NCBI GenBank assembly: GCA_006247105.1
Contig: CM016927.1
Span: 248,001 to 312,000, forward strand
DNA from: Giardia muris
Taxonomy: Eukaryota > Fornicata > Diplomonadida > Hexamitidae
Length of the DNA: 64,000 bases
Direction of reading: 5' to 3'
Position 1 is the stretch's first letter. Every line of letters begins with the position of its first letter. The translations under genes and the position numbers were made by a program. Below, one piece after another: positions 1-64,000 of this stretch. The notes beneath the pieces are model-generated. The model worked only from the letters and a program-made list of their open reading frames with translations. It was not told the DNA's origin and did no database searches.

Positions 1-946
1 CACATAAGAGGTTCGAGAGCTCAACGATACGTTCCTCGTTCTGAGCGAGGCGGGCAGCCTGCCGTTGGAGGAGAGCCTCCATCTGGTGTGCACACTCATC
101 ACTCCGCTCGCGTTCCTCGGTGCATCGGGCGAGCTCGAGTTGGAGCTTCTCAAGAACGCTATCCTTCGCGATCGTTCCCCGGATCGCCTCCTCGGCCTTC
201 TCCAGGGCCGTCTCCGTCGCCTGCAGCTTGCTACGAGCTTTCCGTGCGTCTTCCTCTGCCTTGGTGGCCGCACGTTGATAGTGCTCCGCCTTATTCTTCC
301 AAGCCGTGAGGTCAGCAAGATACAAATCCCGGGCCTGCTCGACCTCATGGAGGAAGGCCTCGGTGGCTAGAAGCTTCTTCTCCGTTTCCTGAGCCCGCGA
401 CTTTTGGCCTTCTGTATCAATAGACCCACGGGCGGAGACTTGCATATTTGGAGACCGTGCCTGAAGCGCGTGGAGCTGGGCTGTCAGCTGCCCGATCTCC
501 CGCTGCTGCTCTTCAAGGCGTTGTGTAAGCGCATCAACGGACCGGGTGCTCCGCACCAAGCTATCTAAGCCAGCCCCCTCGCCCTCGGGGAGGTGCGAGG
601 CAGAGCGCGAGCGATGTGCATGAGAACCTCTTCGCTCACCTGTCACGTCGGATAAAAGCTGGCTCATCCGCAAAGATCCCACAAGCGTCTCTTCTGTATC
701 CGGCTTCGAATGCCCTGACTCCGCCCTGAGATCAATCGCCTGGCTCGGGTATCGCCAGATTGGGCGGCGGAGATCATCGTGGGTCGAAACGAGATGGACG
801 GGGGTCCCAGCCTCTGCCGCGGCGACTGCTGCCTCCACTTCCTGGAGCCGCATGTCCTGCGCCGAGAGCTGCAGCCCCAGGTTTGTGATTAAACGCTCGC
901 GACGCTCCAGGCTCCGGCCCTCCTGTGGCTGTGGACGATCTGTCAT
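1..946 (-). CDS. Coiled-coil protein, 3' end cut by window edge
   Basis: An ATG at 944-946 opens a minus-strand frame of 315 codons that runs off the left edge without a stop, so the C-terminus is missing. The protein starts MTDRPQPQEGRSLERR, has a Ser/Arg-rich low-complexity part near residues 100-135, and from about residue 145 is charged heptad-like sequence rich in Glu, Lys, Gln and Leu, typical of a long coiled coil. There is no membrane segment or enzymatic motif. Only 16 bp separate it from the next minus-strand coiled-coil gene upstream, and four A's precede its ATG closely. A structural role at the cytoskeleton or basal bodies is plausible by analogy with Giardia coiled-coil proteins, but the exact family is not recognised. 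Confidence 0.75.
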   Translation of the reverse strand, partial: MTDRPQPQEGRSLERRERLITNLGLQLSAQDMRLQEVEAAVAAAEAGTPVHLVSTHDDLRRPIWRYPSQAIDLRAESGHSKPDTEETLVGSLRMSQLLSDVTGERRGSHAHRSRSASHLPEGEGAGLDSLVRSTRSVDALTQRLEEQQREIGQLTAQLHALQARSPNMQVSARGSIDTEGQKSRAQETEKKLLATEAFLHEVEQARDLYLADLTAWKNKAEHYQRAATKAEEDARKARSKLQATETALEKAEEAIRGTIAKDSVLEKLQLELARCTEERERSDECAHQMEALLQRQAARLAQNEERIVELSNLLC

Positions 947-962
947 TTTTACTCTGAGCCTC

Positions 963-3398
963 TCACTTCATCAACTGCATGAGCTGCTCGTTCTTCCGTC
1001 TGATGGTCGTGCGGAGCTGCGTGTTTTCCGCAGTCTGGGCCGCCAACTGAGCCCCAAGCTCATCAATGCGGGCGTCCTTCTGCTTTAGGCCCTGAGTACA
1101 CGTGGTGATGACCTCCTTGAGCGCCACGATCTCCTCGGTGCGCTGCCGTAGCTGAAGCGAGAGGGAAGTCGTCTGGGGACTCGCCTCAACAACAGAGATG
1201 CGGGAAAGGTGTCGGAACGAGCTTTCGCTGTCCAGACGAGGAGTCTTCTTCCCCGAGAGCCCCGGTGATGCTTGACGAAGGCGATTCTCGAGGCTTTCGT
1301 TGCTCATCGAAACAAGTTCGAGCTCATGATTAAGTCTGACAACTTCTTTTTCTAGCTCTTCAATGGTCTTCTGAAGCAAGCCTCCTGCCTGTCCAGGCGT
1401 GGCGGCTACGGCACGAGCCTCCTGGAGCTCCACTTCCTTATCCTCAATGACCTTGATCAACCTTGTCACCTCAGCAGTCTTACCATTGAGCGCATCAATG
1501 AGCTCTCCGACGCGTGTACGGTCCATGGTCATCCGAAGTTCCTCGTTAGTCGTCTCAAGTTCGGTGACCCGTTGCCGAAGAGATGCAGCTTCAGTACTCA
1601 TAGCGTTGAGATCTCTCTCGGCAACAAGGCTGGCCTGACGCGCTGCAACTACCTCCTGCATCAATGACGAGATTCGTGCCTTATTGCTCTCGAATTCGGC
1701 CTGGAGGTGTTGGGTGTCTGGTTGACGATTTGATGATCCCGACAACCTCAGGCTCTGAGTCCCCGTACCACTCATCGAAAGAATGGCCCTCTTGCTCTGC
1801 TCTGCGAGCTCCACCCTCAATTGCTCGTTCTGTGCCTCAAGGGACTGTCTCAGATCGTTCAATTCCCGGAATCGCCTCCGTACCGAATCAAGCTCAAGTC
1901 GAAGCTCCTCAATCGTCCGCTCACGCTCATAAAGCTGATCGGCAGAGCGGATGAGTTCATCGCGGAGCGCGCGGAGCGAGTTCTCCTCATGTCTCTCGGA
2001 GCTTCCATGAGTCATAGAACGGCTCATGACTTCGTTGACCTTCGAAGCAAGTACATCATTGGCCTCCATAAGACCCTTGTTATTCTGCGCGAGGTTCGAG
2101 TTCTCGGCCTGCAGAGCCTGGAGTTCGATGCGTGATGCAGAAAGCTCTTGGGTTAGGCGTTCCTTCTCCTCTCGAAGGGCCATTAGTTCTCCATCAGATG
2201 TGCCGGTAGTGGTTTGCTTCGCGCGGCTTCGATGAGTGACATGTGCTGGAAGCTGTGTAGTCCCTGAGAGCAGAGATGCGCACTTGTCTTCCAAGCTTTG
2301 AATCAGGTTGTCCTTCTCCTCAATGGATGCCTCAAGTTCTCCGACACGCCTTTCAAGATCGTTAATTCGACCACGAGATTGCGAAAGACTGATGAGAACA
2401 TCCGTGTAATGACGTGTGTCCTCCGAGAGCCTCCCACTCTCGTCAAGAGTCTTCTGAAGCGCAGCGGTACGCGCCTTCTCCTCTCGGAGCTGCTCACGCA
2501 GGTCATTGATCACACGCTCCGCGTTCGTCAGCTCGGCATCTGCATTACTGATGGCAGAATGGGCAAGGTCCTGGACATCTTGCATCTGGGCGATCTGAGA
2601 CATTGCTAAGGTCGCTTCCTCACGAGAGCGAGACTGTTGCTCACGAAGAAGACTGAGCTCCTCCGCCTGTTTGCTAAGCATCGTGTGAAGATGCTCGTTC
2701 TCCTCACGAAGCTCGTTCACCTCCGCGCATAGTGCCTTGTTCGCGTCCTCAGTTTCCTTCTGAAGGGCATCGCGCTGAGCGATTTGCAACTGGAGCTTCT
2801 GCACCATCAGAGCGTTATGTTGATCATGTGGTCCTCCATCTTCGTCGGGTGGCCATGCAGAGCTGGGAGCACTCCCAGGCCCATCCGAAATCCTTTCCGT
2901 AGAAGAGCTGATGATCCGCATTGCTTCTGTCAGGTCTTGGATGCTTGCATCGCGTTCGTACAGCTCGTCGGCCATCTTCGACAACTCATCGTTCTTCTGG
3001 GCCAGGTCCTGCGAGAGACGGCGCACGGCCGCGTCTCGCTGTTCCACTGCCGCCGTAAGCTGCTCTATTTGTGTGTCTTGCTTCCCAATCCTGTCTTCGA
3101 GGGCCTCGACAGCCATGCGGTCCTGCTCACGTACCCTCTCGGACTCGATGAGGGCTTCGCCCATTTGGTGGAGGAGCTCATCCGTCTGCATCTTCTCCGC
3201 CTGGAGGCTCGCAGCGAGGCGATTGAAGTCGGCGTCACTCGTCTGGAGGCTGTTGATGACTGAAGGTGGCCCCGTCACCGAGTCGTCCGACACCGTATCA
3301 CGCAGCTCCACTCCAGCCAATTTCTGGACGGAGTTGGGAAGATCCTCGGCGTAGGAGACCCGTTCGGGTGTCCGTGGTGAAAAGTACGGGTCCGCCAT
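963..3398 (-). CDS. Long coiled-coil protein (811 aa)
   Basis: The frame is intact, with ATG at 3396-3398 and a short non-helical head (MADPYFSPRTPERVSYAEDL). Almost everything from about residue 55 to the end is coiled coil with recurrent phrases such as LREEN, LEDR and ELYERD; Ser/Thr/Gly-rich breaks fall near residues 165-195, 380-400, 540-560 and 700-720. No catalytic, membrane or nucleotide-binding motif is visible. The repeated 'ELYERDASIQDL' and 'QLYERERTIEEL' phrases suggest internal duplication. It diverges from the kinesin-3 gene across 108 bp, so both may share a promoter. A cytoskeletal scaffold is the likely role by inference; coiled coils of this type cannot be assigned to a family by eye. 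Confidence 0.85.
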   Translation of the reverse strand: MADPYFSPRTPERVSYAEDLPNSVQKLAGVELRDTVSDDSVTGPPSVINSLQTSDADFNRLAASLQAEKMQTDELLHQMGEALIESERVREQDRMAVEALEDRIGKQDTQIEQLTAAVEQRDAAVRRLSQDLAQKNDELSKMADELYERDASIQDLTEAMRIISSSTERISDGPGSAPSSAWPPDEDGGPHDQHNALMVQKLQLQIAQRDALQKETEDANKALCAEVNELREENEHLHTMLSKQAEELSLLREQQSRSREEATLAMSQIAQMQDVQDLAHSAISNADAELTNAERVINDLREQLREEKARTAALQKTLDESGRLSEDTRHYTDVLISLSQSRGRINDLERRVGELEASIEEKDNLIQSLEDKCASLLSGTTQLPAHVTHRSRAKQTTTGTSDGELMALREEKERLTQELSASRIELQALQAENSNLAQNNKGLMEANDVLASKVNEVMSRSMTHGSSERHEENSLRALRDELIRSADQLYERERTIEELRLELDSVRRRFRELNDLRQSLEAQNEQLRVELAEQSKRAILSMSGTGTQSLRLSGSSNRQPDTQHLQAEFESNKARISSLMQEVVAARQASLVAERDLNAMSTEAASLRQRVTELETTNEELRMTMDRTRVGELIDALNGKTAEVTRLIKVIEDKEVELQEARAVAATPGQAGGLLQKTIEELEKEVVRLNHELELVSMSNESLENRLRQASPGLSGKKTPRLDSESSFRHLSRISVVEASPQTTSLSLQLRQRTEEIVALKEVITTCTQGLKQKDARIDELGAQLAAQTAENTQLRTTIRRKNEQLMQLMK

Positions 3399-3506
3399 TT
3401 TATGGACTCATCTACTCGGAGTTTTCGTGTCCGAAGATGCCTGAATGCATGGCATGGGGCAATCGCTAGGCCCACGTGAATACTGGAAGAGCCAGGTTCC
3501 CAAAAA
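3399..3506. promoter_or_regulatory. Divergent promoter region between coiled-coil gene and kinesin-3
   Basis: These 108 bp separate two start codons facing away from each other. The kinesin end finishes with CC followed by five A's directly before ATG, which fits the A-rich initiator and near-leaderless mRNAs known for Giardia. On the other strand the ATG is preceded by CCATAAA followed by ATGG context (AT-rich, weaker). No other motif stands out. Confidence 0.5.
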
Positions 3507-6500
3507 ATGCCGGTGACAGGGGTCAAGGTCGCGGTCCGGATCCGCCCCTTCAACGATCGGGAGAAGAAGGAGGGCGCGGCCCTGTGCGTCGACATGCCCG
3601 GGGGCGGGGTCGTGGCAATCGAGGACAAGGGCCATGAGACGCGCTTCACCTACGACCACGCGTACTGGTCCCACGACAACAGCCGGCCTCTGGCGACTCA
3701 GGAGACGGTCTACAAGGATATCGGAGAGGCGGTCCTCGACAACGCCCTCGAGGGCTACAACTACACCCTCTTCGCCTACGGGCAGACGGGATCTGGGAAG
3801 TCCTATTCAATGATGGGGTCCTCTGACGAGCCGGGGATCATCCCCCGCGTCGGATGCGCCCTCTTCGAGCGGGTCGCGGCAGCGGGGAGCGATGGGCCCA
3901 CCTTCGAGATCACGTGCTCCTTCCTCGAGATCTATAATGAGAAGCTCGCCGACCTTCTCGTCCCCCGGGCGAACCAGAAGGAGCTGAAGATCCGCCAGGA
4001 TCCAAAGACTGGGATCTTCGTCTCGAACCTCTCCAGCCAGGCCGTTGCCAGCTACGACCAGGTCTCCCGCCTCATCGCCCTTGGAGACAAGAACCGGACC
4101 GTCGCCTCGACGAACATGAACGCGACGAGCTCTCGTTCCCACTCCGTTTTCACGCTCGTCGTCACCCAACGAACGGAGCTCACGAACGACGCGGGGGAGT
4201 CTGTCGGGACCCACGTCAAGAAGGCCCAAATCACCCTCGTCGACCTTGCGGGGTCCGAGCGCCAGGACAAGACCGGGGCGACCGGGGACCGCCTCCAGGA
4301 GGGCATCAACATCAACCAGTCCCTGACGACCCTCGGACGCGTCATCGAGGCCCTTGCGTACAACGCGACCCCCGCGGGCCAGAAGAAGCCCCAGCACGTC
4401 CCCTACCGCGACTCCCAGCTGACCTACCTCCTCCAGGACGCCTTGGGAGGCAATGCTATGACGTGCATGATCGCTGCCATCTCCCCCGCCTCGACCAACT
4501 ACGACGAGTCCCTCTCGACCCTCAAGTATGCCGACCGCGCGAAGCAGATCAAGAACACCGTCTCGAAGAACGAGTCTGCCCAGGAGCGTTACATCAAGGA
4601 GCTTGAGGACCGAGTCAAGGAGCTCGAGGCCCAGCTCGCCGCCGGTGGGGTCCTCCCGTCTGAGGGTGGAGAAGCGAACTCAGACGATGAGACTGCGAGT
4701 AATTCTGCTTCACGCCTAGACGATGTTATTGAGGAGTATAAGCGGATGCTCTCCGACATGTCTGCAGACTATGAGGAGCGACTTAAACAGACTGCTGAAC
4801 AAAGTAAGGCTCTCGAGGACAACCTTGAGAAGCTTGGCGTTATGACTGAAACGCCGAAATTTGCGTATCTCCTCTCTCTCAACGAGGACCCGCTTCTATC
4901 CGGAGCTCTTCGCTACAGAATCGTCGACTCTGAGACCGTTGGGACGGACGTCTTCAAAACGGTCTTCGGCTCGATGCTCGTTGAGAATGGGGAGTACAAC
5001 TCCTCTGTTGTCCTTGCCGGAAAGCTCGGCGTTGATCCACAACACTTCGTGATCCTATACCATCCGGATTCGACGTTATACGAGCTTGTGTGCATCTCCG
5101 AGGACCAACCCTTGTTTATTAATGGTGACTACCAACTCTCCGACATGGAGCCGATCACTCTCAATCATGGAGACTTCATTCGCTGTGGAGATGGAAATGG
5201 ATCGTTTTATGCGTTCGTGAACCCCGCACTTCTCGAGGAACAGCCCTTGTCTGTTGCAAGCCTATATGACCAGGCGAACGAGCAGTTCGTTAACAAGAAT
5301 GGCATTCTCAATCCACTTAATAAGCTTCCTATTGGATCGGGGGCTGGTCCTGATTCTGGAGCGAACGGTCCTTCTTCTGGCTCCGTGGAAGAGCTCACGG
5401 AGAAGCAGCAGAGAAAGCTCGAGGAACGCGAGAGATATCTCACCGTTCGCCGCATGATGGATGACCTCTTTCCGGTACTTTGCGAGGCCGGCCAAATTGC
5501 TCGCTTTTTCGAGGTTGGGATGAACTTCGAGCTCGATTACATGCCAGGGATCGCCCAGGGGCGCCACGGTTACCCTGAGATGAGCTATGACGTAGGGGTG
5601 ACGGTTCTTCGTCGCGTCTATAACCCTGCTCTCCGTGTTCATCTTGAGGACACCTATCGTTGGAGCGTTGAGAAGTTCGGGTGCCGGCTTCAAGCCATGC
5701 GTTGGGCCTATTCCAAGGCGATGGAGCTTGGGGATAAGCAGCAAGCTCTTCGTGCTCTACTCGACAAGATTGATACCGACCCGACCTGTGATTTAGAGTA
5801 TCCGTTTGATAATCGCACTGATATCGACCAGGCTGTCGGATCTGGCGAGGGGGCGACGGAAGATGGCTATGACTCGCTAACCCACTTCATTGGACAGGCG
5901 CAGATTAACGTTTCGAAGCTGCTTTCCTCCCACACCATCTCTCAGCAGGCCATGCACATCATGAACCCGTATACAAACGAGGTTGTCGGGGAGGCAGAGA
6001 TTTCCGTCACAATTCCGAACCCGTGCCAGCATGACGGGTTTGAGTGTGAGGCATTTGCAGACCGGCACATCGAGCCTGGGCTCCCCTGTACCCTTCGGTT
6101 CAAGTTCGGGAGGATTTATGGGGTCAAACCGCGGTACAACTCCCGTGTCCATGCACTCGTTCACAAGCCACGCTTCCTGGGCCTAGCGAATGTTGACCGT
6201 CCCAGGCGTAAGCTCTCCCTTAGACAGGAGGATGCGTTCCGCAAGCACCTCCTCAATAGCGGGCGTGCTGTCTCGACGCCGTTTGCACTTGAGACGTCAA
6301 TCAACCCGCACCTCAACAACCACGTGGATCTTCACATCCCGCTGATGACAACGGTTGGGGCCGATTTCCTCGCGAAGCATCCGATCTCCATCTCCTTCTA
6401 CGGCTTCCATACGCGCGTCCTGCACCAGATTCGTCGCTCTCCGCTTTATGACATCGCGGATAATAGACTTGTCATCCATCAGAAGGACATCATGATGGTC

Positions 6501-6590
6501 AAGACAAAGAACTCGACTGAAGAGCGCGATGGCCGGGCGGCCAAGGTCTGCTCCGAGTTCATCTTTGTCGACATCAATGGGCTCAAGTAG
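3507..6590 (+). CDS. Kinesin-3 family motor with FHA domain
   Basis: A plus-end-directed microtubule motor of the KIF1/Unc104 type. The motor domain covers residues 5-350: P-loop GQTGSGKS at 92-99, switch I NATSSRSHS at 205-213, switch II LVDLAGSER at 244-252, and the kinesin-3 style end YADRAKQIKN. A neck coiled coil follows (about 358-380 and 405-440). The phrase AYLLSLNEDPLLSGALRYRI near 460 is the conserved kinesin-3 lead-in to an FHA domain (about 480-575). The C-terminal half (620-1027) resembles the KIF1-type stalk/tail region, including a stretch after a long charged helix, but I see no PH domain. The ATG is preceded by CCAAAAA, supporting this start. Length 1027 aa is shorter than animal Unc104 proteins, in line with loss of a PH tail. 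All motor residues look intact, so an active motor for vesicle or axonemal transport is expected. Confidence 0.95.
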   Translation: MPVTGVKVAVRIRPFNDREKKEGAALCVDMPGGGVVAIEDKGHETRFTYDHAYWSHDNSRPLATQETVYKDIGEAVLDNALEGYNYTLFAYGQTGSGKSYSMMGSSDEPGIIPRVGCALFERVAAAGSDGPTFEITCSFLEIYNEKLADLLVPRANQKELKIRQDPKTGIFVSNLSSQAVASYDQVSRLIALGDKNRTVASTNMNATSSRSHSVFTLVVTQRTELTNDAGESVGTHVKKAQITLVDLAGSERQDKTGATGDRLQEGININQSLTTLGRVIEALAYNATPAGQKKPQHVPYRDSQLTYLLQDALGGNAMTCMIAAISPASTNYDESLSTLKYADRAKQIKNTVSKNESAQERYIKELEDRVKELEAQLAAGGVLPSEGGEANSDDETASNSASRLDDVIEEYKRMLSDMSADYEERLKQTAEQSKALEDNLEKLGVMTETPKFAYLLSLNEDPLLSGALRYRIVDSETVGTDVFKTVFGSMLVENGEYNSSVVLAGKLGVDPQHFVILYHPDSTLYELVCISEDQPLFINGDYQLSDMEPITLNHGDFIRCGDGNGSFYAFVNPALLEEQPLSVASLYDQANEQFVNKNGILNPLNKLPIGSGAGPDSGANGPSSGSVEELTEKQQRKLEERERYLTVRRMMDDLFPVLCEAGQIARFFEVGMNFELDYMPGIAQGRHGYPEMSYDVGVTVLRRVYNPALRVHLEDTYRWSVEKFGCRLQAMRWAYSKAMELGDKQQALRALLDKIDTDPTCDLEYPFDNRTDIDQAVGSGEGATEDGYDSLTHFIGQAQINVSKLLSSHTISQQAMHIMNPYTNEVVGEAEISVTIPNPCQHDGFECEAFADRHIEPGLPCTLRFKFGRIYGVKPRYNSRVHALVHKPRFLGLANVDRPRRKLSLRQEDAFRKHLLNSGRAVSTPFALETSINPHLNNHVDLHIPLMTTVGADFLAKHPISISFYGFHTRVLHQIRRSPLYDIADNRLVIHQKDIMMVKTKNSTEERDGRAAKVCSEFIFVDINGLK

Positions 6591-6632
6591 GGGTTTACCA
6601 CGCGCCCCAGGTTCTGGAGGGCACGCTTCCGC

Positions 6633-8537
6633 CTAGGGCTCGGAGAACACGGCATCTACCCGCTCGTCAATCTCGAGGTAAACCCGACTGAACATCACGT
6701 ATGCGTGGCTCTGGCGTAGGAGTCGAAGAAGCTCTGGGAAGACGCACCGCTCCTCGAAGGTCGTCGCTGTCGAAAGAGACATCGGGTATGCCACTGGCTC
6801 GGTAAGCCGACAACCAGGCACGATGATGCGATGGGAATCGAGCTTCCGAAGCTTCGAGAGGAGTACGCCTTCATCTGGGACACCAAAGGCGGTCCGAAGG
6901 GCAAACCGTGCTACAAGGATGACGTGCACAACTCTACTATTTCGATCTCGGGGCGGCTGATACGCTGCGAAGCTGATCGTCTCGAGCTCGCGGAGAAGCC
7001 CGGACGTCTCAATTGTAGCCAAGCACACGTCCGGACTAACCGGGCCATACTCGATGAGGGACATAAGGATCCGCGAGGCAAGATAATGGACACATGTCGC
7101 ATTGGGGAACTTCTCTAGCATCTGGACGGCGATGCGATGAAGCCCACAAGAGACGAATGCCCGAGCGAAATGAACAACTCCTAATCCCAATGGGACTCCA
7201 GCAGCCTGAACAACGGCCACAAATGAGATGTCGGGTGCTCCTCCGGCCCCAGTGTCTCCAGAGTCCGGTAGGGCGGCGGGAGTCGTTGGAGAATAAGAAT
7301 ACGGATCGGTAAGAATGATACTATTGAAGGTTTCACGAAAAGAGTCGCGACGGGGCGCCAGAGAGTTCCGGACGTCTGCCGCTATCGATAGGACCCTGGC
7401 GGCCAGGCGGAGGAGGACGACGACACCGAAGGAGACACTTCGGGCAAAACGGCCTTGAAGGATCTCGAGCTGGTGGGGGATTCTTTGGCAAAGGCGCGCC
7501 AGTGCTACATGAATGGGGAAGTACATCTTTTCATAGTCATCAATGGGGGCGATACCTAACGGCGTGAGCTGTGGCTGATCTGATCCGGCATAACACCGCT
7601 CCAACTCCTCCCTTCGGCGGCCCACCACCGCTTCAGAGAGAGAATTCAGCTCTTCCAGGTGCACGTTATATATCCCAGCCTCCTGGACGCATGTCATGCT
7701 CATGCAGCAGAGAATAAGATCACCAATGACCTCGATGCGAGATTGCGCCTCCGGCTCCGTAAACTTGGTCTCGAGCAGAAAGGAGAGGAAGCGTGGGAGC
7801 TGGGCGTGCACCTGCTCGGCGACGGCCGGGAGGCGCCCAATAACGATGACGCACAAGAGCTGGGCGAGAGCCCCTGCATACTCTGTTGAGATAGTGACGT
7901 CGACAATATTCGCGGCTACGACGTCAATGATCCCGACATCGCAGACAAAGCGAGCCACCTCCTCTGCGATCTCCGCCTTCCGACTAGAATCGTATAACAG
8001 GAACGAAAAGGCGTCCATCACGTAGGAGTCGCATGCCATCTGCAGCCAAAGGGCCAGATACTCGCGCCGCTCCCGTAGGAAGGAAAGGATTGAAAGCAAC
8101 CGTTTGGTCGACCACATAAGAGATTTGAGGACCTGCCCGAAACTGCGAGAGATGTGCTGGAACCTCCTCGGGACCTCGTAGTGGCCCCGTGGGAGAAGTG
8201 TCGAGTGGCGCCGCAGGCTATCGAAGGGAATGGAGAGAAGCCCCGGGGTGTCCGTGATGACGGAGAGAACTTGACTGATATTCTCACACGCCTGGACGAC
8301 CGTGATGGCGCAATTCGCCTCTTCCTGGTCACAATCATCCCGGAAGATGAGAGTAAGCAGCTGGGCGAGTGTCGTGGGGGTTTGCAAGTACTCGATCAAG
8401 AGCTCCTCTCGGCACCGGAGCTGGAACGCGATTCCATCGTGTGCGATGAGTGCGGCAAGGTTGTCGTTCCGGATGAGCTCCCCGAGCTCGTCTCCTTCGG
8501 ACTCCTCGCATGTGGGGTCCTGAGGACATAGAACCAT
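6633..8537 (-). CDS. SAPS-domain-like protein (PP6 regulatory subunit type)
   Basis: An all-helical 634-aa protein. Residues 20-65 (LAALIAHDGIAFQLRC, then LLIEYLQTPTTLAQLL) follow the SAPS-domain opening in which a short 'L..LL..e...QEC...N..Li.FL..P..l..L' pattern occurs, and 75-190 keep the following order of ACE-like, 'Sk..g.ll' and 'll.fL......' helices. SAPS proteins (yeast Sap family, human PP6R1-3) bind the Sit4/PP6 phosphatase catalytic subunit. The C-terminal part (about 480-540, with SLIEYG) resembles the same region of the next gene, so the two look like tandem paralogues. Its start lies at CC-A6-ATG. No catalytic motif is present. The assignment rests on pattern recognition by eye and needs a profile search; an unrelated armadillo-type helical repeat is the alternative. 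Confidence 0.6.
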   Translation of the reverse strand: MVLCPQDPTCEESEGDELGELIRNDNLAALIAHDGIAFQLRCREELLIEYLQTPTTLAQLLTLIFRDDCDQEEANCAITVVQACENISQVLSVITDTPGLLSIPFDSLRRHSTLLPRGHYEVPRRFQHISRSFGQVLKSLMWSTKRLLSILSFLRERREYLALWLQMACDSYVMDAFSFLLYDSSRKAEIAEEVARFVCDVGIIDVVAANIVDVTISTEYAGALAQLLCVIVIGRLPAVAEQVHAQLPRFLSFLLETKFTEPEAQSRIEVIGDLILCCMSMTCVQEAGIYNVHLEELNSLSEAVVGRRREELERCYAGSDQPQLTPLGIAPIDDYEKMYFPIHVALARLCQRIPHQLEILQGRFARSVSFGVVVLLRLAARVLSIAADVRNSLAPRRDSFRETFNSIILTDPYSYSPTTPAALPDSGDTGAGGAPDISFVAVVQAAGVPLGLGVVHFARAFVSCGLHRIAVQMLEKFPNATCVHYLASRILMSLIEYGPVSPDVCLATIETSGLLRELETISFAAYQPPRDRNSRVVHVILVARFALRTAFGVPDEGVLLSKLRKLDSHRIIVPGCRLTEPVAYPMSLSTATTFEERCVFPELLRLLRQSHAYVMFSRVYLEIDERVDAVFSEP

Positions 8538-8561
8538 TTTTTTGGCGGGCTCATCTCTCGT

Positions 8562-11234
8562 TTACATCACACCTTCAGAACCCGTCGATGGTGTGAGATA
8601 CTGCTCCACAAACCGCTTCACGAACTTACTCGTGAGAATGATCTCACAAAGGGCGCTCGAATGCTCCAAGGACGTCTGGCGAAGGCTTTCGAGGGATGTT
8701 GGTGCAGTGACTGGCCGTGGCGTCTCACTTCGGACGTATGGGGTCGGGTCTGAAGCGAGGTGGAGCAAGTCCTTCGCGAAGTTGATTGCTCCCGCCAGGA
8801 CGCTTGTACTGCAATACTGATCTGTTGTGGTGAGGCGATCGAGTAGTCCAAAGACCCGGGAGTTCCGGAGGAAGTTCGTTAGCATGGGCGGATAAGTGAC
8901 CCCGTACTCCAGAAGAGAGCGGCAGACCAGGAAGTACCGAAGGTGAAAGATGGTGCATGTCGGCCAGCGCAACGAGAACCGCAATGCACTCAACAGGAGG
9001 TCTGTCTGGAGTATCCGTTCGCACACTGTGAAGGGCGAGATGTAGATGACTATCTCTCCGGGGAGCCTGTACGTGTCCACTATTGAGATGGCACTTCGCC
9101 GAGACGCTCGGGGGTTCGTCGTAGGGGGTGTCGGAGACGTTATCATCCCATATCCAAGTGCTTTGAGACCATAGGATAGAGGTACATTGAAAGACGACGC
9201 TGGAGAGCTATCCGATGGAGGCTTTTGGTTTCTAACCGTATAAAGCCGCGCCCGAGAGTCAGATGTGATGCAACAGAGACGCGCAACGAAATCCAGCCAG
9301 ATAACCTGGTCAGCAGGGTGGATCTCACTGCGCAATGCAACAGCAGCATGATCCACTCCTTTCAGAACCCATCGAAATGCCTCATGATATGTCCCATAAT
9401 TCCGAGGAGTCGCGGCGGCGAGCTCCTCCGCCGAGTTCTCGGACAACGCCGAGGAGATCCTATCTCGTGATCGATAAGATGAGGCGATCGTCTCTGTCAC
9501 CATAAAGCTGGCGATACAGACGATAAGGTCCAGAATCACATATCTTCGATCCCGAGGCGTACCATCCTGAGCACAAGCCTGAATAAGCCGCCCGGTTGCC
9601 TCCAAAACCCTCCCGCTCAACAGAGGTACGTTAGCCGTCAGAATATGTGCAAGAATATGCATGGAACCGTCAAAATCCCGGTATGGCGTTGCAGAGTCTG
9701 TCGCACACGTTATCAAGCGCGAGATGAGCCCTAAATCGTCTGAAAATCGCTCGAGTAGCTGGTAATGAACCGTGCGACGGCATTCGCTGTCCACAAAGAG
9801 TTTCCGTAAGGCCTCGTTCATGTCTGGAACTCCGATGGATCGGAACCAAAGGTCCAAGTAATTACGTCGATCACGAAAGAGGTTAAAGAAGAGATCCAGC
9901 CGATTAGGAGAAAGGATGATGGCCTGGAAGAGCTTTGAGACGGCTTCGAGGACCCGAGAATGCCGCTTCACGGATAGGAAATAATTCTCACTCTTCTCCG
10001 CCTCCGTGACAAAGGCCTCCAGACTCTGGAAGACGGGCTCGAACGCTTCTGGACGTTGGAGCAGGGCCTCAAGGACGACGGAACCGTACCCGCACTCGCT
10101 GAAGACCGTCACGGCCTCCCGTTGTTTTCGGTGCATCTCGAGCTCAGTGCCCTGGGAGTCAAGAGGGATGAAGGCAATAGAGATGAGACGATCCAATACT
10201 CCGTCGGACTTGAGGTAGTCGACGATCCGCGTCATCTGCGAGAAGCACTCGTCGTTGAACTGCTGGAGGCCAAGTAGACCCTCCAAGTCATCACGCCCCA
10301 TCAGGTCGAGCATGACCTCGACTTCGTTTCGCTCGGGCTCTGGGTCTGGATCATGCCCGCTACCCTGTGTTTCCTCCCCTTCCATTGGTTCATCGTCAAC
10401 GATGACATCAAGACTGAGGTGTCTATTTGACATGACACGGTTCCAGGCCGAAGTGACTTGCGGGTGGCGAAGGGCCTGCTCCACTAACGGCTGCGTCTCA
10501 GCTTGGCCAAGCAGCTGGCCGATGAACTCTGCTAGGGCCGAAGAGTAGCCTTCGATCAGCTCCGGAGGCGTAAAGTCTCGCGTTTCTTGCCTCTCAGCGG
10601 GGAATACCGCCCTTCGCCACGCCATCTCGAGCAGGACCAGGCCAAGCGCGTAGATATCATCTCCAGGCGTTTGTTTATGGCCCAGAAGGACATTAGGCGA
10701 CGCATATCCCCAGGATGGCGCAATAGGCTGGACGATTCGTGCGTCATCCAGGCAAAACCCATATTCGGCCAACTGAATCTTACTGTTGTCTGTGATGAGA
10801 ATGTTCAGCGGTGAAAGGCGGCCGTGCAGGAGTGGGAGGTCGTCGGCGATCCCCTCTTTGATTGGGTCGTGCAGGTAGTCCAACCCGTGCAGTATCTGCG
10901 CAGCGGTCTCCCAGATCAAGTTTTCAGGGATCCGGACGCTCTGCTCCGCATATGTGGCGATCAAATCTGCGAGGGCACCGTTCTCCGGGAGAGACGTAAT
11001 AACGTGAAGGTGGCGCTCCCCGGCCTCGTAAACCTGTGCAATAGTAACTAGTGACGGGCTCGTGAGCCTATAAAGCTGACGAACGTCGTCCAGGAGCGAG
11101 GCGTACGCCTCGTCACTCGCCGCGCAGATGTCGACCAGGAGGCACTCCACGTGCATCGTCCGATCCTCGACGATACTCTGACGTCCGAGGCCCGAGGGCC
11201 CGGCGGTCTGGACGAGTGCATAATCACTTTCCAT
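8562..11234 (-). CDS. Pseudokinase fused to SAPS-like domain
   Basis: The N-terminal 280 residues have the order of a protein kinase but lack the catalytic residues. The HRD loop reads HGRLSPLN (137-144), so the catalytic Asp and Lys are replaced; DFG reads EYG (157-159); no Gly-rich loop or VAIK lysine is visible. The activation-loop end YASPNVL and the F-helix DDIYALGLVLLEMA are kept, which shows a real kinase fold, closest in feel to the Giardia NEK expansion. Residues 310-800 form a helical region with the SAPS-like order (LLGLQQFNDECFSQ, then IVDYLKSDGVLDRL) and a C-terminal SLLEYG segment matching the neighbouring SAPS-like protein. The ATG at 11232-11234 is chosen because the longer frame begins with TTG; it overlaps the end of the upstream gene by 11 bp. 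A scaffold linking kinase-type recognition to a phosphatase is the inferred role. Confidence 0.75.
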   Translation of the reverse strand: MESDYALVQTAGPSGLGRQSIVEDRTMHVECLLVDICAASDEAYASLLDDVRQLYRLTSPSLVTIAQVYEAGERHLHVITSLPENGALADLIATYAEQSVRIPENLIWETAAQILHGLDYLHDPIKEGIADDLPLLHGRLSPLNILITDNSKIQLAEYGFCLDDARIVQPIAPSWGYASPNVLLGHKQTPGDDIYALGLVLLEMAWRRAVFPAERQETRDFTPPELIEGYSSALAEFIGQLLGQAETQPLVEQALRHPQVTSAWNRVMSNRHLSLDVIVDDEPMEGEETQGSGHDPDPEPERNEVEVMLDLMGRDDLEGLLGLQQFNDECFSQMTRIVDYLKSDGVLDRLISIAFIPLDSQGTELEMHRKQREAVTVFSECGYGSVVLEALLQRPEAFEPVFQSLEAFVTEAEKSENYFLSVKRHSRVLEAVSKLFQAIILSPNRLDLFFNLFRDRRNYLDLWFRSIGVPDMNEALRKLFVDSECRRTVHYQLLERFSDDLGLISRLITCATDSATPYRDFDGSMHILAHILTANVPLLSGRVLEATGRLIQACAQDGTPRDRRYVILDLIVCIASFMVTETIASSYRSRDRISSALSENSAEELAAATPRNYGTYHEAFRWVLKGVDHAAVALRSEIHPADQVIWLDFVARLCCITSDSRARLYTVRNQKPPSDSSPASSFNVPLSYGLKALGYGMITSPTPPTTNPRASRRSAISIVDTYRLPGEIVIYISPFTVCERILQTDLLLSALRFSLRWPTCTIFHLRYFLVCRSLLEYGVTYPPMLTNFLRNSRVFGLLDRLTTTDQYCSTSVLAGAINFAKDLLHLASDPTPYVRSETPRPVTAPTSLESLRQTSLEHSSALCEIILTSKFVKRFVEQYLTPSTGSEGVM

Positions 11235-13392
11235 GCAAGAATTTTGCAAGTGCCTGATTCAGACTCTCAAGCGGGTTCTGTTCGTCTTCGAGCGCGCTCT
11301 GGGCTACAGGCTGGTTGGTTGTACGCTCAATAATGACGCGGGGCGTAACCGGCGCGCGCTGCGGCGGCTGGATCTCGACACGCGAGAAGATCGTCTCCAA
11401 TGGTTCTACAGCCGTTGTGGTCGGTTCCTTCGAGTCTCCTATTCTCTCCCACGTGTGCGGCCAGCGTCTATGGGTTAATTTGGGGGCCTCGAGATGTAGG
11501 AGTCCTCCTTCGGATTCGTTGACCTCTTTATCTTGAGAGGATGTTATGGGCTCGGATGTGGCCCTTTCGACCGCAGAGGTGGTATAGAAGGCCGCGATCG
11601 GTTCTACACATCCGGGCGGCGGTGGTGGCATCCCGATAGGCGGTTTGAACTGAAGGTCGATGACGCCTGCGTTTGACTCTGATGTATCGGCGGTGCAGAT
11701 GCTAGCGGGGCGTCTGAGACCTGAGTGGTGCTCAGATAATGCTTGTTCTGAGGCGACGAAGGAGAGCGAGCTATAAATCTGGCGTGTTGGTGCAGTTTGT
11801 GGTAACGGTAAGTCTGGATAACGTTCCAAGTGGGTGTGTTGTGTGATCCGGAAGCGTGGGGGTGGTCGACAGCAAAGACGTTGCTTCAGAAGCGTCTGCG
11901 TATTCTCCTTGACTCTTTGGGCGGTGTTAGGAACACGCGGATAGCGAACAGAGAAGCGATATGGTGAACGAATACGATCACTCTCGACCTCAATTGGAGA
12001 GAGCGGGGCAGACATTGGGCGAAGGCGTGAGAGCTGTCTCGCATGGGAATATGTGGCTGGGGTTCTAGCCGAGAGGAGTCGTGCCGTCCGAGCCATGAGC
12101 CAACGGTATTTAGTACTTATGGTGGCTGGTCGAGCCCTTTGGCCTCCTTCCTCGGGTGTTTGCGGAATTTCCGTGGCCGTGATAGGCACATCTTGTCCTT
12201 GACGTTGTGTGACACCACTGTTGAGCAAGGCCGTAGCCGCCAGCGATGTTTGAGAGTATGAGAGGACTTCGGTCTTTTGTCTTGTAGAAAGAGGTGTTGG
12301 GATGCGTGAACCAGCCCAATGGGACGATTGGCGTTGTCGTGAGGCACTGAGATTGAGGTCTGTTCCCGTTTCCATCGTCGCGTCCTCCTTGTCACTCTCC
12401 TCCGCCCTTCTGGCCTGTGCCGCCTGGTAGATGTCTAGAAGCACGTCCGTGGTTATGAGTAAACGAGGGTGGCTGTTATTGAAGAAGACTGGATGGTACG
12501 TTAAGCATTGAGGAATATCACGAAGATTTGGTATGTACAACGTATCCGCGTCGTCATTGCCCTCCAAGGAGTTCCGGATGCAGTCTGACATACCGACCAG
12601 CTCGGCGTAGATCTCTCGGTTCTGGTAAAGAGAAGTGGCAGAGACCACGTAGGCCTCGAACAAGTCGAGAAGCGAATGCATGTCGGCCTGTAATCCGGCG
12701 GTGAAGGATGTCGGAATATCCGCAAGGTGTGAACAAGCATTGAACCTTACACGCCCAGTGAAGCGATCTAGGCAGACATGATCGAAGACGCCATTGAGGG
12801 TGATACCAACCCCATAAAGGACCGTCAGAAGCCTTAAGAACTCGTAGAGAAGGCCTAATACAAGATGTGGATACTGTGGAGTCTCCGCAGCTCGCAGGAG
12901 GTCTAAGACTGTCAGGATCGGAGTCAACCGGACGTAGACCTCATAGTCTAAGAAGACGTAGGCACGTTCCCCATCCGAGGGGTAGAAAAGGATGCGTGGA
13001 AGAATGATGACGGCATTCCGTGTCCGAAGAGCCTCGCGTGCGGCAGAAACGATCCCAATCACTCCTTCGACACGCATGAGGTCTATGACGGTATCAGAAA
13101 GCTGGAAAAGGACGTACCGTTGCTCGGTCTCAGTATCGATGCAGATTAAGACCGTCTCTTCAGTATCTATGCTTTCCACCAGGTTATCGAGGAAGTGAGA
13201 GGCCCTGTACTGCCGTAGACGCAAGCGTCGAAGAGTCTGTAGCTGTTGAGAGGCATAAAGCCGTTGGTACTGTGTACGCCCTTCGTTCCTGAGGCCAAGC
13301 TGTCGAAGTGAGAGGCCAGAGGCCCGAACTCTTTGGCAGAGCGACTGGAGGTCAGGGGGCCGGACGGCCTGCAAGAGGGAGAGGAAGGACAT
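11224..13392 (-). CDS. Kinase-fold-like protein with disordered C-terminus
   Basis: A 722-aa protein not clearly assignable to a family. Residues about 70-300 show a faint kinase-like order: a beta-rich N-lobe (VLFQLSD without lysine), hinge-like YVFLDYEVYV, an E-helix (LLYEFLRLLTVLYGVG), a loop FDHVCLDRFTGRVRFNA where HRD and DFG would fall, and an F-helix-like DMHSLLDLFEAYV. None of the catalytic residues is present. Residues 340-722 are Pro/Ser/Thr/Arg-rich and look disordered. The longest frame starts with GTG; the first ATG is at 13390-13392, and the frame stays open another 40 codons upstream without ATG and without an A-rich tract, so the start is uncertain. Its 3' end overlaps the pseudokinase gene by 11 bp, suggesting the two act in one pathway. 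Confidence 0.7.
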   Translation of the reverse strand: MSFLSLLQAVRPPDLQSLCQRVRASGLSLRQLGLRNEGRTQYQRLYASQQLQTLRRLRLRQYRASHFLDNLVESIDTEETVLICIDTETEQRYVLFQLSDTVIDLMRVEGVIGIVSAAREALRTRNAVIILPRILFYPSDGERAYVFLDYEVYVRLTPILTVLDLLRAAETPQYPHLVLGLLYEFLRLLTVLYGVGITLNGVFDHVCLDRFTGRVRFNACSHLADIPTSFTAGLQADMHSLLDLFEAYVVSATSLYQNREIYAELVGMSDCIRNSLEGNDDADTLYIPNLRDIPQCLTYHPVFFNNSHPRLLITTDVLLDIYQAAQARRAEESDKEDATMETGTDLNLSASRQRQSSHWAGSRIPTPLSTRQKTEVLSYSQTSLAATALLNSGVTQRQGQDVPITATEIPQTPEEGGQRARPATISTKYRWLMARTARLLSARTPATYSHARQLSRLRPMSAPLSPIEVESDRIRSPYRFSVRYPRVPNTAQRVKENTQTLLKQRLCCRPPPRFRITQHTHLERYPDLPLPQTAPTRQIYSSLSFVASEQALSEHHSGLRRPASICTADTSESNAGVIDLQFKPPIGMPPPPPGCVEPIAAFYTTSAVERATSEPITSSQDKEVNESEGGLLHLEAPKLTHRRWPHTWERIGDSKEPTTTAVEPLETIFSRVEIQPPQRAPVTPRVIIERTTNQPVAQSALEDEQNPLESLNQALAKFLHGK

Positions 13393-13551
13393 AGGCACAA
13401 AGAGTTGATCCTGGAGAGGGCGAGGAAGAAATTGAGGGAGTTTATTGAGAGGTAATGGCCGGAGCGAAGAGATAACCCGGTTGAGGGATGGTGTACTCTG
13501 AGGAGAGAAGGACTAGAGTAAACCATTTGACGCACAATATTGTAAAAGAAC

Positions 13552-14628
13552 ATGACGAACGCCGATGTGATACGTGAGTGCGTTCTGTATCGACGCGAGA
13601 GCGAGTCTGAGACCGATGGAGATATCGTCCGTTGTACCGCGTGTCCACACTATTGCAAGATCAAGCCCGGGAGGGTGGGAATCTGCGGAGTAAGATATAA
13701 TCGTTTAGGGAAGCTTTATCTCTCGGTATGGGCCAAGCCGAGTGCCATTCATGTGGACCCCATGGAAAAGAAGCCATTATATCATTTCTACCCCGGCCAG
13801 AGGATTTTGAGCCTTGGGACGATAGGTTGCAACTTCAAGTGTTCCTTCTGCCAGAATTGGCAGCTCAGTATGGAACGGCCATCCCCCAAGGACATTGAAG
13901 AGAGCTGCTTCGACCTTGCGGGGAGAGAGCTCTTAACACCAAAAGACGTGATCGCATACTGCCAGCGACAGGATATCAGGTTCATCGCCGCCACATATAA
14001 TGAGCCGACCATCTGGTTTGAGTATTCCTTGGACCTTGCACGATTAGCAAAAGACCATGGGATCAAGTACGTGTACGTCTCCAACGGCTTCACCAGTACA
14101 GAGCAGCTCGAGCAGTTGAAGGATATCATCTCCGCGATCAACATTGACCTGAAAGGCTTCAATGACGCCGTCTACCGCAAGGTGATGCATGGGTCCATAG
14201 AGCCAGTCAAGAACTCCATTCGATGCCTATATAACAGCAACGTCATAGTTGAGGTGACGACCCTTGTCGTCCCTGGCCTCAACGACTCCCCCGAGGAGCT
14301 ACGCGCCATTGCAGACTTCATCGTTTCAATTAGTCCCGATATCCCTTGGCATGTCTCAGCCTTCCATCCCGACTACCAGATGCAAGATAGACCCCCCACT
14401 TCGCCTCAGACGATCGAGTTGGCGTTGGATATTGGAAAGCAGGCTGGGTTGAAATATCTCTACGCGGGTAATGTCCGTTTGGGTAGGTACACTGATACCT
14501 GTTGTCCGAAGTGTAAGACCATCCTTGTTAAACGTCCCACCTCCTTCTTTGGAGAGGTCGCGGTCGACTCCCTCAATGGGAATAGATGTGCCAAGTGTGG
14601 GGAGACCATCTATGGTTGCTTCGCTTGA
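13552..14628 (+). CDS. AmmeMemoRadiSam-type radical SAM enzyme (PflA-like)
   Basis: A radical S-adenosylmethionine protein. The iron-sulfur motif CNFKCSFC (C93, C97, C100) sits in GCNFKCSFCQNWQ, the form used by pyruvate-formate-lyase-activase-like enzymes and by the AmmeMemoRadiSam family. The N-terminal knuckle C28-x2-C31-x3-C35-x9-C45 (with HYCKI and GICGVR) and a C-terminal Cys cluster (CCPKCK plus CAKCGETIYGC) also match the latter family, whose exact reaction is not settled. In the barrel, ATYNEPTIWFEY, VSNGF, IDLKGFND and HVSAFHPDY are all intact. Length 358 aa is close to prokaryotic homologues, pointing to acquisition from an anaerobic prokaryote or ancient retention. An oxygen-sensitive enzyme suits an anaerobic parasite. 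The start is preceded by TATTGTAAAAGAAC. Confidence 0.88.
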   Translation: MTNADVIRECVLYRRESESETDGDIVRCTACPHYCKIKPGRVGICGVRYNRLGKLYLSVWAKPSAIHVDPMEKKPLYHFYPGQRILSLGTIGCNFKCSFCQNWQLSMERPSPKDIEESCFDLAGRELLTPKDVIAYCQRQDIRFIAATYNEPTIWFEYSLDLARLAKDHGIKYVYVSNGFTSTEQLEQLKDIISAINIDLKGFNDAVYRKVMHGSIEPVKNSIRCLYNSNVIVEVTTLVVPGLNDSPEELRAIADFIVSISPDIPWHVSAFHPDYQMQDRPPTSPQTIELALDIGKQAGLKYLYAGNVRLGRYTDTCCPKCKTILVKRPTSFFGEVAVDSLNGNRCAKCGETIYGCFA

Positions 14629-14672
14629 TCCCTAACGCCTCCTCTCTCTCCCCTCCCTCGCAATACGCAGAT

Positions 14673-15005
14673 TCAGCGTTTACTGACCTGGGCGATCTGC
14701 GCATCCACGCTCTTGATCTCACCTTCAACCTCCTTGGTCTGATTCTCCAAAGACTCGAGTCTCTTCTTGATGAAGGCGACCTTTTCCTCAACGGCTTGTC
14801 TGGCGTCCTCGTGGCTCTCCGGGATCAACGTCGGCCCCGCCGCATAAAACAAGGAGACGTCGGGTTTGAGCTTCTTCAAGTCCTCCAGGACTAGGGTGTT
14901 CTCGTGCTGGAGGTCAATGTGCCTACTCCTGCTCTGCTGGAGCTTCAAGTACCTCGTGCGGAGCTCGTCCATCTTCTGCTGGAGGGCAAGGACATCTGTC
15001 GTCAT
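14673..15005 (-). CDS. Prefoldin beta-type subunit
   Basis: A 110-aa protein with two long amphipathic coiled-coil helices around a central short beta hairpin (SLFYAAGPTLIP near residues 50-61), which is the shape of beta-class prefoldin subunits. Prefoldin is a hexameric jellyfish-like chaperone that carries unfolded actin and tubulin to the CCT chaperonin. The short tail and hairpin are most like subunit 1, but subunits 4 and 6 cannot be excluded by eye. The final coding codons contain AGTAAAC on the minus strand (14678-14684), a perfect match to the Giardia polyadenylation consensus AGTRAAY overlapping the end of the gene. Confidence 0.75.
   Translation of the reverse strand: MTTDVLALQQKMDELRTRYLKLQQSRSRHIDLQHENTLVLEDLKKLKPDVSLFYAAGPTLIPESHEDARQAVEEKVAFIKKRLESLENQTKEVEGEIKSVDAQIAQVSKR
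14678..14684 (-). terminator. Polyadenylation signal AGTAAAC inside prefoldin 3' end
   Basis: AGTAAAC on the minus strand lies within the codons for the last Ser-Lys-Arg, just before the stop. AGTRAAY is the published Giardia poly(A) signal and is usually found at or just beyond the stop codon. Whether it is used here is inferred. Confidence 0.5.
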
Positions 15006-15100
15006 CGATTTTATGTTCGAGAAGAGAGACCGATTTACGCTTTAACGATCGTTTCTAATGACTAGGCGAGTAGGGGGAAGGAGTCTTCAACTCCACCTCC

Positions 15101-15817
15101 TCACTCCTTGATCTGAGAGCTCGTTGGAGTATTGTATCCCGACGAGGTACGAGATCCTCTACGAGACGCAAGGCCGCGTGACCGAGATAGTTGCAAAGCT
15201 TTCCCGAGCTTTGTGGTTGAGCTCTGAGTGAAGATGACCCCTAGGTCGGAAAGAAGGTTTCGGATGTCCACCAGTGCACGTTCGGGTGCATCGGTTTCAC
15301 ATTCGACCTCAACCATTCGGCCCGAGGTTGGAGGCATGAAGATCACGCTATCAACCTCGAGGGTATGTGCCTTCCACTTGTATGTACGCCTCGTGGTCTT
15401 GAAAGAGGCGATTTTGAAGAGAGGCCCAGTGATGGTCTCTCCAAGGACCGTTGGGATGTCACAGACGTGATTGCAGAAGAATGGCGCAATGCTCTTCCCA
15501 CTGGGATCGTTCATCAGCCGCTCATAATCCGCCTCGGCGATTACAGTCTCCTCCTCGACGGCACGGAAGACTGCCCCGGACGCCTCCGACTTGGCCTTGA
15601 CCGTGGCCGTACACTTCGTTTCCCCATTGGACTCGCACTTCCGAAGTCGAAAACAGCTCTTGAGAGCGGCAAGCTGGTTGTCCTGGTTGTCGAAGTACGT
15701 GTTTGTCAAGGTCTTCGTCCCGAGACTTTCCCCCGTGCGGTTCAGCTCGGCAATGAGGTCCGCGATCTTGTCGGGATCGCACAAGGTTAGCTTTACCTCC
15801 TGCTCGATGTTGGGCAT
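15101..15817 (-). CDS. CYTH-domain triphosphate tunnel protein
   Basis: The N-terminus MPNIEQEVKL carries the ExExK signature (E5, E7, K9) of the CYTH/triphosphate tunnel metalloenzyme superfamily. Later acidic and basic strands fit the tunnel: TNTYFDN, FRLRKCE, CTATVKAKSE, FRAVEEE, EVDSV and MVEVECET, so charged positions line up in the alternating strand pattern. Members hydrolyse triphosphate or tripolyphosphate, thiamine triphosphate, or cap RNA 5' ends (the yeast Cet1-type RNA triphosphatase is a relative). Which substrate applies here cannot be read from the sequence; an inorganic polyphosphatase role is the simplest guess. The last 30 residues are Ser/Arg-rich. The gene diverges from the Trm5 gene across 21 bp. 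Confidence 0.8.
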   Translation of the reverse strand: MPNIEQEVKLTLCDPDKIADLIAELNRTGESLGTKTLTNTYFDNQDNQLAALKSCFRLRKCESNGETKCTATVKAKSEASGAVFRAVEEETVIAEADYERLMNDPSGKSIAPFFCNHVCDIPTVLGETITGPLFKIASFKTTRRTYKWKAHTLEVDSVIFMPPTSGRMVEVECETDAPERALVDIRNLLSDLGVIFTQSSTTKLGKALQLSRSRGLASRRGSRTSSGYNTPTSSQIKE

Positions 15818-15838
15818 CTTCTTTTGAACTATAGCAAA

Positions 15839-17107
15839 ATGTCTGGGGAGGAGCTTAGAAGACTGGCCTTGGAGAGGATGACGGAGCCGTGCGCATGCAT
15901 CCCGGCTGAATTGAGGATGCAGCTAAGTCAACAGCTCGAGGTGACGGTTCTAACGGTCCCTAGGGTACAAGTCTCAAAGATATTGAAGAAGCTCCCAAAG
16001 GAGACGGCTCTTCCGATAGCTAATAAGCGATTGGTCGCAACGGTTGTTGATAGCATGGAGGGAGATGCGGGGGCTGCGGGAACCAAAGATGTGCGCGTTC
16101 TTCATAGGCCTGACGAGTACTATATGAGTCTACTGCGCGGTGTTGTATCCACGGTTCGGATGAGGACTGAACATATTACCATCCCGATGGAGGCGCGCCA
16201 TCGTGTCGACATCCTTGAGGAGGTCATGCCAAATCCACCGACCTCATTTGCCATAGTTGGGCATATCGCCCACTACAACCTACGCGAGGATCAATTGCCT
16301 TTGAAATACTTCATCGGGGCTCTGACCTGCCACTTGGAGCCCACGATACGGACGGTCATCAACAAAATAGACAGGCTTACCGACGAGTTCCGGGTGATGT
16401 CTTTTGAGCTGATTGGAGGTGTTCCAGACTATGAGACAACCCATACGGAAGGCGGCCTCATCTTCAGGCTCGACATATCCAAGGTCTTTTGGAATCCTCG
16501 CTTAGGAACTGAACATGCCAGCGTCGCCAAACGAATAGCAGAGCTGATCGACAGGGACGCCTTAGTGATCGATGCCACTGGAGGCATTGGTCCCTTCTCC
16601 TTACATCTGGCCAGACACCATGGATTCAAGCGCTTACTCTGTAACGACCTCAACCCCGAAAGCTATAGATACATGTGTGAGAACGTCCTTATCAACGATC
16701 TCAAAGATGTCGTGGAGTGTAAGAACGATGACGCACAGGTCCTACTCCAGTCCTATTCCACCGCCCCTGTCGGGGCCGTGATCCTGAACCTGCCGGAACT
16801 ATCAATAGACTTTCTTCAAGCCATTCGTGGTACACAAATGCTTCGAGGAACTTGGTTCTTTGTTGAGTGCTTCCATCCCGATATCGAGGACTTAACTCAA
16901 CTACGTCACGAGCTGTCGTATCGTTGTGCTAAACAGCTATTTGAAGGAGTGGATGATGGTGAGGAAGACTCGTTACATCGGTTTGCAGAGTTTGACGCTC
17001 GTCCGGTCCGGAAGGTGTCTCCCGGAAAGAGCATGTATCTCGTCGAGTTTCTCTGTACTAGGCAAGGGGCGGAGACTGAGCCATTGATTAAACGGCATTG
17101 GTCCTAG
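15839..17107 (+). CDS. TRM5: tRNA (guanine37-N1)-methyltransferase
   Basis: Methylates G37 next to the anticodon, using S-adenosylmethionine, which prevents frameshifting. Class I methyltransferase motifs typical of Trm5 are present in order: the central segment VIDATGGIGPFSLHLAR (SAM binding), CNDLNPESYRYMCENV, and VILNLPELSIDFL (the NLP motif). The leading 130 residues correspond to the Trm5 N-terminal tRNA-binding part, and VGHIAHYNLRE is another family hallmark. The annotated frame can be extended 5 codons upstream only with a TTG; ATG at 15839-15841, preceded by ATAGCAAA, is the natural start, giving 422 aa. Giardia needs this enzyme for cytosolic tRNA only; the mitosome has no tRNA. Confidence 0.92.
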   Translation: MSGEELRRLALERMTEPCACIPAELRMQLSQQLEVTVLTVPRVQVSKILKKLPKETALPIANKRLVATVVDSMEGDAGAAGTKDVRVLHRPDEYYMSLLRGVVSTVRMRTEHITIPMEARHRVDILEEVMPNPPTSFAIVGHIAHYNLREDQLPLKYFIGALTCHLEPTIRTVINKIDRLTDEFRVMSFELIGGVPDYETTHTEGGLIFRLDISKVFWNPRLGTEHASVAKRIAELIDRDALVIDATGGIGPFSLHLARHHGFKRLLCNDLNPESYRYMCENVLINDLKDVVECKNDDAQVLLQSYSTAPVGAVILNLPELSIDFLQAIRGTQMLRGTWFFVECFHPDIEDLTQLRHELSYRCAKQLFEGVDDGEEDSLHRFAEFDARPVRKVSPGKSMYLVEFLCTRQGAETEPLIKRHWS

Positions 17108-17124
17108 TACTCCTTTATTTTTAT

Positions 17125-18777
17125 ATGCTGAAGTGTCATCTCTTTCAATCCTGCCTTCTCGTGACCTTCATGGTCATCGGCGTCCTTCTTGCCATCTGCT
17201 GTTGTATGTGGCTCCTGGCCGTGTCGGATTTCCACGCCGAGTTCGACATTTTCGGACATCTTTATTTGATCAGCCCTTTGCTCTTTGGTCTCTTAGTTCT
17301 TCTCTGCATTTACCTTCTACTCGTCACCCGAGCGTATCGTGAGCTTCGTGCTTCGCGTTACTCGTCCCCTTCCCGTCTGGGTCTCACCTCCCTTATTCTC
17401 TCCGATATTGGTGGCTGTTTCATTCTAGGCTTGCTCTTCGCATTATGCGTCTACTACTTCGCCGCGTTGGCCCCAGACGTCCCTTCACTCATTCAACCCT
17501 ACTTGACGCCTCTTGGGGAGACGCTTTCCGAGGGGCTCCAGATCAATTGGTATTCAGAAGAGAAGGTTGGGTCCTTCAGCTTGGAGGTCAGTGAGGGGGT
17601 CTGGGAGGAGCGTGAAGTCGTGCGGAACGACGGGTTCAACCATGTACGCCTAGACTCGCTTATCCCAGGCCGGACGTACCGCTACCGTATTCCTGAGATT
17701 TACGGTGGCGAGTATGAGGTCCGCATCCCCGCACTTGATGGGGAGGACGAGACCAGTATCACCTCTGACACCATTCGCGTTGCCATCTGTACCGATCTTC
17801 ATGCCCTACCAGGCGCTAGTAGAGCGTACCTTCCGGTCCTTCATGAGATCAAACCGGTCTTGGGCCTTGTGCTTGGAGACCTCGTTACTACTGGGACGAG
17901 CCTGAGCCAATGGCGTCGAGCTTTGCAAAGCAGTGGCCCCTTTGGCTATTTCAATCGCGTCCCCGTCCTGGCCCTTAGTGGGAACCATGAGACATATGGA
18001 TGTACGGCCAAGCCCGTTGTGCGCAAGTGGATGTTATCTGCCTTTGCTCCAAAACGGGAGGAGGGTTCCTCGGCTATCCCCAATGACATTCTATCATATA
18101 TCCCAGAGGAACTATGGGATTACTACGGTGAGGATTTCGCTCCTCTCGATGAGGGGTTTTACCATGCGATCGTACTCAGGGACGTTCTGATCATCGCGCT
18201 CGATTGCATGGATGATGTGTTTCGGACGCGGCACTATAGGGCACATACCGGGATGCTTTTATCTCCACGGCAAATCTTGTGGCTATCTGATACCTTGAAG
18301 AAGTATGAGAATGATCCGCGAATCAGGTTTCGCGTCATCGCGGTACATGTCCAGCTATATACCTCGACCCATGGGCCAGCACAGCAGCCTCTGACGGCCT
18401 TACTCGAGCCATACATTTGCCGCTATAAGATCAACCTCGTTCTCAGTGGGCACAAACACGCCTTGGAAGTCGTCCATCGCCAGTCCCGATGCCTTGAGCT
18501 TGGGTACGGTCAGCATAGCTTCTATGCCGTCACAGTCAATAGCCTTGGAGGTCATCCTTATCCCGTTGCTCTCCCCTTGTTCCTCAAGTCGCGTCAATGG
18601 CGGAATATCATGGACCCTGGGGACACTCCCTTGGTGGGCTATGGGATGGAGGACCTTATCCATGGAGAGGCGATCTATGGCCATTGTGTATTAGAACTGA
18701 GACCGGACGGACTTTGGCTCCAAGCCTATCGCCTTCGGACTGGTGAGCTTGCATATGAGGTATGTCTTGCCGACTGA
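17125..18777 (+). CDS. Membrane-anchored purple-acid-phosphatase-like metallophosphoesterase
   Basis: Three hydrophobic segments near residues 11-32, 45-67 and 86-112 anchor the protein, followed by a catalytic part. Before the catalytic core, HVRLDSLIPGRTYRYRIP resembles the fibronectin-like domain of purple acid phosphatases. The metallophosphoesterase motifs are complete: D224 and H226 (CTDLH), GDL at 251-253, GNHE at 286-289, VIAVH ending at H408, and GHKH at 442-445. These ligands bind two metal ions. The longer frame begins with TTG, so ATG at 17125 (preceded by TTTATTTTTAT) is used, 550 aa. Only 17 bp separate it from TRM5. A likely role is a phosphatase on the plasma membrane or an internal membrane, with the catalytic domain on one side; its substrate is unknown. 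Confidence 0.85.
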   Translation: MLKCHLFQSCLLVTFMVIGVLLAICCCMWLLAVSDFHAEFDIFGHLYLISPLLFGLLVLLCIYLLLVTRAYRELRASRYSSPSRLGLTSLILSDIGGCFILGLLFALCVYYFAALAPDVPSLIQPYLTPLGETLSEGLQINWYSEEKVGSFSLEVSEGVWEEREVVRNDGFNHVRLDSLIPGRTYRYRIPEIYGGEYEVRIPALDGEDETSITSDTIRVAICTDLHALPGASRAYLPVLHEIKPVLGLVLGDLVTTGTSLSQWRRALQSSGPFGYFNRVPVLALSGNHETYGCTAKPVVRKWMLSAFAPKREEGSSAIPNDILSYIPEELWDYYGEDFAPLDEGFYHAIVLRDVLIIALDCMDDVFRTRHYRAHTGMLLSPRQILWLSDTLKKYENDPRIRFRVIAVHVQLYTSTHGPAQQPLTALLEPYICRYKINLVLSGHKHALEVVHRQSRCLELGYGQHSFYAVTVNSLGGHPYPVALPLFLKSRQWRNIMDPGDTPLVGYGMEDLIHGEAIYGHCVLELRPDGLWLQAYRLRTGELAYEVCLAD

Positions 18778-18834
18778 CGCTGGCTCTCTTTCAATTGTCC
18801 CTGGTTCAGTTCCTGTCTTCTTATCAAAATAAAA

Positions 18835-20226
18835 ATGTATGCATCATTGTCTTGGGTTCCACGTGGCCACCTTCGGGCTTGTCCGACCATTTATCACCCC
18901 TCGCGAGAAGACGAACAGAAGGCCAAACGGGTCCTTCAGGAGATGCGCGAGGCCATGACGGAAGAGCAAGAAAGTGATAGCGACATCGATAATATGAGTG
19001 ATGTACTCGACTCTGAGGAGAAGGACGAACCCGCTCCCCACTTCAATGATAAGTACGTCGTCGTTCGGGAGGAGAGCGATTGTGATGACGAGCAGCTTGA
19101 AGACTTCAAACTGATCAACTCGGATAACATGCTTGTTGGGGCACGGACGATGGACCTAAGCTACATCGACTGTCTCGTGTACAACTCCGAGACCAATGAC
19201 TTCTACCTTCATCACAACATGATCTCGGGGGTCATGCCTCTTTCGGTCGTCTACTTTGATTTCGTCCCCCAAGGCGATGGGGCGGCAGGTAACTATTGTG
19301 CTATCTCGGGCTTTAGTTCGGAGATTGAGATCTGGGACTTGGATGTCCTTGATGCGATCGCCCCCGTTGCGGTTCTAGGAGGAACGCAAGTGGTGACTCT
19401 CCGTCCCAAAGGCCCAGGGTTTCCGAAGCGTAAAAAGGAGTTCCCCCTTCCAGGCTCCCATAAGGACCACATCCTGTCTCTTGCCTGGTCGTCCTTGCAC
19501 CGCAACATCCTCGCCTCCGCCTCTGCGGATATGAGCATTAAGATCTGGGACCTCAATAAGCTCACTTGTCTGTATACGTTCGAGGGACTCCATTCCAATG
19601 GTCCGATCTCCAGTATAGCCTTTCACCCGACGCATCCCGGTATTTTGGCCTCTGTAGGCCTCGGTGATAGGCGGATAGTCCTTATTCAAGCCTCGTCGGG
19701 CCAAACCGCTGAAGAGATAGTGCGGTTAGAAGCAGATCCAGAACAGCTCGCCTGGCTTGGAGAGGATCTTCTCTGTTGTACAACGGAGCTTGGTGAAATA
19801 TGTGTCATCTCCGTCGTATCTCGGGCTATCGTTTGTGTCGCACGACCTCTTGAGGAAGTCTCAGTGGGAAAGCAAACTCCTCTTACGGCATTGAGTTGTC
19901 ATCCCACCATTCCATACATTTTGGCCGTCGGGTCTCCTGAGAATACTCATGTTGCCCTTTGTCAATATACTTCGGAGGCGAGGGAAATCCGAGTCCTAAC
20001 AGTCCGTGATGTTTCGCTCCCTGTTTTCTCGCTGGCATGGTGTGGAGGTCAGGAAGCCCACGCCTTAGCGCTAGGTAGCAACCAGTCGCGGACGCGAGTC
20101 CTTCAACCCTTTTCTTGGCTGGAATATTCACTTCTAACGAGCCTCGGGGTCCCTGAGGCTTATGGCACCCATAAGGAATGTGTTGCCAAAATCATCGAGG
20201 ATGACCTGGACGACAGCGACGATTAG
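18835..20226 (+). CDS. PWP1: PWP1-like WD40 ribosome-biogenesis protein
   Basis: A beta-propeller protein of 463 aa. The N-terminus SLSWVPRG is the PWP1 signature, and an acidic stretch follows at about 40-70. LEDFKLINSDNMLVGARTMDLSYIDCLVYN and FYLHHNMISGVMPLSVVYFDF match the PWP1 pre-propeller region. WD repeats include HKDHILSLAWSSLHRNILASASADMSIKIWDL. PWP1 works in pre-60S ribosome assembly in the nucleolus. The start is an ATG after ATCAAAATAAAA, typical of the A-rich initiator. The acidic C-terminus EDDLDDSDD is also usual. The family assignment is confident; complex partners are inferred from yeast. Confidence 0.9.
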   Translation: MYASLSWVPRGHLRACPTIYHPSREDEQKAKRVLQEMREAMTEEQESDSDIDNMSDVLDSEEKDEPAPHFNDKYVVVREESDCDDEQLEDFKLINSDNMLVGARTMDLSYIDCLVYNSETNDFYLHHNMISGVMPLSVVYFDFVPQGDGAAGNYCAISGFSSEIEIWDLDVLDAIAPVAVLGGTQVVTLRPKGPGFPKRKKEFPLPGSHKDHILSLAWSSLHRNILASASADMSIKIWDLNKLTCLYTFEGLHSNGPISSIAFHPTHPGILASVGLGDRRIVLIQASSGQTAEEIVRLEADPEQLAWLGEDLLCCTTELGEICVISVVSRAIVCVARPLEEVSVGKQTPLTALSCHPTIPYILAVGSPENTHVALCQYTSEAREIRVLTVRDVSLPVFSLAWCGGQEAHALALGSNQSRTRVLQPFSWLEYSLLTSLGVPEAYGTHKECVAKIIEDDLDDSDD

Positions 20227-20259
20227 GGATAATGCCGGTCGGAGACCAGCTCAAATCAC

Positions 20260-21891
20260 TCAAATCAAGATCTCGCCTCGAGGGCTCATGAGGTTCCGTT
20301 CTATTAGGTGGGCGATGAAGTCCTGCTGAGACATCGGGGTGAGGGTATCAAAATTCTTGTTGATAAGCCTGCACTTGAGTCGGACGGAGTTGAGCACTGA
20401 GGCAGTCTGGGATGCCTCCTCGTCATCCCCCTCTAGCAACTGCGGGGTCACTTTCCGGATTACGTGTCTGATGAGGCGAAGGCAGAAGGAGCGCATTGGC
20501 TCCTGTGCGGTCTCGGCGACACGCTCGACGACGAAGCACGCGTGTTGGTCACAGACAAGGTTTGTAAAGTACGGCTGCGCCATGATCCAGACTATTACAG
20601 AGCCTGCTTGCCCCCTATCATGACTGGACGTGATGATCGCCTCCGCCACATGCGAGCCGCACTTGTCCATCGCGATCCGACGAAAATCCTCGAGGATCGC
20701 GTACATCAGTTCCGGGTACGACTTGAAGTGCCCACAATTTAGGGCCTTCTGGATCACGAAGTTCCCTGAGCTGTGGCAAGAGAGCTCACGCGCGTGGCGA
20801 ACCACGCACGCTTCAAACCGAGGGTGCGGGATGTAGCCTCCCGTGAAGACAGTCTGCAAGACCCAACAGCTATACCGGCCACGGAGCGCGCTTAGGAATG
20901 TCTTCTCATCCGCTGACACCGCCTCTATGATCGGAGGGACCGCCTCCTCGGGGATCAACTTGACCACATCCTGGACCAGGTTGTTCGCGAAGGGGGAGTG
21001 AATCGCGTCGAGGATGTATGGAAGGATCATCGCGAGGCACTCCGACGCGGCTGCAGGGCCACGCTTCGCCATGGACTGCCGCTTACATTCGACCGCTTCC
21101 TTCGATTGCAGTTCGGGAGGAATCCGTGACGCACCCCCTTGGTTCCGGCCCGAGCTCCGCTTCTCCCCCGAACGCGTGGAAATCACTTGCTGCGCCTCGG
21201 CAGGAGAGCCAAAAACGATAAAAGGACACGAAACAGGTGGCAGGCGAATGCATGATGAGTCCGGGGATGAGACAACATTCTCGAGTGCGGTAGCTGACAG
21301 GGAGGTATCTGGAGCGGGAATGGACCTAGTGGTAAATATCGATGGTTCTCTTGGCTCCGTGGTGAAGGGACCGTGGGTCGGGAGCTGATAGGACGAGATC
21401 AGGGGGACTTGGATGGGCTGAAAGACTGGGCGATAGACTTCTCCGACACCCCCAGGTGGGGGTGAGAGAGGATAACCTGGACCGAGTGAAGACTGGGGGG
21501 AATGATAGACCGGATATACGTATGACTGCTCCAAGCTGGGGGTAAAAGAACTGGGGGGAGAGACCTGGTGCGACCCATCAGGACTCCTTGCGGTGGTGGG
21601 CGACCATAACCCTGGAGGAGGCCCGTTGGAGGCCCCTGGAGCGAGGTCGATGTATGTGCCGATCGAGTGGGGGAGAGAATGGGAGACCATGGGCGGCGAG
21701 AGCGGAGAGGTGGACGTGGCAAGAGGAGCGGTCGCGAATGCCGATGGGCATCCTAGAGACAGCGATATATTTCGGCCTATGGCGAGCGCTCCTCCGACGT
21801 TCGGTGGCTCCGCATACTGACCCGCGCTCGTGTTCAGCTCGACGAGCGGCTCGTTGTCCACATCGTCGGTGAACGCCGGGAGAGGAAGCAT
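20260..21891 (-). CDS. PUF (Pumilio-type) RNA-binding protein
   Basis: A post-transcriptional regulator that would bind 3' regions of mRNA. The first 280 residues are low-complexity, Pro/Ser-rich and probably disordered. The C-terminal part has several Puf repeats with the recognition helices still visible: PFANNLVQDVV, GRYSCWVLQTV, SGNFVIQKALN, KCGSHVAEAII and QHACFVVERV. Each carries the aromatic or Asn/Cys-x2-V-x2-Q or E pattern used to contact RNA bases. The number of clear repeats (about five to six) is below the canonical eight, so some are degenerate. The start is CC-A6-ATG on the minus strand, in a 12-bp divergent gap with the next gene. Confidence 0.88.
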   Translation of the reverse strand: MLPLPAFTDDVDNEPLVELNTSAGQYAEPPNVGGALAIGRNISLSLGCPSAFATAPLATSTSPLSPPMVSHSLPHSIGTYIDLAPGASNGPPPGLWSPTTARSPDGSHQVSPPSSFTPSLEQSYVYPVYHSPQSSLGPGYPLSPPPGGVGEVYRPVFQPIQVPLISSYQLPTHGPFTTEPREPSIFTTRSIPAPDTSLSATALENVVSSPDSSCIRLPPVSCPFIVFGSPAEAQQVISTRSGEKRSSGRNQGGASRIPPELQSKEAVECKRQSMAKRGPAAASECLAMILPYILDAIHSPFANNLVQDVVKLIPEEAVPPIIEAVSADEKTFLSALRGRYSCWVLQTVFTGGYIPHPRFEACVVRHARELSCHSSGNFVIQKALNCGHFKSYPELMYAILEDFRRIAMDKCGSHVAEAIITSSHDRGQAGSVIVWIMAQPYFTNLVCDQHACFVVERVAETAQEPMRSFCLRLIRHVIRKVTPQLLEGDDEEASQTASVLNSVRLKCRLINKNFDTLTPMSQQDFIAHLIERNLMSPRGEILI

Positions 21892-21903
21892 TTTTTTGGC
21901 CGG
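21892..21903. promoter_or_regulatory. 12-bp divergent intergenic initiator
   Basis: Only 12 bases separate the start codons of the PUF gene and the coiled-coil gene. It contains six T's, read as A6 on the minus strand directly before the PUF ATG, then GGCCGG before the plus ATG. Any promoter for the plus gene must lie inside the PUF coding sequence or be bidirectional. Confidence 0.5.
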
Positions 21904-22602
21904 ATGGACGGATTGAGTGAGGTCGAGGAATTCAACTTAAGACGAGCTGCGATCCAGAATACCGTCTCCTGGGAGTTCGAGATGTGGAGGCGGGAGCGCC
22001 AGGCACATTGGGAGCGCGAGCTGGCAGACCGGGAGGCCGAGCTTCGCCAGTCCTTTGATAAGACTCTAGAGGCTGAACGCCAACAGCTGGATGAGAAGTA
22101 CGGGCTGGCTAGAAGGGCGCTCAAGGAGCGTCAGGAACGGCTGACGGCTACGGTGGCCACGGCGACTAAGGAGGCAGCGATGACGGAACGCGTCTTGGCC
22201 GCTGTCTATGATTCGCGTGATAAGGCAAAGGAGGAGTACGAGCGCGCCTGTGATGCGATACAAGCGGCATTGGACAAACGGCGTGCCACCATCCTTCAAA
22301 AGGCCGCCTCGGCACATGCAAAAGCAGAGGAACTTACCCAACGGGTAGCTTTCCTACGTGAGCAATGGAGTAATGCTGAGGAACGGTTACGGATGGAGGT
22401 TGAGGACTTCGCGGAGCGTCGACGGGCCATTGCTAGTCATGCCAATGAGGATATTCCGAAACGACTGGAAGAAGCACGCGCTAAGATCGAAGCACTTCAA
22501 ATGGAGGTCCGTGACCTTGAGGCAGCACGTGCCGAGCTTTTGGAACAGCATGACCGTGCCCTCGTCATTGAGGCCCAATTGAGTACTCGGTTGGGGTATT
22601 GA
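21904..22602 (+). CDS. Coiled-coil protein (232 aa)
   Basis: The protein is almost entirely helical and charged, starting MDGLSEVEEFNLRRAA. A coiled coil extends from about residue 30 to 225 with regular Leu/Ala heptads and many Glu, Arg and Gln. No Cys/His cluster, membrane segment or nucleotide-binding motif is present. It resembles small cytoskeletal coiled-coil proteins and might be a basal-body or disc component, but this is only an inference from composition. It starts 12 bp from a divergent PUF gene and is followed by a 155-bp gap containing a strong RNA-like hairpin. Confidence 0.8.
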   Translation: MDGLSEVEEFNLRRAAIQNTVSWEFEMWRRERQAHWERELADREAELRQSFDKTLEAERQQLDEKYGLARRALKERQERLTATVATATKEAAMTERVLAAVYDSRDKAKEEYERACDAIQAALDKRRATILQKAASAHAKAEELTQRVAFLREQWSNAEERLRMEVEDFAERRRAIASHANEDIPKRLEEARAKIEALQMEVRDLEAARAELLEQHDRALVIEAQLSTRLGY

Positions 22603-22641
22603 GACTCTAAACGTGATGAATGATTAAAGAGTGGGAAAAAA

Positions 22642-22696
22642 GCCCGGCCGCGTTGCGCTCACAAAGATGCTTCTGTGAGCGCGTCAAACGCCGGGC
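22642..22696. ncRNA. Candidate structured RNA with perfect two-step hairpin
   Basis: In the gap 22603-22757 the sequence folds as a lower 7-bp perfect stem (GCCCGGC 22642-22648 with GCCGGGC 22690-22696), an internal loop of 6 and 7 bases, and an upper 8-bp perfect stem (GCGCTCAC 22655-22662 with GTGAGCGC 22675-22682) around a 12-base loop. The plan resembles an H/ACA-type hairpin with a pseudouridylation pocket, and a GAGACAATT occurs at 22732-22740. I do not see a convincing H box, so the class is open. An intrinsic structure in the 3' UTR of either flanking gene is the alternative. Strand is not decided. Confidence 0.4.
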
Positions 22697-22757
22697 GAGA
22701 CCTCGGCTGGTGAGTATCTGCGCCTTTGGCGGAGACAATTGACGGCCGCATAGACCT

Positions 22758-23588
22758 TCACTCAAGGGCTTGAGGGGAGGAGTCATGAGTGAGTATCAGA
22801 CTCCCAAGTTTCCGAAGACCAATGAATTGTAACCCATGTGCTAGCTCCCCGACCTGTGTGACGAGGAGGAGGGCATCCCGTGTAAGAGAGGGCAGAATGC
22901 TTGTCCAGTGGGGGGAGGATGCGTCTATAAGGGTGCGTAAAGTATCACGTTTAAGTGGCCATCTTTCCCGCGCCAAGAGGTTCCAATGGTCTGTCAGGAC
23001 GACAACTATGTTGCGTCCTTCACGAGGCAACCCGTCCAGATAGGTCAGGTATGGGACAAGTGCACCCAGCTCGACGCGCTCCTCTCTTCGGCTCGAGAGG
23101 TCCAGGTCTAAGGACTGGGCCAATCTCGCCTGGAACTTACGCCATTCGGCCACACACTTCGACCTTTTCCTGTCACCAAGAAGAAGATATCCATCACATG
23201 TACTTTCGGCATTGGAGCTAACGGTCCTACCCGTATCGACAAAGTCCTCAATGCTACCGGCTATAAGCATCGTTTCCCTCATAGATGAATACCGTTTCAG
23301 CCGCTCGACGGCATATGCGACTAGAGCGTGCATCGCCTCTGTTTGAGTCTTCTCTGAGATTAAGTCCCGTATGGTCCCACGAAGAAACAAGGGGAATGGC
23401 CCCTTCGATGCTGGTTGGGGAGCAACAACCTCCGAAACGATCTTGGACTCAGAACTGGAGATGCTAACTGCATCCTCGAAGGGGATAGCCAGAGAGCTTG
23501 AGCGGAGGCCAAAGACCTCCCTCTTGATCCTTTTCACCTTCAAGTCAAAGGAACTTGGTACGAGTGAATGATACGATCCAGCCTGCAT
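22758..23588 (-). CDS. Unrecognised protein (276 aa)
   Basis: No family is recognised. The protein is 276 aa from ATG at 23586-23588; one more upstream codon is TTG and is not used. The first 50 residues are polar and basic (KVKRIKREVFG). Two hydrophobic strand-like segments are visible, NIVVVLTDHWN and DALLLVTQVGELAH, with patterns such as ETMLIAGS, suggestive of an alpha/beta fold, but there is no P-loop, catalytic triad or metal motif. It diverges from the Arp gene across 22 bp. Its end contains AGTGAAGG on the minus strand overlapping the stop, similar to but not a perfect AGTRAAY poly(A) signal. Confidence 0.75.
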   Translation of the reverse strand: MQAGSYHSLVPSSFDLKVKRIKREVFGLRSSSLAIPFEDAVSISSSESKIVSEVVAPQPASKGPFPLFLRGTIRDLISEKTQTEAMHALVAYAVERLKRYSSMRETMLIAGSIEDFVDTGRTVSSNAESTCDGYLLLGDRKRSKCVAEWRKFQARLAQSLDLDLSSRREERVELGALVPYLTYLDGLPREGRNIVVVLTDHWNLLARERWPLKRDTLRTLIDASSPHWTSILPSLTRDALLLVTQVGELAHGLQFIGLRKLGSLILTHDSSPQALE

Positions 23589-23610
23589 CAATTAAAAGGA
23601 CTTCTAATAC

Positions 23611-24681
23611 ATGCCCGTTATCCTGCTTGATCAAGGCACAGCGTACCTCAAGGCCGGTGTCGAGTCTGGCCCCATCAATTTTTGGAAGAACATAGGTTTT
23701 CGATGTGCTTCAACCAAGCCGATATATGTTGGTGATTTGACCTCCCTATCCCCTTTGGCGAGCGGAGAACTATGCCCTTTATCGTACACTGGTCCCGACG
23801 AGGTGATTGAGGCTGAGGGGAGACTCTGGAACCAAATAGGACTGAAACTCTTTAATTGTGCACTGAATCAAGATGATATGCATCTCCTCACGACTATGCC
23901 CCTATTAAGTTCATTGCACGCGCGCCAGAGACTCATGGAGTTCTGCTTCGAAGTCTGCGGGATACAATCCTTATTGGTCGCCTCGCCACAATTCTATGCG
24001 GCACATTTGCTCAATTTAGACGAGGTCGCATGTGGTGTCATTATCGACCTCGGTAGTAGCGCCTTCACAGCAACCGCACACCTTTATGGCTATCCCCTCC
24101 TTCACTCTTGTAAGCGTACACCCACGAATGGCTTTAAGTACCAGCAAGAAGCCCTCAACGCCCTGAAGCAGCAGGGTCTGTTTGAGGAGGCGTTGCGTAG
24201 CGAGACAAAGGATATGCTGGGCTTAGAACAGCCGTTACTAGCGCAGTCCATCATTGACCAGACCTTTCGGCACGATAACAATGGCCTCATACACTTTGAC
24301 CTTCCTGGTGGACGATCCCAGCCATACTCTCTCTCGACACTTATGGGGACGATCAGTACGGCTTGGAACGACATTCCAGACGCGGTCAATGCATGTCTCG
24401 CTACCCTTCCTCATGAGCTTCATTCCATAGCCAATACCAACATTCATCTCATCGGTGGCTTCGCACAGTCCCCCCTCTTGTTGCCAGGGGTGTTGGATGC
24501 CCTTCGAATGTGCTACAAGCGTAGTACGATTCAGGTCTTGGATCAACCTTGTACGGCGGCGGTCCAGGGGATGCGGAGAGTCCTGGCCCGGGACGCAGGC
24601 GCGTTCTATCAGAAGTCCCGGCTGTCACGAGCGCAGTACCTCGAGTGCGGGGCCGAGCACCTCGTCCTAGGCTTCTTCTGA
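23611..24681 (+). CDS. Divergent actin-related protein
   Basis: The actin fold is visible in a short 356-aa form. MPVILLDQGTAYLKAGV is the phosphate-1 loop (D-x-G-x4-KAG), VIIDLGSSAFTATA the second phosphate-binding strand, and HLIGGFAQSPLLLPGV the adenosine-binding GG motif. Conserved C-terminal AVQGMRRVLAR resembles the actin W/GG end. Giardia has a single conventional actin and few very divergent actin-related proteins without canonical Arp2/3; this appears to be one. The second loop has lost the usual DxGxxxT spacing in part, so ATP binding may be weak. It could belong to a chromatin remodelling complex in the nucleus or to a Giardia-specific cytoskeletal structure. The stop is 7 bp before the next start. 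Confidence 0.82.
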   Translation: MPVILLDQGTAYLKAGVESGPINFWKNIGFRCASTKPIYVGDLTSLSPLASGELCPLSYTGPDEVIEAEGRLWNQIGLKLFNCALNQDDMHLLTTMPLLSSLHARQRLMEFCFEVCGIQSLLVASPQFYAAHLLNLDEVACGVIIDLGSSAFTATAHLYGYPLLHSCKRTPTNGFKYQQEALNALKQQGLFEEALRSETKDMLGLEQPLLAQSIIDQTFRHDNNGLIHFDLPGGRSQPYSLSTLMGTISTAWNDIPDAVNACLATLPHELHSIANTNIHLIGGFAQSPLLLPGVLDALRMCYKRSTIQVLDQPCTAAVQGMRRVLARDAGAFYQKSRLSRAQYLECGAEHLVLGFF

Positions 24682-24688
24682 TGGAAAA

Positions 24689-27451
24689 ATGGATATCAAT
24701 ATGAAGAGAAAGGGGAGAGAAAAAGAAATGAGGGACCTAATCGACGCTGCACGGCGGGGAGACGTCGCAGGAGTGTTGGAGCACATCGGCCAGGCGGGCC
24801 AACGGGATGGCCAGCAGAAGACTGCCCTCATGTACGCGGCCATGGGAGGCCACCTCCGGTGCGTTGAGCTCCTGATCCCCCACGAGGCGGGGCTGCAGGA
24901 CAATCAGGAATGGCCGGCCATCCTCTTCGCGGCCAGGGATGGCCATCCAGATGTCATCCGAGCCCTCCTCCCATTTGAGACTGGACTCACCGGCGAATAT
25001 GGTCAGACGGCTCTCATGACTGCAGCGCTCAACTGTCATCTGGACTGCGCGGAGCTTCTCCTTCACGATGCTGGTAGGGTGACGACGGGCCGGATTCTTT
25101 CCTATCCGTCCGGGACCACAGCCCTGATGATTGCCGCCAGCAAGCACAACACTAGGATTGCTGAGCTGATCCTCCCGTTCGAGCAGGGATTGAGGAACTC
25201 GGAGGGCCATTCCGCCACCTGGTACATGCGCCGCAATGGAAGGAGACGGAGTAGTAGCTCCGACTCTAGCTCTGATTCCGGCTTCAGCGCCGGTTCCAAT
25301 TCCTCGAGTAGTGGCTCACACTTCCGCGAGGGAAGCGTGCGGGCTCCACCTCCCACGGCCAGTGCTCAGTCTCTGATCATAGCCGTCGTCAGACAGAACG
25401 AGGAGGACATCCATGCCCACATAACAGAGGCTGGTGAAAGGAAGCCGGATGGGAGCACTGCTCTGATGACTGCCGCGATGACTGGGTACGTGAGAGGTGT
25501 GGAAATCCTTCTGGACCTGGAGGCGGGGCTACAGGACAACGAGGGGAAGCTTGCGCTGGACTATGCGATCATGAGAGGTAAGTTCGACTGTGCTAAGCTT
25601 CTCCTCTCCACGGAGGCGGACGTCCGAGATAGTCAGGGGCACACGGCCTTTGACAGGCACATCACAAAGCACAATGACGTTACCATCCGCCTCCTGACCC
25701 TCCTTAACGCGGAGCTGTCGCCTCTTGAGACGGCCATCCTGCGGAATTATGATGTCTGCGCAGCCGCTCTTCTTTTGCAGGCCGAGGGTCTTGATGTCAA
25801 CCCGGGCTGTACTAGTCTGATGGCTGGGGTCATCATAGACCGGGAGGACCTGGTTCTCAAGCACCTCGAGAAGGTTGGTGGTCAAGACAACCAGGGCCGA
25901 ACAGCTCTGATGTACGCGGCAATCCACAACAAGCCAGACTTGGTTCACTTCTTTACTAAGACGGAGGCGGGGAAGGTTGATAACTCGGGGTGGACGGCCC
26001 TCATGCACGCCGTGAAGAAGGACCACGTTGAAGTCGCCCGCCTCCTGCTCTGTGAAGCGGGGGTTCAGGCTTTCGGCGATAATGGAACTACCGCACTGAT
26101 TCTTGCAGCTGAGAAGGGGAATGTTGAATTGGTCACCCTCCTCGCCCCATACGAGATAGGGCTTTGTACGACCAAGGGAACAACCGCTCTTTCTGTCGTG
26201 CGCGAGAAGCACTTCAGGTCCCAGGCCCTCGTTGACCTTCTGTCTGAAGATGTTCCTGGGAGTAGGTTCCTTAGACTCCAGCCACTTCCGATCTCGTTGT
26301 CTCCTCTAGCCCAGGCGGCAATCGAAAATGACCTCAAGAAGCTACGAAACGCTATGAAGAAGTCCCAGGAGCCTCTTGCCGGAGAGAAGACAGCTTTGAT
26401 GTTGGCGGCCGAGCGTGGGCTTGATATCATCGTTAATGCTCTTCGCGTGCGCGAGCTTGGACGTCAGGATGCAAACGGTTGGACTGCGTTGATGTACGCG
26501 ACACGGCATGGGAAGGTCAGTTGCGTCAAACTCCTTCTCGATGAGGCTGAGCTTGAGACCGCTCAGGGAGTCACAGCCCTTGACATTGCTGAGTCGTCTC
26601 TCAGTTTAAGCTCTCCTATGGCCGAGTATCACACTTGCAAGCGCCTACTCCAAGATTATCTCAGAGTGCATCAGTCCTCTCTCGTCCAGAACCTTTCTGG
26701 AGCCGCTTCCGATCTCACCAAGATCAGAGACTCCGTGCTTCTCGCTCCCGCCTCGAAGGATGTGGATGCGCTCAATGCTGATTTGTCCGCTGCTATCGAT
26801 GCCCTCAAGCGTATTCATCCATTAGCCCAGAAGTATGATCAATCCTTGGAGCAGAATAAGGTTCAGAAGCTCCAAAAGAGCCTTGACGAGGCGCAGGCGA
26901 CCATAAAGGAGTTGAAGGAGAGCGAGTCGAAGCTGATGCAATTACAGGATGAGTGCCAAATGCGGGCTAAGCATGAGGAGGAGCTCAAGGACGAGCTTGC
27001 GGCTGCACTTCAAAGGGAGACAAGCCTCAAGGATAAGTGCACTACTCTGGAGGCTAAGATTACGACTTTGAGCAATAGCGTCGAGCTAACAGAACGGCTT
27101 GACGAGTCTCGGAAGAAGTGTGAGGCGTTAGAGAAGGAACTGGTTGAGATGAGGGGGAAGATGAACGATCTCGCGCGGATTCCGCCTCAGATAACGTCTG
27201 CGGAGGAGTACTCGATCGTGGAGCTGGATGCTCTGGAGACGAACCTGTCTGCGTCATTGCGCGTTGTTTCGGGAGCTCGGGCCGCCTATAGTGCACGGGC
27301 ATGTGTCATTTGTATGGAGGCGCCCAAGTCTATCGTCTTGAAGCCTTGCTGCCACCTCTGCGTCTGTGATGGGTGTGCCTCGGGGCTTAAGGGGAAGCCG
27401 TGCCCGATTTGTAGGAAATCGGTCGAAGGGACCATGAGGGTGTATGATTAA
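24689..27451 (+). CDS. Ankyrin-repeat protein with coiled coil and C-terminal RING
   Basis: A 920-aa probable ubiquitin ligase. About residues 10-180 and 235-660 hold many ankyrin repeats with the Giardia 21.1 form (GxTALMxAAxxGHxxCVELLxxxEAGLxDN). A Ser-rich linker of about 35 residues (185-215) sits between them. Residues 700-850 are coiled coil. The C-terminus is a RING of C3HC4 type: CVIC, then PCCHLCVCDGC and CPIC, around residues 870-910, similar to XIAP/Mdm2-type RING ends. Ankyrin repeats would select targets, and the RING would recruit an E2. The start is an ATG after GGAAAA, 7 bp from the upstream stop. Ankyrin proteins are massively expanded in Giardia, but the fused RING version is one of a few. 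Confidence 0.92.
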   Translation: MDINMKRKGREKEMRDLIDAARRGDVAGVLEHIGQAGQRDGQQKTALMYAAMGGHLRCVELLIPHEAGLQDNQEWPAILFAARDGHPDVIRALLPFETGLTGEYGQTALMTAALNCHLDCAELLLHDAGRVTTGRILSYPSGTTALMIAASKHNTRIAELILPFEQGLRNSEGHSATWYMRRNGRRRSSSSDSSSDSGFSAGSNSSSSGSHFREGSVRAPPPTASAQSLIIAVVRQNEEDIHAHITEAGERKPDGSTALMTAAMTGYVRGVEILLDLEAGLQDNEGKLALDYAIMRGKFDCAKLLLSTEADVRDSQGHTAFDRHITKHNDVTIRLLTLLNAELSPLETAILRNYDVCAAALLLQAEGLDVNPGCTSLMAGVIIDREDLVLKHLEKVGGQDNQGRTALMYAAIHNKPDLVHFFTKTEAGKVDNSGWTALMHAVKKDHVEVARLLLCEAGVQAFGDNGTTALILAAEKGNVELVTLLAPYEIGLCTTKGTTALSVVREKHFRSQALVDLLSEDVPGSRFLRLQPLPISLSPLAQAAIENDLKKLRNAMKKSQEPLAGEKTALMLAAERGLDIIVNALRVRELGRQDANGWTALMYATRHGKVSCVKLLLDEAELETAQGVTALDIAESSLSLSSPMAEYHTCKRLLQDYLRVHQSSLVQNLSGAASDLTKIRDSVLLAPASKDVDALNADLSAAIDALKRIHPLAQKYDQSLEQNKVQKLQKSLDEAQATIKELKESESKLMQLQDECQMRAKHEEELKDELAAALQRETSLKDKCTTLEAKITTLSNSVELTERLDESRKKCEALEKELVEMRGKMNDLARIPPQITSAEEYSIVELDALETNLSASLRVVSGARAAYSARACVICMEAPKSIVLKPCCHLCVCDGCASGLKGKPCPICRKSVEGTMRVYD

Positions 27452-27457
27452 TTCTGA

Positions 27458-27853
27458 ATGTGTAAAGGCTTGACGAGCTTGTCTCAGCTATCCGCGCTCT
27501 GCCATCTCAAGTATCGTGACGTCACGGTTCTTGTCCGTGCATTCCCCTTTCATGTCGGATCAGGCCCAAAGATGGACTTGACCTTGGCACCTCAAGTAGC
27601 AGCCAAACATCACTTTTCTCTTTGCACTACTCTTGATGGGAGGGTTCATATAGCTCCTCTTGCCCCACTAGAGGTTGATGGGGTTGAGTATCTTCCCAGT
27701 TCCCCACGAGTATTATTGAAGACCAAGTCCATTATTAACCTTCAGGGATTGTCCATCGTTGTCGAGCAAGCCAGCATCGACCTCAGTTCACAAGCGGTAA
27801 CACATACTCTGGGCTCTGTAACGCCCGCACTCGTCTCACGCGTCGCGGTCTGA
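27458..27853 (+). CDS. FHA-like domain protein
   Basis: A 131-aa protein spanning one domain. VTVLVRAFPFHVGSGPKMDLTLAPQ followed by HHFSLCTTLDGRVHIAPL and VDGVEYL has the order of an FHA domain: a beta strand, a glycine turn where GR normally stands, S/H contact positions, then the N-G turn and final strand (LLKTKSIINLQGLSIVV). The conserved Arg that holds phosphothreonine is replaced (GSGPKM), so phosphopeptide binding may be lost. The gene starts 6 bp after the ankyrin-RING stop, on the same strand, and ends 7 bp before a converging gene. An alternative reading is a small unclassified beta protein. Confidence 0.55.
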   Translation: MCKGLTSLSQLSALCHLKYRDVTVLVRAFPFHVGSGPKMDLTLAPQVAAKHHFSLCTTLDGRVHIAPLAPLEVDGVEYLPSSPRVLLKTKSIINLQGLSIVVEQASIDLSSQAVTHTLGSVTPALVSRVAV

Positions 27854-27860
27854 CATCCTT

Positions 27861-28760
27861 TCATATGAAGATGGAGACGATCCAGATGACGACGATGAGG
27901 CCCAGGACGACCAGGATCGATATGAACATACAACGGCCAACGCTAGCGACCTTCTTGCGGACCTCGGCGGTCGAGGCGGCCAGATTCTTTGTGTCCTCCA
28001 CTGCGACGACCATCTTCTCGTCAACAGTCTCGATGGCCTCTGTCGTCAAGTCTATCTTCTCCGATATCATCCCGGTCTGAAGCCGGACCTTGGCGACTAG
28101 GCCTTTGAGGACTACAACCTGCTGGTCGAAGTCCTTGTTGAGCTCTGATAGATGTTCTCTTGCTTGCTCCGCGTTCTCGTATACGGGCAAGATCTCATCC
28201 AGACTCTTGGTAGCCTTCCCCCCAGCCCCAGGAAGCATATGTCGTCCTCCACCATCTTCCTCGTCATCTCCACCACCCCCAGACCGGAGATGCGTTCTAT
28301 CGCGTTCCTCTGCGACAAGGGCCTCCTTATACTCATTTAAGAGGGAGATTGTGTCCATACACTCCGTGTAGCGCTGGTGCGCCTCTTCTTGCCTCTGCGG
28401 CTGCCCCCCGGCCATCTGCTTCGAATACTCACGCGACAACTCCTCAAACTTGGTGATGTTCTGCTCGATGGCACCGATCTTCTCCCGAACCCTCGAGGAC
28501 AGTATTGCCACCTTCGGGTCGTTGGGGTTACGCTTCATAGCCTTGTCCCGGTCCCTCAGTAACTCCTTGGCGTCGTTGATGTGCAACTGGGTGAGAATCC
28601 GGAGTGTTTCGACGGGGTCCGGGGGTGTATCTCCGGCGGCCTCCATCGCCTCGTCCTGGCGTTGTAGCTCTTCAACTGAGCTCAGATATGGTTCACCGGC
28701 GGCCTCCTCGTAGATGCGCAGCAGGCGTTTGCGTACGGTCTCCATCTCCTTTTTTGCCAT
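27861..28760 (-). CDS. Tail-anchored SNARE-like protein
   Basis: A single transmembrane segment closes the protein (CMFISILVVLGLIVVIWIVSIFI, residues 277-299), leaving almost no luminal tail. Before it, residues about 205-270 form an amphipathic helix with heptads (VVLKGLVAKVRLQTGMISEKI, then MVVAVEDTKNLAAS), resembling a Q-SNARE motif; the polar zero layer is not certain. The first 200 residues form helices with a Gly/Asp-rich insert near 155-175. Such proteins work in vesicle fusion at ER, plasma membrane or peripheral vacuoles. The C-terminal anchor and heptads are what I see; the SNARE call is inference. A coat or tether protein with a tail anchor is the alternative. Confidence 0.6.
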   Translation of the reverse strand: MAKKEMETVRKRLLRIYEEAAGEPYLSSVEELQRQDEAMEAAGDTPPDPVETLRILTQLHINDAKELLRDRDKAMKRNPNDPKVAILSSRVREKIGAIEQNITKFEELSREYSKQMAGGQPQRQEEAHQRYTECMDTISLLNEYKEALVAEERDRTHLRSGGGGDDEEDGGGRHMLPGAGGKATKSLDEILPVYENAEQAREHLSELNKDFDQQVVVLKGLVAKVRLQTGMISEKIDLTTEAIETVDEKMVVAVEDTKNLAASTAEVRKKVASVGRCMFISILVVLGLIVVIWIVSIFI

Positions 28761-28813
28761 CCCCAGTTGATAGGAAAGGATCGTTCAGGCCTTGACTTCG
28801 GTCCTGTCCCCCC

Positions 28814-31282
28814 TCATTCGAGAAGGGGGAGCACATCCTTAAGCGAGGACTTCATTACAGCGTCAACGGTAATTATCTTCTGTAATGGCAAGTAGCTTTC
28901 CAGGTCCGAAGGGGGGGCAAGGAGGATGCGAAGAGGGTTAGGAAAGTGCTCCAATAACAGCTCGCGTTCGCGCGTCGTCAAGGTAGGGAGCGTTCGAAGG
29001 ATCGCTCGATGTATGACTCGAGTGGTGATCTCTGTTGCCTCAGTTTGCTTTGTGATGGGATGTTCCTTCTCTCCGGCCGCAAGTGCTTGTTTCTTCAGGC
29101 GTAAAAGGAGCTGTGGGAGAGTCCTTTTAGTCGCCCAAAGAAGCTTGATTGGTAACGCTAAGAAGACTCCAAGCAATTGTGCCACTAACCCACCGCGGAC
29201 TTGTAGGTCCTTCTGTTGTCGATCCAGAAGGTAACAATCATGTGGTTTATGGGCTGGTATCTCGCAGACCAAATATGCGTCCTCGAACTGTTCTGTTAGG
29301 CGTTCGGCTTGCTTCATGAGCCGTTGAAGTCTAAGAGACGCTACAAGGTCGGCCTCAGCCTTACGTTCAACGGCACGGCGGTTAGAAATGATGAAGTCGC
29401 CAAGAGTCAATTGTCGAACCACTAGGACCAAGTTAACCGATTGAAGACGTAAGGCCAAAGGGACATCGGAACGAAGCTCACGAGTATCCACCAGGAGTCT
29501 ATGTGGGCCCTCAGGCTCGTCAAAGACGAAGCGTGTCATCGTTTGACTAGAACTGAGTGTTTCATCAGTCAAAGCCGTCTCCAATAGCATGGTTTGAGAT
29601 GAGAGGACCTTAAGTGCCTCGGTCTCCAATTGTTCTATGAGACGTGGGAGAGCAAGAATGGGAGAGGTGGAGACTTTTCGAATCCCATAGACGGGGATAC
29701 GTCGTTTTCGAGGTGGGATATCAACGCTCAATCTTTCAAGTGCACGGATGGCGTGGTAAGCGGGACCTACGAGCACGATGGCGGCAATGTTCTCCAAACC
29801 GATTTGTAATAGTCGTTGATAGATGGGAGCATGTGAGACGCAGGTGGAGACGTTGGAGTGTTCATACCCACCTAATGGAACGTCAAAGATGGTTGGAATG
29901 ACATGGATTCTGGTATCTGCACAAATCCTATAACCCTTCTCAAGTAAGCGTTGCTGTATGGAGGATGTTGGCATGAACAGATCCCGATCGATCTGAGTAC
30001 GTTCTGGTTCCATGACTTCTTCCACATCCATCTGTTCTGACAAGTACGTGACGATGGAGGATGCGACGGTCCTAGTTCCGACTAGAAGGACGACCGATTG
30101 TGGTGGAGAGCGTAACCGCGTGGATCCCTCCTCTTTCGTTGCTTTCGTTGTACGGAGATGGTCCCAGTCCCTCACCTCATCTATGATGGTTGCATCTATA
30201 TATCCGAGAAGCTTATGAAGGTAGGAGGGAAGGACTGGAAGATGATCGTTTAGGGCCTGAGATACGCGTTGAAAGCTGGCTCGAAGCTCCGCGGGTTTGA
30301 ATGGGACATGCTTCAATGAATCAATGAACGCCTGATGCCTTTTGCTGACCCGTTCGGTATCAAAAGAGTGTTCTGCGGCATGCAATAGACCGAGCATGTG
30401 GCGGACATAGACATCCTTCAATGCTAGACGTGGATCATCAAAGAGCTCGCTGATACAAAGGTGGCGAGTTGCCAAGCCCTCATACGTAGGGTCCTTCAAA
30501 TAATGACGTTTTGCCCATATTCGGATCTCATCTAAGATGAGGCTTGTCAATGATTGGTCGGGAGTATAGGGCCCCGCTAAGGTCTCTGCATCCATAGTGT
30601 TGATAATGACCATCTCCTTTCGGTTCCTATTCAAAGTGAAAGCCTTTGCAACGGCTGGCATCAGTCGATGTAACCCCGTCACCTGGTATTGTTGCAAGGT
30701 CCCAATCACCTCTTTTTCAAGACGAGTTACCAACAGCGAGTCCAATAGACTAACCGTCGTCAAGAGAAGTGGGTCCTCACATAAGATCTTGAGCCTACAG
30801 CCTTCTTCTCGACATGTCCGTAGGAAGAGATGCGCTTGGCTATTCAAACGAGCCGTAAGGATAAGAATGATCCCCCCATTGACCCTACTCAGCTCGAGAT
30901 ACCCATACACCAAGGCTGATGCGGCCACGGAAAGAGAGCAAACGACGTGCTCCCCCTTCTCCTCCATCACCTCCAACGCCTTTGACATATCCTTTGCTCG
31001 CATAACAAGTGCCTGGCTTCGAATCCTTACCCCCTTCAACACAGTCCCTAACAGCCTCGAAATTGACTTCGTCTGGTGCAGGATCAAGAACGATCGACCA
31101 GGATTCACGCTTAAGATGGCCTGAAGTGGCCCTTGAAGCCCTAGGCCGCTACTCAGCGCCAGAAGAGCATTCCCTTCGGCCCCCTCGGCCCACCGACGCT
31201 CATACTCCTTGAACAAAGGCTCATCAAACACAGGGTCAGCAGGCTGTTGTTCACTCAGAAGACCGTCGTGTGTTGAAATCAT
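28814..31282 (-). CDS. XPF: XPF/Rad1-type structure-specific endonuclease
   Basis: The catalytic subunit that cuts on the 5' side of lesions in nucleotide excision repair and processes branched DNA with ERCC1. The ERCC4 nuclease domain is intact in its last quarter: VDTRE at 598-602, GDF at 628-630, and VERKAEAD at 638-645, which supply the metal-binding residues. The N-terminal part (30-330) looks like the inactive helicase-like region with QGPLQAIL and a walk of alternating strands; its Walker lysine is missing, as in all XPFs. A C-terminal helix-hairpin-helix-like segment lies at 745-820, suited to binding ERCC1. The 822 aa is close to typical length (about 900). The start is four bases from the next gene's stop. 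Confidence 0.92.
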   Translation of the reverse strand: MISTHDGLLSEQQPADPVFDEPLFKEYERRWAEGAEGNALLALSSGLGLQGPLQAILSVNPGRSFLILHQTKSISRLLGTVLKGVRIRSQALVMRAKDMSKALEVMEEKGEHVVCSLSVAASALVYGYLELSRVNGGIILILTARLNSQAHLFLRTCREEGCRLKILCEDPLLLTTVSLLDSLLVTRLEKEVIGTLQQYQVTGLHRLMPAVAKAFTLNRNRKEMVIINTMDAETLAGPYTPDQSLTSLILDEIRIWAKRHYLKDPTYEGLATRHLCISELFDDPRLALKDVYVRHMLGLLHAAEHSFDTERVSKRHQAFIDSLKHVPFKPAELRASFQRVSQALNDHLPVLPSYLHKLLGYIDATIIDEVRDWDHLRTTKATKEEGSTRLRSPPQSVVLLVGTRTVASSIVTYLSEQMDVEEVMEPERTQIDRDLFMPTSSIQQRLLEKGYRICADTRIHVIPTIFDVPLGGYEHSNVSTCVSHAPIYQRLLQIGLENIAAIVLVGPAYHAIRALERLSVDIPPRKRRIPVYGIRKVSTSPILALPRLIEQLETEALKVLSSQTMLLETALTDETLSSSQTMTRFVFDEPEGPHRLLVDTRELRSDVPLALRLQSVNLVLVVRQLTLGDFIISNRRAVERKAEADLVASLRLQRLMKQAERLTEQFEDAYLVCEIPAHKPHDCYLLDRQQKDLQVRGGLVAQLLGVFLALPIKLLWATKRTLPQLLLRLKKQALAAGEKEHPITKQTEATEITTRVIHRAILRTLPTLTTRERELLLEHFPNPLRILLAPPSDLESYLPLQKIITVDAVMKSSLKDVLPLLE

Positions 31283-31286
31283 CGCA

Positions 31287-31631
31287 TCACTTTTTTTCCT
31301 TCTCCGATGGGACTGAGATGGTGGGACTTGAAGGGAAGCTAGCGATGACAGAAAAGGCCGCGTGGAGCGCCTTCGGATCGGCTGGGGAGATGTCCCCGGG
31401 CTCCACCATGAGCGTGGGCGCCGTACTCAGTGGTACTTTGACACCTCCAACGTCATGAAGGACAACGCGATACTCCGATGGCAAGGAGATGGGACCGTTC
31501 GATTTGAGTAGATGCCCTCGGAAGTGTTTCAAGCCCGGATGCTCGGGGTCATCTGGTAACTCGAAGGGGAGTGGATGTTCCATACCCTCAAGGACGAATG
31601 GAAGGAGTTGAGGGGGCTCTGCCTCGGGCAT
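31287..31631 (-). CDS. RNase H2 subunit C-like protein
   Basis: A 114-aa protein whose pattern LLPFVLEGMEHPLPFEL, then FRGHLLKSNGPISLPSEYRVVL follows RNase H2 subunit C (LLP...F...FRGR.L.G..v.LP..y), an accessory subunit that holds RNase H2A and B together for removal of ribonucleotides from DNA. The open frame extends further upstream to 31835, but that extension overlaps the E2F gene and has no usable context, so ATG at 31629-31631 is preferred. It diverges from E2F over 47 bp, and its stop lies 4 bp from the start of XPF. The match is short and should be tested with a profile search. Confidence 0.5.
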   Translation of the reverse strand: MPEAEPPQLLPFVLEGMEHPLPFELPDDPEHPGLKHFRGHLLKSNGPISLPSEYRVVLHDVGGVKVPLSTAPTLMVEPGDISPADPKALHAAFSVIASFPSSPTISVPSEKEKK

Positions 31632-31678
31632 CCAAAAAAGTACGTGGGATAGCCGCAATTTGAAGTACCGAAAGACGG

Positions 31679-32899
31679 ATGCCCGAGGTCCAAGCACCGG
31701 CGCTGAAGCGCGTGGCGCATGGGGAGCGCGGAGACAAGCAGAGTACGACGCGCTCGATCGAGATGGCGCGCCGCCTGATCCTTGAGCTCTCACGGAGCGC
31801 GGCACGGACCCGCGAGGGGTACGTCTGCATCGCAAAGGACGACCTCTTGAGCATCACGAACAAGCGGCGGCTCTACGACGTGACGGGCCCGCTCGAGGCG
31901 ATGGGCGTCATCCAGACGACCCGCCTCTTCATCGTTTGGATGGGTCCAAGACTGGATTCCTTCACATTCGTCGACCCGACTAGTCTTAATGCGAGCTTCG
32001 CTGGGAAGAACGCCCACCAGCTGAGCCTTTATGGGAAGCGGCTTGTTGAGTGCCAAGGGTCAGGAGATCCTTCTGGGTCGAGGCCAACGTCAAATTTATC
32101 GCGGGTCTATACGGTTTCCGATATCCGTTTGCCGCGTTACCCCTCGGCCAAGACGGAGGCGCGCCACCGGGTACAGCTCTCGTCTTTGCGCGAGAGGTTG
32201 AAGGCCCTGCAGCAGCAGAAGGCGGAGCTTGAGGAGCGGGTCAGGCAACAGGAGCAACAGTTCCGGCAGGCCCACACTCGCTACTTGGCGGTCTCGGACG
32301 TCGTGCGCGCCTTCCAGGCGTTCTTCACCCAGAACGAGCCGCGCCTGAGCAACTCGCATCGGTACGATCAGCCCTATGCGACAGCCTATGGGACCACCCC
32401 GCACCTCTTCCTATTATACGGGCCACGCATCACGATGGATGCCCTCGAACCCTGTCGAGATGAGCAGTATCAGTCTAGTAACCAGAGTACCTCAATCCCG
32501 TTGTCCTTGGACCCAAGTGTCTCGAGCATCACTGCGTTGTCGACTCCAGGCATGACCTCCCCAGCGGAAGTGCGAGTGGGAGGGATCGGCCAGAACTTGG
32601 TGGGAGAGACGGAGCAACCACTGCTCACACCCTCTCAGCTTCACCCGGTCACCCTACTTTTCTCCTCAGATGAGCCAATTCAGTACATGCATTCGACGGG
32701 GTGCACTGGGGCGTTACAGGAGTACGAGGAACCGTCCTATCCCGCCTCCGTTGACTTCTCTCTTGAGCCATATCTCTCAGACGCTAGCCTTGACGTGTTC
32801 ACAGACGGGTCTGTATTCACAAACCCGATGAGTATTGGGGGTAGCTACCTTGACACATACTCCGACTTCGACTACTTCGATTCCCTCATGGGCGTCTGA
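31679..32899 (+). CDS. E2F-family transcription factor
   Basis: The winged-helix DNA-binding domain lies at residues 25-90: STTRSIEMARRLILELSR, then NKRRLYDVTGPLEAMGVIQ, which carries the E2F/DP signature RRxYDxxxxLE. This is followed by the strand LFIVWMG. A coiled-coil segment with RLKALQQQKAELEERV lies at about 160-200, as expected for dimerisation. The last 170 residues are acidic and Ser/Thr/Asp/Tyr-rich, like an activation domain (ending YSDFDYFDSLMG). E2F factors bind TTTSSCGC-type sites to drive S-phase genes. Giardia has very few such factors, so this may be a main cell-cycle regulator. The 3' end overlaps the MORN gene by 28 bp. Start by ATG at 31679. Confidence 0.88.
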   Translation: MPEVQAPALKRVAHGERGDKQSTTRSIEMARRLILELSRSAARTREGYVCIAKDDLLSITNKRRLYDVTGPLEAMGVIQTTRLFIVWMGPRLDSFTFVDPTSLNASFAGKNAHQLSLYGKRLVECQGSGDPSGSRPTSNLSRVYTVSDIRLPRYPSAKTEARHRVQLSSLRERLKALQQQKAELEERVRQQEQQFRQAHTRYLAVSDVVRAFQAFFTQNEPRLSNSHRYDQPYATAYGTTPHLFLLYGPRITMDALEPCRDEQYQSSNQSTSIPLSLDPSVSSITALSTPGMTSPAEVRVGGIGQNLVGETEQPLLTPSQLHPVTLLFSSDEPIQYMHSTGCTGALQEYEEPSYPASVDFSLEPYLSDASLDVFTDGSVFTNPMSIGGSYLDTYSDFDYFDSLMGV

Positions 32900-33222
32900 G
32901 ACACGGCGTCGATGACCTCGCGGTGGAAGCGCCGGTCCTTCGCGGTCAGGTACCCCCAGTTGTCCTCTCGGAACGCCAGATCGTCGCCGAAGACGACCCG
33001 GTGCTCGACAAGCTCTCCGCGGTCCCACTTCCCGATGACCCTGCCGGTCACTCGGCCGTCGGGCCCGACGAAGGCAAGCTCTCCTTCTCCATGGAACTCC
33101 CCGCTAAGGAAGCTCCCAGTGTAAACGGTCCCGTCCGGGAGCGTCAGCTGGCCGAAGCCGTGGGGCTCTCCGTTGACGACGTCGCCCTCGTAGCGGTGCC
33201 CCGACGCCTCGAGATAGTCCAT
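32872..33222 (-). CDS. Small MORN-repeat protein
   Basis: At least two MORN repeats occur in the first half: YEGDVVNGEPHGFGQLTLPDG followed by YTGSFLSGEFHGEGELAF, each with the Y-G...G..HG.G pattern. MORN repeats form a long beta hairpin and often bind membranes or line cytoskeletal edges. The second half (VTGRVIGKWDRGE onward) is a weaker third repeat followed by a charged helical tail. The length is 116 aa. It converges with the E2F gene, overlapping by 28 bp, and starts close to an ankyrin gene on the opposite strand. Giardia has many small MORN proteins. Confidence 0.85.
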   Translation of the reverse strand: MDYLEASGHRYEGDVVNGEPHGFGQLTLPDGTVYTGSFLSGEFHGEGELAFVGPDGRVTGRVIGKWDRGELVEHRVVFGDDLAFREDNWGYLTAKDRRFHREVIDAVSQTPMRESK

Positions 33223-33276
33223 TGAAGGAATCGTATTTCGGACGTCACATATGACTGTTCAGTAAAATCCCGTTGG

Positions 33277-34155
33277 ATGCTGGAGAAGATGGCACACCTG
33301 CTCCCCACGGAGTGGCAACGGGGCTATTCCGAGACCTTTCACGACGTATGTGAAAGCCTCAAAGGCGGCGATCTAGAGAAGGCCTCGAACCACCTATTGC
33401 AGGTGCAAGATGCCATGATCTCCCATCTTCATGCTTGTAGGGAGCAGATCAGCACTCCGGAGGAGCGATTTTTCCGCGCATACTCTGAGATCTACTATGG
33501 GTGTAATGAGGTTGAGAACCGTGAGGCTTGCGCAGCAGTTGATCCTCAGACCCTGGCTTATCTCAGTCTTGCCCTCAAGAAACCCAGTATCCTTCACTGG
33601 CTGGCTTCACAGCCCTCAACCCCTTCGTTATCGAAGCCAGATGATCCATCCGAGATTACTCCGCCCTCTCCCCTAATGTTGCCTCGAAGGCTTGGTCTCA
33701 CCCCCTTGTTGCGTGCAGCAACAACGGAGGGACAGAGACAATTGAAACCCGAGCTTCTACTAGCCGCCGGAGCCATCCATGGAGATCCTGAGCTGACCTC
33801 GCTGATGTACGCTGCTCATAGGGGAGATACGGAATTCCTGAGGTTCGTTCTGGGACTTGAGGTGCGAATAGCGACGAAGGAGGGATGGACCGCCCTCATG
33901 TACGCGGCATATGGAGGTCAACCCGAGGCCGTCGAAGTCCTCCTCCCATATGAGGCTGGAATGGTCGCTACTGAGGGCTGGACGGCTCTTCTATTGGCCG
34001 CACACTACGGACACGCGGATTGTGCGCGTCTATTGGCCCCTCATGAGTTCCACCTCCAACTACCTGGGAACGTGACCGCCATCGACGTCTCCAATGCCCG
34101 GGGGCACCAGGACTGCGCCGATGCCATCCAGAAGGCCCTCAATACGCAAAACTGA
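33277..34155 (+). CDS. Small ankyrin-repeat protein
   Basis: The first 130 residues are helical and unlike any family I know; from about 155 to 285 there are four ankyrin repeats with consensus TSLMYAAHRGDTEFLRFVL, then GWTALMYAAYGGQPEAVEVLLPYEAG and GWTALLLAAHYGHADCARLLAPHE, the Giardia 21.1-like form. Ankyrin proteins are protein-binding modules. The second ATG at residue 5 follows AGAAG and may be an alternative start. Its 3' end overlaps the next gene, on the opposite strand, by 17 bp. Unlike the larger 21.1 proteins it has no coiled coil. Confidence 0.85.
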   Translation: MLEKMAHLLPTEWQRGYSETFHDVCESLKGGDLEKASNHLLQVQDAMISHLHACREQISTPEERFFRAYSEIYYGCNEVENREACAAVDPQTLAYLSLALKKPSILHWLASQPSTPSLSKPDDPSEITPPSPLMLPRRLGLTPLLRAATTEGQRQLKPELLLAAGAIHGDPELTSLMYAAHRGDTEFLRFVLGLEVRIATKEGWTALMYAAYGGQPEAVEVLLPYEAGMVATEGWTALLLAAHYGHADCARLLAPHEFHLQLPGNVTAIDVSNARGHQDCADAIQKALNTQN

Positions 34156-34801
34156 TGCAGCTCGGATCATTGATCTCCGTCTCCTCCGGACACCTTTCAA
34201 AGCGGCCTCGAGGATAGGCTTGCGATTCAGACGCCTCAGGAATGAGCTCGACATCCTCCCTGACAGGTCTTGGAGGGGCACGTGGCCTTGGAATCGCCTC
34301 CGACTCTCGTGGCCGCACCTGCGTCGGAACCGGTATTGGCATCGGCACGTATGTATGCGTCGTCCCCTGATTCTGCGATTGGATATGTGATCGTGTTCGA
34401 ACTGACTCTGAACTCCCCTGTAAAGCACGGGAAAGCATGGAGAAGTAGTCTGGAAGGCGGGGCGACTGATGGAGGTTCGAGGGCTGAGGTGGCCGTTGTG
34501 GAGACCGTGTAGGTGACGCATATCCACTCGTTACTAAAGGATTCCGAGGGGTCCGAGCCGGACTCGCAAACTGGGCGTGGCTCGTCTGGGCCCGCTGAGG
34601 GTACGATATTTGAGTTGGTTGGCGTCCACCCTCATAGCTGTTGACTATCAAGGGGAGCTCGAGTCCGGGCCAAGCCCAGTCCCGATCTCGGGTGAAGCTT
34701 GTTTGGGCGCGACGGGTCGGAGACTGGTAAAGAACCCCGGGCCGGGAGCCCTGGGGCCGCAGAGGCCCCGCTGCGGACGCAAATAGACGGCGGTCACCCA
34801 T
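34139..34801 (-). CDS. Low-complexity Pro/Arg/Ser-rich protein
   Basis: A 220-aa protein without recognised domain. It is rich in Pro, Arg, Ser and Gln, contains SPTR/SPAR-type repeats (QSPTRRAQTS, ASPARTPR, ASPTRSPQRP) and ends in PSCISFAY, features of a disordered phosphorylation-prone protein. An upstream extension to 35014 is open but without support. ATG at 34799-34801 is preceded by GGGGCAAAA, so the start is well marked. It diverges from the next coiled-coil gene and its stop overlaps the ankyrin gene by 17 bp. A regulatory or linker role is possible; the real-gene status rests on the initiator and the length. Confidence 0.65.
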   Translation of the reverse strand: MGDRRLFASAAGPLRPQGSRPGVLYQSPTRRAQTSFTRDRDWAWPGLELPLIVNSYEGGRQPTQISYPQRAQTSHAQFASPARTPRNPLVTSGYASPTRSPQRPPQPSNLHQSPRLPDYFSMLSRALQGSSESVRTRSHIQSQNQGTTHTYVPMPIPVPTQVRPRESEAIPRPRAPPRPVREDVELIPEASESQAYPRGRFERCPEETEINDPSCISFAY

Positions 34802-34864
34802 TTTTGCCCCAAAAAAAGACCCGGCATGGGTGTCCAAAAAACACTCAGAATTCAAGAAAAAACG
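34802..34864. promoter_or_regulatory. A-rich divergent initiator region
   Basis: The plus strand reads TTTTTGCCCC, AAAAAAAGAC, then another CCAAAAAACAC and AAGAAAAAACG before ATG 34865. The minus gene has AAAA directly before its ATG. Two A-tracts on the plus strand make the plus start ambiguous (ATG at 34826 or 34865). Confidence 0.5.
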
Positions 34865-36577
34865 ATGAGTCAGGCGACTACGGCTCAGCCGGTGTCGATC
34901 GTCGAGTCGATCGTCGTGGACGAGAACGGGAAGAAAAAGAAGATCATCCGCAAGGTCTACGCGAAGAAGCCCGCCGAGGCGGCCCCGGCCGGGAGGGCCG
35001 ACCCCTTGTCGCACTCGATGATTGCGAACGCCACTGAGGAGGACATCGCTCGGATCGCCCAGTCGCTCATCGATCGCCTCGATGGGAATAGCGCCCCGAA
35101 CACCCCGAGCCGTCAGACCCAGAGTCGTCCCCAGCCGCCTCCACGGGCTTCCGGCTCACGCCCCGCCTCAAGGCCGACAAACCGGGGGAACTCGACAATG
35201 GGTGAGCGTCCCGAGAACTCGTTCATGCAAAGCCGCGAGGCATCACTCATCGAGGAGCAGTCGCGGTCCTCTCCGAACCGCACCTCCGTACGCTCCCCAA
35301 GCGGCGTTCGCCCAGCGAGTCAATCGGCCGCTGGTCAAACCACCCGAGCTCTTTCTCAACCCGGTCTATCTCAGCACGAGTCACCTCAGGGTATCAGCAC
35401 CAACGCGAGTGTAAGGTCTCCTCAGCGTAGTGCCTTGACGCCTGCTCATCCCCCACCCTCCCAACCGCAGCATTCCATGCCACATCCGTCCCAGCACTCC
35501 CAGATGCAAGCGCCATCGCAGATGCAGGGGCAGCAATCGACACGCTCACCTGGGGCCTCGACCAGGGAGCCCTCTGTGTACGACTCGACTCTCCGTGAGG
35601 AGGAGAGCATGCGCAGCACAAGGACCCGCGCGCGTAGTGGGATGCAGTCGCAGCGCTCTATCTCGCAGCGCTCGGCATCCCGTGGGGCAATGTCTGGTCC
35701 GCGCACGCCCAGGTCTCGCACACAGGTGAGCACGCTGCAGGGCGACGAGAGCGAGGTGTACACGAGCGTGACGGCGAACGATCAGGATATGATCAACCGC
35801 CTCCGCATTCAGCTTATGAACGAAAGGAAGATCAGCGACAAGTACAAGCGTGACCTGGACCTCCTGACGAACCGCGAGGAGATCGAAGCCATGCGCTTCC
35901 AGATCAACGATCTGAAGCGTCAACTCAAGGAGAAGGACCACGAGCTCTCGCTTGTCAAGAAGACGAGCGCGAATAAGGAACGCGCGTTCAAGCAGGCCTT
36001 TGATGCGGATTCGAATGGGCAAACGACGCTCGACCGCCTCCGCAGCGAGCTCCTGGGGAGTGAGTCACTGATCTCGGGCCTTCGCCGGGAGAAGCAGGCG
36101 CTTCAGGAGAAGAACGACGAAATGGAGAGGCGTGAGCGCCGTCTCCTGAAGGTGCTCCCGACGGTCTACTATCGCATTACGGGGCAGCAAAATGCGGCGT
36201 CCGAGGACCCTGGGACGCTTATCGAGCTTGTCTACAACCAGTTTAACTCGATGGCGATCGATCTTCGCGATTCACTGCTTGCGCGTGATAGGCTCCAGCA
36301 GAAGGTCGACACCCTGACGAGCGAGTTGGCACGCTGCGGGAAGGATCTCGACGTGGCCGTCAAGTCGATCGAGAACAACCGCAGGCGCCATGATGGAGAG
36401 CTAGGGAAGTACAAGGAGACGGTAGCGGATCTGGAGACGCGCATCATGAACTTTGCAAAGGAGTACGAGGGACTCCTGAGGCAGTACAAGACGGGGTCGC
36501 AGGTCGGGGACACCGTGATCGACGCGCTTGGGGACGCCGGGTACGCGCTCGTCGGGGGGGCGTACGAGAGGGAGTGA
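34865..36577 (+). CDS. Coiled-coil protein with disordered Ser/Gln-rich middle
   Basis: A 570-aa protein from ATG at 34865 (AAGAAAAAACG before it); an ATG 39 bases upstream would add 13 residues. The N-terminus has KKKKIIRKVY and an acidic motif; residues 80-310 are Ser/Gln/Pro/Arg-rich with SPQR, QSQ and HPSQ repeats; residues about 320-560 are a coiled coil (NRLRIQLMNERKISDKYKRDL, then EIEAMRFQINDLKRQL). The combination of a disordered head and coiled-coil tail is common in Giardia basal-body and cytoskeleton-associated proteins, but no family is recognised. The Ser/Arg-rich segments may be phosphorylated. Confidence 0.8.
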   Translation: MSQATTAQPVSIVESIVVDENGKKKKIIRKVYAKKPAEAAPAGRADPLSHSMIANATEEDIARIAQSLIDRLDGNSAPNTPSRQTQSRPQPPPRASGSRPASRPTNRGNSTMGERPENSFMQSREASLIEEQSRSSPNRTSVRSPSGVRPASQSAAGQTTRALSQPGLSQHESPQGISTNASVRSPQRSALTPAHPPPSQPQHSMPHPSQHSQMQAPSQMQGQQSTRSPGASTREPSVYDSTLREEESMRSTRTRARSGMQSQRSISQRSASRGAMSGPRTPRSRTQVSTLQGDESEVYTSVTANDQDMINRLRIQLMNERKISDKYKRDLDLLTNREEIEAMRFQINDLKRQLKEKDHELSLVKKTSANKERAFKQAFDADSNGQTTLDRLRSELLGSESLISGLRREKQALQEKNDEMERRERRLLKVLPTVYYRITGQQNAASEDPGTLIELVYNQFNSMAIDLRDSLLARDRLQQKVDTLTSELARCGKDLDVAVKSIENNRRRHDGELGKYKETVADLETRIMNFAKEYEGLLRQYKTGSQVGDTVIDALGDAGYALVGGAYERE

Positions 36578-36664
36578 GCGCCCTGCCGTACGTGCAGCTA
36601 CGTGTAGTAAAGATCCAGTGGCGCTCTCTCTTGGGGGAACCGAACCAGCTCCGCTTTCACTCTC

Positions 36665-37813
36665 TCACTTGCGACCTTGCTTCGGATCCACGATGATTCC
36701 AGCCCGGTTGAGTATCTGGACGGCTTCTGCGATCTGAGTCTGCATCTTCTCAAGGGTGTCGCGGCGGGTCACGGCGGGGGCGGTGCCAGAGGACCTGCCA
36801 TACCGTTCGACTAGGTCGTCGACGGACATAATGCGGCCGGGGAACGAGGGGCCGGTCACACCCTCCTGTTCTGAACTGATGCTTGAGCGTGGTTGATGTG
36901 GCTTTGGGGGCTTAATGCTTGGTGGGGGGACGGAGCTATTATCCAATGCGCTGGCTGAAAGGCCTGTTGGACGGTCAAGAACACTGCACACGTCAAAGGT
37001 GCGGTCAATGCCCGGCTGATTCTGGTACGGGGTGACATACCATGGCTCGTCCCCAACCCCGCTACCAGTGACGAACGAGGACTCCAACCCGGGGCGCAGA
37101 CTAGCTGAAGAGGGATTCAATGACTCGTACAAGGAGCGGTTCTGATGGCCAGGTTCTCGTCCAGTTGATAAGGGCCTGGTCCAGGTATTCATAGCTGTCC
37201 TATGACCGCGGCCTTGACTATGACTGCGGATCGCTTGTGGCGTACGTGAGACGTGCGAGCTCGCCATCGAAACCCCATAGGATTTTGAGACTGACAGAGT
37301 TCTCGAGTTATGTAGCATCGAGGTGAGCTTCTCGGTCTGCTTCTCAGCAACCGTGCGAAGCTTCTCCGCGGCTTGCGCCTTATATGCCTCGCTCTTCGCC
37401 TTACGAGAAAGAGCTCGAACCTCGCCTTTCAAGGCCTCCCGCTCCTCGTCGCGCTTGGTCTTGAGTGCCCCTATCTCCCGGCGTAGCAGCTCGTTCTCCC
37501 TCGCCAGCTTCTCGTTCACCTGTAAGATGGCCTCATAACGACCACGCAGGTTGAGGAAATCTTGACGGACACGAACGTCGTTGCTCTCCGCGAGCTCGAT
37601 GACCTTGAGCAGGCAGTCTGCCACGGTGTACAACTCTCGATCCGTCGGACGGACAAGGTTCACGGTCTGGAGGATTCCAAGAGAACGAAGCCGTCGCGTG
37701 ATCCCTCGGCTGGCTTCGCCCAGCTGCGCGTCGACGACGTCGGGCGTCAGGCGTCGGGTGACCGAGTACTGGTCCGAGGAGATCACCTCGTAGAGCGCCT
37801 CGTGCTTCTGCAT
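36665..37813 (-). CDS. ADIP/SSX2IP-like coiled-coil protein
   Basis: Residues 30-160 follow the ADIP (afadin- and alpha-actinin-binding) pattern: LRSLGILQTVN, then VADCLLKVIELAESND, VRQDFLNLRGRYEAIL, ENELLRREI and ALSRKAKSEAYKAQA. The family includes SSX2IP/Msd1, which sits at centrosomes or basal bodies and helps anchor microtubules. The C-terminal half (180-382) is Ser/Pro/Thr-rich and probably disordered. Giardia has eight basal bodies, so a basal-body role is a natural inference. It diverges over 47 bp from a small coiled-coil gene. The match is by eye and the identity is weak in places. Confidence 0.55.
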   Translation of the reverse strand: MQKHEALYEVISSDQYSVTRRLTPDVVDAQLGEASRGITRRLRSLGILQTVNLVRPTDRELYTVADCLLKVIELAESNDVRVRQDFLNLRGRYEAILQVNEKLARENELLRREIGALKTKRDEEREALKGEVRALSRKAKSEAYKAQAAEKLRTVAEKQTEKLTSMLHNSRTLSVSKSYGVSMASSHVSRTPQAIRSHSQGRGHRTAMNTWTRPLSTGREPGHQNRSLYESLNPSSASLRPGLESSFVTGSGVGDEPWYVTPYQNQPGIDRTFDVCSVLDRPTGLSASALDNSSVPPPSIKPPKPHQPRSSISSEQEGVTGPSFPGRIMSVDDLVERYGRSSGTAPAVTRRDTLEKMQTQIAEAVQILNRAGIIVDPKQGRK

Positions 37814-37860
37814 CCGTCGCGACCCGCTCTTTTAAAACGGGAGGGAAGAAAAAAGAGACA

Positions 37861-38157
37861 ATGACAACCGCAGATCTCGACGTCCTCGAGCGTAAGGTCG
37901 ACGCCCTCACCGAGATAGCGAAACACGCCTCTTCCGCGGCCGACAAGGACGTCCTGCGCGAGGTCTACGCCTTTCTGGCGTCCCATCATGCCAAGTTGAA
38001 GACGATGGCCAAGAATTATGCCCATGCACAAGACCGCGTCTCCCAGCTCGAGGAGGAAAACAGGGACCTTCGTGCCGAGCTTTCCAAGCGCGACTACCAG
38101 CTCGAGCACCTCTCCAAACACTTCCAGGCGGCGCTGGATCGGCGTACCTTCAAGTAG
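37861..38157 (+). CDS. Small coiled-coil protein (98 aa)
   Basis: A 98-aa protein, entirely helical: MTTADLDVLERKVDALTEIA, then a coiled coil from about 45 to 92 (SQLEEENRDLRAELSKRDYQLEHLSKHF). No domain is recognised. ATG follows AGAAAAAAGAGACA, a strong Giardia-style initiator, so the gene is likely real even though it is short. It is in a divergent pair with the ADIP-like gene; a joint role at basal bodies is a guess. The coding sequence ends before a 178-bp gap with a poly(A)-type signal and a hairpin. Confidence 0.75.
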   Translation: MTTADLDVLERKVDALTEIAKHASSAADKDVLREVYAFLASHHAKLKTMAKNYAHAQDRVSQLEEENRDLRAELSKRDYQLEHLSKHFQAALDRRTFK

Positions 38158-38335
38158 GCGAATAGGACGATGTGCGGGTTTAGAGCTTGTATCTGGCGTT
38201 GAGGAGGCTCGAGTCCTGGTGGAATGCCAGGCCCCATCTCAGTTTCATGCCCTCTCGGAGTAAAGGTGACATGGACCTCCCTTTCCCTCTGTAGTTGACC
38301 GGGGAAAGGAGGGACGCCTGGCCTTTACTCTTGCC
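38158..38335. other. Convergent 3' gap with nested inverted repeat
   Basis: GTAAAGG at 38260-38266 pairs with CCTTTAC at 38322-38328, and inside it CCTCCCTTTCCC at 38276-38287 pairs with GGGGAAAGGAGGG at 38301-38313, with one bulge, around a 13-base loop. A smaller CCTGG/CCAGG hairpin lies upstream near 38215-38231. The two outer arms each read AGTAAAG when viewed on their own strand, so they could be the converging poly(A) signals of the coiled-coil gene and Dom34; the inner stem is not explained by this. No gene is visible here. Confidence 0.45.
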
Positions 38336-39493
38336 TCAGAAGCTACTTAGCTCGCTGTCGTCGGTATTCTGAGCGGCGCAGCGCTCATATTCAACGGGGT
38401 ACTTAGTCAGGGCGATAATGCCGCCATAGGTTTGTAGCAATTGACCGGGGACGGACTGAGGCCGCACCTCGATGAAATCGATGGTGTCACTATATTTCTT
38501 GATATGCTCCTCAAACGTTCGACGTAGTCCCACGTCTTGGCCATGGACCAAAGATGTCAAGTAGACAATGGTCCTGATGGCAAATGGGCTTTCGTTCAGT
38601 AGGTGGAGGACATCTGTTGAGGTGTAGTGGGCCAACCCTTCATTGGTTACGAAGAAGCGTCTGAACTCCTCAAGTGCACGCGATGCTAACACCCAACGAC
38701 AAGCTCCTATCTGTTCCGCAATGCTCGGAATCGTCATCGCATCCATGATGACCTTGTGCAGCACCGTCTGGGTCGTCGGAATGTAGACTGTCGCTAAGCC
38801 CTTGAAAGGTGGACGTTGTGCCATCTCGCTCTGATAGAGAAGCTTGAATGGGGTGAGGACCTCGTCCTGTCCACAGAAGAGAAGCACTCGGATCTTTTCA
38901 ATCAACGCTCTTTCTAAGGTCGCACACGTCTGTCTAAAGAAATCTGTTAGAGACTTCGCCATCTTGTCCGTGTTATACCTGGTCTTCTTAGGCATCCCAT
39001 AATGCACATTCTTCAGCGGAACAACAGAGTCCGGATTCAGAAGGCCTAATTTCGCGGTTCCATCTCTAAGTAGTAAAGTGGCAGCCATATCGCAACGAGT
39101 ACGTGGATCACACGCCTCGTCGATGACCGTCAACTGTTGCCCCTCCCAATGCCCCTTACTGATGGAGATGCTTCCATGCGGTTGCAACCATATGGTATGC
39201 GCAGAATTCTTTGGAATGTCTTCAACCTCGCTCACCACCCTTCCACTGATGCTAAGGGAGCAGCCCCCGTCATACGTCACCGTCTCGACGGCGATCGTGA
39301 GGCGTAAGGAGCGGCGGGCCGTGGTTGAGCTTCCGTCGGCGCGAGTCTTAATGATCTTTCGTGTCGTCTTTCCTCTAACCCGATCCCCGGGGCGGATGAC
39401 CTCAGAGAGGACGTAAAGGTCGTCCTCCTCTGTCGGGCAGACCTCAATGATCCCCGATCCGTCCGGTTCCAATGTCTTCTTCAGTAACCGCAT
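38336..39493 (-). CDS. DOM34: Dom34/Pelota ribosome rescue factor
   Basis: Recognises stalled ribosomes with an empty A site and, with Hbs1, splits them in no-go and non-stop decay. The opening MRLLKKTLEPDGSGIIEVCPTEEDDLYVLSEVIRPGDRVRGKTTRKI is the Pelota N-terminal Sm-fold, followed by an eRF1-like central region and a C-terminal eRF1 domain 3 (about 265-385). The GGQ peptide-release motif is absent, as expected for Pelota. Length 385 aa fits the family. It diverges from the phosphodiesterase over 31 bp. A poly(A)-type AGTAAAG lies just after its stop. Confidence 0.95.
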   Translation of the reverse strand: MRLLKKTLEPDGSGIIEVCPTEEDDLYVLSEVIRPGDRVRGKTTRKIIKTRADGSSTTARRSLRLTIAVETVTYDGGCSLSISGRVVSEVEDIPKNSAHTIWLQPHGSISISKGHWEGQQLTVIDEACDPRTRCDMAATLLLRDGTAKLGLLNPDSVVPLKNVHYGMPKKTRYNTDKMAKSLTDFFRQTCATLERALIEKIRVLLFCGQDEVLTPFKLLYQSEMAQRPPFKGLATVYIPTTQTVLHKVIMDAMTIPSIAEQIGACRWVLASRALEEFRRFFVTNEGLAHYTSTDVLHLLNESPFAIRTIVYLTSLVHGQDVGLRRTFEEHIKKYSDTIDFIEVRPQSVPGQLLQTYGGIIALTKYPVEYERCAAQNTDDSELSSF

Positions 39494-39524
39494 AGTGTTT
39501 TCCTCAGATCAAAAAAGGGGTCGA

Positions 39525-42500
39525 ATGAGCTTCATTGGGCTCTCCATAACGATCACCGCCCTCACGATCGCTCTTGCGCTCCGCCGCCGGCTCTGGCAGC
39601 TGCAGCGGTGGGCCGAGGGACGTTTCAGCTCCACACTCGTCGACCTGGCCATCGCCTCCCTTCTACTCCTCCTTATCTTCTCAATAAGCCTCCTCTTCCT
39701 TGACTCGCGCCTCGTCGCCTTGGGGAGTGCCGCCGCCCATTACCTCATCTATCTCCTTCTGTGGACGACGTTGATCGTCAGTCGAAGTGGCCTCTTTATT
39801 GCCACGCCTCATCGTACTAAGTTTGCCTTCTTCGCAACGGCCATGGGACTCTCCGGGACCTTCTTCCTGATGGGGGCGCGGACCTGTGACTTCATCCTTC
39901 GGTATGGCTGGGTGTTCCCCGCCGTGTTCTTCTTGAGTGAGCTTAGAATTTATCTCACCATTCGAAACCCTCGGCTACTTCAGGCGGCGCTTCTGCGCCG
40001 CACCCACTGCCTCAGTACCTTCTCCACAATGACCCCGAGGATTGGGCCGCTCAACCGACGGACCAACGTCTTCGCTAGCTGCTTCAATCTGGCGATCCCG
40101 GTCAAGAACACGTCGATTGCGACCATTCTGGACGAGATTAGTCGGCACCCCTTCAAGGACTACCCTTACGCGTTCTTTTCCCCAAGAATTGAAGCCTCGT
40201 GCGTCCCTCTCATCTTGTCCGTCCTCATTCTAGGGCTCTCCGCGGTCCGCGCCTATCGGTATTGCACTCTTGTTCGACACGCCCTTCTGTCCGGAGATGT
40301 GAGCGTTACCACTCTCCTCAAGCTCTCAGATGTGTTGACCGTCAATTCGATTCTCATTCTCTTCATTACCCTGATCCTCCCGATCTATAACTACACCCGC
40401 TTGGGCCCGCATCTCGTTTTCCTTAACCCTCTAATCTTCCAATCCTTCGCCCGCTGGTTGGAGTATAACGGCTTCGGAGCCCCATTGGCCTTTCTCATCG
40501 ATTGCTCCCTGTACCGACAGCATACCGCATATAACATGAAGGCAGCAAGCAAGCTCTACTCGATCTGGGCCGACCTGATGCAAAGCGGGGCGATTCCTTG
40601 CACACAGGATTCACTCACTAGGACGGAGACCGTCCTCTCACGCCACTTGCACCGGGACCAAAAGATTCAATGCCGGGAAGATGCTATCGTCTTTGATGCA
40701 CTCCAAGCAGATTTCCGTAAGGATGCTGATACAACCAGTTTGCACCCCCCGGGTTCTACCATCGAGGCGGCCGACGTCTTCTGTCGCATAGAGGCCGAGC
40801 TCAGTGTTGTCCTTCTAGTTTGTGCTCAACGCTACTTTGATTGCGTCCTTCCGAGTTACGCCAGAGTCCTTCTCCACTTTTCCGAGTTTGAGGCACGTGC
40901 CTCTCTCTTGATGGCCTTGTATTCCGACGTCTATGACCAGGACTACGGCATCAGCCATCCGACCTCTGAGACCCGACGGTCTTTGCTTGACGCAGCCTTC
41001 ATTGACTCAGTCCGAAACTTTTATCACCTCAACCAGCACTCATATTCCTCCTTCATCGGAGAGGCGATCATGTCGCTTCAACAATGCCCGAACCTCCTCT
41101 ATACTTATGTCCCCACGGATAAGATCGTTGGGCTGGCACGTGCCAGAAAGGACACCGCCGAGATTGTTTACTGGTCGAAGGTCGAGACGCTTTGCGCCAC
41201 AAATCTGAGCACTCGGTCACGTCCTGCCTTCATCCGTCCATCGATCCAACGGTTACGGCGGAATCGACAGAACTCCCTCATTGGGCACCAGAAGTACAAC
41301 CTGACATGCCCCTCTGTTGCCTCAACAGATGCTCGTGATGACCGGCTGGAACAGCACCTGAATCTCTCGTCACAGCTGTTCGGGACGAATGGCCACTCCG
41401 GAGAGCAGATGCTGCTGGAATACTTGATCGGTCTGTCTCGAAATGACCGTTTCAAACCGGAGTTTAGAGAGATCGTCCAACAGATCATTAACCAGGTCCT
41501 TTCCTGCTTGCCTCTATTCACCTTTGCGCGGAATACGTATATCATCTCAGAATTCGAGAGGATTCGCTCTCTTCACATCGTGTCGCCAGACCCCGGGCCC
41601 AAGCTAGATGCCCTTGGGGTTTCGAACATTGAGGTCGAAAGGAGGCCTTTTGGGAGTAAGGCGACTCGTCTAGCGACCCAGAGCGGGCCGTACTTCGAGC
41701 GCCTTCGCGTCTTGAGCTCGGGAAATGTGCAGCTCGAGTCTGCTCTCATCGGAGGACAGGATGATAGCTTCAACGGGATTACGTTGATGGAGATCTGGCG
41801 AAAGAACATGGGTAGGATCTATTCTCTTTATTCAGATGTCTACCCGAGCCTCATTCGACTACCCCTGCAGATGAACCGGCATCTCCGGGTCAATAATAAC
41901 TTCTACCAGTGCTGTGACGAAAACGAGGTTGTTCTAGACTTCGAGAAGAGGATCCTCAGGGTTGTCCTGAATGTTGCACTTGTGCGGTGTCTCGTCGCGT
42001 ATGACGGCGTGGGAGATACTTATGCGACGAGCTTGGACCAGATCGAGGACGCAGCCGCCTGGTACGAGGTTGATTGCTCGGATAAGCATCTGGCCCTTGA
42101 GTATGACGTCGATGCCTTCAGTGAGTATCTCATTGCACGTCTAGAGACCCCCGACATCGATGTCCGTAAGCTGGATGGCTTCACACGCGGCCATAGCTTG
42201 GTCGCGGTCGGGTACCTGCTGGCGAAGCTCCTTGGCCTCGCAACATACTTCAGGATTAAGGATAGCGTTCTTATCGCCCTCCTCTTTGAGCTGGAAGCGT
42301 CCTACACGCCGACCTTGTACCATAACAAGAATCACGCTGCCGACGTCGCGCAGATTTCCATACTCATCCTTAGCAAGGTCTATTGCGGGCTTTATGGGCT
42401 TTCGCCTGAGCATCCTTTCAGGACCGCCTCCCTTCTTATCTCTCAGACCTCTCGGGTCGATGAAGAGGCTTCTCCAACTCAGCGAGCACGTATGAATCTC

Positions 42501-43226
42501 CTTCGCCCCCTTGATTTTCTCGCGCTCCTCTTTGGGGCTCTATGCCATGACCTTGGGCACACTGGGATTGATAACAACTTCTGCATCATGTCGAACAATG
42601 CGCTCTCCCTCATCTATAACGACGAGGCTCCATTGGAGTACGCCCACGCCTCGCTCTCCTGGAGCATTCTGACACAGATGGCACCCTTTTTCGCCCAATT
42701 TAGTCTCGATCAGTTCCGTGAGTTCCGTACATCTTTCCTCGAGATCATCCTGGCCACGGACATGTCGGGCCACTTCCCCTTCATCGACCAGCTGAAGCTC
42801 TTGACTGGAGGCTTCGTTGAGGAGATCCTTTCCGCGGGAGATCCTTTGAGTCTATCAATCCTCCGTTGGTACTTGATCAAGACCTGTATTAAGTTCGGGG
42901 ACCTCTCCAACCCTTTCCGCTCGGTTAACGTCAGCTCCTGTTACGCTATAGCTCTTATGAACGAGTTCTGGACCCTTGGAGACTTGATGTTGGAATGCGG
43001 ACTAAGTCCGGACCAGATGAAGACGCGCCCGAGCGATGCCGAATTACGTGTTGTGATTGCAACCAGTCAGCTAGGGTTTCACCAAGCGATCATCAGCACG
43101 TTCTGGAGTCTAACTCAAGCCTTTTTCGAGGCCCTTTCAGGGACGAAGTTCCCCGAGCTTCAGACGAACCTCGAGGAGACCCTGACGTTCTGGGAGAATT
43201 ATAAGGCTGAGGCGTCGATCCAATGA
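39525..43226 (+). CDS. Transmembrane class I cyclic-nucleotide phosphodiesterase
   Basis: Hydrolyses cAMP or cGMP. The C-terminal catalytic domain (about residues 920-1230) has the class I signature set: YHNKNHAADV (HNxxHAxDV), CHDLGHTGIDNNF (HDxxHxGxxN), ATDMSGHFPF and GDLSNPFR with the invariant Gln region QLGFHQAII. All metal-binding His/Asp residues are in place. The N-terminal part has about six to seven hydrophobic segments, so the enzyme is membrane-bound; this architecture fits the known single phosphodiesterase of Giardia. Between them lies a long region without recognised domain. The frame extends 26 codons upstream but that lies within the divergent Dom34 start area; ATG at 39525 after AAAAAAGGGGTCGA gives 1233 aa. 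Confidence 0.92.
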   Translation: MSFIGLSITITALTIALALRRRLWQLQRWAEGRFSSTLVDLAIASLLLLLIFSISLLFLDSRLVALGSAAAHYLIYLLLWTTLIVSRSGLFIATPHRTKFAFFATAMGLSGTFFLMGARTCDFILRYGWVFPAVFFLSELRIYLTIRNPRLLQAALLRRTHCLSTFSTMTPRIGPLNRRTNVFASCFNLAIPVKNTSIATILDEISRHPFKDYPYAFFSPRIEASCVPLILSVLILGLSAVRAYRYCTLVRHALLSGDVSVTTLLKLSDVLTVNSILILFITLILPIYNYTRLGPHLVFLNPLIFQSFARWLEYNGFGAPLAFLIDCSLYRQHTAYNMKAASKLYSIWADLMQSGAIPCTQDSLTRTETVLSRHLHRDQKIQCREDAIVFDALQADFRKDADTTSLHPPGSTIEAADVFCRIEAELSVVLLVCAQRYFDCVLPSYARVLLHFSEFEARASLLMALYSDVYDQDYGISHPTSETRRSLLDAAFIDSVRNFYHLNQHSYSSFIGEAIMSLQQCPNLLYTYVPTDKIVGLARARKDTAEIVYWSKVETLCATNLSTRSRPAFIRPSIQRLRRNRQNSLIGHQKYNLTCPSVASTDARDDRLEQHLNLSSQLFGTNGHSGEQMLLEYLIGLSRNDRFKPEFREIVQQIINQVLSCLPLFTFARNTYIISEFERIRSLHIVSPDPGPKLDALGVSNIEVERRPFGSKATRLATQSGPYFERLRVLSSGNVQLESALIGGQDDSFNGITLMEIWRKNMGRIYSLYSDVYPSLIRLPLQMNRHLRVNNNFYQCCDENEVVLDFEKRILRVVLNVALVRCLVAYDGVGDTYATSLDQIEDAAAWYEVDCSDKHLALEYDVDAFSEYLIARLETPDIDVRKLDGFTRGHSLVAVGYLLAKLLGLATYFRIKDSVLIALLFELEASYTPTLYHNKNHAADVAQISILILSKVYCGLYGLSPEHPFRTASLLISQTSRVDEEASPTQRARMNLLRPLDFLALLFGALCHDLGHTGIDNNFCIMSNNALSLIYNDEAPLEYAHASLSWSILTQMAPFFAQFSLDQFREFRTSFLEIILATDMSGHFPFIDQLKLLTGGFVEEILSAGDPLSLSILRWYLIKTCIKFGDLSNPFRSVNVSSCYAIALMNEFWTLGDLMLECGLSPDQMKTRPSDAELRVVIATSQLGFHQAIISTFWSLTQAFFEALSGTKFPELQTNLEETLTFWENYKAEASIQ

Positions 43227-43255
43227 CCATCTCGGCGGTGACGAGGGTAAAAAAG

Positions 43256-46200
43256 ATGTCAGATTCCGACATATGGTTCAACGCGGTTCGTACTGGAGAC
43301 TGCGAGACCGTCGAGCGCCTTGTGGAGACGATGGCGGGGCGGAAGGACTCGTTCGGCCAGACCGCTTTGATGATAGCCGCCGTTACAGACGATATTAAGA
43401 TGGTCTCGGTTCTTGTCTCCCGTGAGGCCGGCCACGTCGACCCGACCGGCCGTACTGCGCTTATGCTCGGGGCCCTCGCTAATAGCGCGGCTGCGGTTCA
43501 AATTTTGGCACCTTTCGAGAGTGAGATCTGTACAGAAGATGGACAGCCCCCAGCCATGCTTGCTGCAAGTGCGGGGGCCGTTGAGGCACTTTTGGAGCTG
43601 CTACCCTACTATAATGACGTCACAGACAAGCAAGGGTACACAATTCTGGACCACGCGGCGATTCGCGGCCAGCTACAGTGCGTCAAGGCGATCTATTGTC
43701 ACCTTCAGCCATCCCACGAGCGTTTGCTCTGGGCCCGCCGCCATGCAGTCGCAGAAGGCCACACCATGACCGTCGACTACTTGACCCGCCTCATCGACGG
43801 AAGCCGCGTTGGAAGTGCTCAGGACTCGGCATACTACGATTACTCACGGGGATTGGATGGTCAAGATTCATATGGGAGCCAGCAAGCTAGCCAGCTGGAG
43901 GATACGATGGCACAAACGCTTCCGGTCTGTCCCCCGACTCCTCCTAGGGACATTGACATCCCCCCTCCCATGCCAACGCTTTCGGTGGGGTACGAGAATA
44001 CTCCCATCATCGTCTCCCCCACCCCGTATGTCGAGTCAAGTCGGATGCTTCCAGCGTTGAGTGGGGAGCCCATCTCTTCTGTGATGACCGAGCAGGACGA
44101 AGTGCAGCAGAACGAGCAACTCGATGACCTCCTGGGGAAGTATGTGCAGCAGAAGCTTGAGATTGCCGACCTTCAGTGCAAATTCGAAGAGAAGAATCAG
44201 ATGATCGAGACCCTCCTCGAGCACGATGTTCACCGGCGACAACTCCTGGGCGAGATCGGCGACCTGAGAAAGGAACTTGACAAGAAGAACGAGGATATCG
44301 CTACTCTTCAAGGACAGCTTGGCCGAGAAACTCGGGCCCACAACATGACCCAAGATGATTTCAAGGAGCTGATGACTCGCTTCGACGAGGCGCAGCAACA
44401 GAATGTTGACCTTGAGGACAAGCTGCTCGAGCTGGATGGAAAGCGCCTATTGGATCTTCACAACGAGGTCGTCTGCCTACGGAAGATCACCAAAGAGCAA
44501 AAGGAGCTGCTGGAGAACGAGCTGTACGATCTTGAGGTACTAGCGGAGAGGGCCGAGATGAGCAACAACCCCGAGGACATGGTTCTAGCTCATGCTCGTG
44601 AGATGAAGACAGAGCTGCTCAAACAGCACCTGAAGCACGTTGTGGATATGCGGGCGCAGATGGACCTCTTTGAGCGCACTCGCCACAAGGTTGTCATGCT
44701 CGAGGGCGAGGTCTCGCGTCTGAAGAAGGAGTTGGGAGACGCGCGCGGTGCTCAGGACAATACTATGCTCTGTAACATCATCGATGATCAGGAGAAGGAG
44801 ATTAAGAAGCTGAAGACGACAATCAACATGGCCTCCCGCTCTCCAAGCCCTCGTCTGGCTCCTTCTCTCCGGGGTCCCGAGGCTGCGACGGCGCAGGTGC
44901 TTAACGACGAGATTCGCCACCTACGTTCCATGCTGACCTCACGAGATACGATGATTCGGAACCTGACGAACCAGCTAGAGACTACTGTCGCCTCAGGCGC
45001 GCATTATGCACCCAAACCAGACGACCAATTACTCCAAGAGAAGGACGAGGAGATCGGGCGTCTAAACACAGACCTAAATAACACACGAGCCCTCGTCGCA
45101 CAACTTCGCGCCCAGTGTCACCAGCTCAAGACAGCGCAAAAGGAAAAAGCTGAGAAGACTAAGGAGAAGGAGCGCACCGGCTTAGGGAGAGCTGCTGGAA
45201 TTCCTCCAGGCGGGAAGAAAGGTGGGACGTCTCGTGCAGCCTCGGTGGCGGCAGATACCTCTCGCATCAAGGATCTCACCGCCCAGTTAGAAGCGAAGGA
45301 GTCCCTGGTTGAAGAGCTATATGCGCAGCTTGACGCGAAGAACGAAGAGATTCTGAGGCTCACGAATGCCTCACAGCCATTGCCGACTATCATCCCTCTA
45401 TCCCCCAGTAAGATGGGTGGAGGCCCTACTGGGGATTCAGATGTCATCGCCCTCCAGATCAAGATCGAAGATTTGACCGAGGAGAATAACATTCTCAAGG
45501 AGAAGCTGCTCGCCTCACGTACGGCAATTATGGAGCTCGACAGCGAGCTTAAGGAGGCGAGTACTCTCCTATCTGCGCATGCAAGCCCTGCTATGGGCCG
45601 CTCAGAACTGCCACGCTTCCAGACGGAGATCCCACCCGATCTTTCGTCTCCTCTTACTCGCAATCGCCCGTTAGTCACCCGTCCGGCCTCGGCCTCTACG
45701 TCAGTATCCTATTCCTTTGCTGGATCGCGCGTGGAACCCACAAAACTTGGGCTTTCGCGCACTTCGAGCCTTCCGAAGTTCAATGTCTCTAGCAGTAGCA
45801 TAAACCCTTATAGCGCAGCGAGGCGCAAAGTCTCTGATATCGACGAGAACCATGGACTTAGTCACCTGGGTACCTCTCTATCTTCCACTCTTGGAGGTAC
45901 CTCCTTCGATCCCTCAACCCCAACGCTTGGCCGAAAGGGGACTGCTCTTGGAGAGTCTCAATCCGCTTATGGCTCCGTTTACAACCGAGCGTCCCTTCGC
46001 CCCGCAAGCGCGACCGTGGACTACAGAAGTAGTCATCATATGAGCGGTTCCCTTACCGCGGCGAGCGCCTCGACTATTACGGGCCCCTACGGAGTCGGGA
46101 GTAGGGTCCCGGCATTTGACGGGAGCCACAAATACAAGCAAGATGCGGAGATGGCGATCCTAACATCGGATCTTCAGGATCTGACGGCGAACCTGGACCG

Positions 46201-46408
46201 CCTGGCCTCTCCCCGCCGCCCCATGACCGCGGGCGTATACAGCTCTACTGTCAGTGATACTGGGAGCTACGTCTCACGCCTGGATGGCCACCTGGATGGC
46301 CAGACCCTAGGATATTCTTCTAGCATGCAAAGCCAGAGCCTCCAGTCGAGCGGGGCGTTCAAGCCAAAGATGCCCGATAGCATCCCCACGCTCTCCCGCT
46401 TGTACTGA
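43256..46408 (+). CDS. Protein 21.1: ankyrin repeats plus long coiled coil
   Basis: A 1050-aa Giardia 21.1-family protein. Five or so ankyrin repeats lie at residues 5-180 (GQTALMIAAVTDDIKMVSVL, GRTALMLGALANSAAAVQIL, ILDHAAIRGQLQCVKAIY). Coiled coils follow at about 280-700, with linkers, and the last 250 residues are Ser/Thr/Gly/Tyr-rich and probably disordered. Such proteins are scaffolds at flagella or basal bodies in related species. ATG at 43256 is preceded by GTAAAAAAG; the longer frame begins at an ATG that overlaps the stop of the phosphodiesterase and is rejected. The gene converges with another 21.1 protein at a gap of 7 bp. Confidence 0.9.
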   Translation: MSDSDIWFNAVRTGDCETVERLVETMAGRKDSFGQTALMIAAVTDDIKMVSVLVSREAGHVDPTGRTALMLGALANSAAAVQILAPFESEICTEDGQPPAMLAASAGAVEALLELLPYYNDVTDKQGYTILDHAAIRGQLQCVKAIYCHLQPSHERLLWARRHAVAEGHTMTVDYLTRLIDGSRVGSAQDSAYYDYSRGLDGQDSYGSQQASQLEDTMAQTLPVCPPTPPRDIDIPPPMPTLSVGYENTPIIVSPTPYVESSRMLPALSGEPISSVMTEQDEVQQNEQLDDLLGKYVQQKLEIADLQCKFEEKNQMIETLLEHDVHRRQLLGEIGDLRKELDKKNEDIATLQGQLGRETRAHNMTQDDFKELMTRFDEAQQQNVDLEDKLLELDGKRLLDLHNEVVCLRKITKEQKELLENELYDLEVLAERAEMSNNPEDMVLAHAREMKTELLKQHLKHVVDMRAQMDLFERTRHKVVMLEGEVSRLKKELGDARGAQDNTMLCNIIDDQEKEIKKLKTTINMASRSPSPRLAPSLRGPEAATAQVLNDEIRHLRSMLTSRDTMIRNLTNQLETTVASGAHYAPKPDDQLLQEKDEEIGRLNTDLNNTRALVAQLRAQCHQLKTAQKEKAEKTKEKERTGLGRAAGIPPGGKKGGTSRAASVAADTSRIKDLTAQLEAKESLVEELYAQLDAKNEEILRLTNASQPLPTIIPLSPSKMGGGPTGDSDVIALQIKIEDLTEENNILKEKLLASRTAIMELDSELKEASTLLSAHASPAMGRSELPRFQTEIPPDLSSPLTRNRPLVTRPASASTSVSYSFAGSRVEPTKLGLSRTSSLPKFNVSSSSINPYSAARRKVSDIDENHGLSHLGTSLSSTLGGTSFDPSTPTLGRKGTALGESQSAYGSVYNRASLRPASATVDYRSSHHMSGSLTAASASTITGPYGVGSRVPAFDGSHKYKQDAEMAILTSDLQDLTANLDRLASPRRPMTAGVYSSTVSDTGSYVSRLDGHLDGQTLGYSSSMQSQSLQSSGAFKPKMPDSIPTLSRLY

Positions 46409-46415
46409 GTAGCCT

Positions 46416-49400
46416 CTACTCGCTGATGACCCGGGATACCGCCTGGTGGACTGCATCGCGGCGCTCCTGAGGAACCGTCGGAGAGCAATTGAGCGCGTAG
46501 TATGCCGCCGTACGGTTGCTCCCATCGCGTATCCGGGCCTCGGGCTGCAGGAGGAGGCGAACTGCCTCGAGAGAGCCGTTGTAACAAGCATGCATTAAAG
46601 CCGTGCAATTCGAGCCGATTGAGATTCCAGTCCGGTCCTGAATCCCCGCTTCAGCGCTTAGCAGGCACTTGATGATGTTCGGCTTGTTAGCACGCGCGGC
46701 AAACATCAGGGCGGTCATCCCGTTGTTACTCCGGAGTCCTGCCTCCTTTTGCTTGAGCATTTGAGCGATAACTAGGTCCCCGCGATAAGCTGCATACATT
46801 AGTGCTGTCTTCCCGTCCGCGTCCTGGAGTCCCCCCTGAACCTGGAGCAGAGACCAAGCGTCGACGACATCGCCTGATCGGGCCGCGCTCATCAGCTCTG
46901 TGCGCCGCCCCCCGACCCTCTTGGCGCTGGAGACGTCACGGCCCTCATATGGAGTGAGAACGGTGGCGATCTCGAAGAGGCGATTCCTTAGGGCGAGAAC
47001 TAAGCCAGTTGCGCCATCAGAACGCGCCATGCCAGCCTCAAGTGGTGCCAAGGCCTCGACACAGCTCTTTTGGCCGTTGATAACGGCGAGGATGAGGGCG
47101 GTTGTCCCGTCTGATAGCCGTTCCTTTGCAAACTTGAGGTTGGCTCGGACTCCTTTAATATCACCGGTCCTTGCCGCCTGCATCAATGGTGTATAGGGTC
47201 CGTGGTGGCTCGGTTTAGGGATTCGGGCCGAGGAGACAGCTCTCTTTGTGACAAGAAGCTCGGGTTCGTCAATCCGATCCCCTTCTAAGGTGCTCGACGT
47301 CCGTTGTGGAATAGATTCGATCTCTCGCGAGTCATGAAGGGCTGTTCCCCCTCTTTGCCGTAGAAGTGTCAGCTCCTGTTCCAAGTACTTATTCCGCTCT
47401 TTCATTGCCCCTGCCGAAGCCTCGAGATCCTTGAGGCGTCGTTGAAGATCTTTGATTCGCGAAGAGGTGAGAGTGCTTCGCTCTTCCGAAGGGTTACGTG
47501 GTGAGACCGATCGGGAATAACGGGCAAGGCTCTTTCTAGATGAACTTCTTACCGCCTCCATGCGAGAGTGCGCCGCTGCAAGTTCAGAGTGAACTTCCTC
47601 GTTCTCCTTCTGTAACGCAAGGATTTGGCGTTTCAGTTCGGCAATGGCCATGTGCATTGAGGATAGGTCGGCGACGAGCTGGGATATCTCCTGGTGGGAA
47701 AGAGTAGTGATGGTGCTCGCAGTACGCGTCGGAACATTCTTCAAACGATGCAACTCACTCTTAACCATACGTAGTTCTTCGGTCAAGTTGTGGCAGGTTT
47801 CCTTGAGCCTCTTGATGACTTCATCCTTCCCTTCTATTGTAGTCTCAACCACTTCTTGTGATGAAGAGACGGTGGGACGATTTTCGCCATCTCTACGGGT
47901 ATCTTCAAGTTCCTTCCTTAAGTCGTTCACCTCCTGCTCAGTACACCTCAGAATCTCCCGAAGTTGTTTGCAGGAGCAGCAGGGGGTATCTGGAAGGACG
48001 CTCTGGCCATGATAACTCAGATCCTGAGTAGGAGATCCTGCACGATTCCGTCGAGTGCTTTCAATTATACTGCTCTGCTGCTTGATCCGTAGCTGCAGGG
48101 CCTCAATGAGGGACGCGTCATCCTGCCGAGCCTTTTCAGCCTTTGATTTGTAGTCCTCGTATTCGGCCTGAAGGTCTCTGCAATTACAAGCATCTCCTTG
48201 TGAGAAAGGGTGCGTCGGAGAGACAGAACGATTCGGAGTGCGATATGCTTGCAGCTCTCGTTGGAGCTGGATGATTTCCGCATCCTTCTCATTCAGTTCC
48301 GTCTGTAATAATTGGAGCTTCATCTGCATGCGGTGATCAACATCCATCTCGAGTTGTGACCTCCGAGGCTCAAAGGACGTATCCATGGGGATGGTCGGAG
48401 ATGGAGCTCGCGAAGGATGTTGCGACTGTTGTATCTGAAGGAGCTGCTTGAGGCGTACGATTTCCTGCTCGCGATCACGGATCTTGTCAGCCATGACGCG
48501 ACTCTCCGTCATAAAGACGGTTGTCTGGCTTTGAAGGGACTCTGCCAACTGCTGTTCTACGGTACTCGAAAAGGCAGCGTGCTCCTGGAAGCGCGCCTGT
48601 AAGTCATCGAACTCCTTCCGAAGCTCTTCGTACTCGGCTAATGGGACATAGTCGGGGGCGGATTGAGACGGTGTTGGCCCATAAAGGGTATCACCGACGC
48701 TACCCGTCAGTGCCTGGTATGTGGAAAGCTCGGTCTGGAGCTGTCGTACCTCTAGATCTCTTTGGGTGATGGCCAGAGAGGCCGTTCTTTGTTCCTGAGC
48801 GAAAAGGTTGACTTGGTCGTGTAAGGATTGAGAAAGGTTCTGTTCTACTCCTTTTGAGAACTGGACATGGTCAACAAACTGTTGTCTCGTCATCTGGAGC
48901 TCGTCTTCAAGCTGACTAATTCGGTTTCGTAACTCCAAGAAGAGGTTTGTCTGGTCCACCTCAGATATCGATGCTGACCCATTGGTTCTCTGGTCCGAAC
49001 GTAAGGCCTCAAGCTCGATCACTTTCTCCTCCAACTCCTGGCCGATCGACTCGAGAGCTTCACACTTCTCATCAAGTAGGTTCGACAGCTGTCTAATGAG
49101 CCGTCTGGGATCATCCGTGGGGACCTGGCGATGCCTGATGAGGAGAGTATGTAGATCCTTAAATATAGAAGACTCTGAGGCCTTCGGATCAAGCGGACCT
49201 GAGAAGGTTGCGGGAAGCATCGAGTGGTACTCACACAGATGGGTATAACAAGCTCTAGCAGCGGGAGTATGGAGAAAAAGCTGCTCTATGGAGAGATTCG
49301 AGAGACCGGCGTGAACGCTATTGAGCACAGCCTTGAACGCAGTCAGATCAATAGGAGGAGTATCTTCTGGAAGGTGTCTATCTTGTGAAGGCCTGGCCAC

Positions 49401-50237
49401 CATCGATAGGCCAGTTGACTTGGGTCGATCTATGACTCTACATGACTCGTAGCTCAACAAAAGGTCTATCAGCCGATCCAGTTCCGCGCGCTTGTGCTCA
49501 AGTAGGTTCTCGGAACTCACTTGTGTCGAATCAAGACAAGGGAATTGCGGAGTACCAGGGGTCTGTAGGTTTGGAGTGTATTCGTCCACCAGGGAGAACT
49601 CACGTTGATGGAAGTACGAGGAGGCGTTTATGGAGAGAGTGGTGACGTCGGTACCATAAATAACTGAGGGTTGTTGCTGTTGCTGTTGTTGTTGTTGTGA
49701 CGTCTCATATAGCTCCTGATATACCGCTTCAAGGACACCCACACATTCTAACTGCATCCTCAGGCGTGGAAGCTCCGAGTCGAGAGGGGGGTATGCCAAG
49801 AGGAGGATCTTGAGGAGTGTGGGGCTTCTCCCAAGAATACTATAGTCTATGGCCGTTAATCCCTTGTTATCCGCCCGAAGAGGACAAGTCCCGGCCAGTC
49901 TTCTGACCATCTCAACGTTACCTTGCTGTACCACAAGGATCAACGCGTCACGGCCATCAGGTAGATGGATGTCACCCTCGAAGAGCTCCAAACAGGCCTG
50001 GATCTCTTCATAGCCGGCCAGTACTCCCCGTAAGTATGCGGTGTAGCCCTCGTTGTCAATCATTCCGGCCTCTATCGGGCTAAGAGCTTGGACTAGGCGT
50101 AGATCTCCTTTAATAGCGGCCCGCATGAGTGCGGTTTGCCCTTGCGCGTTGCGCGACCCCGCGAAGGCCTTCATCATCTCCGTGACTAGGGCGACGTCCC
50201 CGGCGTCGACGGCGACGAACCACGCGTCGCAATCCAT
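46416..50237 (-). CDS. Protein 21.1: two ankyrin blocks around a coiled coil
   Basis: A 1273-aa protein with ankyrin repeats at both ends: about residues 5-165 (GQTALMRAAIKGDLRLVQAL, AIDYSILGRSPTLLKILL) and about 1035-1265 (DGTTALILAVINGQKSCVEAL, GKTALMYAAYRGDLVIAQML). Between them is coiled coil from about 340 to 1000. A run of nine glutamines (codons 49671-49697, mixed CAA and CAG) sits near residue 185. The opening MDCDAWFVAVDAGDVALV resembles that of the converging neighbour (MSDSDIWFNAVRTGDCETV), so both probably arose by duplication. The dumb-bell layout with repeats at both ends may bridge two partners. The start is an ATG at 50235-50237 with TTTT near. Confidence 0.9.
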   Translation of the reverse strand: MDCDAWFVAVDAGDVALVTEMMKAFAGSRNAQGQTALMRAAIKGDLRLVQALSPIEAGMIDNEGYTAYLRGVLAGYEEIQACLELFEGDIHLPDGRDALILVVQQGNVEMVRRLAGTCPLRADNKGLTAIDYSILGRSPTLLKILLLAYPPLDSELPRLRMQLECVGVLEAVYQELYETSQQQQQQQQQPSVIYGTDVTTLSINASSYFHQREFSLVDEYTPNLQTPGTPQFPCLDSTQVSSENLLEHKRAELDRLIDLLLSYESCRVIDRPKSTGLSMVARPSQDRHLPEDTPPIDLTAFKAVLNSVHAGLSNLSIEQLFLHTPAARACYTHLCEYHSMLPATFSGPLDPKASESSIFKDLHTLLIRHRQVPTDDPRRLIRQLSNLLDEKCEALESIGQELEEKVIELEALRSDQRTNGSASISEVDQTNLFLELRNRISQLEDELQMTRQQFVDHVQFSKGVEQNLSQSLHDQVNLFAQEQRTASLAITQRDLEVRQLQTELSTYQALTGSVGDTLYGPTPSQSAPDYVPLAEYEELRKEFDDLQARFQEHAAFSSTVEQQLAESLQSQTTVFMTESRVMADKIRDREQEIVRLKQLLQIQQSQHPSRAPSPTIPMDTSFEPRRSQLEMDVDHRMQMKLQLLQTELNEKDAEIIQLQRELQAYRTPNRSVSPTHPFSQGDACNCRDLQAEYEDYKSKAEKARQDDASLIEALQLRIKQQSSIIESTRRNRAGSPTQDLSYHGQSVLPDTPCCSCKQLREILRCTEQEVNDLRKELEDTRRDGENRPTVSSSQEVVETTIEGKDEVIKRLKETCHNLTEELRMVKSELHRLKNVPTRTASTITTLSHQEISQLVADLSSMHMAIAELKRQILALQKENEEVHSELAAAHSRMEAVRSSSRKSLARYSRSVSPRNPSEERSTLTSSRIKDLQRRLKDLEASAGAMKERNKYLEQELTLLRQRGGTALHDSREIESIPQRTSSTLEGDRIDEPELLVTKRAVSSARIPKPSHHGPYTPLMQAARTGDIKGVRANLKFAKERLSDGTTALILAVINGQKSCVEALAPLEAGMARSDGATGLVLALRNRLFEIATVLTPYEGRDVSSAKRVGGRRTELMSAARSGDVVDAWSLLQVQGGLQDADGKTALMYAAYRGDLVIAQMLKQKEAGLRSNNGMTALMFAARANKPNIIKCLLSAEAGIQDRTGISIGSNCTALMHACYNGSLEAVRLLLQPEARIRDGSNRTAAYYALNCSPTVPQERRDAVHQAVSRVISE
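49671..49697 (-). repeat. Nine-codon polyglutamine tract
   Basis: On the minus strand nine successive CAA/CAG codons encode glutamine. Seven are CAA and two CAG, so the trinucleotide array is imperfect and probably of low instability, but it could vary between isolates. Confidence 0.8.
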
Positions 50238-50257
50238 ATTTTACACGCGTTCGAAGA

Positions 50258-50815
50258 CTAACATTTGGTCCTGACACTGAACGCACGATATGGAAGCTCT
50301 TGCGCCTCCAAGGCCGCGACGAAGCTTCTGGGGTCACATCCGGGCCAAGGGTTCAACTTGTAGCTACACGCAGTGGTGTACTGCCGTGGTAAGAAGAGGT
50401 GATAATGACAAGTCAAAAAGGTGTCATCCTCCTGCTCCCCTAAGGCCTGAACGACGGCGTTATGAGCCTGTCGAAGCTGCGAGTGACCCATGAGACGGAG
50501 CCCGCGATGTGGTGGCAAACAGGTGTGTAATTCATCCACAAACGTCTTGAGGACGAGGGGGATGGGATCGAGGTTCACGAGGGTCGTGAGAAGGGCGGCA
50601 AGGGCGTGTGTGAATGGATGAAGAGGTTGAATCAGAAGGGCCGAGGTTCGCGCGGGTGAGTTGATGACTTGTCTATCTGGTCGAATAGGATAGAATATTA
50701 TGGTGGCACAGTCGTCAATCACCCCCTCATGGACGGTACAGTCGGTCAGCTGCAATATTCGGAGGATGTGGTCATAGTATGCCAGGCTTGGGGCAAGCGG
50801 AAGCCAGTCGGTCAT
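50258..50815 (-). CDS. Unrecognised protein (185 aa)
   Basis: I do not recognise this protein. It has no signal peptide or strong membrane segment, though residues 60-90 (ALLIQPLHPFTHALAALLTTLVNL) are hydrophobic and could form one buried helix. It has a moderately His- and Cys-rich composition (CHYHLFLPRQ, SVRTKC), without a metal-binding spacing. It starts at an ATG at 50813-50815 and lies 20 bp from the next minus-strand gene on one side and 31 bp on the other, in a run of three minus-strand genes. A small cytosolic protein is all I can say. Confidence 0.7.
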   Translation of the reverse strand: MTDWLPLAPSLAYYDHILRILQLTDCTVHEGVIDDCATIIFYPIRPDRQVINSPARTSALLIQPLHPFTHALAALLTTLVNLDPIPLVLKTFVDELHTCLPPHRGLRLMGHSQLRQAHNAVVQALGEQEDDTFLTCHYHLFLPRQYTTACSYKLNPWPGCDPRSFVAALEAQELPYRAFSVRTKC

Positions 50816-50846
50816 ATTCAGATTAATTATGACTGATCGAGAACGT

Positions 50847-53800
50847 TCACTGACAGTACCACACGCTCTGCTGGAAGCTGTGGAGCGCCCGGGAGTCGTC
50901 GAGGTTGCACCCCTTTAGCGGGAAGCGGAGGATGAGGTCGTCTGGAGCAGCAACACACCCAAGAGAGTTATATCCATCCACCGTCAGAAGCTTTATCGGG
51001 AACTCATCGAGGGCTGCAAGAGTCAGGAGGCGAAGAGAGCCTTGCAGCATATTCTTCAGGCTCGTTGTTTGGCTCTTCTCATCAAACCCTATGGCCTGGG
51101 CGATCATAAAGCCTGTCCAAGCGTTGGGACGCTTTAGGTGCTCTCCTCCTTGCCCTTCTACTGCGAGGCGACGGAACCGGATCTTGAGGCCATCCGCCCA
51201 GCGGGATAAGCCGGTCCGGACGCGCCTAGTGATGTCTCCCGTAACAATTCTCTCATGCACATCGAGATAATATGCACTCCCAAACTCCGGGTCAACGGCC
51301 ATGAGGCATAGGAGGAAGTAGCGGGTGTATGTGTAGTCCTCGATCCCAACCCCATCGAACACGTGCGTCATTCCTTTCCCTTTTAGCCCTACGGCTTTAA
51401 GAACCTTGATGAGCTCGGAATGCCATATATTCTCGAACTGAATTGGGGAGTCAGTGAGTATCCACAACGAAGGCCTTCTGGTGGCGGTGGTACGAGGTCT
51501 TTTTTGCTCACAGTGTCCGGCAGACCTGTACAAATCATCAAAAATCTTGGAACTACTCGGTTCCTTAACCCACATTGGCTGATCTTCGAACCTCCTGGAT
51601 AGATGGCCACGGATAATGGCCACGATGTCCTCAGCTCGTTGACGTAGGCGCATCCAGGCGTTGTTCCCTGAGAAGAGTACCGGGTTTGTATGGGTAATTA
51701 AGGCATAATCGTCGTCCTGAACCCCGTGTAGTAGCGCCCTTCGCAGCCCAGTTCCAAAGGCCTTCAGGCTACGATGGAAAATATCCATCGGGGCACAGAG
51801 GAGACGGGTGGTCCCCATGTCCATTCGTATACGCGCTGGTTCATGCGGCACCCCCATATAGCCATTACAATAAGCACAAGACTTGAAATTGTGGTATGTG
51901 TGGGCGAAGCACTTCACGTAGGAGAGATCCTCGCTTTCAAAAGATGTAGCGGGATAGAAGGGTGCTGCATCAATGGCGTCCTCAACACTCTCCCACGCCC
52001 ATAAGTACTCGTCCTTCTGGGTTCTAAGACGTGCAAGAAGGTCTGATGGGAGGGTGCTGGTTGGGACTAGATAAGAAGGCATCGATTCGGAATTGGTCAC
52101 CGTAAAGGCTGGAGCTACGTGGATTGGGACGTAATGCTCGAAGGATTTCCCCAGGAGACATGCGGCACCATACGACTTAGGATTACAGATGCTCGGATGT
52201 GTCTCAATAGCCTCTGCATTAATCAGATCGCCCGTACCTAGAGAAAGATACGTCCCATCTCCTGTTTCAGACCATTGTGGAATGAGTTTGATGGTCGTCG
52301 AAGACCCATTGGCAAACTGCATGAGCATGTTCCTTCCTAGGATGCAAAGGCGCTTATCAAGCTCATCGTCGAGCGTCAGGATCCTACGCTCATATAAGCC
52401 TCCGAAGTAGTACAATTGGAAGGGCGTGTAGGGTGAATTGGAGGGAGGGAGCTCACAGGTCTTGAAGAAGTTGTGAAGTCCTTTGAAGGCTCGAGCTGAG
52501 AAGCGCGTTATTGTCGAGAGGCGGTATTCTAGGGCGCGGTAGAGGCTATAGAAGAGGCTCATCTGGGCATCGTAGCGATCAGCCGACCATATCTGATTGA
52601 GACATCTCTTCTCGTCAGCTTCAAGCGCCTGCTTGACAACCTCATGGATTCTCTCTCTAAGAGAGGCCCAGTTGAATTGAGTGACCTCAGGAGTGGTTGA
52701 ACCCACGTCCTCCACTATGGCCTCGCTCGTGAAAGTGAAAGTGGGAGCGGTAGCTTTCTTGGAGACCGATTTGACCTGGAATCTTAAGGTGATTTCATCG
52801 GCCTCGGTCAAAGCGACGACGATCCGGTCAGTCATAGCATCAGCTAAAAGATCCAGCTTGCTCTTTGTTGTCATTGCGCGTAGGTTCTGGACAAGCTTGA
52901 CGATGAAGTCGAGTAGTTCTACGTCACCACACTTGATGTTGAGACACTCGTCGAAGTCATCAAAGAAGGACTTGAAGGGCAGTCCATCAGCCACTTCTGC
53001 AAGCTCGATCGGAAGGCCCTTATGCTGGTAGAGCTGGAATATGTACCCCACATACTGGAGGCCGGAAAGGAAGGTGGTTAACCTGTAATCGGGAGACATA
53101 ATCCCGACCTTGAAGAGTCTGAAAGGCTGCTTGGGTGACCCGAGCTGGAAGATGGTGGAGAAGAGCTCTCCCCAGGGCCCCAACGTGTTCTTAAGGGAGA
53201 GAGCCGTCAGGAAGGCCTGACCGACTTGTCCCAGTGACGCGATAGAGTTGATGAACTCTGTCACGAATAAACGAAGGCTTTCGGTGTCGTCTTCGGAGGA
53301 CAGAACACTAAGGGTCTGCATTAAAACCAGATGCGTGTCCTTATCTGCCGCAAGATCAAGGAGCTTCTCGTCCGAGAGGTACTGCTCGACGGAGAACTGA
53401 TCCGACACTAGAACGAACTCGAAGGAGCGTCGAAGAAGCTTATTGGTACAGGACTGAAGGGTCTTCCGGTAGTCCTCCATGATATACTTGCAAAGCTCTG
53501 AATTCGTTTGTCTCCAACCATAGAAGGTGGCGAACTCATCCAGGATCCGTGGGAACTGGACGAGGAAGTCGGAAATCGCCGAGAGGAGCGTCGGGCAGGC
53601 CGGAACACTAAGTTCCTCGGTTAACAAAAGGTATTGCGTGATCCCCAAGAAGATGTAATGGCAAAGAGTATCCTCGGCCATATTGGAAAGGGTCTTTGTC
53701 GAGCCTTGGGGTATAGTTTCCTTCTTGAACGACAACTCATTCGGACGTTGGGATCTTATCGCCTCAATTGAGAGTTGTAACTCCTCGGGGCAATCTAGGA

Positions 53801-54611
53801 TGATGGGGATGGGGAATGGAGCGGTAAGTGAGGGCTCTTCCGCCATGTAATATAATGGGACTCGGCTCACACTTTGAAGAGAGGCTCTATCCACGACGGT
53901 CCCTGTATAGAAGAGAGGGAAGGAGACGATCCCTTGGTTCGTATAACCCTCCTGGAAGGCCGCAAGAAGCGGGAGGAGAACCACCCGCAGAGCCATCGCG
54001 ATCGATAAGCAGGCCAACTTCTTTGGGCCTATGCCGTCGGTGATATTATCACACGCCACAAGGGTTCTACGTTGTTCAGAGACCGCTGATTGCTCTTCTA
54101 GGATCTGGAGCATCCTCTCGTCCCAAATCTTAGGCTTATCGGTTCTGAGCTCGACAAGATACTTGATGAGGTGCCAATACGCCGCCCTAAAGCGATCGCG
54201 CTCGGAGAAGGCGACAAAAAGATCTATGGCAGCTGAAGTCAGCTTGAAGTTAGTCATAGGGAGGACGCAAGACTCCTCGTCGATTCCATCGTTAATAGTA
54301 TCCCTCCCACTCAGGAACAATCCATTCTCAGTCCACTTGAAGATGGGCATGTTGAAGGTCGAAGAGAAACATTCGTGTGCGCTCCTTTGGTAGTCGATGA
54401 CGGCTCGGTTGATGCAACTATCTAGGCCGTTCTCGTATGGGACGTCCAGGACGGTCTGAAGACTGATCAACGTGGGATGGGTCATGAACGGATTGCGGCT
54501 CAGAACGACATCCAGTTGTACGAGCGCGCTGAGGAGGTCAAAGGCACTATAATCTCTATGGTGGAGCAAGTCCTCGGTGTCCTGGATGAACGATGCGATG
54601 ACTCTTTGCAT
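50847..54611 (-). CDS. Very large unrecognised protein (1254 aa)
   Basis: A single uninterrupted frame with no repeat, coiled coil or known motif recognised. Hydrophobic patches are short and look like helices of a globular protein, not membrane spans. The C-terminal 300 residues have a mixed alpha/beta look with FRRLAVEGQGG and RLLTLAALDEF. Cys/His residues around 960-985 (AHTYHNFKSCAYCNGYMG, then CAPMDIFH) could bind a metal. The ATG at 54609-54611, preceded by GGGAAGAAAAAG, is preferred over an upstream ATG at 54677 that would add 22 residues. It may be lineage-specific to Giardia, or a highly diverged member of a known family. Confidence 0.75.
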   Translation of the reverse strand: MQRVIASFIQDTEDLLHHRDYSAFDLLSALVQLDVVLSRNPFMTHPTLISLQTVLDVPYENGLDSCINRAVIDYQRSAHECFSSTFNMPIFKWTENGLFLSGRDTINDGIDEESCVLPMTNFKLTSAAIDLFVAFSERDRFRAAYWHLIKYLVELRTDKPKIWDERMLQILEEQSAVSEQRRTLVACDNITDGIGPKKLACLSIAMALRVVLLPLLAAFQEGYTNQGIVSFPLFYTGTVVDRASLQSVSRVPLYYMAEEPSLTAPFPIPIILDCPEELQLSIEAIRSQRPNELSFKKETIPQGSTKTLSNMAEDTLCHYIFLGITQYLLLTEELSVPACPTLLSAISDFLVQFPRILDEFATFYGWRQTNSELCKYIMEDYRKTLQSCTNKLLRRSFEFVLVSDQFSVEQYLSDEKLLDLAADKDTHLVLMQTLSVLSSEDDTESLRLFVTEFINSIASLGQVGQAFLTALSLKNTLGPWGELFSTIFQLGSPKQPFRLFKVGIMSPDYRLTTFLSGLQYVGYIFQLYQHKGLPIELAEVADGLPFKSFFDDFDECLNIKCGDVELLDFIVKLVQNLRAMTTKSKLDLLADAMTDRIVVALTEADEITLRFQVKSVSKKATAPTFTFTSEAIVEDVGSTTPEVTQFNWASLRERIHEVVKQALEADEKRCLNQIWSADRYDAQMSLFYSLYRALEYRLSTITRFSARAFKGLHNFFKTCELPPSNSPYTPFQLYYFGGLYERRILTLDDELDKRLCILGRNMLMQFANGSSTTIKLIPQWSETGDGTYLSLGTGDLINAEAIETHPSICNPKSYGAACLLGKSFEHYVPIHVAPAFTVTNSESMPSYLVPTSTLPSDLLARLRTQKDEYLWAWESVEDAIDAAPFYPATSFESEDLSYVKCFAHTYHNFKSCAYCNGYMGVPHEPARIRMDMGTTRLLCAPMDIFHRSLKAFGTGLRRALLHGVQDDDYALITHTNPVLFSGNNAWMRLRQRAEDIVAIIRGHLSRRFEDQPMWVKEPSSSKIFDDLYRSAGHCEQKRPRTTATRRPSLWILTDSPIQFENIWHSELIKVLKAVGLKGKGMTHVFDGVGIEDYTYTRYFLLCLMAVDPEFGSAYYLDVHERIVTGDITRRVRTGLSRWADGLKIRFRRLAVEGQGGEHLKRPNAWTGFMIAQAIGFDEKSQTTSLKNMLQGSLRLLTLAALDEFPIKLLTVDGYNSLGCVAAPDDLILRFPLKGCNLDDSRALHSFQQSVWYCQ

Positions 54612-54729
54612 CTTTTTCTTCCCGAGCGAAGGGGACTTGTATCTAGGGTTTGAGGGGGATAGGGGATGAGCGCGCATGGGAGGAGGTCTTCCATGTCCTC
54701 AGTGTGTCTTCTGAGGGGTAAGAAAAGAA

Positions 54730-55479
54730 ATGGACGTATTTAAGGACTTACTCCGACGTGCCTCGGCCGATGGGGTATACACTGGTGTGTACGATGACGC
54801 CATGGTGGTGACGGCCTTCTGCCGCATGCTCAACACGCCGGAAGCCGTGGAGGCGATTCTCACCCGTTATCTGGGCCTTTCCACCTCGGTCGATTCGCAT
54901 CTGCACCCACTTCAACGGCTCATGCATGCCCTCTTCCCCAACGAGCCTGTGGATACGCTACTCCCCAGGGATGGGCGGCCGCTCATGATACCTACTTCTC
55001 GAGTGACGGATGTTGCTGAACGATTACATGCTCGGATATGCACACCTACCTCTCCCGCCATTCCTCGTCGACCTACTAGTCAGGCCCTAGGCATGGCGGT
55101 TGAGGCTGAAGGAGGACGCGTCCGGTTACTTGAACATACCCTCACTGAGATGTGTCGCCGCACCCAGGAGTACGTCAAGCAGATGGAGCAGTATTCTCTT
55201 GAATTGGAGAGGAAGAACTCGGAGATCCTGGCCCTCCACCAGGGCCTCGCGGACCAGGAGGCGGCGCTCGCCCCAAGCGGATTGCAGGAACGGTTACAGC
55301 TATATGAACAAGCCTTTGACGAATTGCAAGGTATTCTACGCCGGGAGGCTCTGGCGGACTCGGAACTGTCATATCCTCTTCCGATCGACCTATCCATCGA
55401 CAGCTTACCCCGGGTCGTCCAGGAGACCATTCATGCACTTCGTCGAGTGGCACGAGAAAAATGGAACCGGGTGAATTGA
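54730..55479 (+). CDS. Coiled-coil protein (249 aa)
   Basis: The N-terminal 100 residues are a small globular part (MDVFKDLLRRASADGVYTGV) with several His; residues 125-210 are helical coiled coil (VRLLEHTLTEMCRRTQEYVKQMEQYSLEL, then RLQLYEQAFDELQGIL). No family is recognised. ATG follows AAGAAAAGAA. Its stop overlaps the start of the E1-like gene on the same strand by 19 bp, which hints at related function or simply gene compaction. There is a divergent large gene upstream. Confidence 0.75.
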   Translation: MDVFKDLLRRASADGVYTGVYDDAMVVTAFCRMLNTPEAVEAILTRYLGLSTSVDSHLHPLQRLMHALFPNEPVDTLLPRDGRPLMIPTSRVTDVAERLHARICTPTSPAIPRRPTSQALGMAVEAEGGRVRLLEHTLTEMCRRTQEYVKQMEQYSLELERKNSEILALHQGLADQEAALAPSGLQERLQLYEQAFDELQGILRREALADSELSYPLPIDLSIDSLPRVVQETIHALRRVAREKWNRVN

Positions 55480-56120
55480 TCCTTCATGACCGTCAGCTTC
55501 GTACGATCGGCCTGGACGCTCAGCGGGCGCTCAAGGCTGGAGTCCTGGTCATCGAGCTCGGGTCGGTATTAGCGGATGAACTTGCTAAGACGGCGGCCAT
55601 CCTTGGCTTTGGGACTGTCATATGTATCGGGCGACAGACAACGAGCGCCTTCGATATCGGATCTTTAAACAAGCATCAGGTTGTATTGATCCGTGACTTG
55701 TTGGATGAGTCCATTCTGGAGCCAGGGAGACACACCCTTATCTTCTCCTTTGGTGGGCTTGAGCTCAATAACCCTGCGGCTAGCCTGGACCAGTTCCTAT
55801 TTACTCGTGAGTCAGAGACGAAGTTCCATATGGTACGGGTTTCCCAGTTGGAGCGTAAAGAAGAGGTCGTATTAAACGGTATCGACCCACTTGAACAATA
55901 CCTGATGGGGTCTCTTCTAGGATACTTCATGCTCGAGGTGATCACACATGACATCGGTTATGTTCGCGGCTGCACCCTTTGGCAAACGGATGGGTCCTGG
56001 GTGTCAACCATCAATCTCCTTAAAGATGAGCCAGTATTACAAGGTGGTTGCCCTTCCATTTCCCTCTCCAGTTCCTGTAGTCTTGAGGATGAAGTATCGC
56101 TTAAGGAAGACTCGTGCTAA
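55461..56120 (+). CDS. Degenerate ubiquitin-E1-like (ThiF/AOS1-type) protein
   Basis: Residues 8-50 (LHDRQLRTIGLDAQRALKAGVLVIELGSVLADELAKTAAILGFGTVICI) follow the opening of the E1 adenylation domain, as in AOS1/SAE1 and UBA1 (YDRQIR..G..AQ..L....VLiiGlgglG.EiaKnl.l.Gvg). The GxGxxG ATP loop is replaced (ELGSVLADEL), and no Cys-x-x-Cys or catalytic cysteine is visible, so it is probably inactive on its own or acts as the non-catalytic half of a heterodimer. At 219 aa it is shorter than AOS1 (about 340). The 3' end overlaps the MPP gene by 84 bp on the opposite strand. A SUMO- or NEDD8-type E1 subunit is the best guess. Confidence 0.65.
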   Translation: MEPGELILHDRQLRTIGLDAQRALKAGVLVIELGSVLADELAKTAAILGFGTVICIGRQTTSAFDIGSLNKHQVVLIRDLLDESILEPGRHTLIFSFGGLELNNPAASLDQFLFTRESETKFHMVRVSQLERKEEVVLNGIDPLEQYLMGSLLGYFMLEVITHDIGYVRGCTLWQTDGSWVSTINLLKDEPVLQGGCPSISLSSSCSLEDEVSLKEDSC

Positions 56121-57158
56121 CGCGCGAACCTCATCTCCGAGGCCCTCGATCATCGTCTCGACAGACTGGGGCGAGATGGTGTTTAAGCGTAGAATCTCGT
56201 GGTCCGCCATCTGGGCGGTTATAAGAGCGAGCTGTCTTCCTGGTCCTGGACTAACTAACTCATGTCGGACCTCTAGTGCTGTACGGCGCACAGTGTGGGG
56301 CGACACTCTTTGATATCTCCGAAGACCAGATTGCACATCCTCAAACATTGGGTGCTCGGTGGGACCAGCACATAGGAATATCGATGCGCCAGGAAGTGGA
56401 AGAACGCTCAAGTCGACTCCGGGCTGCACAACCTTTGAAAGGAGTCGGCAGAGTATCAGGGCGGCATCGGTCTGTACTCCAGAGGCGACTGGAAAGGCAA
56501 TTAGAGTCTCGCTTGTAAGTCCCGGAGTCGTGTATACCTCCCCATTGAACTTTGTCATGTCAATGTGCTGGTACTTGTAGAAGGGAGATGCGTGCTTCGC
56601 CAGAAGGAAGGGGGCGTCGCCGGGCATGCACAGAGGTTCGGTGAGAAAGATGAGCTCATTATCTGGTGAAAACAACGCACTCTTGAACTTGTTGAGTGCT
56701 TCTGGAGTGGCACGCTCATGTAAGCCTGTCATGGAGATGATGGACCCGCCAATGGGTTGCATCCCAAAGGCTACGGCCAAGGCCTTTTCCTTGATAGTTT
56801 CATACCTTGTATTGGTGACGGCCCTATGTTCCACCGCAATTTCGTCACATTCTTGACGGATGGCGAGCGAGGAGTGATCGGGATGAAGCGATAAACGATC
56901 GAGAACGGCTTTGCATCGATCAAGACTTGGCCCTTCAGCGGTGAACGCAACAAAGGAGTTCGACGTATACCCATTAAGATTGACTTCGTGCTGTGCAGCA
57001 GTGTTGAAAAGACTCGTACGAGAAGCACCTTGACCAAACGCCAGATGCTCAAGGAGGTGAGTGAAGCCTCCTTGCAGGCGCGTCTCTCCAAGCGGCCCCC
57101 CGATGTAAGTACGGGCTAGGCCTGCTCGGGACCCTGGAAATGCATCAATGACAGTCAT
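56037..57158 (-). CDS. GPP: Mitosomal processing peptidase (MPP beta-like, M16)
   Basis: A zinc peptidase that removes targeting sequences from proteins imported into mitosomes. The inverted motif HLLEH (34-38) in GGFTHLLEHLAFG and a downstream glutamate (E110 in RQECDEIAVEH) supply the zinc ligands. The length of 373 aa is well below yeast MPP beta (about 460), in line with the reported single-subunit Giardia enzyme that works without an alpha partner. The frame can start at 57227, but that adds a hydrophobic 23-residue stretch overlapping the divergent SDR gene; ATG at 57156-57158, preceded by AGTGAAGAA, is preferred. The 3' end overlaps the E1-like gene. Confidence 0.88.
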   Translation of the reverse strand: MTVIDAFPGSRAGLARTYIGGPLGETRLQGGFTHLLEHLAFGQGASRTSLFNTAAQHEVNLNGYTSNSFVAFTAEGPSLDRCKAVLDRLSLHPDHSSLAIRQECDEIAVEHRAVTNTRYETIKEKALAVAFGMQPIGGSIISMTGLHERATPEALNKFKSALFSPDNELIFLTEPLCMPGDAPFLLAKHASPFYKYQHIDMTKFNGEVYTTPGLTSETLIAFPVASGVQTDAALILCRLLSKVVQPGVDLSVLPLPGASIFLCAGPTEHPMFEDVQSGLRRYQRVSPHTVRRTALEVRHELVSPGPGRQLALITAQMADHEILRLNTISPQSVETMIEGLGDEVRALARVFLKRYFILKTTGTGEGNGRATTL

Positions 57159-57211
57159 TTCTTCACTGTTCTCGTATAGGCACGTTAATGAAAAAAAGAT
57201 CACGAGCCAAG

Positions 57212-58102
57212 ATGTCATGGTTTCCATGGTTTCGAGTGCTCATGATAGGGACGATGATGATGATGGCTGTAGTCTTCAGAATGGGATTGGTACTCCCTCA
57301 TCGCTTTAGACGGAGACAGGAGTGCAATGTTGACTTGAAAGGGAAGCTATGTCTGATCACCGGTGGTGCTTCTGGCCTTGGTCTCGAGCTCGGGAAGAAG
57401 TATAGAGCGTATGGGGCAGACCTCCTCATCGTGGGACGTGATTTGACTAAACTTGAGGCCGCTCGACAAGCTCTTGATCCAGACCACACAAGAATCCTTC
57501 AGGCAGATGTTGGTACGCTTGAGGGCTGTGAGAAGATCATCACATATGTCCTCGAACAGGACTTACGGGTGTACCACCTTGTCAATAACGCGGGGGTCGG
57601 GCAACGGGGCTTAAACCTGACTCCAGCGCAAGCCTGGAACATTATGACCATCAATGCCGTAGGTCCAACCGTTCTATCGACTTCAATCCCAGCCGAAAGA
57701 CATATCTTCATCGCCTCTCCCCAAGCCGTCCTCCCAATGCCTCGACGCTCCTGTTATGCCGCCTCCAAGGCCGCTCTCCATAGCTTTGCAAGTTGTTTGG
57801 AGATGGATGGGTATTCGGTCACGGTGGCATACCCAGGATGGATCGATACAGGACTTCGAGACGCTGCTGTTGGACTTGACCCCGTGAACAAGCGGGTACG
57901 TGGAGCCTTAGTCCCAGAGGCGGTGGCTCAAGCAATCATTGTGGCCGCCTGTTCTGGTAAGCGAGTATGCTGCTTTCAAGCTCGCATCCGTTTTGCCGCC
58001 GTTCTCTACCTCCTCTGGCCCTCTGCCGTCCAGAAGGCCGTCTGGAGCGTCCTGAACTCCCATACCCCTGAGTACAGGGCACGTTCATGCGTAAATAAGT
58101 AG
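57212..58102 (+). CDS. Short-chain dehydrogenase/reductase, membrane-anchored
   Basis: An NAD(P)-dependent reductase of the classical SDR type. The cofactor motif TGGASGLG and NNAG (in HLVNNAGVG) are present, and the catalytic Ser and Tyr-x3-Lys are in FIASPQAV and CYAASKAAL (spaced 13 residues). The first 30 residues hold a hydrophobic segment (LMIGTMMMMAVVFRMGLVL) that would anchor it in the ER. The closest cousins by feel are 3-ketodihydrosphingosine or 11-beta-type reductases. The ATG at 57212 follows an A7 tract; an ATG at 57188 would add eight residues. The stop is 3 bp before the next gene. Confidence 0.85.
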   Translation: MSWFPWFRVLMIGTMMMMAVVFRMGLVLPHRFRRRQECNVDLKGKLCLITGGASGLGLELGKKYRAYGADLLIVGRDLTKLEAARQALDPDHTRILQADVGTLEGCEKIITYVLEQDLRVYHLVNNAGVGQRGLNLTPAQAWNIMTINAVGPTVLSTSIPAERHIFIASPQAVLPMPRRSCYAASKAALHSFASCLEMDGYSVTVAYPGWIDTGLRDAAVGLDPVNKRVRGALVPEAVAQAIIVAACSGKRVCCFQARIRFAAVLYLLWPSAVQKAVWSVLNSHTPEYRARSCVNK

Positions 58103-58105
58103 TGT

Positions 58106-59953
58106 ATGGCAAAATCCTCGCCTGCAGAGCCGGAACTGAAGCGGGAGCCCTGGCGAACGGCCTCGGAGGCCTATCGGCTCGAGCAGCGGCTACGGGCCGT
58201 CCAGCGGGCCTTCCTGCAGAAGGCCGAGCCACGTGATCCCGCGGACCTGGCACCAGCTGCGTGGGGGTCCGGAGACGCCGCTCAGGCTCCCGATAGCGAT
58301 ACCTGCTTCATTTGTGCGCAGTCCAAGTGTCCGAAGGTCGATGGAGGTGGTGACTGGGTTCAATGCGACGTCTGCAATGTCTGGCTTCATACTCAATGCG
58401 ATGGGATCTTTAACATCGATCTGATCAAGTCCCTGACGTATACGTGCCCCTGTTGCCGCGCTCGGGTCTGTCGGCCGCATCCCGGAGAGTCTTGTCGTGA
58501 ACTCCTACAGAGTCCTTACCCGATCAATTCTGCAGAGTCCTCGGGCCAAAGGGCTCGCCCACCGCAGAAGAGGCGAGGTGGGACGAAGAGGGGCTCTGCC
58601 GCCAAGCGTATGAACACGGATACTGAGACCTCTGCAGATGGTGGTGGAGTGCCTCCTATTCGAGCAGAGACTCACGAAACAAAGGCTACGGTGTATCGGA
58701 AGCTCGATTATTTCTCCTTTCCGTACCCAGTTCAGGAATCCGTCGCCAAGGCTTCACGGGATGCCTCAAGTAGGCGTCAACGATCAAACAAAGAAACGGC
58801 AACAAATCCACAAGCATTGGAGTCGTACGTCAATGCGTCCTTCAACTCTTTGCGCCTCACACCGTCGAACATGCTCACGCGGATTCAGAACTCATGTTTG
58901 GATGCACGTCTTGACGATCCGGACTTGCCGTCGTTACCTATTTCATGCGTGCTTAGTACTGAATCGGATGACGTGATCAACCCGTCGAACTTCGCGTCGT
59001 TGTTCCTTTACTGTTACGTGAGTTTCAGTTATGAGACCCTGCCTAACAGTGCACATGTTGCAGATATGATATCAAATACGTTGGAACAGACCTTGCCGAG
59101 CCGTCAACTAGTCCATTGCCCTCTTCTCCCAGTCCTTCCGATCGATTACGACTTGAGGATGCGCGTTGCAGAGGAGGTGTATGACAGTCTTCTATTGAGT
59201 CTAGAGCGGCAACGGTTTCGGTATGTGGCGTTCCTCCTACCCGTTGCTCTTCATTGCCTTCTAGCGTTCCCTCAACCCAACGTCTCTCTTAGTCTAGCAC
59301 CGGCCCCATCGTTCCCTACGGCCACCATCCCCTTCAGTACCCTTTACGGAGAGGTACGGCAACGTGCCATAGACCAAGCGATCTCGGAGGCCGTCGTCCG
59401 GATTCAGGAGCAGGACTATATGGTTCTGGCCGAGACCTACAAGTATTTGCCATGGCAGCGCCTTCTTAATCCAGATGTTGAGAAGACGATCAACCAGGAT
59501 GACGTTCCAGCCTTCTTGACAAAACGGCAATGGCACGATTTGCGAGAACGTGGGGTCAGGGACTTCCCTAACCTTGGGCTCATTCGTGGTGCCTTGTTGC
59601 ATGCCCTGGTCAATGCTAGCTTGGGCTTCAATTGTCTTGAGCGGTCTTTAGGGACCTCCTTGACAAATCATATCATCAGCTTAGGCGTCGAGGGTGGACG
59701 TGAAATCCTTCGAATAAGTGCGACTCAATCGTCGGTCGATGCCGCCTTGGAAGCTGGCTGCTTATATGCATCAGAACGGTATGAGTCCCCAATGGATATC
59801 AATGAGGTCCTTGATTTTCTCAAAGCAGATCAACCGTTCCAGAACTGGGATGTTCTAGAAACCCCCACATCCGTCCTTTGGGCATTAATTTTCCTAGGGA
59901 ACGAAATGGAACGCTTGTCTACGAACTCAGTCAATTATGGGACCACCGAGTGA
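58106..59953 (+). CDS. PHD-finger protein (615 aa)
   Basis: A PHD finger at about residues 67-120: CFICAQSKCPKVDGGGDWVQCDVCNVWLHTQCDG and CPCC at the end fit the C4HC3 zinc scheme with the Trp and Val/Trp cage that reads histone H3 methyl-lysine. After a basic linker (PQKRRGGTKRGSAAKR, about 148-175, a possible nuclear signal) the remaining 400 residues are helical and unrecognised. A chromatin reader with nuclear location is the likely role. It starts 3 bases after the SDR gene's stop. Confidence 0.85.
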   Translation: MAKSSPAEPELKREPWRTASEAYRLEQRLRAVQRAFLQKAEPRDPADLAPAAWGSGDAAQAPDSDTCFICAQSKCPKVDGGGDWVQCDVCNVWLHTQCDGIFNIDLIKSLTYTCPCCRARVCRPHPGESCRELLQSPYPINSAESSGQRARPPQKRRGGTKRGSAAKRMNTDTETSADGGGVPPIRAETHETKATVYRKLDYFSFPYPVQESVAKASRDASSRRQRSNKETATNPQALESYVNASFNSLRLTPSNMLTRIQNSCLDARLDDPDLPSLPISCVLSTESDDVINPSNFASLFLYCYVSFSYETLPNSAHVADMISNTLEQTLPSRQLVHCPLLPVLPIDYDLRMRVAEEVYDSLLLSLERQRFRYVAFLLPVALHCLLAFPQPNVSLSLAPAPSFPTATIPFSTLYGEVRQRAIDQAISEAVVRIQEQDYMVLAETYKYLPWQRLLNPDVEKTINQDDVPAFLTKRQWHDLRERGVRDFPNLGLIRGALLHALVNASLGFNCLERSLGTSLTNHIISLGVEGGREILRISATQSSVDAALEAGCLYASERYESPMDINEVLDFLKADQPFQNWDVLETPTSVLWALIFLGNEMERLSTNSVNYGTTE

Positions 59954-60133
59954 ATGCTCTTGATGTGAGGGGAAGATGAGAGAGGGAGGATGAGATGATA
60001 TCTCTTCTGAGCTTTTCTTTCACTTAAAATGGCCCTCTCCATGTCCAAATCATTGGTCATCTCTCTTTCCCTTCTCTTTCTCTCTTAGAACACTGTTAAG
60101 CTCGTTAATCACTTCTTCCTCATGCAAAAAAAA
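59954..60133. other. 180-bp gap, purine-rich then pyrimidine-rich
   Basis: The first third is GA-rich, the second half is strongly CT-rich (TCTCTCTTTCCC, TTCTCTTTCTCTC) and ends CTTAG. It contains a 19-codon frame at 60029-60088 after ACTTAAA, coding a short hydrophobic peptide. Eight A's precede the Pam18 ATG at 60134. I see no tRNA, and the T/C tract is not a Giardia intron end. Confidence 0.4.
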
Positions 60134-60418
60134 ATGTTATCACGAGTCGGAATCAGTTCAGTCGTTGGACTCGCCGTGGGAGCTGTAGTCCACGGCGCAC
60201 TCCGCCACCTGCCCATGGATTCGCCACCCAAGGCGATCCCAACGCCCCTTCCGGCCTCGGTAGCGCGCCAGGTGCTACACGTGTCTCTCTTAAGTAACAC
60301 CACTAAGATCAAAAAGCAATATCGAGCCCTAATGTCGCGGAACCATCCGGACCGAAATGGGTCGCCCCTCCTCGCCGCCACAATAGGTGAGGCGCATGCC
60401 GTCCTCTGTTCCAAGTGA
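60134..60418 (+). CDS. PAM18: Pam18/Tim14 J-protein of the mitosome import motor
   Basis: A 94-aa protein with one hydrophobic segment at residues 5-23 (VGISSVVGLAVGAVVHGAL) followed by a compact J domain: KIKKQYRALMSRNHPDRNGS with HPD at 71-73 and the Pam18-type ending LLAATIGEAHAVLC. Pam18 stimulates mtHsp70 at the inner membrane. ATG at 60134 directly follows A8 and is preferred to an ATG at 60122, which would add four residues. Together with the processing peptidase 3 kb upstream, this places two parts of the mitosome import pathway in one window. The J domain is missing little; the intermembrane-space part is very short. Confidence 0.9.
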   Translation: MLSRVGISSVVGLAVGAVVHGALRHLPMDSPPKAIPTPLPASVARQVLHVSLLSNTTKIKKQYRALMSRNHPDRNGSPLLAATIGEAHAVLCSK

Positions 60419-60457
60419 CCCTCTCGTGTAGCCAGTTTATTTTCTATTTCTCATTTC

Positions 60458-61039
60458 TCATACCTTCGGTCTCCTCTCTTTCAATAGGCACGTAGGGAGG
60501 ACTCTACGGCGGTTATTTCTGGCCTGAAACGTCCCTTGGCTACGCTTTCGTTCCTCAATAAGCCTTCCTTCGCTCAACTCCTCGTAGTCTTCAGACGAAG
60601 TCGTCGGCATATCTGTCAATACCGGAAGAAAGGTTTCTGGAATCCGGTGCCGTGGATATTCAGGCTCTTCTTCCTTCCTCCCTTCATCCTCCAGTCCCTC
60701 CTTCGATATCCCTCCATCCTCCTCTGTCATCTTCTCCCGTGAGCGAGATTGTAAATACCAGTTCTTAGGCCTCCTTGCCACACTCACCCGAATCCGTGAG
60801 TTCTTGCAGAGGCACCTATCATACGCAAGACACTTGCTAAGCCTGGTGTCCCCGTGATCCTCGTCGCTATCACAGCTGATGTCGATGAAAGCAAACCCGG
60901 GGAAGGCTGGATCATCGAATGTCCGACTATGCTTCTTGTTTATCTCGACGCGCCTGACAGGGGCCCGGCGCTCAAACAAGGCCTCCAAATCATTCTCGCA
61001 CACCTCAGGCCCAACGTTACCCACGTAAATCGTTGGCAT
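60458..61039 (-). CDS. RRM-domain RNA-binding protein
   Basis: The single RRM domain lies at residues 1-100: TIYVGNVGPEVCENDLEALFERRAPVRRVEI is the RNP2 strand and first helix, and FPGFAFIDI is the RNP1 strand, with a later SRIRVSVARRPK. The C-terminal 90 residues are Glu/Arg-rich and charged. The longer frame to 61216 runs into the Rpn5 gene; ATG at 61037-61039 is the natural start. A splicing or mRNA-processing role is possible, as this RRM style is common in SR-like factors, but RS repeats are missing. It diverges from RPN5 over 19 bp. Confidence 0.85.
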   Translation of the reverse strand: MPTIYVGNVGPEVCENDLEALFERRAPVRRVEINKKHSRTFDDPAFPGFAFIDISCDSDEDHGDTRLSKCLAYDRCLCKNSRIRVSVARRPKNWYLQSRSREKMTEEDGGISKEGLEDEGRKEEEPEYPRHRIPETFLPVLTDMPTTSSEDYEELSEGRLIEERKRSQGTFQARNNRRRVLPTCLLKERRPKV

Positions 61040-61058
61040 CCTGATGATGTCCAAAAAA

Positions 61059-62627
61059 ATGAGCGGGCAAGTGCTTCGAGACCAAGCGATCATGCAGGAC
61101 GCCGAGGAGATGGTCAGAACGTGCCTCTCCCAGGTGGACAAGGACCCTGCAACGTTTCCCGAGGCTCTTGAGAAGCTCGAGAGCCACGAGCGTATCTCAC
61201 GTCTGTCTGGTGACACGGTTGGATTACCGATCTACGCCGCCGGCGTCCTTAAGCTCCATCTCGCCACTGGTCGCACTATGGAGGCCTTCGCGCTCCTCCA
61301 GAACATCTTCCGACGTCGCTCTCAGGCGGCTACGGCCATTACTGCTTGCTCCGACGTCCTCAATGAGAAGCTCTCCGAGTACAAGGATGGAGAGGATGAC
61401 GCGGCCCTTGAGCCCCTCCTTCGAGTCTTCGTCGACACCCTTCGGGGCGTCCTGGTTCTTGAGGCCCTTTATCTCCGCAGTGGACTACGCCTCATGCAGC
61501 TCTATCGGCGCATGGGAGATTCCGCGGGGGCTCTTCAGCTTGCAGAGACGCTGAGCATCGATACGGCTGGGACCATCACGTACATTGAGCGTCTTGAGGG
61601 CGTCCTGACTCAAATCGACGTCGCCCTCGCCTATGGAAAGATCGCCCTCGCCGAGCAGATCTCGAATCGAATCCGTGAGAAGGCTCTTAACGATGCGGTC
61701 GCTACCGTCGGACGAAGAGGCGACGAGGCTCTACTACGACGGTTTGAGGCCATTAGGCGTCGCTATTATCTTGCACTGTACCAAATCGCTCTTTCGGATC
61801 GGCGTTCGGCGCTCCTTGCGAGAGTAGGCTGGGAGGCGACGAAGACCTATCTCGTGGAGGCGGAACGGGCCCAACAGGAGGTGTGCTTCGGCGCAAAAAT
61901 CCCTGTTTGCCACACGGATGAGCAGTTGAACGAGGTTGCTCGGCTCTTGTCGACGGTTGTTGTCGCATGCCTTCTGGATGGCTTCTCAAGTACTCAATGG
62001 GTCGTTAGTGAGATGTGGGGGCGTGGTCTCTTTCCTAAGGACGCTTCTCAGGCTTGTCCGCGCGCATATCGTGCGATTGCTAGCCTGGTCCATCCCTTTG
62101 CTCGTGCCATTCTATCTCCAGAGTACAAGTACTGGCATGACATTGAAGCAGCGTTTAAGCCTCTTCAGTCAATGGCTCAGAGTGTCACTGCCCATAACGA
62201 GCTGCCCATGAATTCTAGAGGCGAGGAGAGCCGCACATTTCTGCTCGAGATGGATGGAACTACTGTTCACTTCGGACGTATTGATCTCTTCACGCAGGAG
62301 ACTGACGAGGAGGGTATCATGCGGCTTTGGCGACGTGTTCGAGACGCATACATCGAGTACCAGGTTTGTCGTGCAGCACGCTTCTATAAGGAGACGACTC
62401 TGCAGCAGCTGGCGGCCCTTGTCCATTGTGAGACCAGAGACGTGGAGCAGGCCTTGATGACGTACGAGGGGCATGTGGAGATCGACCGATTGACGGGGCA
62501 TATCTCACTAGAAAAGCCGATCCCACGTGAACGACGTCTTCGTGCATGGATGGAGGATACGCGTACCGCCATCACAAACATCGCTCGAGTCTCCCAGCTA
62601 GTCGAGATGGACGTCCTTACAAACTAG
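61059..62627 (+). CDS. RPN5: 26S proteasome lid subunit Rpn5
   Basis: A helical-repeat scaffold of the proteasome lid. The C-terminal PCI domain lies at about residues 370-455 (IEYQVCRAARFYKETTLQQLAALVHCETRDVEQAL, then GHVEIDRLTGHISLEKP), and this plus the terminal helix (WMEDTRTAITNIARVSQLVEMD) match Rpn5/PSMD12. The start is CC-A6-ATG at 61059; an ATG at 61044 would add five residues. Length 522 aa is close to the usual 450-460, a bit longer at the N-terminus. Its 3' end overlaps the Ap4A-phosphorylase-like gene by 30 bp. Confidence 0.92.
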   Translation: MSGQVLRDQAIMQDAEEMVRTCLSQVDKDPATFPEALEKLESHERISRLSGDTVGLPIYAAGVLKLHLATGRTMEAFALLQNIFRRRSQAATAITACSDVLNEKLSEYKDGEDDAALEPLLRVFVDTLRGVLVLEALYLRSGLRLMQLYRRMGDSAGALQLAETLSIDTAGTITYIERLEGVLTQIDVALAYGKIALAEQISNRIREKALNDAVATVGRRGDEALLRRFEAIRRRYYLALYQIALSDRRSALLARVGWEATKTYLVEAERAQQEVCFGAKIPVCHTDEQLNEVARLLSTVVVACLLDGFSSTQWVVSEMWGRGLFPKDASQACPRAYRAIASLVHPFARAILSPEYKYWHDIEAAFKPLQSMAQSVTAHNELPMNSRGEESRTFLLEMDGTTVHFGRIDLFTQETDEEGIMRLWRRVRDAYIEYQVCRAARFYKETTLQQLAALVHCETRDVEQALMTYEGHVEIDRLTGHISLEKPIPRERRLRAWMEDTRTAITNIARVSQLVEMDVLTN

Positions 62628-63557
62628 CCCCTCGCGAAGAATGGCGGCCATGCCTCGAGCTTCGATGGTAGTGCTCACGGCCTTCGAGGGACTGTACAAA
62701 TTCCCCGTGTAGCTGATGCTATTACATCCGACGCCTAGAGGGAAACCGGTGCTACGGACCCCAAGAAAACAGAATCCTTCCGCCAATAGGAAGGAATAGT
62801 CCTGATTGGCGTAATATGTCTCACTGGGCATAAGGCTTTCAATAGGGATGGAACCGTTTCTAGCCTCGGGAGGAAGGCGGAAGGTATGAGCACCTTCTTC
62901 TTCCTCTTCCTTATCATGAATGCTTGAGGCTTGACGAGTGAACAGGATTCCGCAGTAATTAAGTGCTATGCAGTAGTGAGAATAAAGGAGAGAAGGGTTT
63001 GGTGTTTCTGGACCGAATCTGACTACACAATGCTGTCGGCCCTCAAAGATGGGTACCTCAGTTGGCTGATTAAGAACCTGAAGGGTATTGACGATGTCCA
63101 TCAATGGGAAGGAGGAATCACGCGTCAAAGGTAGCCCAATGACATGTAGATGCTTTCGAGGTTGACTCGCGCCGGACTTCTGTCCACAGTTGAAAGCAAT
63201 GATGCACTTCTTCAGAAGGGGATGGATGATATGGAAGTCGTCTAAACAAAGAGGTTCCAATTGATGACGAAAGGTGATTGCGACTAATAAGAGATGAACG
63301 GGAAGGATGTTAAAACGGTTCCAGACCAGTCGTAAGTTCCCAACCGCTTGTGCAGAGGTCTGATCCTCTGGTGCAGGGTTTTTTAAGGCATCGATGCCAG
63401 TTGAAGCGGCTTGTTTTGCCGCCAACATCTCAATACGCTCCAGGATGGTAAAGCTGAGCCCACACTCCTGGTCTTTGATGACAAGTTCTGTAGTGGTAAT
63501 ACCAGTTGATCGTGGAGTAATCAAACACTCATTCAACGCGTCCAAAAGACTGTTCAT
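62598..63557 (-). CDS. Ap4A phosphorylase / ATP adenylyltransferase-like
   Basis: A HIT-related enzyme of the yeast Apa1/Apa2 type, which splits diadenosine tetraphosphate. VWNRFNILPVHLLLV (79-92) and FHIIHPLL match the family region, and SGASQPRKHLHVIGLP (128-143) is the catalytic motif. In yeast the motif is GASQPHKHLQ; here the first His is Arg and the Gln is His, while the nucleophilic His is retained, so activity is uncertain. Length 319 aa is typical. It converges with RPN5 (30-bp overlap) and its start is 8 bp from the next gene's stop. Family assignment is good; the substrate is inferred. Confidence 0.85.
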   Translation of the reverse strand: MNSLLDALNECLITPRSTGITTTELVIKDQECGLSFTILERIEMLAAKQAASTGIDALKNPAPEDQTSAQAVGNLRLVWNRFNILPVHLLLVAITFRHQLEPLCLDDFHIIHPLLKKCIIAFNCGQKSGASQPRKHLHVIGLPLTRDSSFPLMDIVNTLQVLNQPTEVPIFEGRQHCVVRFGPETPNPSLLYSHYCIALNYCGILFTRQASSIHDKEEEEEGAHTFRLPPEARNGSIPIESLMPSETYYANQDYSFLLAEGFCFLGVRSTGFPLGVGCNSISYTGNLYSPSKAVSTTIEARGMAAILREGLVCKDVHLD

Positions 63558-63565
63558 TTCCTATT

Positions 63566-64000
63566 CTACTCGCTAATTAAATCCAAGACTTGTAGAATAA
63601 GCCACCAGACAGAAACCTGAAGGATAACCCAAAGACGAACTATGAAGATATCAATGGGTCTTTGGAGGATCAGTTTTAAAGCCTGAAGAAGACTCAGCTG
63701 GTGATCCTGATCCAAGACTTCCCTGTAGACCGACTCCACCTCCGCCGCTATAGTATCTGGGGCATAAAGAGAACGTGCTTTAAGAGCAGCACATAGTCGT
63801 AACTTCCGATCGTCAAAGACACATGCCTCGACGACCTTATCTGCAATGAGCTCTGCTTGAGGCTCGCAAAGGAAGCGCGTAGCAAGGATGGGAGAGATAC
63901 TTTCATAGACAGCGGCTGCACCACCGACTCGTGTGCAGACCGTTACACACCCGGCTTGTAAAGCTTCCACTAAGAAGATCGAGAACGCTTCCATACGCGA
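63566..64000 (-). CDS. PIGA: PIG-A-like GPI GlcNAc-transferase, 5' end cut by window edge
   Basis: The C-terminal part (at least 144 residues) of a group 1 glycosyltransferase. The leading SRMEAFSIFLVEALQAGCVTVCTRVGG matches the glycosyltransferase B-domain motif (E..sl.EAfC....EA...G...vsTrVGG) of PIG-A/Gpi3. A C-terminal hydrophobic helix (LWVILQVSVWWLILQVLDLI) close to the end is as in PIG-A, which transfers N-acetylglucosamine to phosphatidylinositol at the ER. The N-terminal half is outside the window. Another GT4 transferase with a tail anchor is the alternative. Confidence 0.7.
   Translation of the reverse strand, partial: SRMEAFSIFLVEALQAGCVTVCTRVGGAAAVYESISPILATRFLCEPQAELIADKVVEACVFDDRKLRLCAALKARSLYAPDTIAAEVESVYREVLDQDHQLSLLQALKLILQRPIDIFIVRLWVILQVSVWWLILQVLDLISE

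Follow-up and report, generated by a model that had tools for sequence, protein, structure and literature searches.

Three consecutive genes on the minus strand of a Giardia muris contig raise the question of whether a protein kinase-like domain has been joined to an adaptor of the SAPS type, and what such a protein might do. SAPS proteins in yeast and man are helical-repeat adaptors that hold the PP6/Sit4 phosphatase. The window analyzed here is the whole stretch of 64,000 nucleotides (contig CM016927.1, positions 248,001 to 312,000), and all coordinates below are positions within it. The initial annotation had described the three products as a SAPS-like protein, a pseudokinase fused to a second SAPS-like region and a kinase-fold-like protein; we refer to them as P1, P2 and P3.

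Layout of the locus and the third gene

The three neighboring minus-strand genes were found as annotated, with open reading frames of 634, 890 and 722 aa. P1 (6633-8537, minus strand) is SAPS-like, and the family profile described below covers its residues 16-624 (6666-8492). P2 (8562-11234, minus strand) carries a NEK-type pseudokinase and a SAPS-like domain in a single open frame, as assigned from the frame itself, Pfam, the family profile and a close relative. P3 (11224-13392, minus strand) falls into no recognized family by Pfam, profiles, genome search or structural modeling. The last two genes had been reported to overlap by 11 bp, and this overlap was located at 11224-11234. Such overlaps are ordinary in G. 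muris, for which the available text of PMC7641422 gives 441 overlapping genes (9.5%) with a mean overlap of 21 bp. Beyond self-matches, database searches with the three proteins returned two close relatives in all: for P1, P0004, of equal length and 88% identical, and for P2, P0002, which likewise has 890 aa and is 86% identical over the full length.

The proposed kinase-like fold of P3 was not borne out by any sequence signal. On a kinase profile of 12 rows, P3 scored -1.8 bits, below the 6.7 bits of the top-scoring shuffle among 1000, and hhalign against 13 kinase rows gave 0.1%; Pfam gave no kinase match, and our search of the G. muris genome gave no other match to P3. The AF2 model of residues 1-330, built from the single sequence, had a pLDDT of 41.1 and was unusable, and the absence of a protein-kinase domain among the best 50 matches of either Foldseek or VIA-align excludes nothing at such confidence. 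We set the kinase fold aside, as the profile, hhalign, AF2, Foldseek and VIA-align gave no kinase signal, with a model too weak to exclude it. By eye, the order of strands and helices in this model is loosely kinase-like, which is no evidence at such confidence. P3 stands apart from the other two as a protein of no known type.

A divergent SAPS-like family

Profile comparisons place P1 and P2 in a rapidly diverging SAPS-like family that has at least ten members in the G. muris genome. Scored on a profile of the other eight, each of nine members reached 90.9-285.1 bits (best shuffle, 11.4 bits), and the tenth, L034, scored 62.4 bits on the profile of the family alignment A4 (best shuffle, 8.9 bits). 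In this leave-one-out test, P1 scored 256.7 bits (best shuffle, 9.5 bits), and residues 302-882 of P2, which form its SAPS-like domain (8589-10331, minus strand), scored 153.6 bits over profile positions 23-656. An eight-member profile lacking both proteins still gave 267.5 bits for P1 and 138.5 bits for P2, with the best of 500 shuffles at 6.3 and 2.7 bits, respectively. P1 over its 634 aa and P2 over approximately residues 302-882 are thus collinear homologues, which agrees with the annotated common order of the two parts. The shared C-terminal segment was also recovered: the conserved core segments of P1 (7044-7127, minus strand) and P2 (8901-8987, minus strand), which align with the human PP6R3 core and other family members, end in SLIEYG and SLLEYG, and these motifs are co-located in the ten-row alignment. 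The family is very divergent, with identities of only 18-27% between its members and the top row of the A4 alignment.

Judged by its profile scores, the family is a remote relative of the SAPS adaptors, which associate with PP6/Sit4. The ten-member profile scored human PP6R3 at 47.7 bits (best of 500 shuffles, 6.6 bits; reversed sequence, -0.5 bits), the profile without P1 and P2 at 31.5 bits (best shuffle, 8.0 bits) and a profile of P1 and P2 alone at 17.6 bits (best shuffle, 1.6 bits); a profile of P2 and the member L028 alone missed PP6R3 (0.5 bits; best shuffle, 0.7 bits). The hhalign comparison of the family with PP6R3 gave 94.8%. The PP6R3 sequence was entered by hand and checked: it scores 393.8 bits on PF04499 and agrees at all seven positions named in the available text of PMC2765987. 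As letter shuffles destroy helical periodicity, a scan of the PDB was the sole control covering that property. The A4 profile matched six PDB sequences at E values up to 10, the best with 23.7 bits (E 0.00013), whereas the A4 alignment scored PP6R3 at 39.7 bits. The top three of these matches were designed helical repeats, and none of the six was by name a natural ARM/HEAT protein.

The standard SAPS model detects little of this relationship. When searched against the genome's open reading frames at E values up to 10, Pfam SAPS matched one, the family member L033 (E 0.0025), which at 17.5 bits was the best of the family; none of the ten members passed the cut-off of 25.6 bits, and P1, P2 and six other members had no Pfam SAPS match. 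A SAPS match of L030 (E 0.23) was rejected as chance: its residues 11-72 fall on profile positions 72-131, which is the wrong part of the profile because position 2 already corresponds to PP6R3 residue 129. A direct pairwise search of the genome with PP6R3 was empty. Counting from the match ends and assuming no earlier gap, His530 of L033 and the core histidine of PP6R3 both fall on profile position 341, and P1 and P2 align to the core segment that contains this histidine in PP6R3. Additionally, an aromatic-Trp pair occurs among the first 45 residues of five of the ten members (a raw count), comparable to the 'MFW' at the start of SAPS proteins.

The AF2 models cover P1 and P3 alone, both at low confidence. 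The model of P1, though weak, looks like helical-repeat chains such as p115, and many such proteins match it about equally; a p115-like fold has been proposed for SAPS (PMC2765987, available text). Compared with the known SAPS proteins (human PP6R1-3 and yeast Sap4/155/185/190), the Giardia family is alike in its collinear N-terminal half, the histidine-containing core segment, the aromatic-Trp near the start and this low-confidence likeness to helical repeats. In contrast, it lies below the Pfam cut-off, mostly lacks the acidic residues with which PP6R3 contacts PP6, and numbers ten in a single small genome, where two proteins carry an N-terminal domain of kinase origin (one of these by profile only). 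The family profiles and the PP6R3 scores uphold the description of the first two proteins as SAPS-like.

The pseudokinase of P2 and its fusion

The N-terminal domain of P2 (residues 1-276, with the end set by eye; 10407-11234, minus strand) matches Pfam Pkinase at residues 45-243 with an E value of 3.1e-17 and 63.3 bits, against a cut-off of 31.7 bits. All three residues that define activity (equivalents of K72, D166 and D184) are lost in both P2 and P0002, by changes of K to L, HRD to HGR and DFG to EYG, so the domain is a pseudokinase, as had been claimed. In the degenerate HRD loop, HGRLSPLN (10803-10826, minus strand; identical residues in P0002), the motif has lost its Arg and Asp, the Lys after it is gone and the Asn is retained; the degenerate DFG motif, EYG (10758-10766, minus strand), is the same in P0002. 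An acidic linker (residues 277-301; 10332-10406, minus strand) leads to the SAPS-like domain.

The annotated fusion was likewise supported, as both parts lie in one 890-codon frame whose full length is kept in P0002. In-frame Met codons directly after the linker, at residues 308 and 312, would allow an internal translation restart and two working proteins from this one frame; we consider this highly improbable, given the equal length of the 86% identical relative and another family member that is probably also fused to a kinase-derived domain. In this second case, L028, the N-terminus matched the kinase profile by hhalign at 69% (E 4.3e-5; 60 shuffles, up to 4%) and by HMM at 13.0 versus 2.6 bits, with no kinase match in Pfam. 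L028 thus seems to be a fusion with a still more decayed kinase-derived N-terminus. All forks of the family tree stayed below the starred support level; in it, P2 and L028 stand apart, and L028 groups with L027 (87/94; 84/88 without L034 and PP6R3).

By sequence, the P2 domain is probably a Giardia NEK-type pseudokinase. A Trp of the P2 kinase recurs in each of the 11 Giardia kinases it was compared with, a set picked as its best matches; the top one, L056, is NEK-like, with NEK2, NEK7 and NEK1 as its leading PDB matches, but P2 itself finds CaMK1 and CDK2 chains first. Pseudokinase-plus-helical-repeat architectures are known from SCYL, ULK4 and Vps15, and P2 could belong to such a family, its SAPS likeness being mere solenoid shape. 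Pfam assigns P2 generic kinase families alone, and the indiscriminate helical-repeat matches of the P1 model would suit this explanation. However, the helical part of P2 falls among paralogues that lack a kinase domain, at 138-161 bits, the shared Trp and the NEK matches of L056 point to NEK kinases, and the six PDB matches of the A4 profile held designed repeats at the top and no natural ARM/HEAT protein by name. We regard this explanation as very unlikely. STRAD-MO25 and the SCYL proteins combine a pseudokinase with a helical-repeat scaffold, as a complex or in one chain, and P2 shares this pairing; the likeness seen is one of architecture, and the P2 repeats belong to the SAPS-like family.

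The NEK-type assignment places P2 beside a family most of whose Giardia members are inactive (PMC3218828, available text). P2 shares with these pseudokinases the loss of catalytic residues and the Trp, but carries a SAPS-like domain where ankyrin repeats and coiled coils are described as enriched in the same text. Among the titles listed in a search of freely available papers, none dealt with a Giardia SAPS protein or a SAPS-kinase fusion, and the term 'SAPS' is absent from the main texts of PMC7641422 and PMC13322205. Our verdict from the sequences is that the pseudokinase-SAPS-like fusion is a new architecture.

Phosphatase contacts and a possible role

In PP6R3, each of two mutation pairs at the PP6-contact sites lowers binding by 25-35% and both pairs together by 80% (PMC2765987, available text). 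Acidic residues occur at the corresponding positions in two of the ten members at 204, one at 205, six at 259 and one at 262, with gaps near 204 that blur the alignment; P1 and P2 have one at 259 alone. Conservation of these acids in the alignment thus lends little backing to a phosphatase-targeting role. In a phosphatase tree with seven G. muris open reading frames shorter than 420 aa, two were PP1 and PP2A orthologues and none joined PP6; the tree leaves out L044, L041, L043, L045, L046 and L047 (the last five longer) and loci L048-L053. Several PP2A/PP4/PP6-like catalytic subunits are kept in the genome.

Building on the observed homology, single-frame fusion, loss of catalytic residues and family size, we propose that P1 and P2 are SAPS-like adaptors, that the SAPS-like part of P2 binds a phosphatase, most likely a catalytic subunit of the PP2A/PP4/PP6 class, and that its dead kinase head would position the complex. 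We give this proposal an even chance. The head may bind partners of NEKs (cytoskeletal sites, other NEKs or substrates) without phosphorylating them; a point against this is that the cytoskeleton-placed Neks in the available text of PMC3218828 are four active ones, and the one inactive Nek tested is cytoplasmic. A coupling of pseudokinase recognition to phosphatase targeting, as put forward in the initial annotation, is plausible. The stronger version, in which SAPS-like subunits acquired dead NEK domains that send a PP2A/PP4/PP6-class phosphatase to NEK sites or to NEKs, is tentative, and we think it unlikely to hold in full.

Alternatively, the family may descend from SAPS, or from an ARM solenoid like it, and have lost phosphatase binding, so that P1 and P2 would be structural or scaffold proteins, for instance of the flagella or ventral disc, and the P2 pseudokinase another NEK-derived scaffold piece. 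This is possible, though we lean against it. The very low identity within the family, the loss of most PP6-contact acids, the lack of a PP6 orthologue among the seven phosphatase frames, the inactivity of most Giardia NEKs and the cytoskeletal location of many G. intestinalis NEKs (PMC7641422, available text) all favor it. On the other side, the segments conserved across the family include those common with human SAPS (the histidine-bearing core and a region near the N-terminus), and several PP2A/PP4/PP6-like subunits are retained in the genome.

Action of SAPS adaptors on kinases has a precedent outside Giardia: in mammals, SAPS3 brings PP6 to AMPK (PMC10011557, available text). The Giardia NEK family is huge and mostly inactive, with function mostly unknown (PMC3218828 and PMC7641422, available texts), and a NEK pseudokinase joined to a phosphatase-type adaptor would give at least some inactive NEKs a specific role that experiments can probe. 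The ten-member family suggests that a whole class of regulators can sit below the Pfam cut-off in the Giardia lineage. If the stronger version is true, kinase-shaped phosphatase adaptors would provide an inbuilt balance to the expanded NEK family, placed within a SAPS-like family that domain databases have missed.

Gene block and its surroundings

The three ORFs lie on the minus strand of the window at 6633-8537 (P1, 634 aa), 8562-11234 (P2, the fusion of a pseudokinase and a SAPS-like region, 890 aa) and 11224-13392 (P3, 722 aa). P1 and P2 are separated by 24 bp, and the ORF coordinates bore out the 11-bp overlap of P2 and P3 claimed in the initial annotation. Because short gaps and overlaps are normal in this genome, such close packing cannot be taken as evidence for an operon-like unit; the G. 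muris genome report gives a median intergenic distance of 37 bp and 441 overlapping genes (PMC7641422). A kinesin motor protein (1027 aa, 3507-6590, plus strand) is convergent with P1, and a radical SAM protein (13552-14628, plus strand) and a CYTH-domain protein (15101-15817, minus strand) were found past P3. A 550-aa ORF at 17125-18777 (plus strand) gave a metallophosphatase match and has hydrophobic N-terminal stretches, as judged by eye; the four PPP references gave no match to it.

Relatives of equal length were found for P1 (P0004, 88% identical) and P2 (P0002, 86% identical, and 85% in the part of P2 used as the query). Both relatives stand on contigs of 8005 bp, presumably one and the same contig. 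In searches that reach close relatives only, no further relative appeared among 7992 candidates scored for P2 or 7996 scored for P1, and P3 matched only itself among 7995.

A SAPS-like family and its link to SAPS

The genome searched comprised 9.74 Mb in 52 contigs, in which the window is G000:C3:248001-312000. Whole-genome queries with L033 (obtained from the Pfam search), P1 and the P2 C-terminus revealed nine ORFs, and a tenth, L034, was spotted adjoining L029. Besides P1 and P2, the members are L033 (760 aa), L031 (692), L027 (1185), L028 (1059), L029 (759), L034 (1017), L030 (662) and L032 (690); whole-genome queries with L028, L034 and L031 gave no further members. When each of the nine was compared with a profile of the other eight, the scores were 285.1 bits for L033, 256.7 for P1, 160.7 for P2, 132.9 for L031, 224.0 for L027, 152.9 for L028, 132.5 for L029, 121.6 for L030 and 90.9 for L032, and the best of 500 shuffles did not exceed 11.4 bits for any member. 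An eight-member profile lacking P1 and P2 scored 267.5 bits with P1 and 138.5 bits with P2. By these scores, the common order of the P1 and P2 helical parts noticed earlier is real and far beyond chance. L034, which stood outside the leave-one-out set, scored 62.4 bits on the profile of the family alignment A4 (best shuffle 8.9); it is the least secure member, because its pairwise genome search matched no other.

L034 (101-3154) and L029 (2456-4735) lie head to tail with a 35-bp overlap (G000:C2:1507455-1512753), a second adjoining SAPS-like pair like P1-P2. At the C-terminus of L027 (2615-6172), a tail of roughly 490 residues looked disordered by eye.

Against the six-frame genome, the Pfam SAPS model (PF04499) gave no match at E 0.001 and a single match at E up to 10, namely L033 (E 0.0056), which as a protein scored 17.3-17.5 bits, under the 25.6 cut-off. 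Residues 503-541 of L033 correspond to profile positions 314-352 with equal lengths, placing His530 at 341. The human fragment has its residue 24 at 317, and its core His (residue 48) also falls at 341 if the stretch between is ungapped. Of the ten A4 rows (nine members plus P0004, with L034 excluded), only L033 and L030 (E 0.23) matched SAPS within the same limit of E 10, and the L030 match was counted as chance because its register is wrong.

The human PP6R3 sequence used for comparison was typed by hand; it scored 393.8 bits on PF04499 and had the correct letters at all seven positions given in PMC2765987. Against the A4 profile it reached 39.7 bits, where 2000 shuffles gave at most 4.2, and hhalign gave 94.8%. 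A ten-member profile raised this to 47.7 bits, compared with 6.6 for the best shuffle and -0.5 for the reversed sequence. The score was 31.5 bits with the eight-member profile lacking P1 and P2 (best shuffle 8.0), 17.6 bits with P1 and P2 together (best shuffle 1.6) and only 0.5 bits with P2 and L028 (best shuffle 0.7). The match spans the N-terminal ~210 residues of PP6R3; for the C-terminal core, the alignment relies on visual inspection and the Pfam register. Across the PDB, the top A4 match was to designed helical repeats (23.7 bits), and a pairwise genome search with PP6R3 found no match. The profile comparisons indicate that the family is a distant relative of SAPS; single members of the family are mostly too diverged to reveal this kinship alone.

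The P2 kinase domain and a probable second fusion in L028

Pfam identified P2 residues 45-243 as a kinase domain (3.1e-17). P2 and P0002 were aligned with 11 kinases of the same genome, picked as the best matches of P2 and thus not a random sample. In both proteins, the β3 Lys is replaced by Leu, the helix-C Glu by Asp, HRD by HGR, DFG by EYG and APE by SPN, while the catalytic-loop Asn is retained. Judged from these motifs, P2 is a pseudokinase. A Trp before the central helix is common to all 14 aligned rows (the 11 kinases, P2, P0002 and L028). Its kinase domain likely descends from a NEK, although this is not proven, since the best-scoring kinase of the genome, L056, first matched NEK2, NEK7 and NEK1 in the PDB, yet P2 itself gave weak matches to CaMK1 and CDK2 chains, a pattern that a decayed domain might show. 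According to PMC7641422, 71% of the G. muris kinome consists of NEKs, and according to PMC3218828, 139 of 195 NEKs in G. lamblia WB lack a key residue.

In L028, the A4 match begins at residue 269, and when the ~255 residues N-terminal to the SAPS-like domain were compared with the kinase profile, hhalign gave a match of 69% (E 4.3e-5, 198 columns; 60 shuffles at most 4%). A kinase HMM gave 13.0 bits in two short pieces (best of 1000 shuffles 2.6). L028 is likely a second kinase-SAPS-like fusion, for which we relied on profile evidence because a pairwise search with the P2 kinase and Pfam both missed its kinase region and its kinase motifs are lost in the alignment with own-genome kinases. The 31% identity of L028 and P2 was read from a global alignment of three rows, which is no test of kinship. 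In the family tree, which has no starred forks, L028 lies beside L027 and is not grouped with P2; the tree is compatible with either one or two fusion events. We consider SAPS homology and fusion together to be highly probable.

Candidate phosphatase partners and a possible role for P2

Among the 19 metallophosphatase matches in the genome, seven ORFs were placed in a tree with four human references typed by hand. At starred forks, L035 was PP1 and L036 was PP2A. L039, L040, L042 and a tandem pair on C4 were PP2A/PP4/PP6-like, a class within which the tree does not settle exact orthologues; PP6 was joined by none of the seven. The tandem pair, L037 and L038 (G000:C4:224993-226545), consists of sister ORFs of 311 aa each. 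At the residues that contribute to the hold of PP6R3 on PP6, acids were found in 2/10 members at 204, 1/10 at 205, 6/10 at 259 and 1/10 at 262; P1 and P2 retain the acid at 259 only. Because none of the seven ORFs joins PP6 and the contact acids are mostly missing, phosphatase binding by the family is a hypothesis from homology, to which we give about even chances.

The simplest reading of the P2 architecture is that the SAPS-like part would serve as a phosphatase holder and the dead NEK domain as a targeting head. PMC3218828 describes the Neks on the cytoskeleton as active ones and the sole inactive Nek tested as cytoplasmic, which speaks against a simple cytoskeletal address. A kinase-directed role for P2 seems rather unlikely to us. 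Support for the holder and targeting-head reading comes from outside Giardia, where SAPS3 brings PP6 to AMPK (PMC10011557).
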